Notes under the pieces: generated by a model
Databases searched by the model: none
Seen by the model: only the letters and a program-made list of their open reading frames with translations
What the model was told of the DNA's origin: nothing
Translations under genes and position numbers: made by a program
Part shown: one piece after another, positions 1 to 35,095 of the stretch
Position numbering within the stretch: the first letter of the stretch is position 1
Layout: each line of letters starts with the position of its first letter
Source of the DNA: a virus
Length of the DNA: 35,095 nucleotides
Strand: one strand, 5' to 3'
Virus record (IMG/VR): IMGVR_UViG_3300029309_000135
Location: 1-35,095 of that record

Positions 1-98
1 TTGTAGGATACATCACTGATTTTCGCGTAGTGAAAGGCACCGCCATAACGCCAGCGTCCGGTGGCCCGACAGAACGCCTCACTGCAGTAACAAACACC
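1..98. repeat. Terminal direct repeat, left copy (contig overlap)
   Basis: Bases 1-98 are identical to 34995-35092. The repeat lies inside a LamG coding domain and the frame is preserved across it, so it is best read as the overlap of a circular assembly rather than a physical terminal repeat. The last three bases of the window (GGA) differ from the bases that follow the left copy (AGC). Confidence 0.95.
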
Positions 99-1379
99 AG
101 CCTACTAACCTGTCACCTGCCCTACGTAGCTGACGGCTCTAGCAACAGTCATCCAATAACTGTAAACGGCAACACCAAAACAGAGCCGCTGGCACCATAC
201 GACTACTCCGAATACCAAGCTAGTGTTAACACTGGTTCTGCATATTTTGATGGGACTGGGGATTATTTGAGCATACCCGTCGATAATGCATTTCAGTTTG
301 GAACTGGGGATTTCACTATTGAAATGTGGTTTCGGTACATAGGCACCATAGCTAGATATCCAATAATCTTAGGAAACGGTATTAGCGGATCGGGGATATA
401 TTCTGGCTGGGCAGTCTACACCGATGGCAATGTTCTAAAGCTAGACCGCTACACCGGATCGCAGACTACTGTGACTTTTGGGTCTTTCACTGCCGCCGCA
501 GACACTTGGCACCATCTTGCTATAGCCAGAAGCGGCACGACTATAAGAGGCTTTATAAATGGCACGCAGGTTGGTAGCGATATAACGAATTCGGTTTCGT
601 ATAACGCTCATAACACCGACCCTTTAAACATTGGGTACGGAGTGGACGGAGCAGGCACCCATCAGTGGAATGGGTATATGTCTGACATTCGCATCGTAAA
701 AGGCACCGCCGTTTATACCTCTGACTTTACGCCTCCCACAGAACCACTAACAGCCATCACTAATACATCGCTGCTGTTGCCTTTTGATGATGCAGGAATC
801 ATTGATAAGTCGCAGTCTATCAAAACGCTCATACTCAGCGGTAACGTCAAATCGTCTGAAGACCAATACAAGTTTTTGACATCTTCAATATATTTTGATG
901 GCACCGGAGATTATTTGACAGCCAAGGATACGGATGACTTTTTTGACTTTGGCGTCGGGCAATTTACCGTAGAGTTTTGGTTCTATAAGAAGGCATCTGG
1001 CGCACAAGTTATAGTAGATGCTCGACCGTCCAATACAGCGGCGCCGTGGTTGGTCAATATTAACGGCAGTGAGTACATCCAGTGGTACGACGGGTCAGCA
1101 TACGCAGGCACAAACACCGTTGCGTTAAACACTTGGACACATTTTGCAGTCACTCGTGACAGTAGCAACACGTTAAGAATTTTCAAGGGCGGCGTCGTTG
1201 AGCACACAACAACCAACTATACGACAGACTTGTCTGCACACACGCAGGCGATCATTGGAGCGAGGTCTGACGGAGCAGCATCTTTGGTGAACGGCCACAT
1301 TTCTGACCTCCGTATCACCAAAGGTCTAGCAAGATACACCTCAAACTTCACTGCCCCGACAGCCGCGTTGCAGGGGTGA
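1..1379 (+). CDS. LamG-domain tail fibre, C-terminal part (gene wraps around from 33863)
   Basis: This is the 3' part of the gene that starts at 33863. Codons are in frame from base 3, and the circularised protein would be about 836 residues. It is probably a receptor-binding fibre or tip protein. Two LamG/concanavalin A-like domains are visible here, at about 225-740 and 880-1365. Each opens with a YFDGTGDYL motif, continues with a GDFTIEMWF- or GQFTVEFWF-type strand and a TWHH/TWTH turn, and closes with a G-x-[IM]-SD-[IL]-RI-x-KG signature. A third copy lies at the right end of the window. LamG folds bind carbohydrates or proteins, so glycan recognition on the host is the likely job; that is inference. 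An ATG at base 30 exists but is internal to a domain and is not the true start. The stop TGA is followed closely by the lysis genes. Confidence 0.9.
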   Translation, partial: VGYITDFRVVKGTAITPASGGPTERLTAVTNTSLLTCHLPYVADGSSNSHPITVNGNTKTEPLAPYDYSEYQASVNTGSAYFDGTGDYLSIPVDNAFQFGTGDFTIEMWFRYIGTIARYPIILGNGISGSGIYSGWAVYTDGNVLKLDRYTGSQTTVTFGSFTAAADTWHHLAIARSGTTIRGFINGTQVGSDITNSVSYNAHNTDPLNIGYGVDGAGTHQWNGYMSDIRIVKGTAVYTSDFTPPTEPLTAITNTSLLLPFDDAGIIDKSQSIKTLILSGNVKSSEDQYKFLTSSIYFDGTGDYLTAKDTDDFFDFGVGQFTVEFWFYKKASGAQVIVDARPSNTAAPWLVNINGSEYIQWYDGSAYAGTNTVALNTWTHFAVTRDSSNTLRIFKGGVVEHTTTNYTTDLSAHTQAIIGARSDGAASLVNGHISDLRITKGLARYTSNFTAPTAALQG

Positions 1380-1397
1380 CGCCATGTGGAGGTCATT

Positions 1398-1586
1398 GTG
1401 CTATACCTTGTCCTGGATACATACACGTACACATGGGCGATTGGGAGCCGCACAAGGCTAGAGCATTACCGCATCTGCCGATACAAAGAGCTAAATAGCA
1501 CATCCGAGCAAACCTACACCTGGTATTTGCCTTTTTTTACATCGTACTGTGATCCCTATGTAGTTTACGAGGTAAAAAATGATTGA
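1398..1586 (+). CDS. Small protein of unknown function before the lysis genes
   Basis: This 62-residue frame starts with GTG at 1398, five bases after a good GGAGG ribosome binding site at 1388-1392. An in-frame GTG at 1386 would add four residues but would lack that site. The protein is rich in aromatic residues (TYTYTW, WYLPFF, YVVYEV) and has two cysteines (CRYKE and SYCDPY regions). I do not recognise a domain. The frame overlaps the next gene by 8 bases, as is usual for translationally coupled phage genes. Coding status rests on the ribosome binding site, the tight packing and the absence of any other gene in the gap. Confidence 0.55.
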   Translation: MLYLVLDTYTYTWAIGSRTRLEHYRICRYKELNSTSEQTYTWYLPFFTSYCDPYVVYEVKND

Positions 1587-2055
1587 CCCTATTACAGCAG
1601 CGACGGCAGCGGCCAAGGCATATGCAGGGGTCAAGGCTTTCATCGAGGCTGGAAAGTCTATCGAGGATACCTTCCAGGTAGTAGCTCGCTGGCAGGGTCA
1701 TGCCTCAGACGTGTTGTATGCGAGTCAACGGCAACAAAAGAAAACAAACCCATTTAAACGAGTGGTATTCTCGCAATCAATTGAAGCAGAGGCGGCGGCT
1801 TGTTTTGCGGCAAAGAAGAAGGTGGAGGCCCAGCGCCGTGAAATCATACAACTTCTGCGCTACCAGTATGGAAATGAAGGCTTGCAAGAGTATAGGCAGT
1901 GCGTGAAAGAAGTTACGGAGCAGAGGCAGCGTGAGGTGTATGCTCAGCAGGAGGCTAAAGACCTAGCGGTCAAATCGACATATATCACGATATTGGTGGC
2001 GTTAGCGGGCTGGTTGATTAGTATCATCGTGCGAGCTGTTTTGAATAAGGATTGA
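1579..2055 (+). CDS. Conserved phage protein with C-terminal membrane anchor
   Basis: The protein has 158 residues. It begins with an alanine-rich segment (MIDPITAATAAAKAYAG), has a long charged helical middle (about residues 55-130, rich in E, Q, K and R), and ends in one membrane segment at about 135-154 followed by a short tail. This DPITA...AAKKK...QRREI architecture resembles a family often seen next to holin and endolysin genes in marine phage genomes. No function is established that I know of. Position at the head of the lysis block suggests a role at the inner membrane, such as spanin-like or holin-accessory, but the sequence alone does not show this. Confidence 0.85.
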   Translation: MIDPITAATAAAKAYAGVKAFIEAGKSIEDTFQVVARWQGHASDVLYASQRQQKKTNPFKRVVFSQSIEAEAAACFAAKKKVEAQRREIIQLLRYQYGNEGLQEYRQCVKEVTEQRQREVYAQQEAKDLAVKSTYITILVALAGWLISIIVRAVLNKD

Positions 2056-2056
2056 C

Positions 2057-2263
2057 ATGGAAGAACCTACTAAACAAGTAATTGACGTTTTGAGCTTTGG
2101 CACAGTCATAGGCACTGTCTCTACGATACTCCCCCCCTTGTCCGCACTGTTTACAATTATCTGGGTCGGCATCAGAATTTGGGAGACCGAAACGGTGCAA
2201 AGCGCCTTGGGACGCAAGCGTAAGCGCGACAAAAAAGGGCGGTTTGTAAAGGAGGATGATTAA
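2057..2263 (+). CDS. Small membrane protein, holin-like
   Basis: The 68-residue product has a hydrophobic stretch from about residue 12 to 43, containing a PP turn that could split it into two short membrane segments. A very basic tail follows (RKRKRDKKGRFVKEDD). Small size, membrane segments near the N-terminus, a charged C-terminus and a place between lysis genes are the usual marks of a holin or antiholin. It abuts the upstream gene (1-base gap) and overlaps the GTA-type holin by one base. It could equally be an accessory membrane protein. Confidence 0.75.
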   Translation: MEEPTKQVIDVLSFGTVIGTVSTILPPLSALFTIIWVGIRIWETETVQSALGRKRKRDKKGRFVKEDD

Positions 2264-2643
2264 TGGCACTCCAGTTTTTAGTGGGACCAATTGCTAACCT
2301 TGCCAAGTCATGGATGGATAACAAGCATGAGCAATCCCAAGCCAGCCATAAGGCCAAAATGGAAGTCATCAGTAATACAGCCACCTGGGAGGAGAAGATG
2401 GCTGCTGCTTCCGCGAATTCATACAAGGATGAGTTTTGGACGGTTATCTTATCAATTCCTCTCTTGTGTGTTGGTTACTCTATTGTTACTGATGACCCCG
2501 ATATTCTTGGCAGGGTTTCTGACGGTTTTGTTGCTTTGGACGCTTTGCCTGATTGGTATCAGTATCTTTTGTTTCTTGCGGTATCTGCGTCATTTGGAGT
2601 GCGTGGTGCTAGTAAGCTCATGAAGCTTAGGGGTGGCAAATAG
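2263..2643 (+). CDS. Holin, GTA_holin_3TM family
   Basis: The 126-residue protein matches the plan of the three-TM holin family first defined in gene transfer agents. An amphipathic N-terminal helix with a charged KHEQSQASHKAKME stretch leads to the motif KDEFWTVILSIPLL (about 55-68). A loop and a second hydrophobic segment with DWYQYLLFLAV (about 97-107) follow, ending in FGVRGASKLM and a basic tip. The family makes inner-membrane holes that release the endolysin. It sits between a second small membrane protein and the peptidase gene at 2985, which fits a lysis cassette. The ATG overlaps the upstream stop. Confidence 0.88.
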   Translation: MALQFLVGPIANLAKSWMDNKHEQSQASHKAKMEVISNTATWEEKMAAASANSYKDEFWTVILSIPLLCVGYSIVTDDPDILGRVSDGFVALDALPDWYQYLLFLAVSASFGVRGASKLMKLRGGK

Positions 2644-2813
2644 TGAAGTGTTACAACTGCCAATCCGAGCTAATTTGGGGTGGTGATCACGACACTTATG
2701 AGGAAGACGAAGAACACGCAATAGTTACAAACTTATCGTGCCCCGAATGCGACGCCGTCGTGCTTGTTTATTGGGGTAAAAAGGAAGAAAAAGATGACGC
2801 CAGAGCAGCTTAA
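2643..2813 (+). CDS. Small zinc-ribbon protein
   Basis: A 56-residue frame starts with GTG at 2643, overlapping the holin stop by one base. It contains two CxxC knuckles, CYNC (residues 3-6) and CPEC (about 33-36), separated by an acidic loop (EEDEEH). This is the spacing expected of a zinc ribbon that binds one zinc ion. The N-terminal pattern KCYNCQSELIWGGDHD resembles small proteins found in many phages, none with a known role to me. It overlaps the next gene by 20 bases. DNA, RNA or protein binding are all possible. Confidence 0.75.
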   Translation: MKCYNCQSELIWGGDHDTYEEDEEHAIVTNLSCPECDAVVLVYWGKKEEKDDARAA

Positions 2814-2988
2814 TGCGTGGAGGGTTGTTCCACGGCTTTTAATGCTAACCATGCTCATCATGACCTATAGGAGTGTGGAGTGGTTTATGTCTTTGCCCTC
2901 TCCAACGCTTGAGCAGGCGGGTCTCGTGTCAGTTATGACGGGCGCTTTGACAGGTGCATATGGCCTTTTCCTGGGTAAGAAGGAGTGA
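2794..2988 (+). CDS. Small two-TM membrane protein, possible antiholin
   Basis: The 64-residue product is read from the ATG at 2794, which has an AAGGAAG ribosome binding site about seven bases upstream. An earlier in-frame ATG at 2764 would add a lysine-rich stretch inside the zinc-ribbon gene and is less likely. The protein has two hydrophobic segments, about 12-30 and 40-58, the second ending GAYGLFLGKKE. Similar two-TM proteins starting MTPxQxNAxR are common beside phage lysis genes, but their function is not established. It overlaps the peptidase gene by four bases. Confidence 0.78.
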   Translation: MTPEQLNAWRVVPRLLMLTMLIMTYRSVEWFMSLPSPTLEQAGLVSVMTGALTGAYGLFLGKKE

Positions 2989-3338
2989 ACTACTTTTCCG
3001 AGGATGAGCTGCGATGCCAGCACAGCGGGGAGTATAAGTTTGATAAGGGAGTGTTGAAGATACTCAACGCGATCCGCAAAGAGTTTGGACCAATGCCGGT
3101 GACTAGCGGCTATCGATGTCCAGAGCACCCTATAGAAGCCGCAAAAAAGCGCCCTGGGGCACACACGACCGGAAAGGCAGTAGATATAGGTGTCAGCAGA
3201 GATGATGCTTACCGGCTCATTACGGTCGCCGTAGGTCATGGGTGTCCCCGAATTGGCGTCAACCAAAAGGGCAGCGGGCGATTTATACATCTCGATTGGG
3301 ACTACGAGCGCCCATATCCCACAATCTGGTCATATTAG
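2985..3338 (+). CDS. Endolysin-type peptidase, M15 family (Peptidase_M15_3)
   Basis: The 117-residue protein has the zinc ligands and fold signature of the M15 DD-/LD-carboxypeptidase family used by many phages as endolysin. The motif SGYRCPEH (41-48) is followed by H60 and D67 in HTTGKAVDIG, and by H102 in FIHLDW. These three residues would hold the catalytic zinc. The enzyme would cut peptide cross-links or stem peptides in peptidoglycan. There is no signal peptide, so release through the holin is expected. It starts with GTG at 2985 overlapping the upstream stop, and it ends the lysis block. Confidence 0.9.
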   Translation: MNYFSEDELRCQHSGEYKFDKGVLKILNAIRKEFGPMPVTSGYRCPEHPIEAAKKRPGAHTTGKAVDIGVSRDDAYRLITVAVGHGCPRIGVNQKGSGRFIHLDWDYERPYPTIWSY

Positions 3339-3347
3339 CCACACAAG

Positions 3348-3379
3348 CTGTTGCAATCCTAACTTGTGAAGCGTAGTCT
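3348..3379 (+). promoter_or_regulatory. Promoter-like element before the early/recombination genes
   Basis: The sequence CTGTTGCAA at 3348-3356 contains a -35-like TTGCAA. After a 17-base spacer it is followed by TAGTCT at 3374-3379 as a -10. Taken alone the match to sigma-70 consensus is weak. The same arrangement, CTGTTGCAA then GTAATCT after 16 bases, occurs at 8148-8178 in another intergenic gap, which raises its credibility. Confidence 0.4.
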
Positions 3380-3385
3380 CCTTTA

Positions 3386-3401
3386 TGTTCCATGTGGAAC
3401 A
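3386..3401. promoter_or_regulatory. parS-like palindrome
   Basis: TGTTCCATGTGGAACA has perfect 7-base arms (TGTTCCA / TGGAACA) around a TG centre. It matches 13 of 16 positions of the bacterial ParB site TGTTTCACGTGAAACA. It lies just downstream of the promoter-like element and just before the ribosome binding site of the gene at 3415. It could be a site for host ParB, or an operator for a repressor such as the XRE protein encoded at 4968. No parA or parB gene is present in the window. Confidence 0.5.
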
Positions 3402-3414
3402 CCGAGGGGAGATT

Positions 3415-3738
3415 ATGGACAGAATACCGATCCAAATTATTTTCGAGGGGGAGTGGCCGGAAGATCAAACGCTGCTCTCAGATGCTTTTGTTGATGAGGC
3501 GGTTGTAAGGCGAGAAGGCGTAAATATCCTCACCGATATGCTTGTTTTAGCGCCTGCGCGTGACATAGCCGCCGAGTACAAAATCACCACAGAGATACAC
3601 CACCATGAGGCGAACGGCGCTCATTTCTGGCAACCAATGGCAGAGTTAACGAGCGTTTCAAAGTGCACTTATGAAGGGTATCAAATTCAAAACGCGCACG
3701 AAGTGTGCTGGAAGCTATGGGAGTGGCAGAATGATTGA
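3415..3738 (+). CDS. Hypothetical early protein
   Basis: The 107-residue product is read from the ATG at 3415, four bases after a GAGGGGA ribosome binding site. An in-frame ATG at 3385 would translate the parS-like palindrome as FHVEH and is probably not used. The protein is acidic and mixed in secondary structure, with a histidine-rich stretch (EIHHHEANGAHFW, about 63-75) and an aromatic C-terminus (WKLWEWQND). I do not recognise a family. It is the first gene after the lysis block and overlaps the next gene by eight bases. Confidence 0.75.
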   Translation: MDRIPIQIIFEGEWPEDQTLLSDAFVDEAVVRREGVNILTDMLVLAPARDIAAEYKITTEIHHHEANGAHFWQPMAELTSVSKCTYEGYQIQNAHEVCWKLWEWQND

Positions 3739-3958
3739 ATTGAAGGAGATCGACACGACTAAGCTAGACGCTGCAATCGATGAGCTACGCACGACAATGT
3801 TGCGGATGCTGCTTGATCAGCGGATTGCTGATTTGGAAAAGCAAGTTGAATTAATGCGCAACAGCATGGAGGAGGTTGCGTACGCGGCAGGAGAGCGGGG
3901 GCCGGAGGAAGATCCTAACGAGCCGGATGACTACGAAAGCAAGTCACACGGTTATTAG
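3731..3958 (+). CDS. Small acidic coiled-coil protein
   Basis: Reading from the ATG at 3731 (GGGAG upstream) gives 75 residues. The first two thirds form a probable coiled coil (TKLDAAIDELRTTMLR and IADLEKQVELMRNSMEE). The end is strongly acidic (EEDPNEPDDYE). Such short coiled coils before a recombination gene are common in phages and have no assigned role. It overlaps the upstream gene and is nine bases from the annealing protein gene. Confidence 0.72.
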   Translation: MIELKEIDTTKLDAAIDELRTTMLRMLLDQRIADLEKQVELMRNSMEEVAYAAGERGPEEDPNEPDDYESKSHGY

Positions 3959-3967
3959 GGGGCAAAA

Positions 3968-4687
3968 ATGAGCGTATTTAATACCTTAAACTCAATTGAT
4001 GTGAGTGATATAACAGAGCAGCGCCCTGGGCCTAAAAAAAACTACACATACCTGTCATGGTCAGACGCCGTCGAAAAGCTGCTTACAAATTATCCTGCCG
4101 CAGAGTGGGAGTTTTTAGAGCCTACGATTTACAAAGATGAGACGATGATGGTGTGGTGCGCGATGACCATAGAGGGCATCAAGCGCACAGCTTTTTTGTA
4201 TGTCATGGACAATCGCAACGCTGCAATCGCTAATCCTAACGCGCAAGAGATTAACAAGGCCATGCAGCGTTGTCTGGCGAAAGCTATAGGGCTCCACGGC
4301 TTAGGGCTTTACATTTACCAAGGCGAAGACCTGCCTACTCCACCATCACCCTATCAAGAGGCGTGCGACTATGTAGCTGGTGATGCGCTGCAGTTTCACG
4401 AGTGGAACAGAAAGGTCAGTGAGGAGAAGCGTGCAGAAGCTTTTGATGGAGCGCCAAAAGGAGAAAAAATGCGCTTCAAAGAGGATTGGCGGAAAAAACT
4501 CAATGAGGCAGAGGAAATCATCTCCAATTACATGAACCAGCTAATTAAGTATGCAGATAATGACGACGCTTTTGGTGTGGCTCAGCTTGGAGATGAAATG
4601 ACCGAATATGTGAGAGATGTTCTGTATGGGCGTCTTACACCGGAGCAGCTCCATAAGCTGCGCGAGTTAAAAAAGCAGACAGATTAA
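3968..4687 (+). CDS. DUF1071 / Sak3-type single-strand annealing protein
   Basis: The first ~125 residues carry the DUF1071 pattern: an N-terminal FNTLNSIDVSDI, YTYLSWSDAVEKL (about 27-39), a central VTIEG-like strand (MTIEGIKRTAFLYVMDNRN), and the helix-turn EINKAMQRCLAKAIGLHGLGLYIY (split here only for description) ending GEDLP. This family is placed among phage single-strand annealing proteins that pair complementary ssDNA during recombination. The C-terminal half (about 130-239) is helical and charged and has no family I recognise. The next gene ends in an SSB-like tip, which fits a recombination pair. The start ATG follows AGGGGGC closely. Confidence 0.85.
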   Translation: MSVFNTLNSIDVSDITEQRPGPKKNYTYLSWSDAVEKLLTNYPAAEWEFLEPTIYKDETMMVWCAMTIEGIKRTAFLYVMDNRNAAIANPNAQEINKAMQRCLAKAIGLHGLGLYIYQGEDLPTPPSPYQEACDYVAGDALQFHEWNRKVSEEKRAEAFDGAPKGEKMRFKEDWRKKLNEAEEIISNYMNQLIKYADNDDAFGVAQLGDEMTEYVRDVLYGRLTPEQLHKLRELKKQTD

Positions 4688-4696
4688 GAGGTTCTC

Positions 4697-4984
4697 ATGC
4701 CAATTGTGAAAAGATTAGTGGCTGCGGTAGAGTACGTCAAAGACGGCGAAACAAAGACGCGCTGGCAGGATTGCGGCGTGATTATGGATGTGAATGGCAA
4801 AGAAAAAACAAAAATAGACGCTTTGCCTGTCGGCCCAGGATGGGACGGGTTTTTGCAGCACTTTGAGCCCAGGGACAAAGAGTTTGCCGACAACATGGCA
4901 AAAGCAAAGGCAGAGGTCGCTGTTTCTGACGACGTGGCGGCACAGGACAAAACGGAGATACCGCAAGATGAAATACCATTCTGA
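4697..4984 (+). CDS. Small protein with SSB-like acidic C-terminal tip
   Basis: The 95-residue product has a compact beta-rich N-terminal part (KRLVAAVEYVKDGETKTRWQ, then a GVIMD strand) and a hydrophilic tail that ends QDEIPF. That ending closely mimics the DDDIPF tip of bacterial single-stranded DNA binding protein, which recruits exonucleases, RecO, PriA and other partners. The N-terminal part (VEY...KTRWQDCGVIM) resembles phage single-strand binding folds, although I cannot confirm an OB fold by eye. It follows the DUF1071 annealase by nine bases, supporting a role with ssDNA. The XRE gene starts inside its last codons. Confidence 0.72.
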   Translation: MPIVKRLVAAVEYVKDGETKTRWQDCGVIMDVNGKEKTKIDALPVGPGWDGFLQHFEPRDKEFADNMAKAKAEVAVSDDVAAQDKTEIPQDEIPF

Positions 4985-5183
4985 CACCGGACTCGCGCTG
5001 AGAAAGGCCCAGGTCAACGCAGGTTTATCAGGCAAAGATCTGGCGCAGAAGTTAAACGTGTGCGAGATGACCGTGTATAGAATGCGCAGTCGTAAAGACA
5101 TGAGCGTGAGCCGCGCACAGCAGCTTGCGCAATTGTTTAGCCTCAGTCTTGAAGAGTTTGTATCGCTGGGAGCGCAACAGTAG
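4968..5183 (+). CDS. Cro/XRE-family transcriptional regulator
   Basis: The 71-residue protein is read from the ATG at 4968; upstream sequence in the same frame lies within the previous gene. It is a single lambda-repressor-like helix-turn-helix domain. ALRKAQVNAGLSGKDLAQKL forms helices 1-2 (about 9-28). VCEMTVYRMRSRKDM contains the recognition helix (about 31-45), and helix 4-5 follow as RAQQLAQLFSLSLEEFVSL. It overlaps the previous gene by 17 bases. No CI-type partner is visible, so it may act alone as an early-gene repressor. The palindrome at 3386 is one candidate operator. Confidence 0.85.
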   Translation: MKYHSDTGLALRKAQVNAGLSGKDLAQKLNVCEMTVYRMRSRKDMSVSRAQQLAQLFSLSLEEFVSLGAQQ

Positions 5184-5190
5184 ATTAGGT

Positions 5191-5214
5191 GCCCCCCTTG
5201 CGGGGGGCGATTTT
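5191..5214 (+). terminator. Rho-independent terminator after the early unit
   Basis: A perfect 7-bp GC stem, GCCCCCC (5191-5197) with GGGGGGC (5202-5208), closes a TTGC loop and is followed by GATTTT. It comes eight bases after the stop of the XRE regulator gene. The U tract is short, so termination may be partial. Confidence 0.8.
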
Positions 5215-5330
5215 AGGAGTGGCACCCTAGCGCAAGGGGATATGCGCATAGGTGCTGCCTTAGTATACCTTGCTTTATCCCCAGACACTATCGGGCAGTA
5301 GGCCGTGGAATTAAAAACCACGGAGCAGAG
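5215..5330. other. Structured non-coding segment
   Basis: No clear gene is present here. GCACC (5222-5226) pairs with GGTGC (5251-5255), and inside it GCGCA (5230-5234) pairs with TGCGC (5243-5247), giving a two-tier hairpin with an 8-base loop. A second hairpin pairs CCGTGG (5303-5308) with CCACGG (5318-5323) around a 9-base A-rich loop. A DnaA-box-like TTATCCCCA (one mismatch to TTATCCACA) lies at 5275-5283. The segment could be a leader RNA, a small RNA or part of an origin; the sequence does not decide. Confidence 0.45.
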
Positions 5331-5471
5331 TTGACCCTCTTTATGTATGCCTCCCAGCGCCGAGAGCAGGTGACGGGAACAGACGACAAGATTCGATACG
5401 GTAGTGAAGGCTCGCCAAGAAATCAAAGTGATGCGCTTAGGTGCATTAAAAGGGTTCTATTGTCTTTTTAA
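5331..5471 (+). CDS. Possible very small protein
   Basis: A 46-residue frame starts with TTG at 5331, five bases after GGAG (5322-5325). An ATG at 5343 would give 42 residues. The sequence is mixed and hydrophilic (ASQRREQVTGTDDKIRYGSE) with a hydrophobic end (RCIKRVLLSF). It stops ten bases before the next gene, right at its ribosome binding site. I recognise no family. The frame is open further upstream to 5217, so it might also be chance within a structured RNA. Confidence 0.3.
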   Translation: MTLFMYASQRREQVTGTDDKIRYGSEGSPRNQSDALRCIKRVLLSF

Positions 5472-5480
5472 GGGGAAAGG

Positions 5481-5888
5481 ATGAAAACCAGAGAGCAAGA
5501 GATGAGGGAGCAGTGCGAGGCTTTCCATAAAAAGCACCCAGAGGTGTGGAGATTATTTGTACGATTTACGCAAGAATTGATTGCTGCAGGACACAGGCAT
5601 TATTCTGCAAAAGGCATTTTTGAAAGAATCCGGTGGGAGCAGGATGTGGTGAAGCCTCAGTGGAAAGAAGACGGTTTTGTTGGCTCTGGATGTATAAACG
5701 GGGGACAGCCAGTATCTTATGCAAAAAAGCAACACTTCAAGCTTAACAACAACTACTCGTCGTTTTACGCGAGGAGGTTTATGACAATGTTTCCAGACCA
5801 CGGCGGCTTTTTCAGAACCCGAAAACGCAAATCAGCGAATCAAGCTGCTACGCACTTGCCAGAGTTAACCAGGGATTATTTCGAGTGA
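5481..5888 (+). CDS. Conserved phage protein of unknown function
   Basis: The 135-residue protein starts at ATG 5481 with AAGGGGA upstream. It has a pattern familiar from small phage and integrative-element proteins. An N-terminal FHKKHPEVWRLFVRFTQEL (about 15-33) and a central HYSAKGIFERIRWE (about 40-53) are followed by LNNNYSSFYARRFM (about 88-101), PDHGGFF and a basic RTRKRKS tail. The family has no established function that I know. The basic C-terminus and the place between early and recombination genes suggest nucleic acid binding. The next gene's GTG overlaps its stop by four bases. Confidence 0.82.
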   Translation: MKTREQEMREQCEAFHKKHPEVWRLFVRFTQELIAAGHRHYSAKGIFERIRWEQDVVKPQWKEDGFVGSGCINGGQPVSYAKKQHFKLNNNYSSFYARRFMTMFPDHGGFFRTRKRKSANQAATHLPELTRDYFE

Positions 5889-6262
5889 AAACAAAAGACG
5901 ACGAGGAGTGGCAACCAGACGACGAGAGTGTGGCCTCCTGGCAGCAGGCATATAAAAATATCGACGTATTTGCTGAGATGGATGCAATGGCGTGCTGGCT
6001 GGACGCAAATCCGCAGAAACGCAAGACAAAGCGAGGCATGAAGCGATTTGTAAATATGTGGCTGAACAAGGCAAATCAGCAGGGAGGATCTCCGTCACAT
6101 TTTAAGCAGCCCAGCAGCCCTGACGATCCTGTCCCAATGCGTAGCTGGACTATGGTTGATATGTTGACACACGACTTTATGAATAGCCCTGTAATGCGAA
6201 AAAAGTGGTTAGCTCAGCATGGGCAGTATATGAGCTGCAACGGCGTGCGTCATGTCGATTGA
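5885..6262 (+). CDS. Basic phage protein, possibly replication-linked
   Basis: The GTG start at 5885 gives 125 residues. The N-terminus is acidic and rich in W (EEWQPDDESVASW). The middle, DAMACWLDANPQKRKTKRG followed by MKRFVNMWLNKAN (about 37-70), resembles the C-terminal segment of phage replication proteins, where a NPxKRKxxxGxxRFxxxWL motif recurs. Since no helicase, primase or polymerase was recognised in the window, this is the best candidate for a factor that recruits the host replisome; that is inference only. Overlaps with both neighbours suggest coupled translation. Confidence 0.7.
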   Translation: MKTKDDEEWQPDDESVASWQQAYKNIDVFAEMDAMACWLDANPQKRKTKRGMKRFVNMWLNKANQQGGSPSHFKQPSSPDDPVPMRSWTMVDMLTHDFMNSPVMRKKWLAQHGQYMSCNGVRHVD

Positions 6263-6656
6263 AGGAGAGGGTTGGCACATTCGCACACCAGAGCAGCGAC
6301 AAGCATTAATTGAGTACATTGAAGCTAATAGCAACTCAGAGATTGTTTTCAAGGTCATAAGGCCAAACAGAACAACGAGGCAAAACAACGCGTTGCACGC
6401 TTATCTTAGAGAGATTGCTGAGCAAATGAACGCACGCGGCATGGACATGAGACAGGTTCTAAAACCGACTGTCGAGATTGCCCCCACTATGCAGTTAATA
6501 AAAGATTATATGTGGCGACCGATACAGAAGATTCTGACGGGGAAAGAATCGACAGAGCAGCTCACGACCACGGAGGTTGATAAGGTGTACCAGGAGATGT
6601 CAAAGCACCTAGCGGCTAACTTGGACATACAAGTGCAGTTTGGAAAGGTGCAATGA
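6252..6656 (+). CDS. ninB: NinB-family recombination protein
   Basis: The 134-residue protein has the NinB layout. An N-terminal strand region (WHIRTPEQRQALIEYIEAN) precedes the signature NRTTRQNNALHAYLREIAEQ (about 39-58). The C-terminal helical part contains TMQLIKDYMWRPIQ and KESTEQLTTTEVDKVYQEM. Lambda NinB (Orf) binds SSB and ssDNA and stands in for RecFOR in phage recombination. Here it lies downstream of a DUF1071 annealase and upstream of a NinG-like HNH protein, recalling the lambda nin region. The ATG at 6252 overlaps the upstream gene by 11 bases. Confidence 0.85.
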   Translation: MSIEGEGWHIRTPEQRQALIEYIEANSNSEIVFKVIRPNRTTRQNNALHAYLREIAEQMNARGMDMRQVLKPTVEIAPTMQLIKDYMWRPIQKILTGKESTEQLTTTEVDKVYQEMSKHLAANLDIQVQFGKVQ

Positions 6657-6683
6657 TTAAGCAAACTATGCGCACAGCGACCG

Positions 6684-7517
6684 ATGGATCCTTTTAAGCT
6701 GACAGAGCCATCTTGTATCAGCTTTAGTGGCGGCAGGACTAGCGCCTATATGTTATGGCGGTTCATAGAAGCTAATGATGGCCTGCCAGATGATTGTATC
6801 GTCACCTTTGCTAACACGGGCAAAGAGGCAGAGGAAACGCTGGAGTTTGTCAGAGACTGCGGGAAGCAGTGGGACGTTCCGATTGTCTGGCTAGAATATC
6901 AGTGGGCAGAAGCAACGAAAGACCGCTTTAAGGTAACTGATTTTTACACTGCTGCTAGGGATGGCGAGCCGTTTGAAGAGGTTATAAGGCTAGCGGGTGT
7001 TCTACCGAATCCTGTTGCGCGCTTCTGTAGCTTAGAGATGAAGGTAAAGACGATTGGCCGATATTTATTTAGCATTGGCATGGTGGAAAAGATCAGTCAT
7101 GGTGAAACATTTAGCATCGTTGGCATCAGGGCTGATGAGCAACGCAGAGCCGCCAAGATAGAGCCGCATCGCAGACCGTTAGTAAGCGCAGGCGTAACTA
7201 AAGAGACGGTCAGCATTTTCTGGAAGGATCAGCCGTTCGACCTTCAATTACCGAATCACAGTGGTGTAACTCCGCACGGCAACTGTGACCTATGCTTTTT
7301 AAAGTCTGCGGGCCTGATTAAATCACTCGTTGAGGAAAAGCCTAGCCGCGCTGATTGGTGGGCCAAAATGGAACGAGAGGTAGCTGCAGCGGGACAGTCA
7401 GGCGGTGTATGGCGACAAGACCGGCCCAGCTATGAACAGATGCAAGTCATTGCCAGAGAGCAAGGACAATTAGATCTGGCAGGGGATGAGACGGTCCCGT
7501 GCTTTTGCGGCGACTGA
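6684..7517 (+). CDS. PAPS reductase / DndC-like PP-loop protein
   Basis: The 277-residue protein belongs to the phosphoadenosine-phosphosulfate reductase superfamily of ATP pyrophosphatases. The PP-loop SGGRTS is at 15-20, preceded by the strand CISF. FANTGKE (42-48) is the second conserved nucleotide-site segment, and GIRADEQRR (147-155) matches the family's arginine-rich motif. Cysteines C115 (RFCSLEMK), C201 and C204 (NCDLCFLK) and C273/C275 (CFCGD at the very end) could hold an Fe-S cluster, as in DndC and some thiolation enzymes. The phage role is not established; adenylation of DNA or a small molecule is possible. ATG 6684 is the only start after the in-frame stop. Confidence 0.87.
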   Translation: MDPFKLTEPSCISFSGGRTSAYMLWRFIEANDGLPDDCIVTFANTGKEAEETLEFVRDCGKQWDVPIVWLEYQWAEATKDRFKVTDFYTAARDGEPFEEVIRLAGVLPNPVARFCSLEMKVKTIGRYLFSIGMVEKISHGETFSIVGIRADEQRRAAKIEPHRRPLVSAGVTKETVSIFWKDQPFDLQLPNHSGVTPHGNCDLCFLKSAGLIKSLVEEKPSRADWWAKMEREVAAAGQSGGVWRQDRPSYEQMQVIAREQGQLDLAGDETVPCFCGD

Positions 7518-7518
7518 T

Positions 7519-7932
7519 ATGAAATTAAAGGTGACGCCAGCAGACGCAGCGTTTAGTAAATGTGTCAAAGAGCGAGCAGAGTGGAAATGCGAACGCTGCG
7601 GCACTCAATATACGGAAGGCCACAGAGGTTTGCATTGCAGTCATGGCATTGGGAGAGGCACATGGGGCACCAGGCTGACAGGACTTAACGCTATTGCCGC
7701 GTGTTACGGCTGTCATCAACTAGAGGGCGGTAACTGGATGCAAAGAATGCTGACAGAGGAGCAGCGTGATTTGCTCACAGAGATGGCTAACGATTTTTTT
7801 AGAGGCAAAGAAGCTCGCAAAACCAAGGGCAAGGGCGCAGTGGCTAAGCATTACCGAGAGCAATATGATCTGATGCGTCAACTGCGAGAGTGCGGTGTCA
7901 CAGGGCGCATCGAGTTTGAGGACTACTTTTAG
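7519..7932 (+). CDS. HNH / NinG-like zinc nuclease
   Basis: The 137-residue protein is read from ATG 7519, one base after the upstream stop. Two zinc knuckles, CERC (24-27) and CYGC (62-65), frame an HNH-type core with SHG at 41-43 (H42), N57 in GLNAIA, and H66 right after the second knuckle. This resembles NinG/Rap, which cleaves branched recombination intermediates, and related HNH nucleases. The C-terminal part is helical and basic (GKEARKTKGKG). Its place after NinB and the PP-loop protein supports a recombination role. A general HNH endonuclease is the alternative. Confidence 0.8.
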   Translation: MKLKVTPADAAFSKCVKERAEWKCERCGTQYTEGHRGLHCSHGIGRGTWGTRLTGLNAIAACYGCHQLEGGNWMQRMLTEEQRDLLTEMANDFFRGKEARKTKGKGAVAKHYREQYDLMRQLRECGVTGRIEFEDYF

Positions 7933-7941
7933 GGGTGACTT

Positions 7942-8115
7942 ATGGAGCAATGCGCAGCTAATGAAGTCGAAAGCGCTTTGAATGGCATCTGGGAAATCTT
8001 GGCGCTTCATCCCTGGGATCTGATTTATCTTGGTATACCAATGAGCATCCTGGCCGGATATTTCCTAAGTATTTACGCCATTTTCAAGCACATCCAAAAA
8101 AAATACGCCAACTAA
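7942..8115 (+). CDS. Small single-TM membrane protein
   Basis: A 57-residue frame starts with ATG 7942, six bases after AGGGG. The N-terminal half is soluble with one cysteine (MEQCAANEVESALNG). One membrane segment covers about residues 28-48 (LIYLGIPMSILAGYFLSIY), and a basic tail follows (KHIQKKYAN). By the positive-inside rule the C-terminus should be cytoplasmic. Function is unknown; superinfection exclusion is one usual role for such orphans. It ends the recombination block just before a promoter. Confidence 0.65.
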   Translation: MEQCAANEVESALNGIWEILALHPWDLIYLGIPMSILAGYFLSIYAIFKHIQKKYAN

Positions 8116-8147
8116 TACCAACTTTTTTTAATAAATAACAACATAAC

Positions 8148-8178
8148 CTGTTGCAAATCATGCTGGTAGTGGTAATCT
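8148..8178 (+). promoter_or_regulatory. Sigma-70-like promoter for the accessory gene block
   Basis: TTGCAA (8151-8156) and TAATCT (8173-8178) are separated by 16 bases, with a TGG extended -10 (8170-8172). The gap 8116-8219 is AT-rich upstream (a T run at 8123-8129), as with UP elements. An imperfect inverted repeat, GTGTTG and CAATAC spaced by seven bases, follows at 8183-8201 and might be an operator. The core matches the element at 3348-3379. Confidence 0.6.
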
Positions 8179-8219
8179 ATACGTGTTGAGGAAAACAATA
8201 CACACACGGAGATAACCAA

Positions 8220-8525
8220 GTGGCTACGATCTACCACGCAAGCAAAGAAATTTTCAGCGACTCATCATGGTTCGGCTATGAAGGCATCGGTTTGACCATG
8301 CAAGAAATCATCGTCAAGTTTCAAAACGGTGATTACTTCAAGGCTGGACAGATCCCCACTAATGACCTCGACGCGGCGTATGGTGCAAGTCAAAACCTGG
8401 TTCGCGCCTGGGGCGATGGCAAGCAGCGATCTACTTCTGTTGGTGACATCATCGAAAATGATGAGGGTGTTCACATTGTAGACCGAGCCGGTTTCCTTCA
8501 AATCATCAACAAGGGCGCCGCGTAA
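8220..8525 (+). CDS. YodL-like small protein (RSTSVGD motif)
   Basis: The 101-residue product starts with GTG at 8220 behind GGAG (8210-8213). The central part, TNDLDAAYGASQNLVRAW (about 47-64), leads to QRSTSVGDIIENDEGVHIVD (about 69-88) and an aromatic G-F end. The L-[ED]-x-A-[FY] ... RSTSVGD pattern is widespread in small phage, plasmid and integrative-element proteins grouped with YodL or in polyvalent proteins. The biochemical role is unknown to me. As the first gene after a good promoter it may be expressed strongly and early. Confidence 0.75.
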   Translation: MATIYHASKEIFSDSSWFGYEGIGLTMQEIIVKFQNGDYFKAGQIPTNDLDAAYGASQNLVRAWGDGKQRSTSVGDIIENDEGVHIVDRAGFLQIINKGAA

Positions 8526-8556
8526 GCGGCCCCAGGTAAACCAGTAAGGGGAATAA

Positions 8557-8766
8557 ATGAATATTTGCGAAATGGACAAAGACACGGCGCTAAAGCTGGG
8601 TGTTTATGAGGAGTGGAAAAAAGCCGTGCGTCAGCCGCGCACGACCAAATTCACCAAAGAGCAAGTGCGGTCTAACTCGATGCGTGTGTTGAATGTCATC
8701 GCTGGCCTTACTCAAAGTGAGCGTGCCCGCGTACTGGCTCACGCTATCAAACTCAATGAGGTGTGA
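8557..8766 (+). CDS. Hypothetical small helical protein
   Basis: The 69-residue protein starts at ATG 8557 with AAGGGG seven bases before it. It is basic and predicted mainly helical (GVYEEWKKAVRQPRTTKFT, then SERARVLAHAIKLNEV). The segment EQVRSNSMRVLNVIAGLTQS recalls a small DNA-binding or adaptor helix pair, but I do not recognise a family. It ends one base before the next gene. Confidence 0.68.
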   Translation: MNICEMDKDTALKLGVYEEWKKAVRQPRTTKFTKEQVRSNSMRVLNVIAGLTQSERARVLAHAIKLNEV

Positions 8767-8767
8767 G

Positions 8768-8956
8768 ATGCGTAAATGTATCAAGGTATATCGAAACAAA
8801 TTTGCTTCTGTTGAGAAAATGTCGGACGGCACATTTGACCTCTTCAACGATGTCACTGGCCTGTTTGTCCGCACCGTCAAAACATGGCCGGAGGCTAAAG
8901 GCTGGCTGAGTGACAACTGGGCTCACTACAACGCAACAGAAAGGCTGTTCCGGTGA
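8768..8956 (+). CDS. Hypothetical small protein
   Basis: Reading from ATG 8768 gives 62 residues; an ATG at 8693 in the same frame lies within the upstream gene and is unlikely. The protein looks beta-rich (KCIKVYRNKFASVEKMS, then DGTFDLFND and TGLFVRTVKTW), like a small SH3-like or barrel fold, and ends with W-rich helices (AKGWLSDNWAHYN). No family is recognised. The next gene's GTG overlaps its stop by four bases. Confidence 0.68.
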   Translation: MRKCIKVYRNKFASVEKMSDGTFDLFNDVTGLFVRTVKTWPEAKGWLSDNWAHYNATERLFR

Positions 8957-9456
8957 GCGTCTTACCCTCTGCCAGATTCGGCGGCTGGACCCGAAGGTGT
9001 AACGCCTTTCAGCAGCACAACATCAGCCCCAAGCAGTTTATTAAAAACGTCATTGATGCAGGCGGGACCAGGGAGATAGCCAAAGATCAAATTGCCAGGC
9101 TGCAGAGTGCTGATGTGTGGTTTTCCGATTGTGGAAAGTACAAGGTTGTCAGTCAGCAGCTTAAAACTGGAGACGGTGTTTGTCATAACGAAATGTTCGA
9201 CGGCACCATCTGGCTATCGATCCGCATCGATAACGGCAAGACTCATTTGATTGATTGGCGCGACTTCCAAGCGATCAAGAATGACCTGTGCGGAGAGCAT
9301 TTGCAGGGCGTAGAAATCTACCCGCAGGAGGATGTGCTTCACGACACCGCGAACGTCTTTCACCTGTGGGTGTTGCCGGAGGGTATCCGGCTCCCACTTG
9401 GCTGGGGTAAGCGTGATGTCGATTATACCGCTTCAGTAGAACAGAGAGGAGAATAA
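8953..9456 (+). CDS. DUF7694-like conserved phage protein
   Basis: The 167-residue protein starts with GTG 8953. Its C-terminal part has a conserved pattern: IWLSIRIDNGKTHLIDWRDF (about 86-105) is followed by QAIKNDLCG, GVEIYPQED and DTANVFHLWVLPEG, then LPLGWGKRDV. This DWRDFQAIKN...E[IL]YP...N.[FY]HLW series is typical of a phage domain I associate with DUF7694. The N-terminal part (about 20-55) is helical and may recognise a partner. Function is unknown. The gene occurs in the accessory stretch before terminase. Confidence 0.78.
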   Translation: MSVLPSARFGGWTRRCNAFQQHNISPKQFIKNVIDAGGTREIAKDQIARLQSADVWFSDCGKYKVVSQQLKTGDGVCHNEMFDGTIWLSIRIDNGKTHLIDWRDFQAIKNDLCGEHLQGVEIYPQEDVLHDTANVFHLWVLPEGIRLPLGWGKRDVDYTASVEQRGE

Positions 9457-9460
9457 GATT

Positions 9461-9661
9461 ATGAGCAAGATGCGACAGCAGATAACTGTCACTTTGACCG
9501 TCGCAGAGGCGCTGGCATTATCTGAGGCAGTTGGAGAAGCTTTTTCCAGGGACTTGTTTGACGACAAGACCGAGAAAAAACTTGCGGAGAGAGCTTGGGA
9601 CAAATTGGTCGAGGCGTACGGCCCGATTTATTACTGCACAGAGCCAGCCAGCACCCTGTAA
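9461..9661 (+). CDS. Hypothetical small helical protein
   Basis: The 66-residue protein has ATG 9461 with GAGGAG about eleven bases upstream. It is read as one beta strand (QQITVTLTVAEA) followed by helices (LALSEAVGEAFSRDLF and EKKLAERAWDKLVEAYG). No family is recognised. Confidence 0.65.
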   Translation: MSKMRQQITVTLTVAEALALSEAVGEAFSRDLFDDKTEKKLAERAWDKLVEAYGPIYYCTEPASTL

Positions 9662-9691
9662 GGTATAAGGCAGCTAAATGAGGCGTAAAGG

Positions 9692-9919
9692 ATGAAACAC
9701 TTGGCGATTGTCGTGTTGGTCTTAATTGTTTTCGGTTTAGTTGGTCAGGGTGATTACGATGAGGCTCAAAAGGAGCATACTCATTACTGTGCTATGGTCG
9801 ATAGTTGGCAAAAATTCCAGGGAACCCGTGGGCATCCAAACTACGAGGATCGTGACTGCTCTCAGGAATTGAAAGCGCTTGTCAGGTCAAAAAATGCCGA
9901 AATTTCTAGTGCGGAGTAG
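9692..9919 (+). CDS. Small membrane-anchored or exported protein
   Basis: The 75-residue product begins MKHLAIVVLVLIVFGLVGQG, which is a signal anchor or signal peptide without a lipobox. The rest is soluble with two cysteines (HYCAMVDSW and DRDCSQEL) that could form a disulfide in the periplasm. The HYCxMVxxW...P.YE.R.C pattern recurs in small phage proteins of unknown role. A superinfection-exclusion or envelope role is plausible but not shown. Confidence 0.7.
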   Translation: MKHLAIVVLVLIVFGLVGQGDYDEAQKEHTHYCAMVDSWQKFQGTRGHPNYEDRDCSQELKALVRSKNAEISSAE

Positions 9920-10163
9920 TAAGGCAAACGCGCCGGACCACTTAGATGCGCTGCTGAGTCTGCCGGTGATACAATTTACTATTAACCAGGCGTCGGAGAT
10001 GCTGGGGATTAGTCGCCGTTGCGCTCATCAAGCTATTTCGTTTGGCATGGCAGAGGATAAAATAAGAATCGTGACAAATGCTAAGTATAGGCAGAGCGAA
10101 AACTGTACCCTTTACGAAAACGCTACTTGGCGACGGAAATGGATATGCAAACCGTGGATTTAA
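9894..10163 (+). CDS. Putative small HTH-like DNA-binding protein
   Basis: The 89-residue product is read from ATG 9894 and overlaps the upstream gene by 26 bases. The middle, IQFTINQASEMLGISRRCAH followed by QAISFGMAEDKIRI (about 32-65), has the look of a short helix-turn-helix (INQASEMLGISRRCAHQAI). The C-terminus is basic and W-rich (WRRKWICKPWI). An in-frame TTG at 9879 would add five residues. It could regulate late genes or help packaging; neither is shown. Confidence 0.6.
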   Translation: MPKFLVRSSKANAPDHLDALLSLPVIQFTINQASEMLGISRRCAHQAISFGMAEDKIRIVTNAKYRQSENCTLYENATWRRKWICKPWI

Positions 10164-10164
10164 G

Positions 10165-10368
10165 TTGCCGGATCAAACCGTCCACATAAAGTGGTTTACT
10201 TTTGACACGCCGCCCAAAGAGCCAGGCACGTACCTGGTAGCCTTTGAGGACTACACAGTAGAGAGTTATCCGATAAGCAGTGACGACATCCTAACAGGCC
10301 GTGTGACGGATGGCCGTGTTATCGGAGTATACTGGGCACATTCGTTTGAAAGCCCAGACGCAGACTGA
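10165..10368 (+). CDS. Small conserved-type protein (DUF551-like pattern)
   Basis: The domain visible is HIKWFTFDTPPKEPGTYLVA, then strands (YTVESYPISS) and a final VIGVYWAHSFESP. The W...P...G.YLV....V.YW arrangement is like the small DUF551-type phage proteins that check or display a beta sheet. I chose TTG 10165, directly after the upstream stop, because residues encoded before it do not look like this domain. ATG 10078 would give 96 residues and an 86-base overlap. Neither start has a strong ribosome binding site. Confidence 0.6.
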   Translation: MPDQTVHIKWFTFDTPPKEPGTYLVAFEDYTVESYPISSDDILTGRVTDGRVIGVYWAHSFESPDAD

Positions 10369-10661
10369 TGGCAGAAACCCGCGCACAAAAAAACCGCGAC
10401 ATCCGCAGAGAGGAATTGCGAGCCTATTTAGCCGAGAGGGGTCGTTTAGATTATGTGCTTGATAACATTGAAAAAATGGAGCAACTGGACGTTGCTAGCG
10501 ATCACTTTAACAAAGAGCTGGGCAAGCTAAAGACAGCCAACGAGCAACGTATCAGACTACTCGCTAAATATTTGCCTGATATGAAGGACGACGGCCTGCC
10601 TGATCTAGGTTCTCAGCCCATAACTATCAACCTCGTTAAGCCCGAAAATGGTATCGGTTGA
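10368..10661 (+). CDS. Probable terminase small subunit
   Basis: The 97-residue protein overlaps the upstream stop by one base and the large terminase gene by 14 bases. It is strongly charged and helical: RAQKNRDIRREELRAYLAER (about 5-24), YVLDNIEKMEQLD, then a conserved TANEQRIRLLAKYLPD (about 56-71) and a glycine-rich tail. Proteins with the KTANEQRxxLLxKYLP pattern directly before terL are common in marine phage genomes and are taken as small terminases that recognise the packaging site. The functional call rests mainly on position. Confidence 0.72.
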   Translation: MAETRAQKNRDIRREELRAYLAERGRLDYVLDNIEKMEQLDVASDHFNKELGKLKTANEQRIRLLAKYLPDMKDDGLPDLGSQPITINLVKPENGIG

Positions 10662-11883
10662 GCCGACTGCCCCCCAATACGAATACATAACGGCGCAGCA
10701 ACGGTTTCCGGCGTTTGTCGCTGGTTTTGGGGCGGGAAAAACAGAGGCCGCAATTCTACGCTGTATATTTGGAATGGTGCAGAACAAGGGCACCAACAGA
10801 GGGTTTTATGAGCCAACTTATGACCTGATCAGAATGATCGCCTGGCCCCGATTTGAGGCAACATTGACCGAGTTAGGCATAGCTTACCGACTGCAAAAGT
10901 CACCCATGAACCAAATAGACATAGAAGGCTATGGCTGTATCTTCTTCCGGTCGATGGAAAACCCGCAGAGAATCATAGGGTACGAACACGCTGACGCCGA
11001 TATTGACGAGCTGGACACCCTGAAGCGAGACGACGCTGCTTATGTGTGGCGGCAAGTCATGGCAAGGAACCGTCAAGCTAAGAATGGCCCCAACAGTGTA
11101 GGAGTTACAACGACACCCGAGGGGTTCCGATTTGTATACGAGCAGTGGCGTAAGGAGGCGAAGCCAGAGTATTCGATCATTCAAGCGCCTACAAAATCGA
11201 ACCCACACCTGCCGGAGGGCTATATTCAGAGCCTGGAGGACGCCTATCCTGCCCACTTGTTAGAGGCATACTTAGAGGGGCGTTTCGTAAATCTCACGTC
11301 GGGCACCGTTTATACAAGTTACAACAGACACGCTTGTGACTCGACCGAGGAAATTAGGGACCAGGAGCCCTTATTTATCGGCTGTGATTTCAACGTGACA
11401 AAGCAGGCGGCGACCGTCTACGTGCAGCGGGATGGCGGGAAGGTATGGCATTGTGTCGATGAGCTGGTGAATATGTACGACACGCCAGAGATGATATCGA
11501 TCATACAGAGCCGCTACAAAGACCATCCGGTAGTAATCTACCCAGATGCCAGTGGCAGGAGCCGTAAGACTGTCGATGCGAGTCAATCGGACATCGCTTT
11601 ATTAGAACAGGCAGGGTTTATATTGCGGGTGAACAAGAGAAATCCAGCAGTGCGAGATCGCGTTATGTCAATGAATGCCGCATTGGAGCAAGGCAGGGTA
11701 CGGGTGAACGCTAACCGCTGCCCAGTAGTCGCTGAGTGTTTGGAGCAGCAGACGTACAAAAATGGCGAGCCGGATAAGAGCAACGGGCGGGATCACCAAA
11801 ATGATGCAACGACCTACCCAATAGCTTACGAGATGCCTGTACTGAAGCCTGTTGCTAACGTCTCATTTAGATTCGCGCTATGA
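10648..11883 (+). CDS. terL: Terminase large subunit
   Basis: The 411-residue protein is the packaging motor. The ATPase domain has Walker A GFGAGKT (26-32), Walker B ADADIDE with catalytic E121 (115-121), and coupling motif TTTPEG (153-158). The RNase H-like nuclease has D246 (GCDFNVT), D299 (YPDASG) and D385 (RDHQNDA), the expected three acids. The N-terminal Q-motif-like QYEYITAQQRFPAFVAG is also present. The ATG at 10648 is inside the small-terminase gene. Length is at the short end for TerL. The family clue to cos or pac packaging is not readable by eye. Confidence 0.95.
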   Translation: MVSVEPTAPQYEYITAQQRFPAFVAGFGAGKTEAAILRCIFGMVQNKGTNRGFYEPTYDLIRMIAWPRFEATLTELGIAYRLQKSPMNQIDIEGYGCIFFRSMENPQRIIGYEHADADIDELDTLKRDDAAYVWRQVMARNRQAKNGPNSVGVTTTPEGFRFVYEQWRKEAKPEYSIIQAPTKSNPHLPEGYIQSLEDAYPAHLLEAYLEGRFVNLTSGTVYTSYNRHACDSTEEIRDQEPLFIGCDFNVTKQAATVYVQRDGGKVWHCVDELVNMYDTPEMISIIQSRYKDHPVVIYPDASGRSRKTVDASQSDIALLEQAGFILRVNKRNPAVRDRVMSMNAALEQGRVRVNANRCPVVAECLEQQTYKNGEPDKSNGRDHQNDATTYPIAYEMPVLKPVANVSFRFAL

Positions 11884-11893
11884 TAATATAGCG
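11876..11893. other. Inverted repeat at the end of terL
   Basis: CGCTAT (11876-11881) and ATAGCG (11888-11893) form perfect 6-base arms around GATAAT and span the terL stop codon. No T run follows directly, so it is not a clear terminator. The gap up to 11921 holds nothing else I recognise. Confidence 0.35.
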
Positions 11894-11921
11894 GCTCATC
11901 TACCTATCAGGTTTATTTTTC

Positions 11922-13316
11922 ATGCCTGTAAGCACTAAGCACCCGCAGTGGGAACTGTACAAGCCTGTATGGGACAAAACCCGAGACGCAGTACGTGGAT
12001 CGGTGCAGATAAAAGAAAAAAAACACGTCTACCTTCCCGTGCCAGACCCAGAAACAGCAGATGAGCGGCTTGGCGAGAATACTTTACGATATCGTCAATA
12101 CATACGTCGGGCGGTATTTGCCAACTACACCGGTCGCACTAAAAACGCTTTAGTTGGGGCGGCGTTTCGTAAAGCTCCTGTCTACGAGTTGCCGGAAACC
12201 CTGGAGTATTTGATTAATGACGCAACCGGTGACGGCCTTGGGATTGAGCAGTTAGCTAAGGACGAGCTGAGCAATCTGCTGGAAACAGGCCGGACTTTGC
12301 TCCTGGTAGATTTTCCCCAGGCTGACGCAGGGCTGTCTGCAGAAGAGATACAGCGCCTCTCAATACGCGCCTCCATTATCCCCTACCCATGTGAGCAAGT
12401 AGTCAATTGGCGCACAGATACTATCGGCGGCAGGAAGCTAGTCACCATGATCGTGCTGGCAGAGAGCTATAAAACCGCTGACGATGAATTTGAGCATGAT
12501 AGCGAGGTGCAGTATAGGGTTTTGCGCTTGCGGGAGGATGGTTATACCCAGCAGCTATATCGGGAGGAGCAGCCTTTCAGCGCCGAGATCTACCCGAGGA
12601 AGTCAGACGGCAGCACATGGGATGAGATACCGGCGATTTTTGTTGGTGCTAAAAATAACGACAGCACTGTAGATGATGCGCCGCTTGCAGATATAGCCGA
12701 TGTCAATATTGCCCACTATCGCAACTCTGCAGATTATGAAGAATCGTGTTTTATCACCGGACAGCCGACGCTTTTCATTACCCATTCGTTAAACGCAGAC
12801 GAGTTTTTTGACTTTAACCCCGAGGGTATAAAGCTTGGAGCCAGGGCTGGTCATGTGCTGGGCGAGACAGGCAGCGCCTCATTGCTGCAGCCAAACGCAA
12901 ACAATTTAGTCGCAGAGGCCATGAAAGCGAAAGAGGCGCAGATGGTCGCTATTGGCGCTCGTATCATTACTGATCGCGGTAGCAATGAGACAGCAGAAGG
13001 CGCACGCATCCGATTTGCGTCGGAAAATTCCGTGTTAGGCGATATTGTCGGCAACCTAAGCGCAGCGTTGGAGCAATCTCTGGCCTGGTGCGGTGAATTT
13101 ATGGGCGCAAATGGCGACTTGAGCTTTGCTATCAATCGAGAGTTTTATGACAAATCGGTGGATCCGCAGTTAATTATGTCAATGGTGACGTTGATGGATA
13201 GACAGATTATTAGTGACCAGGATATTTTCGACCGATTGAAATCGGCGGGTATTATCGACGGCGCCCGTACGCTCGATGAGGTCAGGGAAGAGCTGGGAGA
13301 TTTGCCGCCGGTATGA
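11922..13316 (+). CDS. Portal protein, DUF4055 family
   Basis: The 464-residue protein has the DUF4055 pattern of portals: RYRQYIRRAVFANYTGRTKN near residues 45-65, ALVGAAFRKAP, a stretch GRTLLLVDFP (about 128-137), and SIIPYPCEQVVNWR (about 160-173). Later blocks include EIPAIFVGAKNND, ADYEESCFITGQPTLFI and ARIITDRGSNETAEGARIRF (near 355-374), where the portal stem is expected. It forms the dodecameric DNA channel at the capsid vertex. It follows terL and precedes the head genes. Its ribosome binding site is poor (only AGG twelve bases upstream). Confidence 0.92.
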   Translation: MPVSTKHPQWELYKPVWDKTRDAVRGSVQIKEKKHVYLPVPDPETADERLGENTLRYRQYIRRAVFANYTGRTKNALVGAAFRKAPVYELPETLEYLINDATGDGLGIEQLAKDELSNLLETGRTLLLVDFPQADAGLSAEEIQRLSIRASIIPYPCEQVVNWRTDTIGGRKLVTMIVLAESYKTADDEFEHDSEVQYRVLRLREDGYTQQLYREEQPFSAEIYPRKSDGSTWDEIPAIFVGAKNNDSTVDDAPLADIADVNIAHYRNSADYEESCFITGQPTLFITHSLNADEFFDFNPEGIKLGARAGHVLGETGSASLLQPNANNLVAEAMKAKEAQMVAIGARIITDRGSNETAEGARIRFASENSVLGDIVGNLSAALEQSLAWCGEFMGANGDLSFAINREFYDKSVDPQLIMSMVTLMDRQIISDQDIFDRLKSAGIIDGARTLDEVREELGDLPPV

Positions 13317-13531
13317 GTAAGGTGCGAACGCCCGCAGGTTACATGGTGCCCGCCAAGTATGTTGCAGGGCTGACAGGGGAGGAGCGGAAGCTGCGATTGC
13401 GCCAGTTAGACGAGATGCGGAAGAAAGGCAAACTACTAGGCCCACTAGCAGGAGATAAGAAGAAAGGAAAGAAAACCCCAGAGAGCAAGCATACCAAGGC
13501 TTACAGGCGGCGTTATGGCAAAAATAAGTGA
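13313..13531 (+). CDS. Lysine/arginine-rich small protein 1 (DUF5824-like pattern)
   Basis: The 72-residue protein overlaps the portal stop by four bases. It opens KVRTPAGYMVPAKYVAGLTG followed by EERKLRLRQLDEMRKKGKLL, and ends KAYRRRYGKNK. The P-x-[KR]-Y-V-x-GL motif then a charged helix resembles small proteins seen in marine phages and, in related form (DUF5824), in giant algal viruses. It has no acidic counterweight, so it should bind nucleic acid or acidic partners. It is the first of five basic genes in a row. Confidence 0.75.
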   Translation: MSKVRTPAGYMVPAKYVAGLTGEERKLRLRQLDEMRKKGKLLGPLAGDKKKGKKTPESKHTKAYRRRYGKNK

Positions 13532-13775
13532 GTCTGCGAAAAAGGCGCTGCAGCGTAAAGCGAAGGAGTCGAAGGCACCCTATGGGGCGCTGAAAGCTAT
13601 ATATATGAAGGGTTTGGGCGCAGCGGTCACATCAGGCCGCAGACCAGGGGTATCCCCGCAGCAGTGGGCAATGGCCCGAGTTAATAGTGTGCTAACTGGC
13701 GGCAAGGCTCGCTCAGTAGATGCGGCACAGTGGAAGCAGATCCAAAAACACCGCAAAGCGAAGCGCGGCAAGTAA
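13515..13775 (+). CDS. Lysine-rich small protein 2 (DUF5872-like pattern)
   Basis: The 86-residue protein begins MAKISESAKKALQRKAKESK. Its core, ALKAIYMKGLGAAVTSGRRP followed by GVSPQQWAMARVNSVLTGG (about 26-64), matches a [YF]-x-[RK]-GLxA-x-x-x-G-x-RPG-x-x-x-x-x-W-x-x-ARV-x-S-x-[LI]-x-G pattern that I associate with DUF5872-type proteins of giant viruses and marine phages. The C-terminus is basic (KHRKAKRGK). It overlaps the previous gene by 17 bases and shares one base with the next. The function of the family is unknown to me. Confidence 0.78.
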   Translation: MAKISESAKKALQRKAKESKAPYGALKAIYMKGLGAAVTSGRRPGVSPQQWAMARVNSVLTGGKARSVDAAQWKQIQKHRKAKRGK

Positions 13776-14059
13776 TGGCAAGAGACCCTAGATTAAAACG
13801 ATTCGGTCTCTCTGGGTACAATAAGCCAAAGAGAACGCCGAAGCACCCAAACAAAAGCCACATGGTATTAGCGAAAGAGGGCGACAAGATTAAGCTGATA
13901 AGATTTGGGCAGCAGGGCGCTCGCACTGCAGGTAAACCAAAGCCTGGGGAAAGTGAGGCAATGAAGAAAAAGCGTGCGAGCTTTAAGTCGAGACACGCCA
14001 AAAACATAGCTAAGGGTAAGATGTCTGCAGCGTTTTGGGCAAATAAGGTGAAATGGTAA
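13775..14059 (+). CDS. Lysine-rich small protein 3 (DUF6321-like)
   Basis: ATG 13775 overlaps the previous stop by one base and gives 94 residues; an upstream in-frame ATG at 13730 lies inside the previous gene. The core has strands SHMVLAKEGDKIKLIRFGQQ (about 28-47), then GARTAGKPKPGES and a conserved RASFKSRHAKNIAKGKMSAA ending FWANKVKW. The RFGQQGA...KRxSFxxRHxxNIxKGKxSAxxWAxKVKW series is distinctive and typical of DUF6321-type proteins. High positive charge suggests a role with packaged DNA or RNA, but this is not established. Confidence 0.82.
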   Translation: MARDPRLKRFGLSGYNKPKRTPKHPNKSHMVLAKEGDKIKLIRFGQQGARTAGKPKPGESEAMKKKRASFKSRHAKNIAKGKMSAAFWANKVKW

Positions 14060-14248
14060 ATGGCAAAAGGTGTGGCGCATTACAAGAAAGACGGGACTTT
14101 GCATTCTGGCAACACTCACAAGATGCCAGATGGTAGTTTACATACAGGCAAGGTACACGGGAAAACCTCGGTGAAACTATTTCACTATAAGGATTTATCC
14201 AAGCGGGCAAAGGCAAAAGCTGACGCCCAGAAAGCAAAGAAAAAGTAA
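14060..14248 (+). CDS. Lysine-rich small protein 4
   Basis: The 62-residue product starts directly after the previous stop. It contains HYKKDGTLHSGNTHKMPDGS followed by LHTGKVHGKTSVKLFHYKDL, a pair of DGTLHSG/DGSLHTG hairpin-like repeats, and a Lys-Ala tail (SKRAKAKADAQKAKKK). This histidine- and glycine-rich hairpin with a KAK tail recurs in marine phages. No biochemical role is known to me. Confidence 0.75.
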   Translation: MAKGVAHYKKDGTLHSGNTHKMPDGSLHTGKVHGKTSVKLFHYKDLSKRAKAKADAQKAKKK

Positions 14249-14260
14249 GGAGGCGCTGTT

Positions 14261-14359
14261 ATGCCAACTGGAAAAGGAAGTTATGGGAACATGGTCGGAA
14301 GGCCACCAAAAAAGAAAAAAAAGGCAGCAGCTAAGCCTAAAAAGAATGGCAAAAAGTAA
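14261..14359 (+). CDS. Lysine-rich micro-protein 5
   Basis: This 32-residue frame has one of the best ribosome binding sites in the region (AAGGAGG, 14246-14252, before ATG 14261). The product begins MPTGKGSYGNMVGRPPKKKK and continues with a Lys-Ala tail to KNGKK. The G-x-YG-x-x-VGRPPKKK start is like AT-hook-type GRP motifs and occurs in other phage micro-proteins. Its size is below usual gene-finding limits, but position and ribosome binding site support expression. Confidence 0.65.
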   Translation: MPTGKGSYGNMVGRPPKKKKKAAAKPKKNGKK

Positions 14360-14368
14360 CTGCATTGA

Positions 14369-16174
14369 GTGTCTGCCGAAGATGATATTTTTGATGCCGT
14401 CACGAGGCATCAGATATTTGTATTGCGTTACGCAAAAGGCCGTGAGCGAGAGGCAGAGGAGTTTATTGCCCGCCAGTTAGAGGAGGTTATATACCGTCTC
14501 GAAACTGGCAACCTGACTGATTTTGGGCGCAGCAGAGCACAGGCCCAAGCAACTGACCTATATCAATATCTAGGAGAGTCAGATAAAGAATACGCAGACG
14601 CGTTTAAATCTAAGCTGGTCGAGTTTGGGGAGTACGAGGCTGAATTCAACCGCACAATGATGCAGAAACACCTGCAGACGGATCTGTCCGTCCCTGCTCC
14701 GATACAAATACAGCAGGCGGCGTTTGCAAACATCATGGGCTTAGAGCCTAGCAAAGGCTACACATTAGGCGGAATGCTGGACGATTTTGGCCCGCTGCAC
14801 CGCGACTTAGTGATTGGTAAGGTTAGAGCAGCCATTGTCCTGGGGGATACTACTAATGAGCTTACATCGGAGATACGTAAACTCGTCGGATTACAAGGTC
14901 GCAAAGCCGCTACTCTGGCGCGTACAGCGGTTAATCATGTCTCTGTACAGGCGCGTAAAGAGACTCTTAAAGAAAATGATGACGTTTTGCTTGGGTACGA
15001 GTGGGTAGCGACCTTAGATAGCCGCACATCTTTGATATGCATGGCCCGCGACGGGGTTATATATAAAGATTACGACAACGACCCAAAGCCTCCGGCGCAC
15101 TTTAACTGCCGCAGCACAATTACCCCCAAAGTTAACCCCGCGTTTGACCTGGGAGCAGATGATATCGGCACTCGCGCAGCCGTGGGCAGCGGTGGGGCTG
15201 GTCCAGTTTCTGCAGGGCTTAACTACGATCAATGGTTACGCAAGCAAAGTGCTGGATTCCAAGACCAGGTGCTCGGCAAATCAAGGGCCAAGCTCTTCCG
15301 AGGCGGTCTGACAATTGATAAATTTATCGATCAAAAGGGAAAAACCCTCACGCTCACGCAATTAAAGCGGGATGATGCCCAGTTTGTTCTGGAGACAGAG
15401 ATAACGCCCAATGTCAGCGTGTCGGGGCGCGTAAAATTTGACGATATCAATGATTGTAAAGATCTTACAGCGGAAGAACTATCACAATTTCTTGATGATA
15501 CGTTATCGCCAGACCTCAAAAAACTTGTGACCAGAATCGAAAGGCCAGCCAAGATATTCGACGGCGAGAAAAACAAAAAAGGTGAGCCTACAGGGTCATA
15601 TTACAGTAGCTATTATAGGAAATTGCATCAGGAAAATTACATAAATGACGATATGAACCGAACGCCTATCACGTTTGCCCATGAGTACGGGCATCATATT
15701 GATTATGAGTTAGGTGACAAAAGATTCCAGGCGTTTAGCGAGGCGAATCCGGCATTTAAAAAAGCGTTTCTGGATGACCGCAAAGAATTGGGATTAAGGG
15801 CTACAAAAACGAAGCAGCAGGCGCTGGATATGTTGAGTCAAGAGCTATATGACGATCAGGTAATGACAAATGCCAAGAACGGCTACACATGGACCGAAAA
15901 GGTTCGCAAAACAAGCTGGTCATCAAAGGCGTCTGATATCGTAGATGCTATGTCTGAGGGCAAATTCTGGAAATCGGGGCATTGGGGCCACGGGCCAAAG
16001 TACTACAAAAACAGGGGGTCCAAAGAAAAAGAAACGTTCGCCAATCTGTTTGCACTGCGTGGAAACCCAGAGGCGTGGGCGTTTTGTCAGCGCCGCTTTC
16101 CGCGTCTGTCAAAGCTATTTGATGAAATTGTAGACGAGTACCTGAAATCAGGGAGAAACACATATGACGGCTGA
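14369..16174 (+). CDS. MuF minor head protein fused to a zinc metallopeptidase
   Basis: The 601-residue protein starts with GTG 14369. The N-terminal half is a MuF-type head morphogenesis domain (core about 150-255). It includes ARTAVNHVSVQARKE, WVATLDSRTSLICMARDG and the typical end PPAHFNCRST (C247, R248) ITP. Residues about 330-601 are a different module with HEYGHH (HExxH at 438-442) inside TFAHEYGHHIDYEL. E555 in KETFANLFAL is a candidate third zinc ligand, as in gluzincin-type toxins. MuF proteins carrying C-terminal enzyme or toxin domains are known in phages. The module may be a head-maturation protease or an injected effector. Neighbours: five basic micro-genes upstream and an overlapping small gene downstream. 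Confidence 0.88.
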   Translation: MSAEDDIFDAVTRHQIFVLRYAKGREREAEEFIARQLEEVIYRLETGNLTDFGRSRAQAQATDLYQYLGESDKEYADAFKSKLVEFGEYEAEFNRTMMQKHLQTDLSVPAPIQIQQAAFANIMGLEPSKGYTLGGMLDDFGPLHRDLVIGKVRAAIVLGDTTNELTSEIRKLVGLQGRKAATLARTAVNHVSVQARKETLKENDDVLLGYEWVATLDSRTSLICMARDGVIYKDYDNDPKPPAHFNCRSTITPKVNPAFDLGADDIGTRAAVGSGGAGPVSAGLNYDQWLRKQSAGFQDQVLGKSRAKLFRGGLTIDKFIDQKGKTLTLTQLKRDDAQFVLETEITPNVSVSGRVKFDDINDCKDLTAEELSQFLDDTLSPDLKKLVTRIERPAKIFDGEKNKKGEPTGSYYSSYYRKLHQENYINDDMNRTPITFAHEYGHHIDYELGDKRFQAFSEANPAFKKAFLDDRKELGLRATKTKQQALDMLSQELYDDQVMTNAKNGYTWTEKVRKTSWSSKASDIVDAMSEGKFWKSGHWGHGPKYYKNRGSKEKETFANLFALRGNPEAWAFCQRRFPRLSKLFDEIVDEYLKSGRNTYDG

Positions 16175-16349
16175 CAAAGTGCTGACCCATAAAGACCTAG
16201 TAAAGATGTATCGCAAAAAATTTGGCAAAGACCCAGAATATAGTGGAGCTGATTGGGCTAGGGTGGGCGCCACGAGACTGATTGTGGAGGCTTTAGATAC
16301 TGGTATACCGATACAAGATGATCCAGTGCCGAAAGGCGTGGATACGTAA
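16164..16349 (+). CDS. Small protein overlapping the MuF-peptidase gene
   Basis: The 61-residue protein begins at ATG 16164, 11 bases inside the upstream gene. It is helical (TADKVLTHKDLVKMYRKKFG) with a second helix (ADWARVGATRLIVEALDTG) and a proline-rich end (IPIQDDPVPKGVDT). No family is recognised. Direct overlap suggests it works with, or is made in ratio to, the MuF-metallopeptidase, for instance as an inhibitor or adaptor. That is inference from position only. Confidence 0.65.
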   Translation: MTADKVLTHKDLVKMYRKKFGKDPEYSGADWARVGATRLIVEALDTGIPIQDDPVPKGVDT

Positions 16350-16350
16350 C

Positions 16351-16363
16351 GCGGCAGAGCCGC
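16351..16363. other. Small hairpin before the scaffold gene
   Basis: GCGGC (16351-16355) pairs with GCCGC (16359-16363) around an AGA loop, in the 38-base gap between genes. No U tract follows. It could be an RNA processing or stability element; evidence is slight. Confidence 0.3.
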
Positions 16364-16387
16364 AAACTTGCAAACCAGAGGTGACGC

Positions 16388-17047
16388 ATGGAAATAGAAG
16401 GTGTAGAGCTGCCGGAAGAGGCTAAAGAGGCCGTAATGGCTAAGTTTAACGAAGAGCTGCAGGCTAGGGTGGAAGAGCAAACCTCTGGCCTCAAGGCTAA
16501 AGTTGATGAGCTGTTAGCGGAAAAAAAGAAGGTCAAAGCGGAACGAGAGGAGGCGCGTCTCGCAGCTAAACTAGAGGCTGAACAAAAAGCCGCTGCGGAG
16601 AACGACTATAAGCAGTTATTTGAGTCGCAGAAAGGCGAGGCGGATACTCTGCGCCGGAAGATCGAGGATATGAATGCCAGTATCACAATGCAGAAAATTT
16701 CTGCAGAAGCTGGTAAAATAGCAGCATCGTTGTCGAAGAACACCCAGAGGGCTGAGCTTCTACAGGATAAAATTAGCCAGAGGCTAACGATTGTTGATGA
16801 TGAAATACGAGTTACCGACGAGAGTGGGCAGCTTACAGTTTCTACCATTGACGAGTTAACCGCGAGTATTCGCGGTAAGTACGATTTCTTAGTAGATGGT
16901 ACGCAGGCGAGTGGCGGCGGGGCCGCACGTTCAGATGGCAGGGCCGAAGAACGAAGCATAGAGATTAGTCGCGTAGAATTTGAAGGTATGAGCCACGCCC
17001 AGCGTGCTGAATTCTTCAAATCTGGCGGCAGAATTTTTGATGACTAA
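16388..17047 (+). CDS. Putative scaffolding protein
   Basis: The 219-residue protein is a long charged coiled coil from about 20 to 120 (EELQARVEEQTSGLKAKVDE, KKKVKAEREEARLAAKLEAE, QKGEADTLRRKIEDMNASIT). A C-terminal part follows with a short beta region (ISQRLTIVDDEIRVTDESGQ), a glycine-rich link (ASGGGAARSDGR) and a final helix (SHAQRAEFFKSGG). This arrangement directly before the coat gene is typical of phage scaffold (GP20-like). The C-terminal helix would bind the coat protein. The ATG at 16388 follows AGAGGTGACGC. Confidence 0.85.
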   Translation: MEIEGVELPEEAKEAVMAKFNEELQARVEEQTSGLKAKVDELLAEKKKVKAEREEARLAAKLEAEQKAAAENDYKQLFESQKGEADTLRRKIEDMNASITMQKISAEAGKIAASLSKNTQRAELLQDKISQRLTIVDDEIRVTDESGQLTVSTIDELTASIRGKYDFLVDGTQASGGGAARSDGRAEERSIEISRVEFEGMSHAQRAEFFKSGGRIFDD

Positions 17048-17058
17048 TTTGGAGGCCC

Positions 17059-18213
17059 ATGATGGCTAATGTATTGACTGATCTCGCGGCGGATATCTAC
17101 AAAGCCGCTGACGTGGTGGGGCGAGAGCTTGTGGGCTTTATCCCTGCTGTAACTATTAATGCGAACGGCTCAGAACGTGTAGCAAAAGGCGACGTGGTAA
17201 GGGCGTCTTTTACACGCGCTGCGACGGCTGTAAATGTCAGTGAGTCAATGTCTGTACCAGAAGGCACCGACCAGACGGTAGATAATAAGACTCTGACGAT
17301 CAATAACAGTCGCGCCGTGCAGATTCCATACACTGGAGAGGATATTCGACACCTAAATAACGGCATCGGATACGAGACCGTGTACGGCGATCAAATCGCA
17401 CAGGCTATGCGCACGCTCTGCAATGAAATAGAAGCAGATCTGTGGGAGGAGGCATACGAAAGCGCCTCCAGGGCCGTAGGGACAGCGGGCACTACGCCGT
17501 TCGCCTCTAACTTTGACGCTATCGCTGACATTCGCCAGATTTTGGCGGATAACGGTATGCCCCAGAACGATGGGCAGGTGTCACTGGTGATGAACACTGC
17601 AGCGGGTGCTAATCTGCGTAAGCAGGCTACCTTACAGCAGGCAAATACCTCTGGCGGCACGGATTTGCTGCGTCAAGGCGTCTTGCTGGACCTGATGGGG
17701 ATTGCAATACGCGAGTCTGCGCAGATTAGCCTGCACACCAAGGGCACTGCGACCGGCTTAGATGCAGCGGGCGGTGAGCCAGTTGGTGAGACATCAATTG
17801 CCTTAGATGGCGGTGATGGCGGATCTCTGCTCCCTGGTGACGTGGTGACGTTTGCGGGTGACTCCAATAACTACGTCATCAATACGGGCTTTACAGCAGC
17901 GTCCGGCACGGCAACGATTGGTGGACCAGGGCTGCAAGCGGCCTTAGCAGACACCACGGAGATGACGATTGGCAACAACTACACGCCAAATATGGCCTTT
18001 CATCGTCGCGCCTTAGAGCTTGCTGTGCGAGCACCAGCGGTGCCAGAGGGCGGTGACTCCGCAGATGACGCTTTGACGGTACAAGACCCTGTTAGCGGTC
18101 TAGTGTTTGAGGTGCGAGTCTATAAAGGCTACCGCAAAACCATGATAGAAGTTGCATCAGCATGGGGCGTGAAGGGCTGGAAATCAGACTTTATCGCTAC
18201 CTTGATGGGCTAA
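17059..18213 (+). CDS. Major capsid protein, P22 gp5-like
   Basis: The 384-residue protein begins MANVLTDLAADIYKAADVVG (second of two ATGs at 17062 also possible) and continues with VGFIPAVTINANGSERVAKG and RAVQIPYTGEDIRHLNNGIG. These features recall the P22 coat family, an HK97 fold. A domain with glycine/aspartate-rich turns (LDGGDGGSLLPGDVVTFAGD at about 250-270 and following strands) would match the family's inserted beta domain. GGAGG at 17050-17054 gives strong translation. The gene is closed by the terminator at 18221. Confidence 0.9.
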   Translation: MMANVLTDLAADIYKAADVVGRELVGFIPAVTINANGSERVAKGDVVRASFTRAATAVNVSESMSVPEGTDQTVDNKTLTINNSRAVQIPYTGEDIRHLNNGIGYETVYGDQIAQAMRTLCNEIEADLWEEAYESASRAVGTAGTTPFASNFDAIADIRQILADNGMPQNDGQVSLVMNTAAGANLRKQATLQQANTSGGTDLLRQGVLLDLMGIAIRESAQISLHTKGTATGLDAAGGEPVGETSIALDGGDGGSLLPGDVVTFAGDSNNYVINTGFTAASGTATIGGPGLQAALADTTEMTIGNNYTPNMAFHRRALELAVRAPAVPEGGDSADDALTVQDPVSGLVFEVRVYKGYRKTMIEVASAWGVKGWKSDFIATLMG

Positions 18214-18220
18214 ATCTAAG

Positions 18221-18242
18221 GGGGGCGCGAGCCCCCTTTTAT
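18221..18242 (+). terminator. Rho-independent terminator after the coat gene
   Basis: GGGGGC (18221-18226) pairs with GCCCCC (18231-18236) around a GCGA tetraloop, followed by TTTTATT. It lies seven bases after the coat stop codon and ends 15 bases before the next start at 18257. It probably lowers expression of the connector and tail genes relative to the coat. Confidence 0.85.
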
Positions 18243-18256
18243 TGCCGGAGTATCAC

Positions 18257-18730
18257 ATGGCTCTGACCGTGGAAAACGGGACACTTGTGGCTAATGCTAA
18301 TAGTTACGTAAGCGCTGCCAACTACACCGCTTGGGCCGATGCTCGGGGGTTCACATATCCAGGGTTGCCGGAGCTAGAGCAAAAGATCCTGCGAGCGATG
18401 GATTACATTGAATCCTTGCAGTTTGTCGGACAGAAGCATGAGGAAACGCAGGCGTTACAGTGGCCGAGAGACCAGGTTGTGATTGATGGGTATTCTGTTG
18501 AGTCTGATGAAATACCTAAAGAAGTAAAAGCGGCAGTCTACGAAGCAATCAAAGCTGACATTGATGGCGATAGCAGGCTATTGCCGTCAGACAGAGAAAC
18601 GTTATCTGAGTCGATTGGTAACATAAGCGTCAGCTATAAACAGTCTGCGGGTATGAAACGCTCGATCCCAGGCGTTACCAAAGCGCTGCGCAAGCTCGTG
18701 AGAAACCCTACGGAAGTCGGTAGAGCATGA
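18257..18730 (+). CDS. Head-tail adaptor, DnaT-like family
   Basis: The 157-residue product is read from ATG 18257 with GGAG at 18246-18249; a TTG at 18242 falls inside the terminator's U tract. It has the pattern TVENGTLVANANSYVSAANY (3-22), TAWADARG, then LPELEQKILRAMDYIE, ALQWPRDQV and IPKEVKAAVYEAIKADIDG. Pfam lists the family as putative DnaT-like ssDNA binding. Its regular place after the coat gene and its helical core make a head-tail connector (adaptor) role much more likely. Confidence 0.82.
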   Translation: MALTVENGTLVANANSYVSAANYTAWADARGFTYPGLPELEQKILRAMDYIESLQFVGQKHEETQALQWPRDQVVIDGYSVESDEIPKEVKAAVYEAIKADIDGDSRLLPSDRETLSESIGNISVSYKQSAGMKRSIPGVTKALRKLVRNPTEVGRA

Positions 18731-19077
18731 GCTTTGATTACACGTCCCTACAGGCGTCCGGTTCTGCCTTAATTAAAAAGTTTGGGCAGCAGCTCACGTT
18801 TTCTAGGACTGTTAAAGGCTCATATAGCCCAGCGACCGGCACCACAACCAATACTACCTCTACCTTTGCGAAACACGCGTGCATTTTTGACTATTCCGAC
18901 AGGGATATAGGCACTAACACTGTGCAAGCAGGGGATAGGAGGCTTTTAGCAGAGGCGCACACTTACGAGGTAGGTGATACCGTTGCTATTGGCTCAGACA
19001 CTTACCGAGTGGTATCCATATCTTTAAACCAGCCCGCAGGTACGATGCTGTCGGCAGATCTGCAGGTGCGCAAGTGA
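18727..19077 (+). CDS. Head closure / stopper-type protein
   Basis: The 116-residue protein is beta-rich: QQLTFSRTVKGSYSPATGTT (about 22-41), CIFDYSDRDI, VQAGDRRLLAEAHTYEVGDT (about 66-86), and a last strand YRVVSISLNQPAGTMLSADL ending QVRK. The QAGDRRLLL...GD.V.....Y.V......PAG pattern is found in siphovirus neck proteins between adaptor and gp10-like genes. It likely closes the head after packaging. Overlaps of four bases link both neighbours. Confidence 0.75.
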   Translation: MSFDYTSLQASGSALIKKFGQQLTFSRTVKGSYSPATGTTTNTTSTFAKHACIFDYSDRDIGTNTVQAGDRRLLAEAHTYEVGDTVAIGSDTYRVVSISLNQPAGTMLSADLQVRK

Positions 19078-19505
19078 AAACGTGGGATGTCGCGATAGAG
19101 AACATCGAAAAGCTGCCTGAAAAGGTCGTTAGGGGCACCGTCCTAGGGATGTTTAGCCGCATCGTTAAGCGTAGCCCTGTCGATACGGGGCGTTTTAGAG
19201 GCAATTGGCAAATCACTATCGACGCACCAGCTACCGGCCAACTTGGTGCGGATAAAGGCGGAGGTAGAGCGATTGCAGCGGCTACAAGTGTCGCCCAGGG
19301 CCAGAGGTTCCCAGCCAACGCTTATTTCATCACCAACAATATGCCTTACGGTGAAAAATTAGAGTTTGGTGGGTATCCGACAGCTCCCAAAAACCCCACT
19401 GGTAAAACTCAGGGCGGATTTTCAGCGCAAGCACCGAGCGGCATGGTCAGGGTATCAATCGCAGAATTTGAGAAGGTGATAAAAGAGGCCGCAGCGAAGG
19501 TATGA
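19074..19505 (+). CDS. HK97 gp10-like tail/connector protein
   Basis: The 143-residue product starts with GTG 19074. The motif RIVKRSPVDTGRFRGNWQIT (about 29-48), the Y-A/G-x-x-LEFGG-like MPYGEKLEFGG (about 91-101), and the APSGMVR end are the hallmarks of the HK97 gp10 / lambda Z-like family at the head-tail junction. It overlaps the previous gene by four bases and the next by four. Confidence 0.88.
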   Translation: MKTWDVAIENIEKLPEKVVRGTVLGMFSRIVKRSPVDTGRFRGNWQITIDAPATGQLGADKGGGRAIAAATSVAQGQRFPANAYFITNNMPYGEKLEFGGYPTAPKNPTGKTQGGFSAQAPSGMVRVSIAEFEKVIKEAAAKV

Positions 19506-19906
19506 CCACCATATTCAATGACGTGCAAGCAGCTTTAGACACGAAGCTAGCAACGGTTACAGGCACAAATGTGGCATTTCCAAACGTGCCGTACACGCCG
19601 CAAGCTGGCACATCTTATTTACGAGCGAGTTTTCTGCCCGCAGAGACAACTCAAGCGGGCTTAGGGGCTAACGGTAAAGACGAGACAAACGGCATTTATC
19701 AGATAGATGTAGTGGTGCCGAGAGGCAGTGGCAGACCGCAGCTTATAGATACCGTTGCGGATCTATTCAAGCGGGGCACCGTTTCGTCGTACAATAGCGT
19801 AAACGTGCGGGTGAGATCAGTAAGTATGTCGCCCGCCATACTGGATGAAGAATGGTACTTTGTGCCCATTTCGGTCAACTTTCAAACATTTACAGAGGCT
19901 AGATAG
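19502..19906 (+). CDS. Tail terminator protein, DUF4128 / gpU-like
   Basis: The 134-residue protein has an alpha-beta fold signature like lambda gpU: IFNDVQAALDTKLATVTGTN at the N-terminus, YLRASFLPAETTQAGLGANG in the middle, then GIYQIDVVVPRGSGR and the helix LIDTVADLFKRGT, ending in WYFVPISVNFQTF. The family caps the tail tube at its head-proximal end. Its place between gp10-like and tube genes agrees. Confidence 0.85.
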   Translation: MTTIFNDVQAALDTKLATVTGTNVAFPNVPYTPQAGTSYLRASFLPAETTQAGLGANGKDETNGIYQIDVVVPRGSGRPQLIDTVADLFKRGTVSSYNSVNVRVRSVSMSPAILDEEWYFVPISVNFQTFTEAR

Positions 19907-19908
19907 AT

Positions 19909-20826
19909 ATGGCTATTGCAAACGGCGCACAACACAGTCTGCATTATATTGCAGAAACTACGTACGGCACGACGCCATCAACCCCAGGGTTCACGCCGCT
20001 GCCCCACACTGGTACTACGCTGGCTGTCACAAAAGACGCTATAGAGAGCGAAACGCTCAAAGGGGATCGGCAAGTTGACGATTTCCGTCATGGAAATAAG
20101 TCGGTCAGCGGCGATGTTACATCTGAGCTGCAATATGGCGCTTTCGACGACATATTAGAGGCTGTGCTATGCGGGTCTTGGTCAACCGACGTGCTCAAAG
20201 CAGGCGTAACCCGTAGATCATTCAGTCTACAGCGCAAGTTTGCCGATTTAGCGACTCCAGAGTTTCACACTTATACAGGGTGTGAATTTAACACCATGTC
20301 GTTATCAGTGGCACCAAATGCAATGGTCGGCGTCACGTTTGGCGTGGTAGGTAAAAATCTCGGTTTAGCAACAGCGGCCATCACTGGCTCCACATTTGCG
20401 GCTGACCCTACCACGTCGCCTTTTGATTCCTTTACGGGCTCGATATCGGAGGGCGGTTCTACAATAGCAACGGTCACCGCTATAGAGCTGAGCTTAGAAA
20501 ACGGCATTGAGCCACTGTTTTCGGTAGGCAGCGTAACGACTAATCGACCGTCGATAGGTCGCTCTCGTCTCTCTGGAACGCTGACAACCTACTTTGAGAA
20601 CAAAACCCTATATCAGAAGTTTCTCAACGAGACGTCAAGCAGCATTTCTTTGACATTGACTGACGCAGCGGGGAATGACTACATCATCAGCCTGCCAAAC
20701 GTTAAATATAACTCGGGACAACCGGATGTGGCTGGTGAGGGCGCAGTGACTATTGCAATGGAGTTTGTAGCGCTTTACGACAGCACAGACGACAGTCAAA
20801 TTAAAATTACCCGTACGGCGGCGTAA
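19909..20826 (+). CDS. Tail tube protein
   Basis: The 305-residue protein belongs to the Phage_tube_2-type family. It opens with HSLHYIAETTYGTTPSTPGF, has a ETLKGDRQVDDFRHGNKSVS segment (about 48-67) and GDVTSELQYGAFDDILEAVL (68-87). Later blocks include VTAIELSLENGIEPLFSVGS and SRLSGTLTTYFENKTLYQKF. This is the typical beta-barrel tail tube subunit of non-contractile tails, expected to polymerise around the tape measure. It starts two bases after the terminator gene stop. Confidence 0.9.
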   Translation: MAIANGAQHSLHYIAETTYGTTPSTPGFTPLPHTGTTLAVTKDAIESETLKGDRQVDDFRHGNKSVSGDVTSELQYGAFDDILEAVLCGSWSTDVLKAGVTRRSFSLQRKFADLATPEFHTYTGCEFNTMSLSVAPNAMVGVTFGVVGKNLGLATAAITGSTFAADPTTSPFDSFTGSISEGGSTIATVTAIELSLENGIEPLFSVGSVTTNRPSIGRSRLSGTLTTYFENKTLYQKFLNETSSSISLTLTDAAGNDYIISLPNVKYNSGQPDVAGEGAVTIAMEFVALYDSTDDSQIKITRTAA

Positions 20827-20830
20827 TCGA

Positions 20831-21214
20831 ATGGATATTAGTGCGCTGGCGACCGCTGAGTCTCACGGTGCGGGGGCTGAATGTAACATCCTGGACCCCG
20901 TGACTAGAGAGCCCACTGACGTATTTATAAGCATCATGGGCGCAGACTCTAAAGAATGGAGGGCGCAGAAAAAGAAGCAGACCAACAAGATGCTGCAAGC
21001 GAGGTCTGAGGAAAAAGCGCAGTCGATAGATTTTGACGCTATGGATGTTGCAGCATTAGTGGCGGTGACGATTGGCTGGCGCGGGATTGTCTCGGATGGT
21101 GAGGAATACCCTTTTACAAAGGCAAACGCCAAGCATCTGTATGAAAACGCGCCAAATGTAGTGTCTCAGCTTTTGACGTTTGTGGCTGATGGCGCAAATT
21201 TTACCAAGGGCTAA
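20831..21214 (+). CDS. Tail assembly chaperone, gpG-like
   Basis: The 127-residue protein lies between tube and tape measure genes, as lambda G does. It is acidic and helical with QKKKQTNKMLQARSEEKAQS (about 46-65), ALVAVTIGWRGIV (about 75-87) and YPFTKANAKHLYENAPNVVS. It ends with ANFTKG. Its last codons contain the slippery AAATTTT, from which a -1 shift would join it to the T-like frame that follows. The shorter unshifted product is expected to be the major form. Confidence 0.88.
   Translation: MDISALATAESHGAGAECNILDPVTREPTDVFISIMGADSKEWRAQKKKQTNKMLQARSEEKAQSIDFDAMDVAALVAVTIGWRGIVSDGEEYPFTKANAKHLYENAPNVVSQLLTFVADGANFTKG
21196..21202 (+). promoter_or_regulatory. Programmed -1 frameshift site (slippery heptamer)
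   Basis: A AAT TTT fits the X XXY YYZ rule in the frame of the G-like gene. The -1 reading continues AAA TTT TAC and is open from 21190 to 21543. There is no ATG in that frame before the tape measure gene starts; the first start-like codon is a GTG at 21253 with no ribosome binding site. The stop of the zero frame comes ten bases after the site. Confidence 0.8.
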
Positions 21215-21543
21215 TAGACGAGGTTGAGGAGTTTGGGCGCTGGTATTTCTGGGTGCATTCCAGGCCAGACGGGTCATCTATTAGTCGGTATGACACTCTA
21301 AAGCAGGTAGAGAAGTCTACAGGTAGGACGCCGCCAGATCTGTTGGCAGCGCCCGAGTTACGAGGCGAGCACCAATATGCGTGGGAGACGTTTTGCTCGC
21401 TTAAAATGCATACCTACGCAGAACTAGAGGCGTATGGGCGGCTGACGGGCGTAACATTGAGTCCCTGGGAAGTGGACGCCGTTATGGTGTTGGCTAGATT
21501 AAGAGAGGCTTTACCAGAATGGCAACCGAAGTTGGCACCCTAA
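21202..21543 (+). CDS. T part of the GT-type tail chaperone (made by -1 frameshift)
   Basis: Read after the slip at 21196-21202, this frame adds 113 residues to the 124 of the G part, giving a 237-residue GT-like fusion. It begins YQGLIDEVEEFGRWYFWVHS and continues with KQVEKSTGRTPPDLLAAPEL, HTYAELEAYGRLTGV, and ends near LSPWEVDAVMVLARLREALP. In lambda the GT form binds the tape measure and brings tube subunits to it. The frame overlaps the tape measure gene by 25 bases. Use of GTG 21253 as an independent start is possible but less likely. Confidence 0.78.
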   Translation, partial: YQGLIDEVEEFGRWYFWVHSRPDGSSISRYDTLKQVEKSTGRTPPDLLAAPELRGEHQYAWETFCSLKMHTYAELEAYGRLTGVTLSPWEVDAVMVLARLREALPEWQPKLAP

Positions 21544-23231
21544 TAGTAAAAACTGACACCTCCGGCGTAAGAAAAGGTCAGCGCGATATCGAGCGCATGG
21601 GCCAAGCCGCCAAAAAAACCACCACTGAAACCAAGCAAATGACGGCAGCGTCCAAGGCGTCGAATGTGACGGTGGGCGATTTTGGCCGCAAAGCAGGTAT
21701 GGCAGGCGTACAGTTTGAGCAGCTCGCGGGTCAGATAGCGATGGGGCAAAACCCTATGCGTGCGCTCGGTGTTCAAGCCGCCGACCTTGGCTTTATTTTA
21801 GGGGTTCCGCTTCTTGGCGCGGTCGTTGGTATTACTGCTGCGATTGCTAGCGTCTTAATTCCAACAACAGAAGATGCAAGCGATGTGATAAAGGACATGA
21901 AGGAACGCCTCCTAGATATGGAGGAGGGTTTTGATAAGCTGACTGAGGCCCAAAAAAACTATCTGCGGGTCAACATACTTAGACAAATAATAGCGCTCAA
22001 CGACGAAATTCACGATATGACGCACTTTTTGGGAATGCGAATCAATCGGGGCTTTCTAAGCACAGAGACGTTAGCAGCAATCGATGAAATGAATGCAAAG
22101 ATAGCTGACCTATCAGGTCAGTATGACGATCTTAATAATAATGTCGCAGAGGGCACGAACGAAATAGAGGAGTACATACAGGGGCTACATGAAGAGTTTG
22201 CACAGCTCGGCATGAGTGAAAGGGCCTTGCATCTCTATAAGTTGACCCTCATGGGCGCAACAGAGGCTCAAAGGCTTGAGGCTGATGCGATATTACAGAA
22301 GATAGAGGCGCAGGAGGTTGAATTAGAACAATTAGAAAGACTCAAGGATTTAAAACGGGAAACGTTGGCGCAACTTGACGCGCACGACGAAGAAGTAAAA
22401 AAGGCAGAGGAAAACGCAGCAAAAATGGCCCAGCTTGATGAAACCAGGATGGAGCGAGAGGCGCGGTTGCGAGATGAGCGATTGGCGCAAATTGAATCAG
22501 ACAGGACCAAGGATTTAATTAACGAGCAGGAATATTTAGACGCCAAGGCGAGCATTAATGCCGCATACAATACCGCGTTAGCTGAAGATGAGCAGCGCAC
22601 AATGGACGATCTGAACCGGATAGATCAGGAGCGTCGTGATTTTGAGGCCGAATTAGAGAAGGAAAGGGTAGCTGCTGCGGCAGAAATTACAAACGCGCTA
22701 TTAGAGTTTGAGGATGTTTTGTTCAAGGGCAAGTCAGAGAAGGACAAGGCAGCGTTCCGATTGGCGGTTAATCTGGCTAACGCTGAAAAACGGCAGAACG
22801 CGGCAGATATTTTATCTAAGTCGTACGTTGCTGCGATGAAGGCATACGCAGCCCTTGCGGGCATCCCGATAGTAGGCCCAGTATTAGGAGCTGCAGCGGC
22901 TGCAGCGGCCATTTCGGTGGGCGCGTCTTATGCAACGAAGTCCTTAGCAGGCAGGGCGCTCGGGGGGCAGGTGCGGGCTGGAGAGTCGTACGTCGTAGGA
23001 GAGCGTGGGCCGGAGGTCTTAACAATGGGTGCAGGCGGCAGAATTACGCCAAACGACGCCCTGGGGACTGCATCGGTCTCCAACACTAACAACAGAACCA
23101 CAAACGTCAATTTCAATATAGAGGCTGCTGATGCGTCAGGGTTCGACCGGCTTTTGAACAGCAGAAGGGGCTTAATTCTGCAGATGATCAATGACGCTGT
23201 AGAAGATCAGGGCAGGGAGGCATTCGTATGA
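21519..23231 (+). CDS. Tail tape measure protein
   Basis: The 570-residue protein is largely alpha-helical. The N-terminal part (TLIVKTDTSGVRKGQRDIER) is typical of lambda-like tape measures. A membrane-like segment lies at about 88-112 (LGFILGVPLLGAVVGITAAI). A long coiled coil covers about 115-400, rich in E, K, R and Q. The C-terminus has the common APIVGPVLGAAAAAA-type segment (here AGIPIVGPVLGAAAAAAAIS) and VGERGPEVLTMGAGG. It sets tail length and probably leads DNA passage at infection. Its size implies a fairly short tail compared with lambda. Confidence 0.93.
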   Translation: MATEVGTLIVKTDTSGVRKGQRDIERMGQAAKKTTTETKQMTAASKASNVTVGDFGRKAGMAGVQFEQLAGQIAMGQNPMRALGVQAADLGFILGVPLLGAVVGITAAIASVLIPTTEDASDVIKDMKERLLDMEEGFDKLTEAQKNYLRVNILRQIIALNDEIHDMTHFLGMRINRGFLSTETLAAIDEMNAKIADLSGQYDDLNNNVAEGTNEIEEYIQGLHEEFAQLGMSERALHLYKLTLMGATEAQRLEADAILQKIEAQEVELEQLERLKDLKRETLAQLDAHDEEVKKAEENAAKMAQLDETRMEREARLRDERLAQIESDRTKDLINEQEYLDAKASINAAYNTALAEDEQRTMDDLNRIDQERRDFEAELEKERVAAAAEITNALLEFEDVLFKGKSEKDKAAFRLAVNLANAEKRQNAADILSKSYVAAMKAYAALAGIPIVGPVLGAAAAAAAISVGASYATKSLAGRALGGQVRAGESYVVGERGPEVLTMGAGGRITPNDALGTASVSNTNNRTTNVNFNIEAADASGFDRLLNSRRGLILQMINDAVEDQGREAFV

Positions 23232-23800
23232 GCTACCCGACAGACCCAGAATTCACGGCAATAAATGTTAGGAGCGAGCATACCAATGTCAGGTCAGAGA
23301 CAAAAAGTGGCCGGACAATCGTCAGAGGCTTGGGTGCGCAGCGATGGAGTTTTACCGCTAAATATGACGACTTGACGAGGGCGCAATTCGCGCCTGTGTT
23401 TGGTTTCATTATGGCTACAAAGGGCGGTGTAAGCAGCTTTAGCATAGTGCCGCCAGTTATCAGCTCCTCACAAAACACAATCAGCGGCACGCCTGCAGTC
23501 AATGGCGCTCACAGTGCAGGTGACAATACCATACAAGTCGATAGCTTCACTGGGACTTTGAAAACCGGCGACTTCATTAAATTTGCCAACCATAATAAGG
23601 TTTATATGCTAGTTGCCGACCGCAGCGGCGTAGGTGAAATGACTATCGAGCCCGCGTTGATACAAGACGTGCCGAACAACAATAGCATCACGGTGACAAA
23701 TGTTCCCTTTACCATGAGGCTGAACAACGACATTCAACAATATCAGCTCAGCGGTTTTGACAGATACCAGTATCAAATTGATTTGATTGAGGTGATCTGA
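23228..23800 (+). CDS. Distal tail protein
   Basis: The 190-residue protein follows the tape measure with a four-base overlap. It begins SYPTDPEFTAINVRSEHTNV and has a conserved QRWSFTAKYDDLTRAQFAPV block (about 37-56), FSIVPPVISSS (about 74-84), then a beta domain with LKTGDFIKFANHNKVYMLVA and a C-terminal VPFTMRLNNDIQQYQLSGFD. This resembles tail tip or distal tail proteins seen in the same position in many marine siphoviruses (lambda M/Dit-like slot). It would form a ring between tube and tip. Confidence 0.78.
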   Translation: MSYPTDPEFTAINVRSEHTNVRSETKSGRTIVRGLGAQRWSFTAKYDDLTRAQFAPVFGFIMATKGGVSSFSIVPPVISSSQNTISGTPAVNGAHSAGDNTIQVDSFTGTLKTGDFIKFANHNKVYMLVADRSGVGEMTIEPALIQDVPNNNSITVTNVPFTMRLNNDIQQYQLSGFDRYQYQIDLIEVI

Positions 23801-24351
23801 TGCCGCGCACGGTCAGCTCTGCCATGCTTACCGCGTTGGAGTCGGATGGCTTTGAGATGGCGCATCTAGTTTACCTGGGGATTGGCAGCGGCCTTTACAG
23901 CACTGATTACAACCACGAGATCACATATAGCAGCAATACGTACGAGGCGTCTGAATATTTATTAGACGTGGGTCAGCCATCAGAGTCGCAAGATCTTAGA
24001 GTTAATAGTCTACAACTGACGTACAGCAACGTCGGCGCTTCTTATTTAGGTGCCTTTCTTAATAATGATTGGATCAATAGGCAGGCGACGATAGCAAGGG
24101 CGGTCCTCTCTAACGGATCTATTGTAGGCACGCCAATAACTATTTTTGACGGAAAAATATCCTCGTTTGCTATCAGCGAAAACAAAACCGAATCAGATTT
24201 GAATGTAACAATTGCATCACATTGGGCTGACTTCCAAAAACAAGCAGGCCGCAAAACAAACAGCAACTCCCAACAATTCTTTTTTTCCGGTGACCTCGGA
24301 TTCCAATATGCGTCCTCTTTAGTGCGCGATTTAAAGTGGGGTCGGACGTAA
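23800..24351 (+). CDS. Minor tail protein, DUF2163-like
   Basis: The 183-residue protein begins RTVSSAMLTALESDGFEMAH, then LVYLGIGSG and STDYNHEITYSSNTYEA. The middle has TIFDGKISSFAISEN (about 110-124) and the end carries ADFQKQAGRKTNSNSQQFFF, SGDLGFQYASSLVRDLKWGR. The pattern agrees with DUF2163/BR0599-type proteins of gene transfer agents and lambda L-like slots, which link the distal ring to the tip protein. It starts on the last base of the upstream stop. Confidence 0.82.
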   Translation: MPRTVSSAMLTALESDGFEMAHLVYLGIGSGLYSTDYNHEITYSSNTYEASEYLLDVGQPSESQDLRVNSLQLTYSNVGASYLGAFLNNDWINRQATIARAVLSNGSIVGTPITIFDGKISSFAISENKTESDLNVTIASHWADFQKQAGRKTNSNSQQFFFSGDLGFQYASSLVRDLKWGRT

Positions 24352-27300
24352 TGGTTTTTGGCTTTGTCAAAAAAGTAGTCAAAAGCGTTTTTAGTGCGAT
24401 AGGCGACGCCGTTGGTTTCCTGCTGGACCCATTTATTGAGGAGCCAGATATTGCCACAGGCGTGCTCGTCAATAAGCAGTCGAATAACGCTGCTATCCCA
24501 GTTATTTACGGGGAGCGGAAAGTCGGCGGCACTCGGGTATTTGTATCGACCGGCGGCAACGACAACGAGTATTTGTATATAGCGCTTGTGCTATGTGAGG
24601 GAGAAGTCAACTCGTTGGGAGACGTATACATAAATGATGTGTTATCGACGGACTCTAAATACAGCGGCCTTGTCACAATAGAAAAGTATGTTGGGACTGA
24701 CACACAGACAAGCAGCTCGTTATTGTCTGCAGCCACTGATACCTGGGGGGCAAATCATAGATTGCGCGGTATCGCGTATTTAGCGCTTAGGCTCAAATAC
24801 GACGCAGACGCATTTTCCTCAATACCGGACATACAGTGTATTGTCCAGGGTAGAAAGGTCTACGATCCTAGAAATAACACGACGGCATACTCTAGCAACC
24901 CAGCGCTATGCCTACGAGATTATTTGACAAATGCGCGGTACGGCAAAGGGTTATCGTCCACGATAATAGATGACACCTCATTCTCCAGTGCTGCAAATAC
25001 TTGTGACAATACAATCACAGAGTACCAGGGCGGCGGTAGCGCTAAACTCTTTGAATGTAACGCCGTTCTTAGCACAGACAAAAAGATATTCGATAATGTA
25101 AAAATTTTGCTGCAGGGTATGCGCGGGTTGATGCCGTACCAGGATGGCACCTACACGTTGATAATCGATAAGGCTACCACCAGCACCTTCACCCTAAACG
25201 AGACCAACACACACTGCGATATCACCGTCAGAGACTCAGGAAAAAATAAGCGATTTAATAGGGTCAGAGCGACTTTCGTTAATCCCCAAGCAAATTGGCA
25301 AGAGGATGTTGTTATCTGGCCCCCAGCGGGTAGCACAGAAGAAAGCACATTCGCTACGGAGGACAATAACGAAGTCCTACAAAAAGATATCAAGCTCAGC
25401 ACTAATACAAACTACTACTCTGCACGCGACATCGCCCGCATAGTTTGCAGAGCATCACGCGAAAACCCGCTTAGCATGGAGCTGACAGCTACGCCAGAGG
25501 CGCTGCAGGTCGCAGTTGGGGATGTGGTCACCGTAAAACATCCGTCATTAGGTTGGACCGGATCGTCCACCAAAGACTTCAGAGTCATAGGTATGCAGCT
25601 CGCGGACTCAGGAGATGTTAGGTTTAGCTTGCAGCAATATAGCAATATCTATACATATCAATCACTTGCGCAACAGCCCAGCGCACCAGCGACGACGCTG
25701 CCTGATCCCTTTTCTGTGCCAGCGCCTACGAATTTATCGCTGACGCAAGGCGTAACAATAGAGGAAGATGGCACCTCAGTTTCGCGGCTGGTAATTAACT
25801 GGACGGCATCAGCAAGCGCTTTCGTTAGCGCCTACATAGTGGAGCTAACTCCTAGCGGGTTTGATTCCACGCAGGTCCGTATCAGTACGCCGGATGCAGC
25901 CGGTAACGACGTGACGACCCTCCTGGTGCCAAATGCCTACACGGTGCAGCACTCGGTATCGGTACGCGCAGAAAATGACGCAGGCGTACGCTCCGCTGCC
26001 CTCACTGGCACTGTAACGATAACAGGAGATACAACAGCGCCAGGGGTGCCATCATCTGTCTCTGCTACTGGCGCATATCGCTCCATAGTAGTGGCATGGA
26101 CTAACTCGTCTGACACAGACTTTGCAGCCGTTGATGTTTATAGGTCGAACACATCAAACGGTCAGTACAATAGAGTCGCATCTGTATCCGGTGCTTATGG
26201 TGCAGACGGCAAATTTGCCGACGCTGGTTTAGCCGATGGCGTCACTCGTTATTACAAGCTCAAAGCAATTGACCGGAGCGGCAACGCGAGTGCTTTTACC
26301 TCCGTGGTAAATGGCAGCACAGACGCTGCATCTACTCAATTCGGACCCCGTAACCAGCACGGTTATGTTTATTACACCTCTGCGTCAGCTAGTAGCCCGA
26401 GCACTCCGTCAGCTACCAGTTTCAATTTTAGCAATGGCACCTTTAGCGGCCTCACTAGCGGCTGGCAGCTCGACCCTCTAAGTCAGACGGGCGCGGATGG
26501 AAAGTTTTGGGCTGCAAGATTTTCCATATTAGAGGCGTCTTATGGAGGCAGTCAGACAATTACATTCAGCACGCCTTTCGCGTCCTTTGAATTCAACGGG
26601 CTCGTTACATTTACAAACCTAAATACAGAGCTAGCAGATCCGGCTAGCACGGAAATAACCACAATAGATGGTGGTTTAGTCAAAACGGGCGTAGTCAATT
26701 TAGGCAATACGTCAGGCATGGCGGTGCGGCAGGGCAAAACAGGCTACTCCTCCACCAACACAGGGTTTTGGCTCGGCAACGATGGCGGGACGCCAAAATT
26801 TCATATTGGCACATCGTCCAAGTTTTTCCGGTTCGACGGCACAGACGTAGAAGCAAAGGGCATTTTCGTCAAAGATACTGCGGGTAATCTTGTATTTGAT
26901 GCTGATGAGATTGATGGCGTTTACATCAAAGACCTGTCAGTGGCGACCGCAGCAATCGCCAACGCTGCCGTAGACACTCTGCAGATAGCGGGTAACGCGG
27001 TAACAATCCCAGAGGGGGCAGACGGATCAATCAACATTTCTATAGGCACGAGCTATACAAAAATCGGGGAGGTCACGCTCGATTACGGAACGGTGAATAA
27101 AAACCCCACTGCGGCAATAGCTATAGGAGTTGCGCAGGTTACAGGCGACGGGTCGCAAAACCAAGGTATAAACGCGGAATTGCGACGGGTGTACGGTAAT
27201 GGCACATATAACGGCAAGCACAACGTAAATAGCGTACGTAGCGATTTTGGCGGTCAAACCATCACGGGAGGGAAGTACGATATTAACCAGGTAGGGTCTT

Positions 27301-27395
27301 ACACCAGCGTCAAATTTGAGCTGCACGCAAAGGTTGGCAGCGGGACTCGTACGGCGACCCGTTTTTTAATAGCAGTGATGAGTAGCAAGCGATGA
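24351..27395 (+). CDS. Tail tip / host specificity protein, gpJ-like
   Basis: The 1014-residue product is read from ATG 24351, overlapping the upstream stop by one base; an upstream in-frame start at 24336 lies in the previous gene. The N-terminal ~450 residues have gpJ features: IPVIYGERKVGGTRVFVSTG (about 49-68), LYIALVLCEGEV, CLRDYLTNARYGKGLS and SGKNKRFNRVRATFVNP. Two fibronectin III-like domains follow (about 465-560 and 565-655, with VSRLVINWTAS and YRSIVVAWTNSSD). The C-terminal part is fibre-like, with repeated VFDADEIDGVYIKDLSVATA-type segments and a final beta domain. It probably forms the central tail spike that meets the host. Confidence 0.9.
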   Translation: MVFGFVKKVVKSVFSAIGDAVGFLLDPFIEEPDIATGVLVNKQSNNAAIPVIYGERKVGGTRVFVSTGGNDNEYLYIALVLCEGEVNSLGDVYINDVLSTDSKYSGLVTIEKYVGTDTQTSSSLLSAATDTWGANHRLRGIAYLALRLKYDADAFSSIPDIQCIVQGRKVYDPRNNTTAYSSNPALCLRDYLTNARYGKGLSSTIIDDTSFSSAANTCDNTITEYQGGGSAKLFECNAVLSTDKKIFDNVKILLQGMRGLMPYQDGTYTLIIDKATTSTFTLNETNTHCDITVRDSGKNKRFNRVRATFVNPQANWQEDVVIWPPAGSTEESTFATEDNNEVLQKDIKLSTNTNYYSARDIARIVCRASRENPLSMELTATPEALQVAVGDVVTVKHPSLGWTGSSTKDFRVIGMQLADSGDVRFSLQQYSNIYTYQSLAQQPSAPATTLPDPFSVPAPTNLSLTQGVTIEEDGTSVSRLVINWTASASAFVSAYIVELTPSGFDSTQVRISTPDAAGNDVTTLLVPNAYTVQHSVSVRAENDAGVRSAALTGTVTITGDTTAPGVPSSVSATGAYRSIVVAWTNSSDTDFAAVDVYRSNTSNGQYNRVASVSGAYGADGKFADAGLADGVTRYYKLKAIDRSGNASAFTSVVNGSTDAASTQFGPRNQHGYVYYTSASASSPSTPSATSFNFSNGTFSGLTSGWQLDPLSQTGADGKFWAARFSILEASYGGSQTITFSTPFASFEFNGLVTFTNLNTELADPASTEITTIDGGLVKTGVVNLGNTSGMAVRQGKTGYSSTNTGFWLGNDGGTPKFHIGTSSKFFRFDGTDVEAKGIFVKDTAGNLVFDADEIDGVYIKDLSVATAAIANAAVDTLQIAGNAVTIPEGADGSINISIGTSYTKIGEVTLDYGTVNKNPTAAIAIGVAQVTGDGSQNQGINAELRRVYGNGTYNGKHNVNSVRSDFGGQTITGGKYDINQVGSYTSVKFELHAKVGSGTRTATRFLIAVMSSKR

Positions 27396-27967
27396 CGGTA
27401 GCAGTAATACACGATGATGATGGCAAAATTACAATTTTGCGGTCGGGTAACGAGGCGGGCGTCAGAGCAGATGCGGACGCCTCGGGATCTGATTATGTAA
27501 TTACAGACGAGGATGTAGACGCTGATCAGCACTATGTGCGGGTGACAACGGACGAGATCGTGGCCTATCCTAAACAGCCGTCTGAGGCCCACGTTTTCAA
27601 TTACGCGACAGAAACATGGGAATGGGACATAAATCTAGCAAAGGCGCAGGCGTGGGCGAATATAAAGCTAGATAGAGATGATGACGAGTTTGGTGACTTT
27701 ACCTGGAACAATTGGGTCTTTGAGGCAGATGCAGACAGTCAGGCTAGGATTAGCGCAGCGGTACAGTCGGCCCTGTTAGATGACGCCTTTACTACTACCT
27801 GGACGCTCAAAAACAATACGACGCAATCACTCGATTGTGAGCAGATCAAGCAGCTAGGCAAGGCGTTGGGCGACCACATAAAGCAAGCTCACGAACGTGG
27901 TAGAATCGTTAGAGCGCAGATAGATGCTGCTACGACACTGGAAGAGCTGGAGGCTATAAGCTGGTGA
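27392..27967 (+). CDS. DUF4376-like tail fibre-associated protein
   Basis: The 191-residue protein overlaps the tip gene by four bases. The N-terminal part has small strands (TVAVIHDDDGKITILRSGNE). The C-terminal part (about 110-190) shows the DUF4376 pattern with WVFEADADSQARISAAVQSA, TTTWTLKNNTTQSLDCEQIK, and a helical end IVRAQIDAATTLEELEAISW. Proteins of this type lie in fibre regions and may help fibre assembly or become part of it; a role is not proven. Confidence 0.78.
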   Translation: MTVAVIHDDDGKITILRSGNEAGVRADADASGSDYVITDEDVDADQHYVRVTTDEIVAYPKQPSEAHVFNYATETWEWDINLAKAQAWANIKLDRDDDEFGDFTWNNWVFEADADSQARISAAVQSALLDDAFTTTWTLKNNTTQSLDCEQIKQLGKALGDHIKQAHERGRIVRAQIDAATTLEELEAISW

Positions 27968-28290
27968 CCACTATCAACCTCGTCAGCGGCGACACAAGGC
28001 CGTCTATCGAAATCACTCTCACGCGAGAGGATACGGGCAACGTTATTGACCTGTCTGGGTCTACGGTAGAGCTTAAATTTAGGAAAAAAGGCACGTCTAC
28101 TGTGCTGGTCACTAAAACATCGACCGCAAGCAGCAGCGAAGCGCAAGCGGGCAAAGCGATATTTGCGTGGTCTCCTGGGGATTTGAACGTCTCCCCTGGC
28201 CCGTATGAGGGAGAGGTTAGCTTTACGCTCGGCTCTAATACAGAGACCGTCATAGAGTTACTAGATTTCAATTTGAGAGATGACTTCTAA
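27964..28290 (+). CDS. BppU-N-like baseplate/fibre adaptor
   Basis: The 108-residue product begins with GTG 27964. It has the Ig-like pattern LVSGDTRPSIEITLTREDTG (6-25), VIDLSGSTVELKFRKKGTST, KAIFAWSPGDLNVSPGPYEG, and an EVSFTLG then FNLRDDF end. This corresponds to the N-terminal baseplate upper protein domain (DUF2479-like) that holds fibres on tail tips. As a stand-alone gene it could be the adaptor for the fibres encoded after it. Confidence 0.8.
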   Translation: MTTINLVSGDTRPSIEITLTREDTGNVIDLSGSTVELKFRKKGTSTVLVTKTSTASSSEAQAGKAIFAWSPGDLNVSPGPYEGEVSFTLGSNTETVIELLDFNLRDDF

Positions 28291-29056
28291 AGTAACTGTC
28301 AAGGTAGCGTATGCCAAACTAGCGGCAGCGCTTAATTCCGCGAAAATAAAAGCGATTAAGCTCGTCAATATTCTAGGCGAGGTTGCTCAATCCGTCGCGT
28401 CCGGCGCAAGCATTGGGGATGCGTTACGGTTAGCCGTCACTAAAGCGCAACAAGACGCTGCAAATGTCGGTGATTCACACGTAAAAGCGGTAACTGTCGC
28501 CAAAAGCGACACGACAGCCATCAGCGACGCGATCACCTTTGTGAGGGGCAGGCTGCTAGATGACACGCTAGGGCTTACAGATTCTCAGATCGCTGCAGTA
28601 ACTAAAGCGCTGAGCGACACGCCTGTCATAACTGACCTCGTAGCTAAGCAGCTCACGAAGTCTATCTCCGACACCATACGCGCTACGGATTCTTTTGCAG
28701 ATACTACTGGAGGCGCACAAACGACACGCAGCTTGAGTGACGCGCCAGGGGTGGGCGATGCTGTCGTTTTGGCCGTGGTTTCAGCCTTACAGGAAACTGC
28801 TAACCTCACAGATAGTGTCGTAAAAACTGTCGGCTCAGCGCTCACTGACGCGCCAAATATTACAGATGCAGCCGCAAAAACCGTGTCTGTTGCCCGCTCA
28901 GAGACAGCGCAGGTCGTTGATGTTAGAATTGCAGCGGTTTCGCTAAACAAAGCGGACTCCGCTGTCGTGACAGACGCGGGCACTTATCGGGGTCAAGGTT
29001 ATTGCGACTTTAGTTACTTTTCTGAGGATTATGTGGGATACGCAGGGGCTTTATAA
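28280..29056 (+). CDS. Repeat protein of the tail fibre region
   Basis: The 258-residue protein is made of degenerate repeats of about 18-22 residues on the theme K-x-[LI]-[ST]-[DE]-[TA]-x-x-[IVL]-[TS]-D, for example TKALSDTPVITD, KSISDTIRATD, RSLSDAPGVGD and SALTDAPNITD. At least eight copies run from about residue 45 to 235. The end is different and aromatic (YCDFSYFSEDYVGYAGAL), a short cap seen on related phage proteins. A beta-solenoid or helical rod is possible. It overlaps the previous gene by 11 bases and is followed directly by another fibre-region gene. Confidence 0.8.
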   Translation: MTSKVTVKVAYAKLAAALNSAKIKAIKLVNILGEVAQSVASGASIGDALRLAVTKAQQDAANVGDSHVKAVTVAKSDTTAISDAITFVRGRLLDDTLGLTDSQIAAVTKALSDTPVITDLVAKQLTKSISDTIRATDSFADTTGGAQTTRSLSDAPGVGDAVVLAVVSALQETANLTDSVVKTVGSALTDAPNITDAAAKTVSVARSETAQVVDVRIAAVSLNKADSAVVTDAGTYRGQGYCDFSYFSEDYVGYAGAL

Positions 29057-29503
29057 ATGAAAGACTTTTTGAAACTGACAGGTCGGGTCAACCTCAAGCT
29101 AATAGGCCCAGATGGATCGCTAAAAGACGAGAGAGACGTGGACAATCTTGTCGTAACTACCGGTCTAAATCATATTGCGTCTAGGATCAAAGATGCCACG
29201 GCAACGGCGATGACGCACTACGGTGTAGGGCAGGGACAAACGGCAGCGGCGGCTAATAACACCGATCTCGAAAACATTATTGGCAGCAGAGTTGCGTTGA
29301 CATCCACGACAGTCACAAACAACGAGGTGGTCTATGTCGCAGATTTCGGTGCAGGCGTGTCAACGGGTGCAATAACAGAGGCAGCGGTGTTTAACGCTTC
29401 CAGCGGTCAGACTATGCTTGCGCGAGTCGTGTTCAGCACTATCAATAAAGCAGCCGCCGACACTCTGCAGATTACGCATACGATCACTATTAGCGCATCG
29501 TAA
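29057..29503 (+). CDS. Conserved tail-associated protein
   Basis: The 148-residue protein starts directly after the previous stop. Its features are an N-terminal KDFLKLTGRVNLKLIGPDGS, then LVVTTGLNHIASRIKDATAT (about 32-51), MTHYGVGQGQTAAAANNTDL, and a beta-rich end with VVYVADFGAGVSTGAITEAA, VFNASSGQTMLAR. The conserved NLVVT.G...IA.R..DA and ITEA..FN..S.G.ML.R motifs are common in phage fibre regions, where the protein likely is a small structural head or collar for fibres. Exact function is unknown. Confidence 0.8.
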   Translation: MKDFLKLTGRVNLKLIGPDGSLKDERDVDNLVVTTGLNHIASRIKDATATAMTHYGVGQGQTAAAANNTDLENIIGSRVALTSTTVTNNEVVYVADFGAGVSTGAITEAAVFNASSGQTMLARVVFSTINKAAADTLQITHTITISAS

Positions 29504-29513
29504 GGAGTAGCTA

Positions 29514-30821
29514 ATGGCTACAATCACGACGCGGAGCGGGAAAGGAAGCCCGCTTACAAACAGTGAGGTAGATAGTAATTTCACTAATCTCAACACGGAT
29601 AAGGTTGAGCTAGACGACATTTCAGTTGGCGCAAACGCATCCGCCAGCGGCAGCGGCGGTCTTGCATACGCTAATTCTACCGGCGTTTTCACTTACACGC
29701 CCCCAGACCTATCGGGATATCTAACCTCTTACACGGTCACGCAGGGCGACGTAACGCAACACCAAGCCGCGCTATCCATCACAGAGAGCCAGATAAGTGA
29801 TTTTGGCACATACCTTAAAAATCTGTCAGAGGACACAAGCCCGCAGTTAGGCGGTAATTTAGACGTCAATGGGCATGACATTGTAACCACTAGCAACGCA
29901 GACATTGAGCTTGACCCAAATGGGTCCGGCGTAGTGGTTTTCAAAGGCAATTCAACGAAGGGATCGGGCCAGTTTAAGCTCAATTGCGAAACCAACAGCC
30001 ACGCGATCACTATTAAAGGCCCGCCACATAGCGCAAACGCCTCATATACCTTGACGCTGCCAAACGATGACGGTGATGCAAATCAAGTACTAAAAACGGA
30101 CGGGTCGGGGAATCTTAGCTGGGTAGCACAGGCTGCGGCAGGCGCATCCGTAACGACCTCCGCCACAGCACCAGGATCACCGTCAGACGGGGACTTATGG
30201 TTTTCTGAGACAAATGGCGTTACGTACGTTTATTACAACGATGGTAACTCTAGCCAATGGGTAGCGTCGGGCACTCCATCTGCTTCTGTGGCGGGCTCTA
30301 CTACGCTCGATGGTTTAACGGATACTACACTCGGAACGCCAGCCAATGGGGATGTGTTGGCATACAACTCGTCCACGTCAAAGTGGGAATCTACAGGCAG
30401 CGCTGCCGAAGCCGACAACTGGCAGAGCGCTGGCTATCAATTGAATGGTGCAGCGCTTACTGGCACTTGGAATAGAATCGGGAGCTATGTGGGCACAGGG
30501 ATGTCTGTATCAAGCGGTGTGTTCACATTTCCGTCAACTGGGCTCTATAAAGTGACCGCAGATTTTGAATTTGTCTGTTTTAGTAGCGCGACACAGGCGG
30601 CGATATCTATCACGCAAAACAACGGCGCGTCATGGGGTAACACGGCGACGGTTACCGGCACTGAGGGCAGCAACAATTATGACAAAAGTAACGGCTCCTC
30701 TACGATTATCTTTGACGTTACTAACACGTCTACGCATAAGGTACGCATTTACGGCGTAAGCGCCAGCTCGGGCGACTCCGTTACGGCGAGACTATACTTC
30801 CAGAGGCTAAGTGACACATGA
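29514..30821 (+). CDS. Tail fibre protein 1
   Basis: The 435-residue protein opens with TTRSGKGSPLTNSEVDSNFT (4-23), a frequent N-terminal anchor of marine phage fibres. A Gly/Asn-rich shaft follows (SPQLGGNLDVNGHDIVTTSN; SYTLTLPNDDGDANQVLKTD). One copy of the TAPGSPSDGDLWF...YVYYNDGNSSQWV module lies at about 215-255. A C-terminal jelly-roll-like domain (about 320-435) contains GTGMSVSSGVFTFPSTGLYK and resembles C1q/TNF-type receptor-binding heads. It overlaps the next fibre gene by ATGA. Confidence 0.82.
   Translation: MATITTRSGKGSPLTNSEVDSNFTNLNTDKVELDDISVGANASASGSGGLAYANSTGVFTYTPPDLSGYLTSYTVTQGDVTQHQAALSITESQISDFGTYLKNLSEDTSPQLGGNLDVNGHDIVTTSNADIELDPNGSGVVVFKGNSTKGSGQFKLNCETNSHAITIKGPPHSANASYTLTLPNDDGDANQVLKTDGSGNLSWVAQAAAGASVTTSATAPGSPSDGDLWFSETNGVTYVYYNDGNSSQWVASGTPSASVAGSTTLDGLTDTTLGTPANGDVLAYNSSTSKWESTGSAAEADNWQSAGYQLNGAALTGTWNRIGSYVGTGMSVSSGVFTFPSTGLYKVTADFEFVCFSSATQAAISITQNNGASWGNTATVTGTEGSNNYDKSNGSSTIIFDVTNTSTHKVRIYGVSASSGDSVTARLYFQRLSDT
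30148..30276 (+). repeat. GDLWF/YYNDG fibre module, copy in fibre 1
   Basis: This segment encodes SVTTSATAPGSPSDGDLWF...VYYNDGNSSQWV. The same ~43-residue module occurs three more times in the next gene, at about 31477-31611, 31627-31755 and 31786-31911. Confidence 0.7.
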
Positions 30822-32500
30822 GTTTAGACTTTCCCTCTAGCCCCTCAAACGGCGACGTTCATAACGGATTTATATACGACTCGACGCTCGGAGTGTGGGA
30901 CGTTGCGACTAGCAGCGGCAAATTCGCTGTCACCGCTGGCAGCGGTATCTATATCTTTAATGGGTCTGGGACCAGCTCCGACAATAACCCCACGCTCTAT
31001 CTGACTCGTGGTGAGACGTATGAGTTTGAGATTGACGCCAATGGGCACCCGTTTTACATAAAGACATCGAACAGCACTGGCACTGGTAACGCCTACTCTG
31101 ATGGCGTGACAAATAATGGCACCCAAAGCGGCACAATCACGTTCACTGTGCAGATGGACGCGCCTGACACCCTACATTACAACTGCCAATATCACTCGGC
31201 GATGAATGGACCCATCTACATCTTAGATAGAGTCCACGCTATAAATGATCTAAGCGACGTCGATACCAGCACTGCAGCGCCCACTAATGGGCAAGCGCTG
31301 GTTTGGGATAGCTCGGCCGGCAAGTGGGAACCTGGGACCGTATCGGGTGGGGGAAGTTATTCGGACAGCGATGTAGACAGCCACCTTAATACAGGCACTG
31401 CCAACGCTAACGAAGTGTTGAGCTGGACAGGCTCAGACTACGATTGGGTTGCACAGTCCGGTGGCGGTGGTGGCGCGTCAGTAAGCGTTTCCGACTCTGC
31501 CCCTTCTAACCCCAGCGCCGGAGATCTGTGGTGGGACTCATCGCAAGCGATGATGTTCATATACTACGCAGACGGGTCATCTAACCAATGGGTGAAGGCA
31601 AACCCGTCAGGCTCTGGCGGCGCTGACATTGCAGTGCAAGAAACCGCGCCTAGCAACCCTGCCTCTGGTGATCTGTGGTTTGATCCAGCCACTCTTAAAA
31701 CCTACGTTTATTACAACGACGGTGATTCCGCCCAGTGGGTGCAATCTAATCCTACTGGCGGGGGTGGGTCAGGCGGCGGCTCGTCCGTCACGGTTTCAGA
31801 CACGGCCCCCAGTAGTCCATCTGCTGGTGATCTTTGGTGGCATAGCACCAATTTAAAGCTTTACGTCTACTACACAGATGGCTCGTCTAACCAGTGGGTA
31901 CAAACAAACCCGTCCGGCACTGTCTCTTTGGGTGTTGATGACTTAACTGACGTAGATACAACAACTGCCGCTCCATCCACAGGTGATCTACTGCAGTGGA
32001 ACGGCACTAAATGGGTGCCCTATACCCCCACATTTGGCATCACTGAAATAGATCAGTGGAGGCTTACAGCTGATATTACTTCAGATGTTGACCCTATTAG
32101 CTCTAATTTAGAAAGAGTGGATGACCCTTCTTTTTCGAAACTAGGCACAGGAATGTCAGTCAGTAGTGGGGTTTGGACATTTCCTAGTACGGGGCTTTGG
32201 GAGGTTGGCAATAACTTAATGGTATTGCTCCAGTCGTCTGATCCCGTAACTACAATAAGAACTTATGTATCTATAGATAATGGGGCTAATTGGGATGAGG
32301 TTGCCACTACGCGAGCAGGCTATGGTGGCTCTACAGCTTGGTATCAAGGTAATTCGTTTTCATTTGTAAATGTTACAAATACCACCAATGTTAAAGTTAA
32401 ATTTACAGCGGCAAGTATTGCTTCTGGAAATCAAATAAAAGGGAGTACTGATACAACGCAGACGCACTTTACCTTTAAGAGATTAGGGGATAGTCAATAA
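30818..32500 (+). CDS. Tail fibre protein 2 with cupredoxin-like domain
   Basis: The 560-residue protein begins with the shared anchor FPSSPSNGD...YDS..GVWD. Residues about 41-135 form a cupredoxin-like domain: IYIFNG, PTLYLTRGETYEFEI, then H77 (GHPFYIK), and C123, H126 and M129 in YNCQYHSAMNG, which are the four ligands of a type 1 copper site. Next come a linker (INDLSDVDTSTAAPTNGQAL), a glycine-rich shaft with three GDLWW/YYTDGSSNQWV modules (about 220-365), a second linker (WRLTADITSD region) and a C-terminal jelly-roll-like head with GTGMSVSSGVWTFPSTGLWE. It stops in GDSQ like the next two genes. Confidence 0.85.
   Translation: MSLDFPSSPSNGDVHNGFIYDSTLGVWDVATSSGKFAVTAGSGIYIFNGSGTSSDNNPTLYLTRGETYEFEIDANGHPFYIKTSNSTGTGNAYSDGVTNNGTQSGTITFTVQMDAPDTLHYNCQYHSAMNGPIYILDRVHAINDLSDVDTSTAAPTNGQALVWDSSAGKWEPGTVSGGGSYSDSDVDSHLNTGTANANEVLSWTGSDYDWVAQSGGGGGASVSVSDSAPSNPSAGDLWWDSSQAMMFIYYADGSSNQWVKANPSGSGGADIAVQETAPSNPASGDLWFDPATLKTYVYYNDGDSAQWVQSNPTGGGGSGGGSSVTVSDTAPSSPSAGDLWWHSTNLKLYVYYTDGSSNQWVQTNPSGTVSLGVDDLTDVDTTTAAPSTGDLLQWNGTKWVPYTPTFGITEIDQWRLTADITSDVDPISSNLERVDDPSFSKLGTGMSVSSGVWTFPSTGLWEVGNNLMVLLQSSDPVTTIRTYVSIDNGANWDEVATTRAGYGGSTAWYQGNSFSFVNVTNTTNVKVKFTAASIASGNQIKGSTDTTQTHFTFKRLGDSQ
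31477..31911 (+). repeat. Three tandem GDLWW/YY-DG fibre modules
   Basis: Three copies of a ~43-residue module are encoded at about 31477-31611, 31627-31755 and 31786-31911. Each has the form [DE]-[ST]-AP-S-x-PS-[AS]-GDLW[WF], then YYxDG-[SD]-S-x-QWV-x-xNP-[ST]-G. They are separated by glycine/serine links. Confidence 0.8.
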
Positions 32501-32502
32501 TG
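32486..32502 (+). repeat. Fibre-gene junction repeat, copy 1
   Basis: GGGGATAGTCAATAATG marks the end of fibre 2 and the start of fibre 3. The same 17-mer, with at most one change, is at 33169-33185 and 33849-33865. Confidence 0.8.
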
Positions 32503-33183
32503 GCAGTTAACTTCCCAAACAGCCCCTCAAACGGGGATAGTTTTACCTCGGGTGGTATTACGTATGTATATAACTCGACGGATGGGGCATGGGCCAGTAG
32601 CACGTTAGCGTCCGGTATTGACACGCTTGCTGATGTCGATACGTCTACAAGCGCCCCTAGCACCGGCCAACTCCTGCAATGGAACGGTACTAATTTTGTG
32701 CCCTACACCCACACTAACGGAATCACTGAAATAGATCAGTGGCGACTTACAGCCAATATAACTACGACTGGCGATATCACAACGAGTCTTGAGAGAGTAG
32801 ACGACGCCTCTTTTTCAAAAATTGGTACTGGAATGTCTCATAGCAGTGGAGTGTTTTCGTTTCCTAGCACCGGACTTTACGAGATCACAACAGCGGCTAC
32901 TTACTATGCCACAGCAAATGATGGGTACATGTCTCTTTTGACACAAATATCTACTGATGGTGGCTCTAATTGGGATTCTACTGCTGACGCCATAAGTTTA
33001 TACACTGGAAAGCACGGGAGAATGACTGTCGGCCCTGGCATAAATTACGTCAATGTCACCAGCACCACAAACGTAAAAGCCAAATTTGTTTGCAACAGTC
33101 TTGTTACAGGCAACTATTTGGAAGGTAATACCGATATCACTAAAACGTCTTTCACCTTTAAAAGACTAGGGGATAGCCAATAA
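32500..33183 (+). CDS. Tail fibre protein 3
   Basis: The 227-residue protein is a shortened paralogue of the previous gene. It has the anchor NFPNSPSNGDSFTSGGITYV, the linker TLADVDTSTSAPSTGQLLQW followed by NGTNFVPYTHTNGITEIDQW, and a C-terminal jelly-roll-like head (about 105-227) with GTGMSHSSGVFSFPSTGLYE. It ends TFKRLGDSQ. It lacks the cupredoxin domain and shaft modules. The stop TAA and the next ATG share one base. Confidence 0.82.
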   Translation: MAVNFPNSPSNGDSFTSGGITYVYNSTDGAWASSTLASGIDTLADVDTSTSAPSTGQLLQWNGTNFVPYTHTNGITEIDQWRLTANITTTGDITTSLERVDDASFSKIGTGMSHSSGVFSFPSTGLYEITTAATYYATANDGYMSLLTQISTDGGSNWDSTADAISLYTGKHGRMTVGPGINYVNVTSTTNVKAKFVCNSLVTGNYLEGNTDITKTSFTFKRLGDSQ

Positions 33184-33185
33184 TG
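33169..33185 (+). repeat. Fibre-gene junction repeat, copy 2
   Basis: GGGGATAGCCAATAATG joins fibre 3 to fibre 4. The match to copy 1 extends upstream over CCTTTAARAGAYTA and, after a short gap, into ACTTCCCWAACAGCCC downstream. Confidence 0.8.
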
Positions 33186-33863
33186 CCTGTCAACTTCCCT
33201 AACAGCCCGAGCAACGGCGCTACGCACACGGTAGGCAGCATTACCTACGTCTATGATTCCGCGAAAGGAGTGTGGAAAGACTCGCCTGCAGGGTTGACGC
33301 AAGGCATCGATGCCCTTACTGACGTAGACATTTCTACTGCGGCTCCATCCACAGGTGATTTGCTTCAGTGGAACGGCACCAATTTTGTGCCGTACACGCA
33401 TACTAATGGCATCACTCATGTGGATACTTGGCGAATAACGTCAAACATTACATCAGATGCCATCCCTATCACAACGTGGACACATACTGCGCCTCATTCC
33501 AGTTTAATGACTACTCTAGGAACAGCAATGTCCCATAGTAGCGGCGTATTTAACTTTCCTGTCACAGGATTTTGGGAAATTCAATTTATTGCACAGTGGC
33601 AGATTACGGGAAACGATAACGTGAGTATTGCTATACAAGCCTATGAAAGTGATGGCACTACTACTAGAACCTTAGCCCAAGGCTCAGTAGGAGATACTAG
33701 TTTTTTCCAACAGATAAACCTTGTCACTTATCTAAATTGCACGAGCACCACAAATAACAAAGTACAGTTTTATGTAAATGGTATTTCTTCTGCAAACGTT
33801 ATAGGTGATTCAGGCAGAGATAAAACATACGTAGTATTTAAACGTATCGGGGATAGTCAATAA
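33183..33863 (+). CDS. Tail fibre protein 4
   Basis: The 226-residue paralogue has the anchor NFPNSPSNGATHTVGSITYV, the linker ALTDVDISTAAPSTGDLLQW followed by NGTNFVPYTHTNGITHVDTW, and a divergent C-terminal head with GTAMSHSSGVFNFPVTGFWE. It ends VFKRIGDSQ. Head sequence differs strongly from fibre 3 while anchor and linker DNA are close, as expected of exchangeable receptor-binding modules. Confidence 0.82.
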   Translation: MPVNFPNSPSNGATHTVGSITYVYDSAKGVWKDSPAGLTQGIDALTDVDISTAAPSTGDLLQWNGTNFVPYTHTNGITHVDTWRITSNITSDAIPITTWTHTAPHSSLMTTLGTAMSHSSGVFNFPVTGFWEIQFIAQWQITGNDNVSIAIQAYESDGTTTRTLAQGSVGDTSFFQQINLVTYLNCTSTTNNKVQFYVNGISSANVIGDSGRDKTYVVFKRIGDSQ

Positions 33864-33865
33864 TG
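33849..33865 (+). repeat. Fibre-gene junction repeat, copy 3
   Basis: GGGGATAGTCAATAATG, identical to copy 1, joins fibre 4 to the LamG fibre gene. The following bases ATAACTTCCCTAAC continue the similarity. Confidence 0.8.
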
Positions 33866-35095
33866 GCCGCGTATAACTTCCCTAACTCTCCGTCGAATGG
33901 CGATACAGTCACAGTTAACGGTGTAACTTATACTTACAGCAGCAGCAAAACGCGCTGGGATGGTGCCGCAGCGTCAGGATCAAGCACCACGGTATATGCC
34001 ACGATTGACGATCTGCCCTTGTCCGGCGCATCGACCGGCGACCAGGCTTATGTTTCAGGTAACAACCGCCTGTACATCTGGAACGGGTCGGGCTGGTACA
34101 ACATTGCGCTGATCAACACCAATCCCAGCATTAGCGGCGCGTCTGCTACTTATAACTTAGCGACGGACGGCACTGCTACGACAGTCACAATCACAGCTAC
34201 CGATCCCGAAGGCATTCCAATTACTTACAGCATTGCGTCAGATACTTCTGGAAATATAGCAACCATCTCACAGGGCACTGGGTCTAACACCAACGTCTTT
34301 ACCATCACGCCATCTACAAATTCGGCGCACGCTGGTACGTTTAGCCTGACATTCAGAGCGAGTGATGGCGTAAATATAGCGACGGCGGCAAGTAGCTTTA
34401 CCCTGCAATTCCAAGTAGCAAACAGCAACTACACCACAGCATTGATTACCTCTGTCGGTGCAAACAACGCTGTCAATAACTCGTTTGATGATTCCTCTAC
34501 AAGTAATCACAGCATTACCGCTACCGGAAACGTAACGCAGAATACGTTTAGCCCTTATAGGAGCGGCGGGTATTCGGCGTACCTTGATGGGTCAGGTGAT
34601 TATTTAAGTGTTGCAGACGGGACATGGAAAACATTTTCCACCGGCGATTGGACAATTGAAGCGTTTATTAATACAGAAAATGCGTCAAAGCGGCAGTATT
34701 TGTTTTCAGACATAAGTAGCGGCGGCAATAACAACTCAAGCTCCATATTGCTGTATTTAGACGGCGGTGTTGTCAAAGCCTACATACAAGACACAACTTA
34801 CAATTTGATTACCGGCTCTACGTCAATAACGGCTAATCAATGGCATCATGTTGCATTAGTTAGAAATAGCACAACAGTAACGCTTTATCTTGATGGGCAG
34901 TCTCAAGGGACGTACTCAATCGGCACCGCTGCCGTCAACGATTCAGCAGAGCCTCTTTGGATCGGAAGCACTAGCTTTTCAACATCGTATGACTTTGTAG
35001 GATACATCACTGATTTTCGCGTAGTGAAAGGCACCGCCATAACGCCAGCGTCCGGTGGCCCGACAGAACGCCTCACTGCAGTAACAAACACCGGA
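33863..35095 (+). CDS. LamG-domain tail fibre, N-terminal part (continues at base 1)
   Basis: The frame opens with the same anchor (YNFPNSPSNGDTVTVNGVTY), then a short GDQAYVSGNNRLYIWNGSGW unit, an Ig/cadherin-like domain (about 95-190, VTITATDPEGIPITYSIASD ... TFSLTFRASDG) and the first LamG domain (about 34561 to the end, AYLDGSGDYLSVADG, GDWTIEAFI, WHHVALVRNS, GYITDFRVVKG). There is no stop before the window ends, and the frame continues in register at base 3 of the window, ending at 1379. The whole protein would be about 836 residues and is the largest of the five tandem fibres apart from the gpJ-like tip. Confidence 0.88.
   Translation, partial: MAAYNFPNSPSNGDTVTVNGVTYTYSSSKTRWDGAAASGSSTTVYATIDDLPLSGASTGDQAYVSGNNRLYIWNGSGWYNIALINTNPSISGASATYNLATDGTATTVTITATDPEGIPITYSIASDTSGNIATISQGTGSNTNVFTITPSTNSAHAGTFSLTFRASDGVNIATAASSFTLQFQVANSNYTTALITSVGANNAVNNSFDDSSTSNHSITATGNVTQNTFSPYRSGGYSAYLDGSGDYLSVADGTWKTFSTGDWTIEAFINTENASKRQYLFSDISSGGNNNSSSILLYLDGGVVKAYIQDTTYNLITGSTSITANQWHHVALVRNSTTVTLYLDGQSQGTYSIGTAAVNDSAEPLWIGSTSFSTSYDFVGYITDFRVVKGTAITPASGGPTERLTAVTNTG
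34995..35092. repeat. Terminal direct repeat, right copy (contig overlap)
   Basis: This segment is identical to bases 1-98. The offset of 34,994 bases is the inferred length of the circular genome. The final GGA (35093-35095) does not match and may be an assembly-end error or strain variation. Confidence 0.95.

Follow-up and report, generated by a model that had tools for sequence, protein, structure and literature searches.

The stretch of viral DNA analyzed here (35,095 nucleotides of IMG/VR record IMGVR_UViG_3300029309_000135, referred to below as the window) carries five consecutive micro-genes, which we call m1 to m5, between a portal gene (positions 11922 to 13316; PHROG 145, E = 6e-138; DUF4055, E = 2.6e-30) and the gene for a MuF minor head protein (positions 14369 to 16174; Phage_Mu_F, E = 2.7e-15; PHROG 241). 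All of these genes are on the plus strand. Pfam and PHROG profiles identified a TerL gene upstream of the portal gene and, downstream of the MuF gene, genes for a scaffold and a P22-type coat protein. The window MuF protein has an HEYGH motif in its C-terminal part, and a C-terminal HExxH motif was found in 27 of 28 homologues of at least 450 amino acids (aa).

The first micro-gene, m1 (positions 13313 to 13531; 72 aa; net charge, +17), starts within the portal gene, with 4 bp (ATGA) common to the portal TGA stop codon and the m1 ATG start codon. It is followed by m2 (13515 to 13775; 86 aa; net charge, +18), m3 (13775 to 14059; 94 aa; net charge, +22), m4 (14060 to 14248; 62 aa; net charge, +12), and m5 (14261 to 14359; 32 aa; net charge, +12). 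The product of m4 belongs to a small conserved family without a Pfam or PHROG match, and that of m5 is a lysine-rich peptide in which 12 of 32 residues are lysine or arginine. The genes are packed in an operon-like manner, with spacings of −17 bp (m1/m2), −1 bp (m2/m3), 0 bp (m3/m4), +12 bp (m4/m5), and +9 bp (m5/MuF). Lysine and arginine make up 24 to 38% of the five products, which have pI values of 10.3 to 11.5 and net charges of +12 to +22; for 26 other genes of the window, the lysine-plus-arginine content is 3 to 18%, and the products are mostly acidic.

pN was lower than pS in every pairwise comparison within each family (62 of 62 for m1, 82 of 82 for m2, 137 of 137 for m3, 21 of 21 for m4, and 10 of 10 for m5). 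For the closest pairs, pN was 0.08 to 0.26, versus a pS of 0.6 to 0.98. All five genes are under purifying selection and, because pN was below pS in all comparisons, we concluded that they are true genes and not chance open reading frames (ORFs). An earlier note on this DNA had described five consecutive basic micro-genes (72, 86, 94, 62, and 32 codons) between the portal and MuF genes, and the coordinates, charges, and pN values confirm that description.

Genes 1 and 2 and the DUF5824 family

Residues 13 to 69 of m1 matched positions 1 to 54 of the 127-position DUF5824 profile (PF19141; E = 0.009; 16.6 bits), and residues 9 to 69 of m2 matched positions 57 to 121 (E = 2.3e-11; 44.4 bits). The gathering score of DUF5824 is 25 bits, which m2 passes and which m1 alone does not reach. 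In the m1 family, DUF5824 matches were found in 13 of 19 aligned members (best E, 6.5e-6), where 6 of the 19 are the N-terminal halves of single-chain proteins. Judged from these profile matches, which follow one another in order, m1 and m2 are the two halves of one Pfam family, DUF5824, cut at its midpoint. The family has no known function. The window and its relatives differ from the full-length form in having two overlapping ORFs; in contigs of T4-like marine phages, a single ORF holds both halves, with Pfam E values down to 9.7e-24. Because the m1 and m2 profiles were iterated, the E values that they give for single-chain members are optimistic, and the Pfam and PHROG matches serve as the independent evidence for these members.

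The two genes were adjacent and overlapping, with m2 in the +1 frame, in 62 of 62 distinct contigs, the window included (64 m1 loci were listed, among which L001 duplicates the window and L002 and L084 are one contig). This constant offset, found in all 64 listed loci, is consistent with a +1 frameshift in the overlap, which would give one full DUF5824 chain and no separate products. Upstream of the m1 stop codon, the m2 frame also contains no stop codon over at least 76 bp, and single-chain homologues are known. However, the overlap contains an m2 start codon, and a Shine-Dalgarno core precedes that start in 19 of 26 distinct upstream sequences, most strongly where the start codon is GTG. The window sequence is not among the 19; its AGGCGG (positions 13505 to 13510, plus strand, inside m1) is a weak Shine-Dalgarno-like site, and many relatives have AGGAGG. 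The length of the overlap, 17 bp in the window, differs among clades, and in pelagiphage HTVC202P, the two halves (gp55, a partial m1, and gp56, an m2) overlap by 1 bp in a frame other than +1. Inspection by eye revealed no slippery site. Since a Shine-Dalgarno core lies within the end of m1 for the majority of m2 starts, we favor separate initiation of m2 and regard frameshifting as highly improbable. One DUF5824 protein would then be made as two chains, with m2 starting on its own and the halves probably re-associating.

An AlphaFold2 model of a single-chain DUF5824 protein was all-helical (pLDDT, 79; pTM, 0.75), and no similar solved structure was found (best PDB E, 3.8). Relatives of the C-terminal half were almost absent from cellular genomes; a pattern scan that covered 84,980 species found them at 5 loci.

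Gene 3, its neighbors, and its fusion partners

Residues 4 to 94 of m3 matched positions 6 to 96 of the 96-position PHROG 7595 profile (E = 2.2e-40), i.e., the full length of a family that has no function label. Homologues of PHROG 7595 are very common in IMG/VR (at least 600 rows). The AlphaFold2 model of m3 has a beta-hairpin followed by several helices (pLDDT, 81; pTM, 0.68). Among predicted viral proteins, it matched an XkdF protein and ORF125 of phage ICP1 with a probability of 0.99; a weaker match was a 95-aa protein from Tunisvirus, a giant virus (probability, 0.82; E = 0.1). No solved structure similar to the m3 model was found (best PDB E, 1.3), neither this model nor the DUF5824 model resembled a solved DNA-binding protein, and the PDB, searched by sequence and by profile, gave no match at an E value below 0.2.

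Other domains of unknown function were matched less well. The comparison of m3 with DUF5754 (PF19058) gave 11.2 bits (E = 0.39) and did not reach the gathering score of 27.4 bits; DUF5754 matches were found in 22 of 44 m3 relatives (best E, 0.0018), with every score shown below 27.4 bits. This profile similarity is only suggestive of a link between m3 and DUF5754. DUF6321 (PF19846) gave weak matches in 5 of the 44 relatives (best E, 0.0088). In other phages, the neighbors of m3 include two micro-gene families (a further neighbor cluster, a mixture of unrelated genes, was not used), and their fused form, an ORF beside the m3 homologue of locus L061, matched DUF5872 (PF19197; E = 3.6e-5) with 24.8 bits, below the cutoff of 27.5 bits. 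The earlier note had named DUF5824-, DUF5872-, and DUF6321-like patterns, which it associated with marine phages and giant algal viruses. DUF5824 stands, as one family spread over m1 and m2, whereas DUF5872 and DUF6321 match no protein of the window; the naming of DUF5872 nevertheless came close, because the fused form beside m3 in L061 matches it just below the cutoff. The link to giant viruses is weak.

Fetching loci with m2 or m3, a choice of query that biases the set, yielded 47 loci (46 distinct contigs) in which a portal gene precedes a MuF gene. The m3 gene lay between the two in all 47 loci, and m1 and m2 did so as well in 44, with m4 between m2 and m3 in 14 of these. The exact five-gene set was found in the window only (1 of 47). 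When contigs were fetched by the portal gene alone, 22 had both portal and MuF genes, and m3 lay between them in 20. Seven of the 22 had m1 and m2, always both together. The portal gene was directly beside the MuF gene in 2 contigs (L412 and L415), from which all five families were absent. Because 20 of the 22 contigs have m3 at this place and 2 have nothing there, we concluded that the cassette is typical of this head type yet dispensable for it.

The fourth and fifth genes are variable companions. Homologues of m4 were found at 23 loci, counting the window and its copy, and are present in a subset of loci only; elsewhere the order differs, with m4 before m3. The m4 profile fetched 80 contigs, of which 41 also carry m3, in 29 cases within 550 bp (midpoint to midpoint). 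For m5, phmmer gave 12 hits in 12 loci, a count that again includes the window and its copy. Among the 22 portal-fetched contigs, most have a lysine-rich ORF of 26 to 44 aa just before the MuF gene, and in many of them the ORF in this slot is a different one from m5; place and lysine-rich composition are conserved more than sequence. The conserved core of the cassette is m1 to m3. Synteny outside this genome, which the earlier note had proposed as a check, was found for m1 to m3 and was absent for the complete set of five.

Prochlorococcus phage P-HS2/MED4-184 has portal and MuF proteins of the same PHROGs as the window, with m2 (gp42) and m3 (gp44) downstream of the MuF gene, ahead of a scaffold-like gene and the coat gene. 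We considered gp41 of MED4-184 a candidate for a diverged m1 by its place and by eye; it was not significant by profile and was not counted. At standalone m3 loci, the commonest recognized large neighbors encode terminase, portal, head-morphogenesis, and adaptor proteins. Phages without this head type can have m3 outside the head block, as in CRP-1 and HMO-2011, where it lies towards the end of the genome, and in S-EIVl, where it lies beside a lysozyme gene.

The modules of the cassette also occur fused. A cytidylyltransferase, DUF5824, and m3 are joined in one ORF in 21 contigs and in Methylophilales phage Melnitz-1, and pelagiphage HTVC008M has a cytidylyltransferase-DUF5824 gene with an m3 gene directly after it. 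From these single ORFs and the gene order in HTVC008M, we concluded that m1, m2, and m3 belong together. In gp125 of ICP1 (PHROG 9979; Peptidase_S78_2/XkdF), a Peptidase_S78_2 domain (residues 36 to 160) is followed by a C-terminal m3 domain (about residues 184 to 261; m3 profile, E = 1.2e-11; PHROG 7595, E = 1.3e-11). A reverse tblastn search with this m3 domain recovered the m3 genes of KBS-S-2A and CRP-603. Roseophage CRP-6 gp55 has the opposite order, with an N-terminal m3 domain before Peptidase_S78_2; the m3 protein of the window has no protease part.

A third type of fusion was found in gp012 of Aphanizomenon phage CL131 (1393 aa; PHROG 220, minor head protein and DNA pilot), which contains Phage_portal_3 (residues 60 to 419), m3 (535 to 604; E = 4.3e-9 at a search space of 1000), InPase (631 to 752), and Phage_Mu_F (991 to 1103) domains. 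The order portal, m3, MuF is that of the separate genes of the window. CL131 gp012 differs from the window in being one chain, in its InPase domain, and in its portal family, and no m1, m2, or m4 domain was found in it. The connection of PHROG 7595 with portal-MuF and capsid-protease fusions is drawn here from these domain matches.

The m3 genes outside the head block in CRP-1, HMO-2011, and S-EIVl, together with the nature of the products as small basic proteins of unknown function, are compatible with nucleic-acid-binding or regulatory proteins that act inside the cell, are cotranscribed with head genes, and never enter particles. The tight coupling of the cassette to the portal and MuF genes and the fusions of m3 to a capsid protease and to a portal-MuF chain argue against this explanation, and we consider it very unlikely.

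Virion evidence and possible roles in the head

LC-MS/MS of purified CL131 virions identified 23 virion proteins, among them the portal protein ORF012, i.e., gp012 (PMC6293099). Direct evidence of an m3 domain in virions comes from this distant, fused homologue alone, and its portal or MuF portion may be enough to account for its presence. No virion proteome turned up for this phage or for any phage in which m1 to m5 are free-standing genes. Cytidylyltransferases have been detected in virions of cyanophages S-SM1 (PMC3037559) and S-CREM2 (PMC10665884). No DUF5824 or m3 domain was recognizable in these two proteins, and their support for a head location is therefore indirect. The paper on the ICP1 capsid describes particles formed from coat, scaffold, and decoration proteins, and gp125 goes unnamed there. 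Our literature search found no paper naming DUF5824 or “cytitidyltransferase.” The earlier suggestion of virion proteins that bind packaged DNA, or of internal head proteins injected with it, is partly supported: the synteny of portal-fetched contigs (20 of 22) and the portal-MuF and capsid-protease fusions point to the virion or procapsid.

Taking together the coupling to head genes, the fusions to procapsid and portal proteins, the high positive charge, and the gain and loss of the genes as a block, we favor, with moderate confidence, the explanation that m1 to m5 are an accessory set of basic proteins of the head interior that probably bind DNA and are ejected with it. For the window's own proteins, we infer the head location from the genes. 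The core of m1 to m3, with m4 and m5 as variable companions, would be an accessory cassette produced together with the portal, MuF, scaffold, and coat proteins. Its products would become part of the procapsid, with portal, MuF, or the core as their most likely points of contact, and m3 would act jointly with m1 and m2, presumably in a complex. Inside the head, their lysines would neutralize DNA phosphates, and the proteins would exit with the DNA at infection. In T4 heads, internal proteins make contact with DNA phosphates through their lysines (PMC3012670), and the proposed mode of action is modeled on these lysine-rich proteins within the packaged DNA. The analogy is one of working mode; no family shared with m1 to m5 was detected. 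T4-type internal proteins carry an N-terminal capsid-targeting sequence that the prohead protease cuts. In T4-like relatives, a rough scan of the N-terminal region for such a signal ([LIFV]xE) gave no excess, with the motif in 30 of 60 module proteins versus 114 of 230 neighbors.

Proteins made with the head might instead serve its assembly only, nucleating or shaping the procapsid and being lost before maturation. They could help to incorporate portal or MuF, balance the acidic scaffold protein (pI, 4.9 in the window), or act as partners or substrates of a maturation protease. The position of the cassette beside the portal, MuF, and scaffold genes and the fusion of m3 domains to either end of XkdF capsid proteases would fit such roles. 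However, the m3-bearing chain of CL131 was reported from purified virions, and contigs L412 and L415 lack all five families, which shows that heads of this type can do without the cassette. We regard a role in assembly only as conceivable but rather unlikely.

A second possibility is that the proteins are carried in the head, as in the explanation that we favor, but act mainly in the new host, against restriction or in host takeover, in the manner of domains of polyvalent MuF-type proteins, with DNA neutralization secondary. Anti-restriction proteins are among the T4 internal proteins (PMC3012670), enzymes occur as fusion partners (InPase in CL131 and cytidylyltransferase in T4-like phages), and the gene set is variable and sometimes absent. 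However, Pfam and PHROG profiles recognized no toxin, nuclease, or anti-defense domain in m1 to m5, and m2 and m3 are strongly conserved across unrelated phages, unlike fast-evolving anti-defense genes. In contrast to polyvalent MuF-type proteins, m1 to m5 are genes separate from MuF; in CL131, portal, m3, InPase, and MuF form one chain. We consider injected effectors of this kind unlikely.

A broader proposal, which we put forward as speculation, is that DUF5824, PHROG 7595/DUF5754-like, and DUF5872-type modules make up a single toolkit of basic proteins of the head interior, which condense DNA or escort it. Tailed phages that are unrelated to each other, and possibly giant viruses as well, would share this toolkit; in small phages its modules would have been split into micro-genes on repeated occasions, whereas others would carry them as fused parts of large head proteins.

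Micro-genes such as these, within head operons, stay annotated as hypothetical. The portal-MuF and capsid-protease fusions give PHROG 7595 and DUF5824 a concrete candidate location, the interior of the phage head. With one domain divided between two overlapping genes, and with companions that can disappear jointly, the cassette offers a natural experiment on the head equipment of phages.

Occupied and empty sites between portal and MuF

Two contigs, L412 and L415, encode related portal and MuF proteins with no micro-genes in between, the two genes being about 8 and 19 bp apart as judged by open-frame limits. This junction is an empty version of the micro-gene site. In L400-L408, L410, L411, L413 and L421, the slot between m3 (PHROG 7595) and MuF, immediately 5′ of MuF, is filled by lysine-rich ORFs of 26 to 44 aa that differ among phages; position and composition are kept, and sequence is not. 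Near the single portal-m3-MuF gene of Aphanizomenon phage CL131, an HU-family DNA-binding protein is encoded on the opposite strand (L399:13462-13749).

An HExxH motif in the MuF protein

The C-terminal part of the MuF protein (14369-16174) contains a zinc-metalloprotease-like HExxH motif, HEYGH (15680-15694). HExxH was found at the corresponding C-terminal site in 27 of 28 MuF homologues of at least 450 aa; a second class of homologues is shorter (about 345 to 400 aa). In MuF of Prochlorococcus phage P-HS2/MED4-184 the motif reads HEMGH, and this protein matches ATLF weakly.

DUF5824 and DUF5872 in other phages

Roseobacter phage CRP-823 encodes a 238-aa protein with the C-terminal half of DUF5824 (L167:4340-5056; E value, 1.7e-4) between portal and coat, annotated as “major capsid protein”; this head slot resembles that of m1 and m2, which carry the halves of DUF5824. 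In L061, one ORF (6857-7255) matches DUF5872 (E value, 3.6e-5, below the cut-off) and appears to join two micro-protein families, each of which has a gene of its own close to m3 elsewhere (in 35 and 54 loci). After DUF5824, this appears to be a second case of one domain carried in one or two genes.

What the first reader, a model, noticed from the sequence alone, without database searches (positions are those of the whole stretch)
14369..16174. MuF head protein carries a C-terminal HExxH metallopeptidase
The sequence shows a MuF-type domain (ending NCRST, C247) followed by an unrelated ~270-residue module with HEYGHH at 438-443 and a candidate third ligand E555 in KETFANLFAL. MuF proteins sit inside the capsid near the portal and can enter the cell with DNA. 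MuF fusions to toxin or enzyme domains are established in temperate phages. A zinc protease here could mature the head, digest scaffold (no other head protease was recognised), or act on host proteins after injection.
Basis: partly seen in the sequence, partly recalled or inferred. Interest (0 to 1): 0.78.

Follow-up and report, generated by a model that had tools for sequence, protein, structure and literature searches.

The report
Swappable protease cassette in phage head
A phage head protein carries, at its tail end, a probable zinc protease module that is exchanged between related phages together with the tiny gene next to it, so it looks like a built-in protease weapon with its own safety catch rather than part of the head-building machinery.

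Summary
P0001 (14369-16174) is a MuF protein with a C-terminal zincin module (residues ~338-601) without a significant Pfam or NCBIfam match. H438, E439, H442 and E555 are invariant in 43 non-redundant modules. The predicted fold (pLDDT 90) resembles the lethal factor/Certhrax/PPEP group (Z 12.4).

A role in head maturation is not supported. In the same MuF clade (80 best of 220 loci), 42 of 74 complete genes end near residue 345 without a protease. The other 32 carry one of two zincins (A, as here, or B), and a 50-80-codon ORF follows each; it follows none of the 39 short genes with enough downstream DNA. In two near-identical phages (97-98% DNA on either side) a block holding the protease and this ORF has been replaced. 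Here the ORF is 16164-16349.

This is the layout of MuF polymorphic toxins (Jamet 2017; Bxa, Apk2): an injected effector plus cognate immunity. MuF metallopeptidases as a class are published. New, as far as my searches saw, are this zincin family with its partner, the A/B cassette swap, and a clade in which 0 of 29 records searched show an integrase. Activity, delivery and immunity are inferred.

The parts
14369..16174 (+). MuF-zincin fusion protein P0001, 601 aa (GTG start)
14819..15121 (+). MuF domain (PF04233, residues 151-251)
   Evidence: TIGR01641
15380..16171 (+). C-terminal zincin module A (residues 338-601); no significant Pfam or NCBIfam match; lethal factor-like predicted fold
15680..15697 (+). 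HEYGHH, residues 438-443 (H438, E439, H442 invariant; invariant D445 follows)
15986..16003 (+). GHGPKY, residues 540-545 (G540, H541, Y545 invariant)
16031..16033 (+). E555, predicted third zinc ligand (invariant)
16164..16349 (+). 61-aa ORF overlapping the end of the MuF gene by 11 bases; candidate cognate inhibitor/immunity protein
15346..16337 (.). exchanged cassette: DNA similarity to L002 stops at 15345 and resumes at 16338; holds the module and nearly all of the small ORF
16388..17047 (+). head scaffolding protein (phrog_206), next gene after the cassette
17059..18213 (+). P22-type coat protein (PF11651)
11922..13316 (+). portal protein (phrog_145; DUF4055 PF13264)

Best explanation
It is a MuF polymorphic-toxin-type cassette. 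The MuF part holds the protein inside the head near the portal (reported for SPP1 gp7, inferred here). The C-terminal lethal factor-like zincin enters the cell with the DNA and cleaves one or more host proteins, such as defence or regulatory proteins (inferred). The small acidic protein encoded immediately downstream binds and silences the protease in the cell that builds the virions; it is not packaged, so the protease is free in the next cell (inferred). Shown here: domain make-up, conserved putative catalytic residues, fold class, pairing with a small ORF, and exchange of protease plus partner as one unit between near-identical heads.
For: MuF and zincin parts. Census of the MuF clade (80 best of 220 loci): 74 complete gene ends, 42 short, 16 module A, 16 module B; a 50-80-codon ORF follows 32 of 32 long genes and 0 of 39 short ones (3 further short genes have only 19-372 bases of downstream DNA); non-redundant 11 A, 11 B, 26 short, same split. 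Swap: L096 (A) and L098 (B) are 97.3% and 98.4% identical on either side of a replaced block that holds the module and all but the last 7 bases of the partner ORF of L096. L009 shares module and partner with the window, yet its flanks are closer to L002, which has module B. On the carrier tree well-supported branches force at least 7 changes of A and 6 of B. Relatives of the module, found at weak E-values (3e-5 to 6e-3), lie at the end of MuF-type proteins in Enterococcus, Streptococcus and Listeria phages with a small ORF behind (5 of 5 loci opened, of 7 records). Two carriers match Phage_min_cap2 instead of PF04233 (L006; L083) and one is Hcp/TssD-like (L171, below cut-off). Partners are acidic, median pI 4.4. 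Precedents: PMC5576092 and PMC11699363.
Against: No activity, toxicity, packaging or immunity was tested. The partner model is poor (pLDDT 68), so its fold and binding are unknown. Partners are weakly conserved (13-60% identity to the window's), and those of L083 and L086 look unrelated. Distance correlations over 10 rows hardly separate module-partner (0.55) from MuF-module (0.50) or MuF-partner (0.40). Independent gains or losses are few: 4 of 4 pairs agree, sign test p 0.125. L171 has no small ORF behind the module. Published MuF toxins were reported only from temperate phages; this record shows no integrase. Only 17 of 35 module-A proteins match PF04233 at E 0.01; 33 of 35 match phrog_4728, 'head morphogenesis', whose profile covers the module too.
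Confidence: 0.68

Rival explanations
1. Head protease: the zincin matures the head or digests the scaffold during assembly.
For: It is encoded next to the scaffold gene. No other head protease was recognised in the 30 window proteins scanned against PHROGs (other ORFs were not scanned). One PHROG that matches the protein, phrog_595, bears the label 'head maturation protease' (E 6.6e-18; 24 of 35 module-A proteins).
Against: The phrog_595 match covers residues 154-256, the MuF part, not the zincin. 42 of 74 sisters lack a zincin, and 39 of those have a scaffold-sized ORF next. The coat is P22-type, a type that matures without proteolysis (recalled). HS6 and ZX4290 carry a zincin MuF and a separate annotated protease. 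Of 5 named relatives opened, K1G, Aurca01, phiEap-2 and R3 have short MuF genes; phiH2 is long, with one HELGH.
Confidence: 0.06
2. Self-processing protease: the zincin cuts its own MuF protein (or a partner domain) so that a part is released in the head or after injection, as proposed for polyvalent proteins.
For: Iyer 2017 (PMC5512222, section 8 read) proposes this for zincins of polyvalent proteins. L049 has MuF, module A and then a further region that looks ADP-ribosyltransferase-like by eye; 1 of 35 members matches the Bxa ADP-ribosyltransferase PHROG (the table not saying which).
Against: Here the zincin is the last domain, so there is no passenger to release. The partner ORF and the A/B exchange are not explained.
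Confidence: 0.12
3. The small ORF is not immunity but a chaperone or packaging factor for the long MuF forms.
For: In the census it is adjacent to every long MuF and absent after short ones.
Against: The partner type follows the module, not the carrier: L096 and L098, with near-identical MuF parts, have different partners. A chaperone for each module is still possible.
Confidence: 0.17

Closest known systems
MuF polymorphic toxins (Jamet et al. 2017, PMC5576092), including their 20% metallopeptidase members
   Same: MuF N-part in the packaging module, exchangeable C-terminal enzyme, small ORF directly downstream; metallopeptidases already counted among them
   Different: They report toxin forms only in temperate phages, mostly prophages of Firmicutes. 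Here 0 of 29 records of this clade show a tyrosine or serine integrase (fragments possible), and 32 of 32 extensions are zincins. Which metallopeptidase families they counted could not be read (supplements not available).
Bxa and Apk2 (MuF ADP-ribosyltransferase and alarmone synthetase toxins; passages of PMC11699363 read)
   Same: MuF-enzyme fusion with adjacent small non-enzymatic immunity protein(s)
   Different: Different enzyme class; there toxicity and immunity were shown by experiment, here inferred
Lethal factor / Certhrax / PPEP group (MEROPS M34, recalled; Pfam ATLF PF07737)
   Same: Zincin-like fold; VIA-align Z 12.4, rmsd 3.3 over 163 residues; HEYGH helix and E555 align in a profile search (E 0.004, the E555 stretch weak)
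   Different: 15% identity; the window protein is not matched by PF07737; no cell-entry partner known; it sits on a phage head protein
Zincin-like MPTases of polyvalent proteins (Iyer et al. 2017, PMC5512222)
   Same: Phage-delivered zincins; one widespread clade has an aspartate three residues after HExxH, as D445 here; the N4 virion RNA polymerase one was linked by the authors to lethal factor
   Different: Those lie in multidomain proteins; section 8 describes no small partner. Assignment to one of their 12 clades was not tested.
Phage-derived metzincin and TIMP-like inhibitor pair of Listeria (PMC8235301; seen in a search listing with the start of the abstract only)
   Same: A protease and an inhibitor-like protein encoded as a pair by a phage remnant
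   Different: Secreted protease and a lipoprotein, not a MuF head fusion; no comparison was run

Membership tests
MuF (SPP1 gp7-like) head protein | MuF domain above curated cut-off, gene between portal and scaffold/coat | tested here: met
Zincin metallopeptidase | HExxH on a helix plus a conserved glutamate on a later helix | tested here: met
   zinc binding and catalysis not tested
Lethal factor-type peptidases (ATLF PF07737 / M34) | same catalytic-domain fold | tested here: met
   Foldseek: first 36 PDB rows are all entries of LF, Certhrax or PPEP, best E 3.3e-3, none at E 0.001; VIA-align Z 12.4
Lethal factor-type peptidases (ATLF PF07737 / M34) | recognised by the curated Pfam model | tested here: not met
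   no PF07737 match for the window protein; so filed as 'fold like', not as a member
MuF polymorphic toxin | MuF N-part with variable C-terminal enzyme domain | tested here: met
MuF polymorphic toxin | small ORF (<150 aa) directly downstream of toxin forms but not of short forms | tested here: met
   32 of 32 against 0 of 39
MuF polymorphic toxin | enzyme domain shared with other delivery families | tested here: inconclusive
   one Hcp/TssD-like carrier below the curated cut-off; one module ORF without MuF in a Ruminococcus MAG
MuF polymorphic toxin | encoded by temperate phages | tested here: inconclusive
   42 records: tyrosine integrase 2, serine recombinase 0, S24 repressor 1; all of these outside the 29 records of the window's MuF clade; records may be fragments. 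Module B also occurs in two Mu-like phages with a transposase.
MuF polymorphic toxin | toxicity neutralised by the cognate small protein | not testable with these tools
   needs expression experiments
Head maturation protease | needed for head assembly | tested here: not met
   sisters with a scaffold-sized ORF in the same place lack it; separate protease annotated in HS6 and ZX4290. Indirect: no knock-out

The most novel reading that the evidence does not exclude
Phages of this clade that may never lysogenise carry interchangeable, virion-injected proteases, each with its own tiny inhibitor. The pair works as an early-infection weapon against host defences or rival phages, the inhibitor protecting the phage's own factory, and the two protease types are traded under arms-race pressure. 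This would extend MuF toxins from temperate competition to lytic host takeover and give phages a protease-inhibitor pair as a portable unit. (Lowered from 0.35 to 0.30 on re-checking, because module B also sits in Mu-like phages with a transposase.)
Probability: 0.3. Interest if true: 0.82.

Novelty: new variant of a known kind. Interest (0 to 1): 0.6.

Why it matters
It turns a vague 'head morphogenesis protein' label into a testable claim: an injected protease with a cognate inhibitor. If true, it offers new families of compact proteases aimed at bacterial proteins and 53-80-residue protease inhibitors. It also provides a natural swap pair (L096/L098) that isolates one variable, and a way to ask what a phage most needs to cut in the first minutes of infection.

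Tried and rejected
Module alone or in the whole protein against Pfam, NCBIfam and, as a single sequence, the PDB gave nothing significant (SPMIP11 at E 0.006, below its cut-off, and lipoprotein FbpB at E 0.41 dismissed). The partner structure (pLDDT 68) was too poor to search with. Partner searches: no match for the window's partner in the phage collection or for that of L096 in plasmids; a scan with 4 partners found 4 contigs, all already known with a MuF zincin, so no orphan copy at that sensitivity. The Mantel test did not separate the readings. Module A against B: hhalign 93% probability but only over 65 columns around HExxH, so perhaps one superfamily, not shown to be one family. Rows dropped or misfiled: 6 of 80 loci with an incomplete MuF 3' end; L094 (5' open) left out of the tree; L115 and L118 (module B) misfiled under A by my pattern, and a wrong ORF picked for L116 there; these and L083 and L086 (unlike partners) were left out of or, for L116, corrected in partner alignment A5. 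Literature: six searches; none of the listings, nor the passages and sections I read of PMC5576092, PMC5512222, PMC3482391 and PMC11699363, describes this module-partner exchange. Subscription papers and supplements could not be read.

Full report
What is there. The ORF 14369-16174 encodes 601 aa. A MuF domain lies at 151-251 (PF04233 E 2.7e-15; TIGR01641 E 1e-18); the gene stands between a portal gene and a scaffold plus P22-type coat gene. The record is a 35,095-base virus contig with terminase, portal, coat, tape measure and central tail fibre J-like genes. In the phage collection 1200 records match, none over 80% of the protein; the best listed cover about 1-338 at up to 36% identity. Of five named relatives that I opened, four have MuF genes of 345-358 codons, ending about where the module would begin: K1G, Aurca01, phiEap-2, and R3, which I reached through its portal. 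The fifth, phiH2, has 1202 aa with one HELGH.

The module. Residues 338-601 match no Pfam or NCBIfam family above cut-off. PHROG profiles 4728 and 115 run through it under the labels 'head morphogenesis' and 'minor head protein'. The search pattern partly contains the motif, so this is biased. In the 43 non-redundant of 76 modules, H438, E439, G441, H442, D445, D523, D526, G531, G540, H541, Y545, E555, F557, A558 and P578 never vary. AlphaFold2 gives pLDDT 90.2 and pTM 0.90. Foldseek against the PDB has no hit at E 0.001, but its first 36 rows are all entries of lethal factor, Certhrax or PPEP, best E 3.3e-3. VIA-align gives Z 12.4, rmsd 3.3 over 163 residues for lethal factor and 9.9 for PPEP-1. 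A profile search finds lethal factor at E 0.004; it aligns HEYGH with HEFGH, and in a second stretch, not significant by itself (i-Evalue 16), E555 with a glutamate. That these are zinc ligands of lethal factor is recalled. In the viral fold library 4 matches reach E 0.001; three are named head morphogenesis or minor capsid proteins, one has no name.

Not a head-building part. I searched the MuF part alone (residues 1-335), which does not depend on HExxH (80 best of 220). Of 80 loci, 74 have a complete gene end: 42 short (338-350 aa), 16 with module A, 16 with another HExxH module, B. Of the 42 short genes, 39 have a scaffold-sized ORF next and 3 have too little downstream DNA (19, 167 and 372 bases). 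All 32 long genes are followed by a 50-80-codon ORF that starts between 19 bases before and 13 bases after the end of the gene. After removing near copies the numbers are 26, 11 and 11 with the same split. Module B has its own invariant set including HExGHxxH, Y and E in 11 rows, is only distantly similar to A, and matches 8 records of Pseudoalteromonas, Vibrio and Prochlorococcus phages. In the 3 of these 8 that I opened, a 63-75-codon ORF follows with a four-base overlap. HS6 and ZX4290 have a separate annotated protease; both are Mu-like, with a transposase. Against this, phrog_595, labelled 'head maturation protease', matches the protein, but over the MuF part only (154-256).

A swapped cassette. 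L096 and L098 are 97.3% identical before and 98.4% identical after a block that holds the module and, in L096, all but the last 7 bases of the partner ORF; L096 has A, L098 has B. The window, L002 and L009 tell the same story: L009's flanks are closer to L002 (80-85%) than to the window (74-80%), but L009 shares module and partner with the window, while L002 has module B and a different 58-codon ORF. Similarity between window and L002 stops at 15345 and resumes at 16338 (ORFs). On a tree of 47 carriers the well-supported branches force at least 7 changes of A, 6 of B and 4 of short. The small ORF is present in 20 of 20 long and 0 of 27 short rows, but only 4 phylogenetically independent comparisons exist (4 of 4 agree, p 0.125).

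The partner. In the window it is 16164-16349, 61 aa, overlapping the MuF end by 11 bases. For all 107 long-MuF rows of both searches, many of them redundant, an ORF of 50-82 codons was found within 25 bases of the gene end. Partners of module A share a weak pattern around F20 and A43 (46 rows) and are acidic (median pI 4.4, net charge -7; that set of 50 still held the misfiled L115 and L118, a wrong L116 pick and the unlike L083 and L086). The window's partner has no significant match in Pfam (TRIQK at E 0.09) or PHROGs. Its model is poor. The 5 Enterococcus, Streptococcus and Listeria phage loci opened also have a 56-85-codon ORF at the same place, as do 4 of the 5 genome loci with 73-84 codons. 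The fifth, Paenibacillus L171, has an Hcp/TssD-like carrier (E 3.1e-4, below the curated cut-off; PDB Hcp1 only at E 0.18) and no such ORF. Distance correlations on 10 rows are 0.55 module-partner, 0.50 MuF-module and 0.40 MuF-partner, so they do not decide.

Mechanism. The pattern - fixed MuF carrier, exchangeable enzyme, small gene that travels with the enzyme - is that of polymorphic toxins. Jamet et al. (PMC5576092; sections 7, 8 and 13 and passages read) described MuF toxins, found metallopeptidases in 20% of 191, and small downstream ORFs behind 89.4% of toxin genes against 25.5% of 952 short ones. Bxa (PMC11699363, passages read) is a MuF enzyme that poisons bacteria and is silenced by neighbouring proteins; the paper reports the same of Apk2. 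I therefore read the window gene as an injected protease effector whose small neighbour is its inhibitor. Injection, activity and inhibition are inference. The target is unknown; Jamet et al. suggest lysis-lysogeny steering or resistance to defence for MuF peptidases.

What is new. The class is published. In six literature searches, by listing and the passages named above, I did not see this zincin family with its partner family, the A/B exchange, or such MuF proteases in a clade without visible integrases. I searched 42 records chosen mostly for length, 29 of them from the window's MuF clade, short and long mixed. Tyrosine integrase is in 2 of 42, serine recombinase in 0, S24 repressor in 1; all hits lie outside the 29. 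The window has one HTH_3 match below the cut-off. Records may be fragments, so a lytic lifestyle is suggested, not shown, and module B also occurs in Mu-like phages with a transposase. Selection keeps module A (median dN/dS 0.22, highest 0.60, over 91 non-independent pairs).

Noticed in passing
window 13313-13531 and 13515-13775: Two overlapping small ORFs match the first half (E 0.009, below cut-off) and second half (E 2.3e-11) of DUF5824; L002 has ORFs of the same lengths there (7146-7364, 7348-7608), while DNA similarity to L009 is interrupted across 13322-13764.
   Followed up: partly
window 13730-14059: A 109-aa ORF between portal and MuF matches phrog_7595 and part of a 'minor head protein and DNA pilot' family, perhaps a second head-linked small protein.
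   Followed up: no
L049:192-2771: 860-aa protein with MuF, module A and a further C-terminal region that by eye looks ADP-ribosyltransferase-like; 1 of 35 members scanned matches the Bxa ADP-ribosyltransferase PHROG (member not named).
   Followed up: partly
L171:5245-6612 (Paenibacillus woosongensis): Module A on an Hcp/TssD-like N-part (weak match), a possible non-phage delivery form.
   Followed up: partly
L170:5221-6704 (Ruminococcus MAG): Module ORF without a Pfam MuF match, preceded in the same frame by a separate helical-looking ORF and followed by a partner-like ORF, downstream of an ORF with an ATPase-like stretch by eye; not read through.
   Followed up: no
window 6684-7517: Phosphoadenosine phosphosulfate reductase-like auxiliary gene (phrog_424).
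   Followed up: no
L083 and L086: Module A (HEFGH) with cysteine-containing downstream ORFs unlike the usual partner; the L083 carrier matches Phage_min_cap2. Possibly a different inhibitor.
   Followed up: no
L177:2492-6100 (Pseudomonas phage phiH2): A 1202-aa head protein of the same MuF kin with one HELGH at 527; whether this is module B or another zincin was not tested.
   Followed up: no
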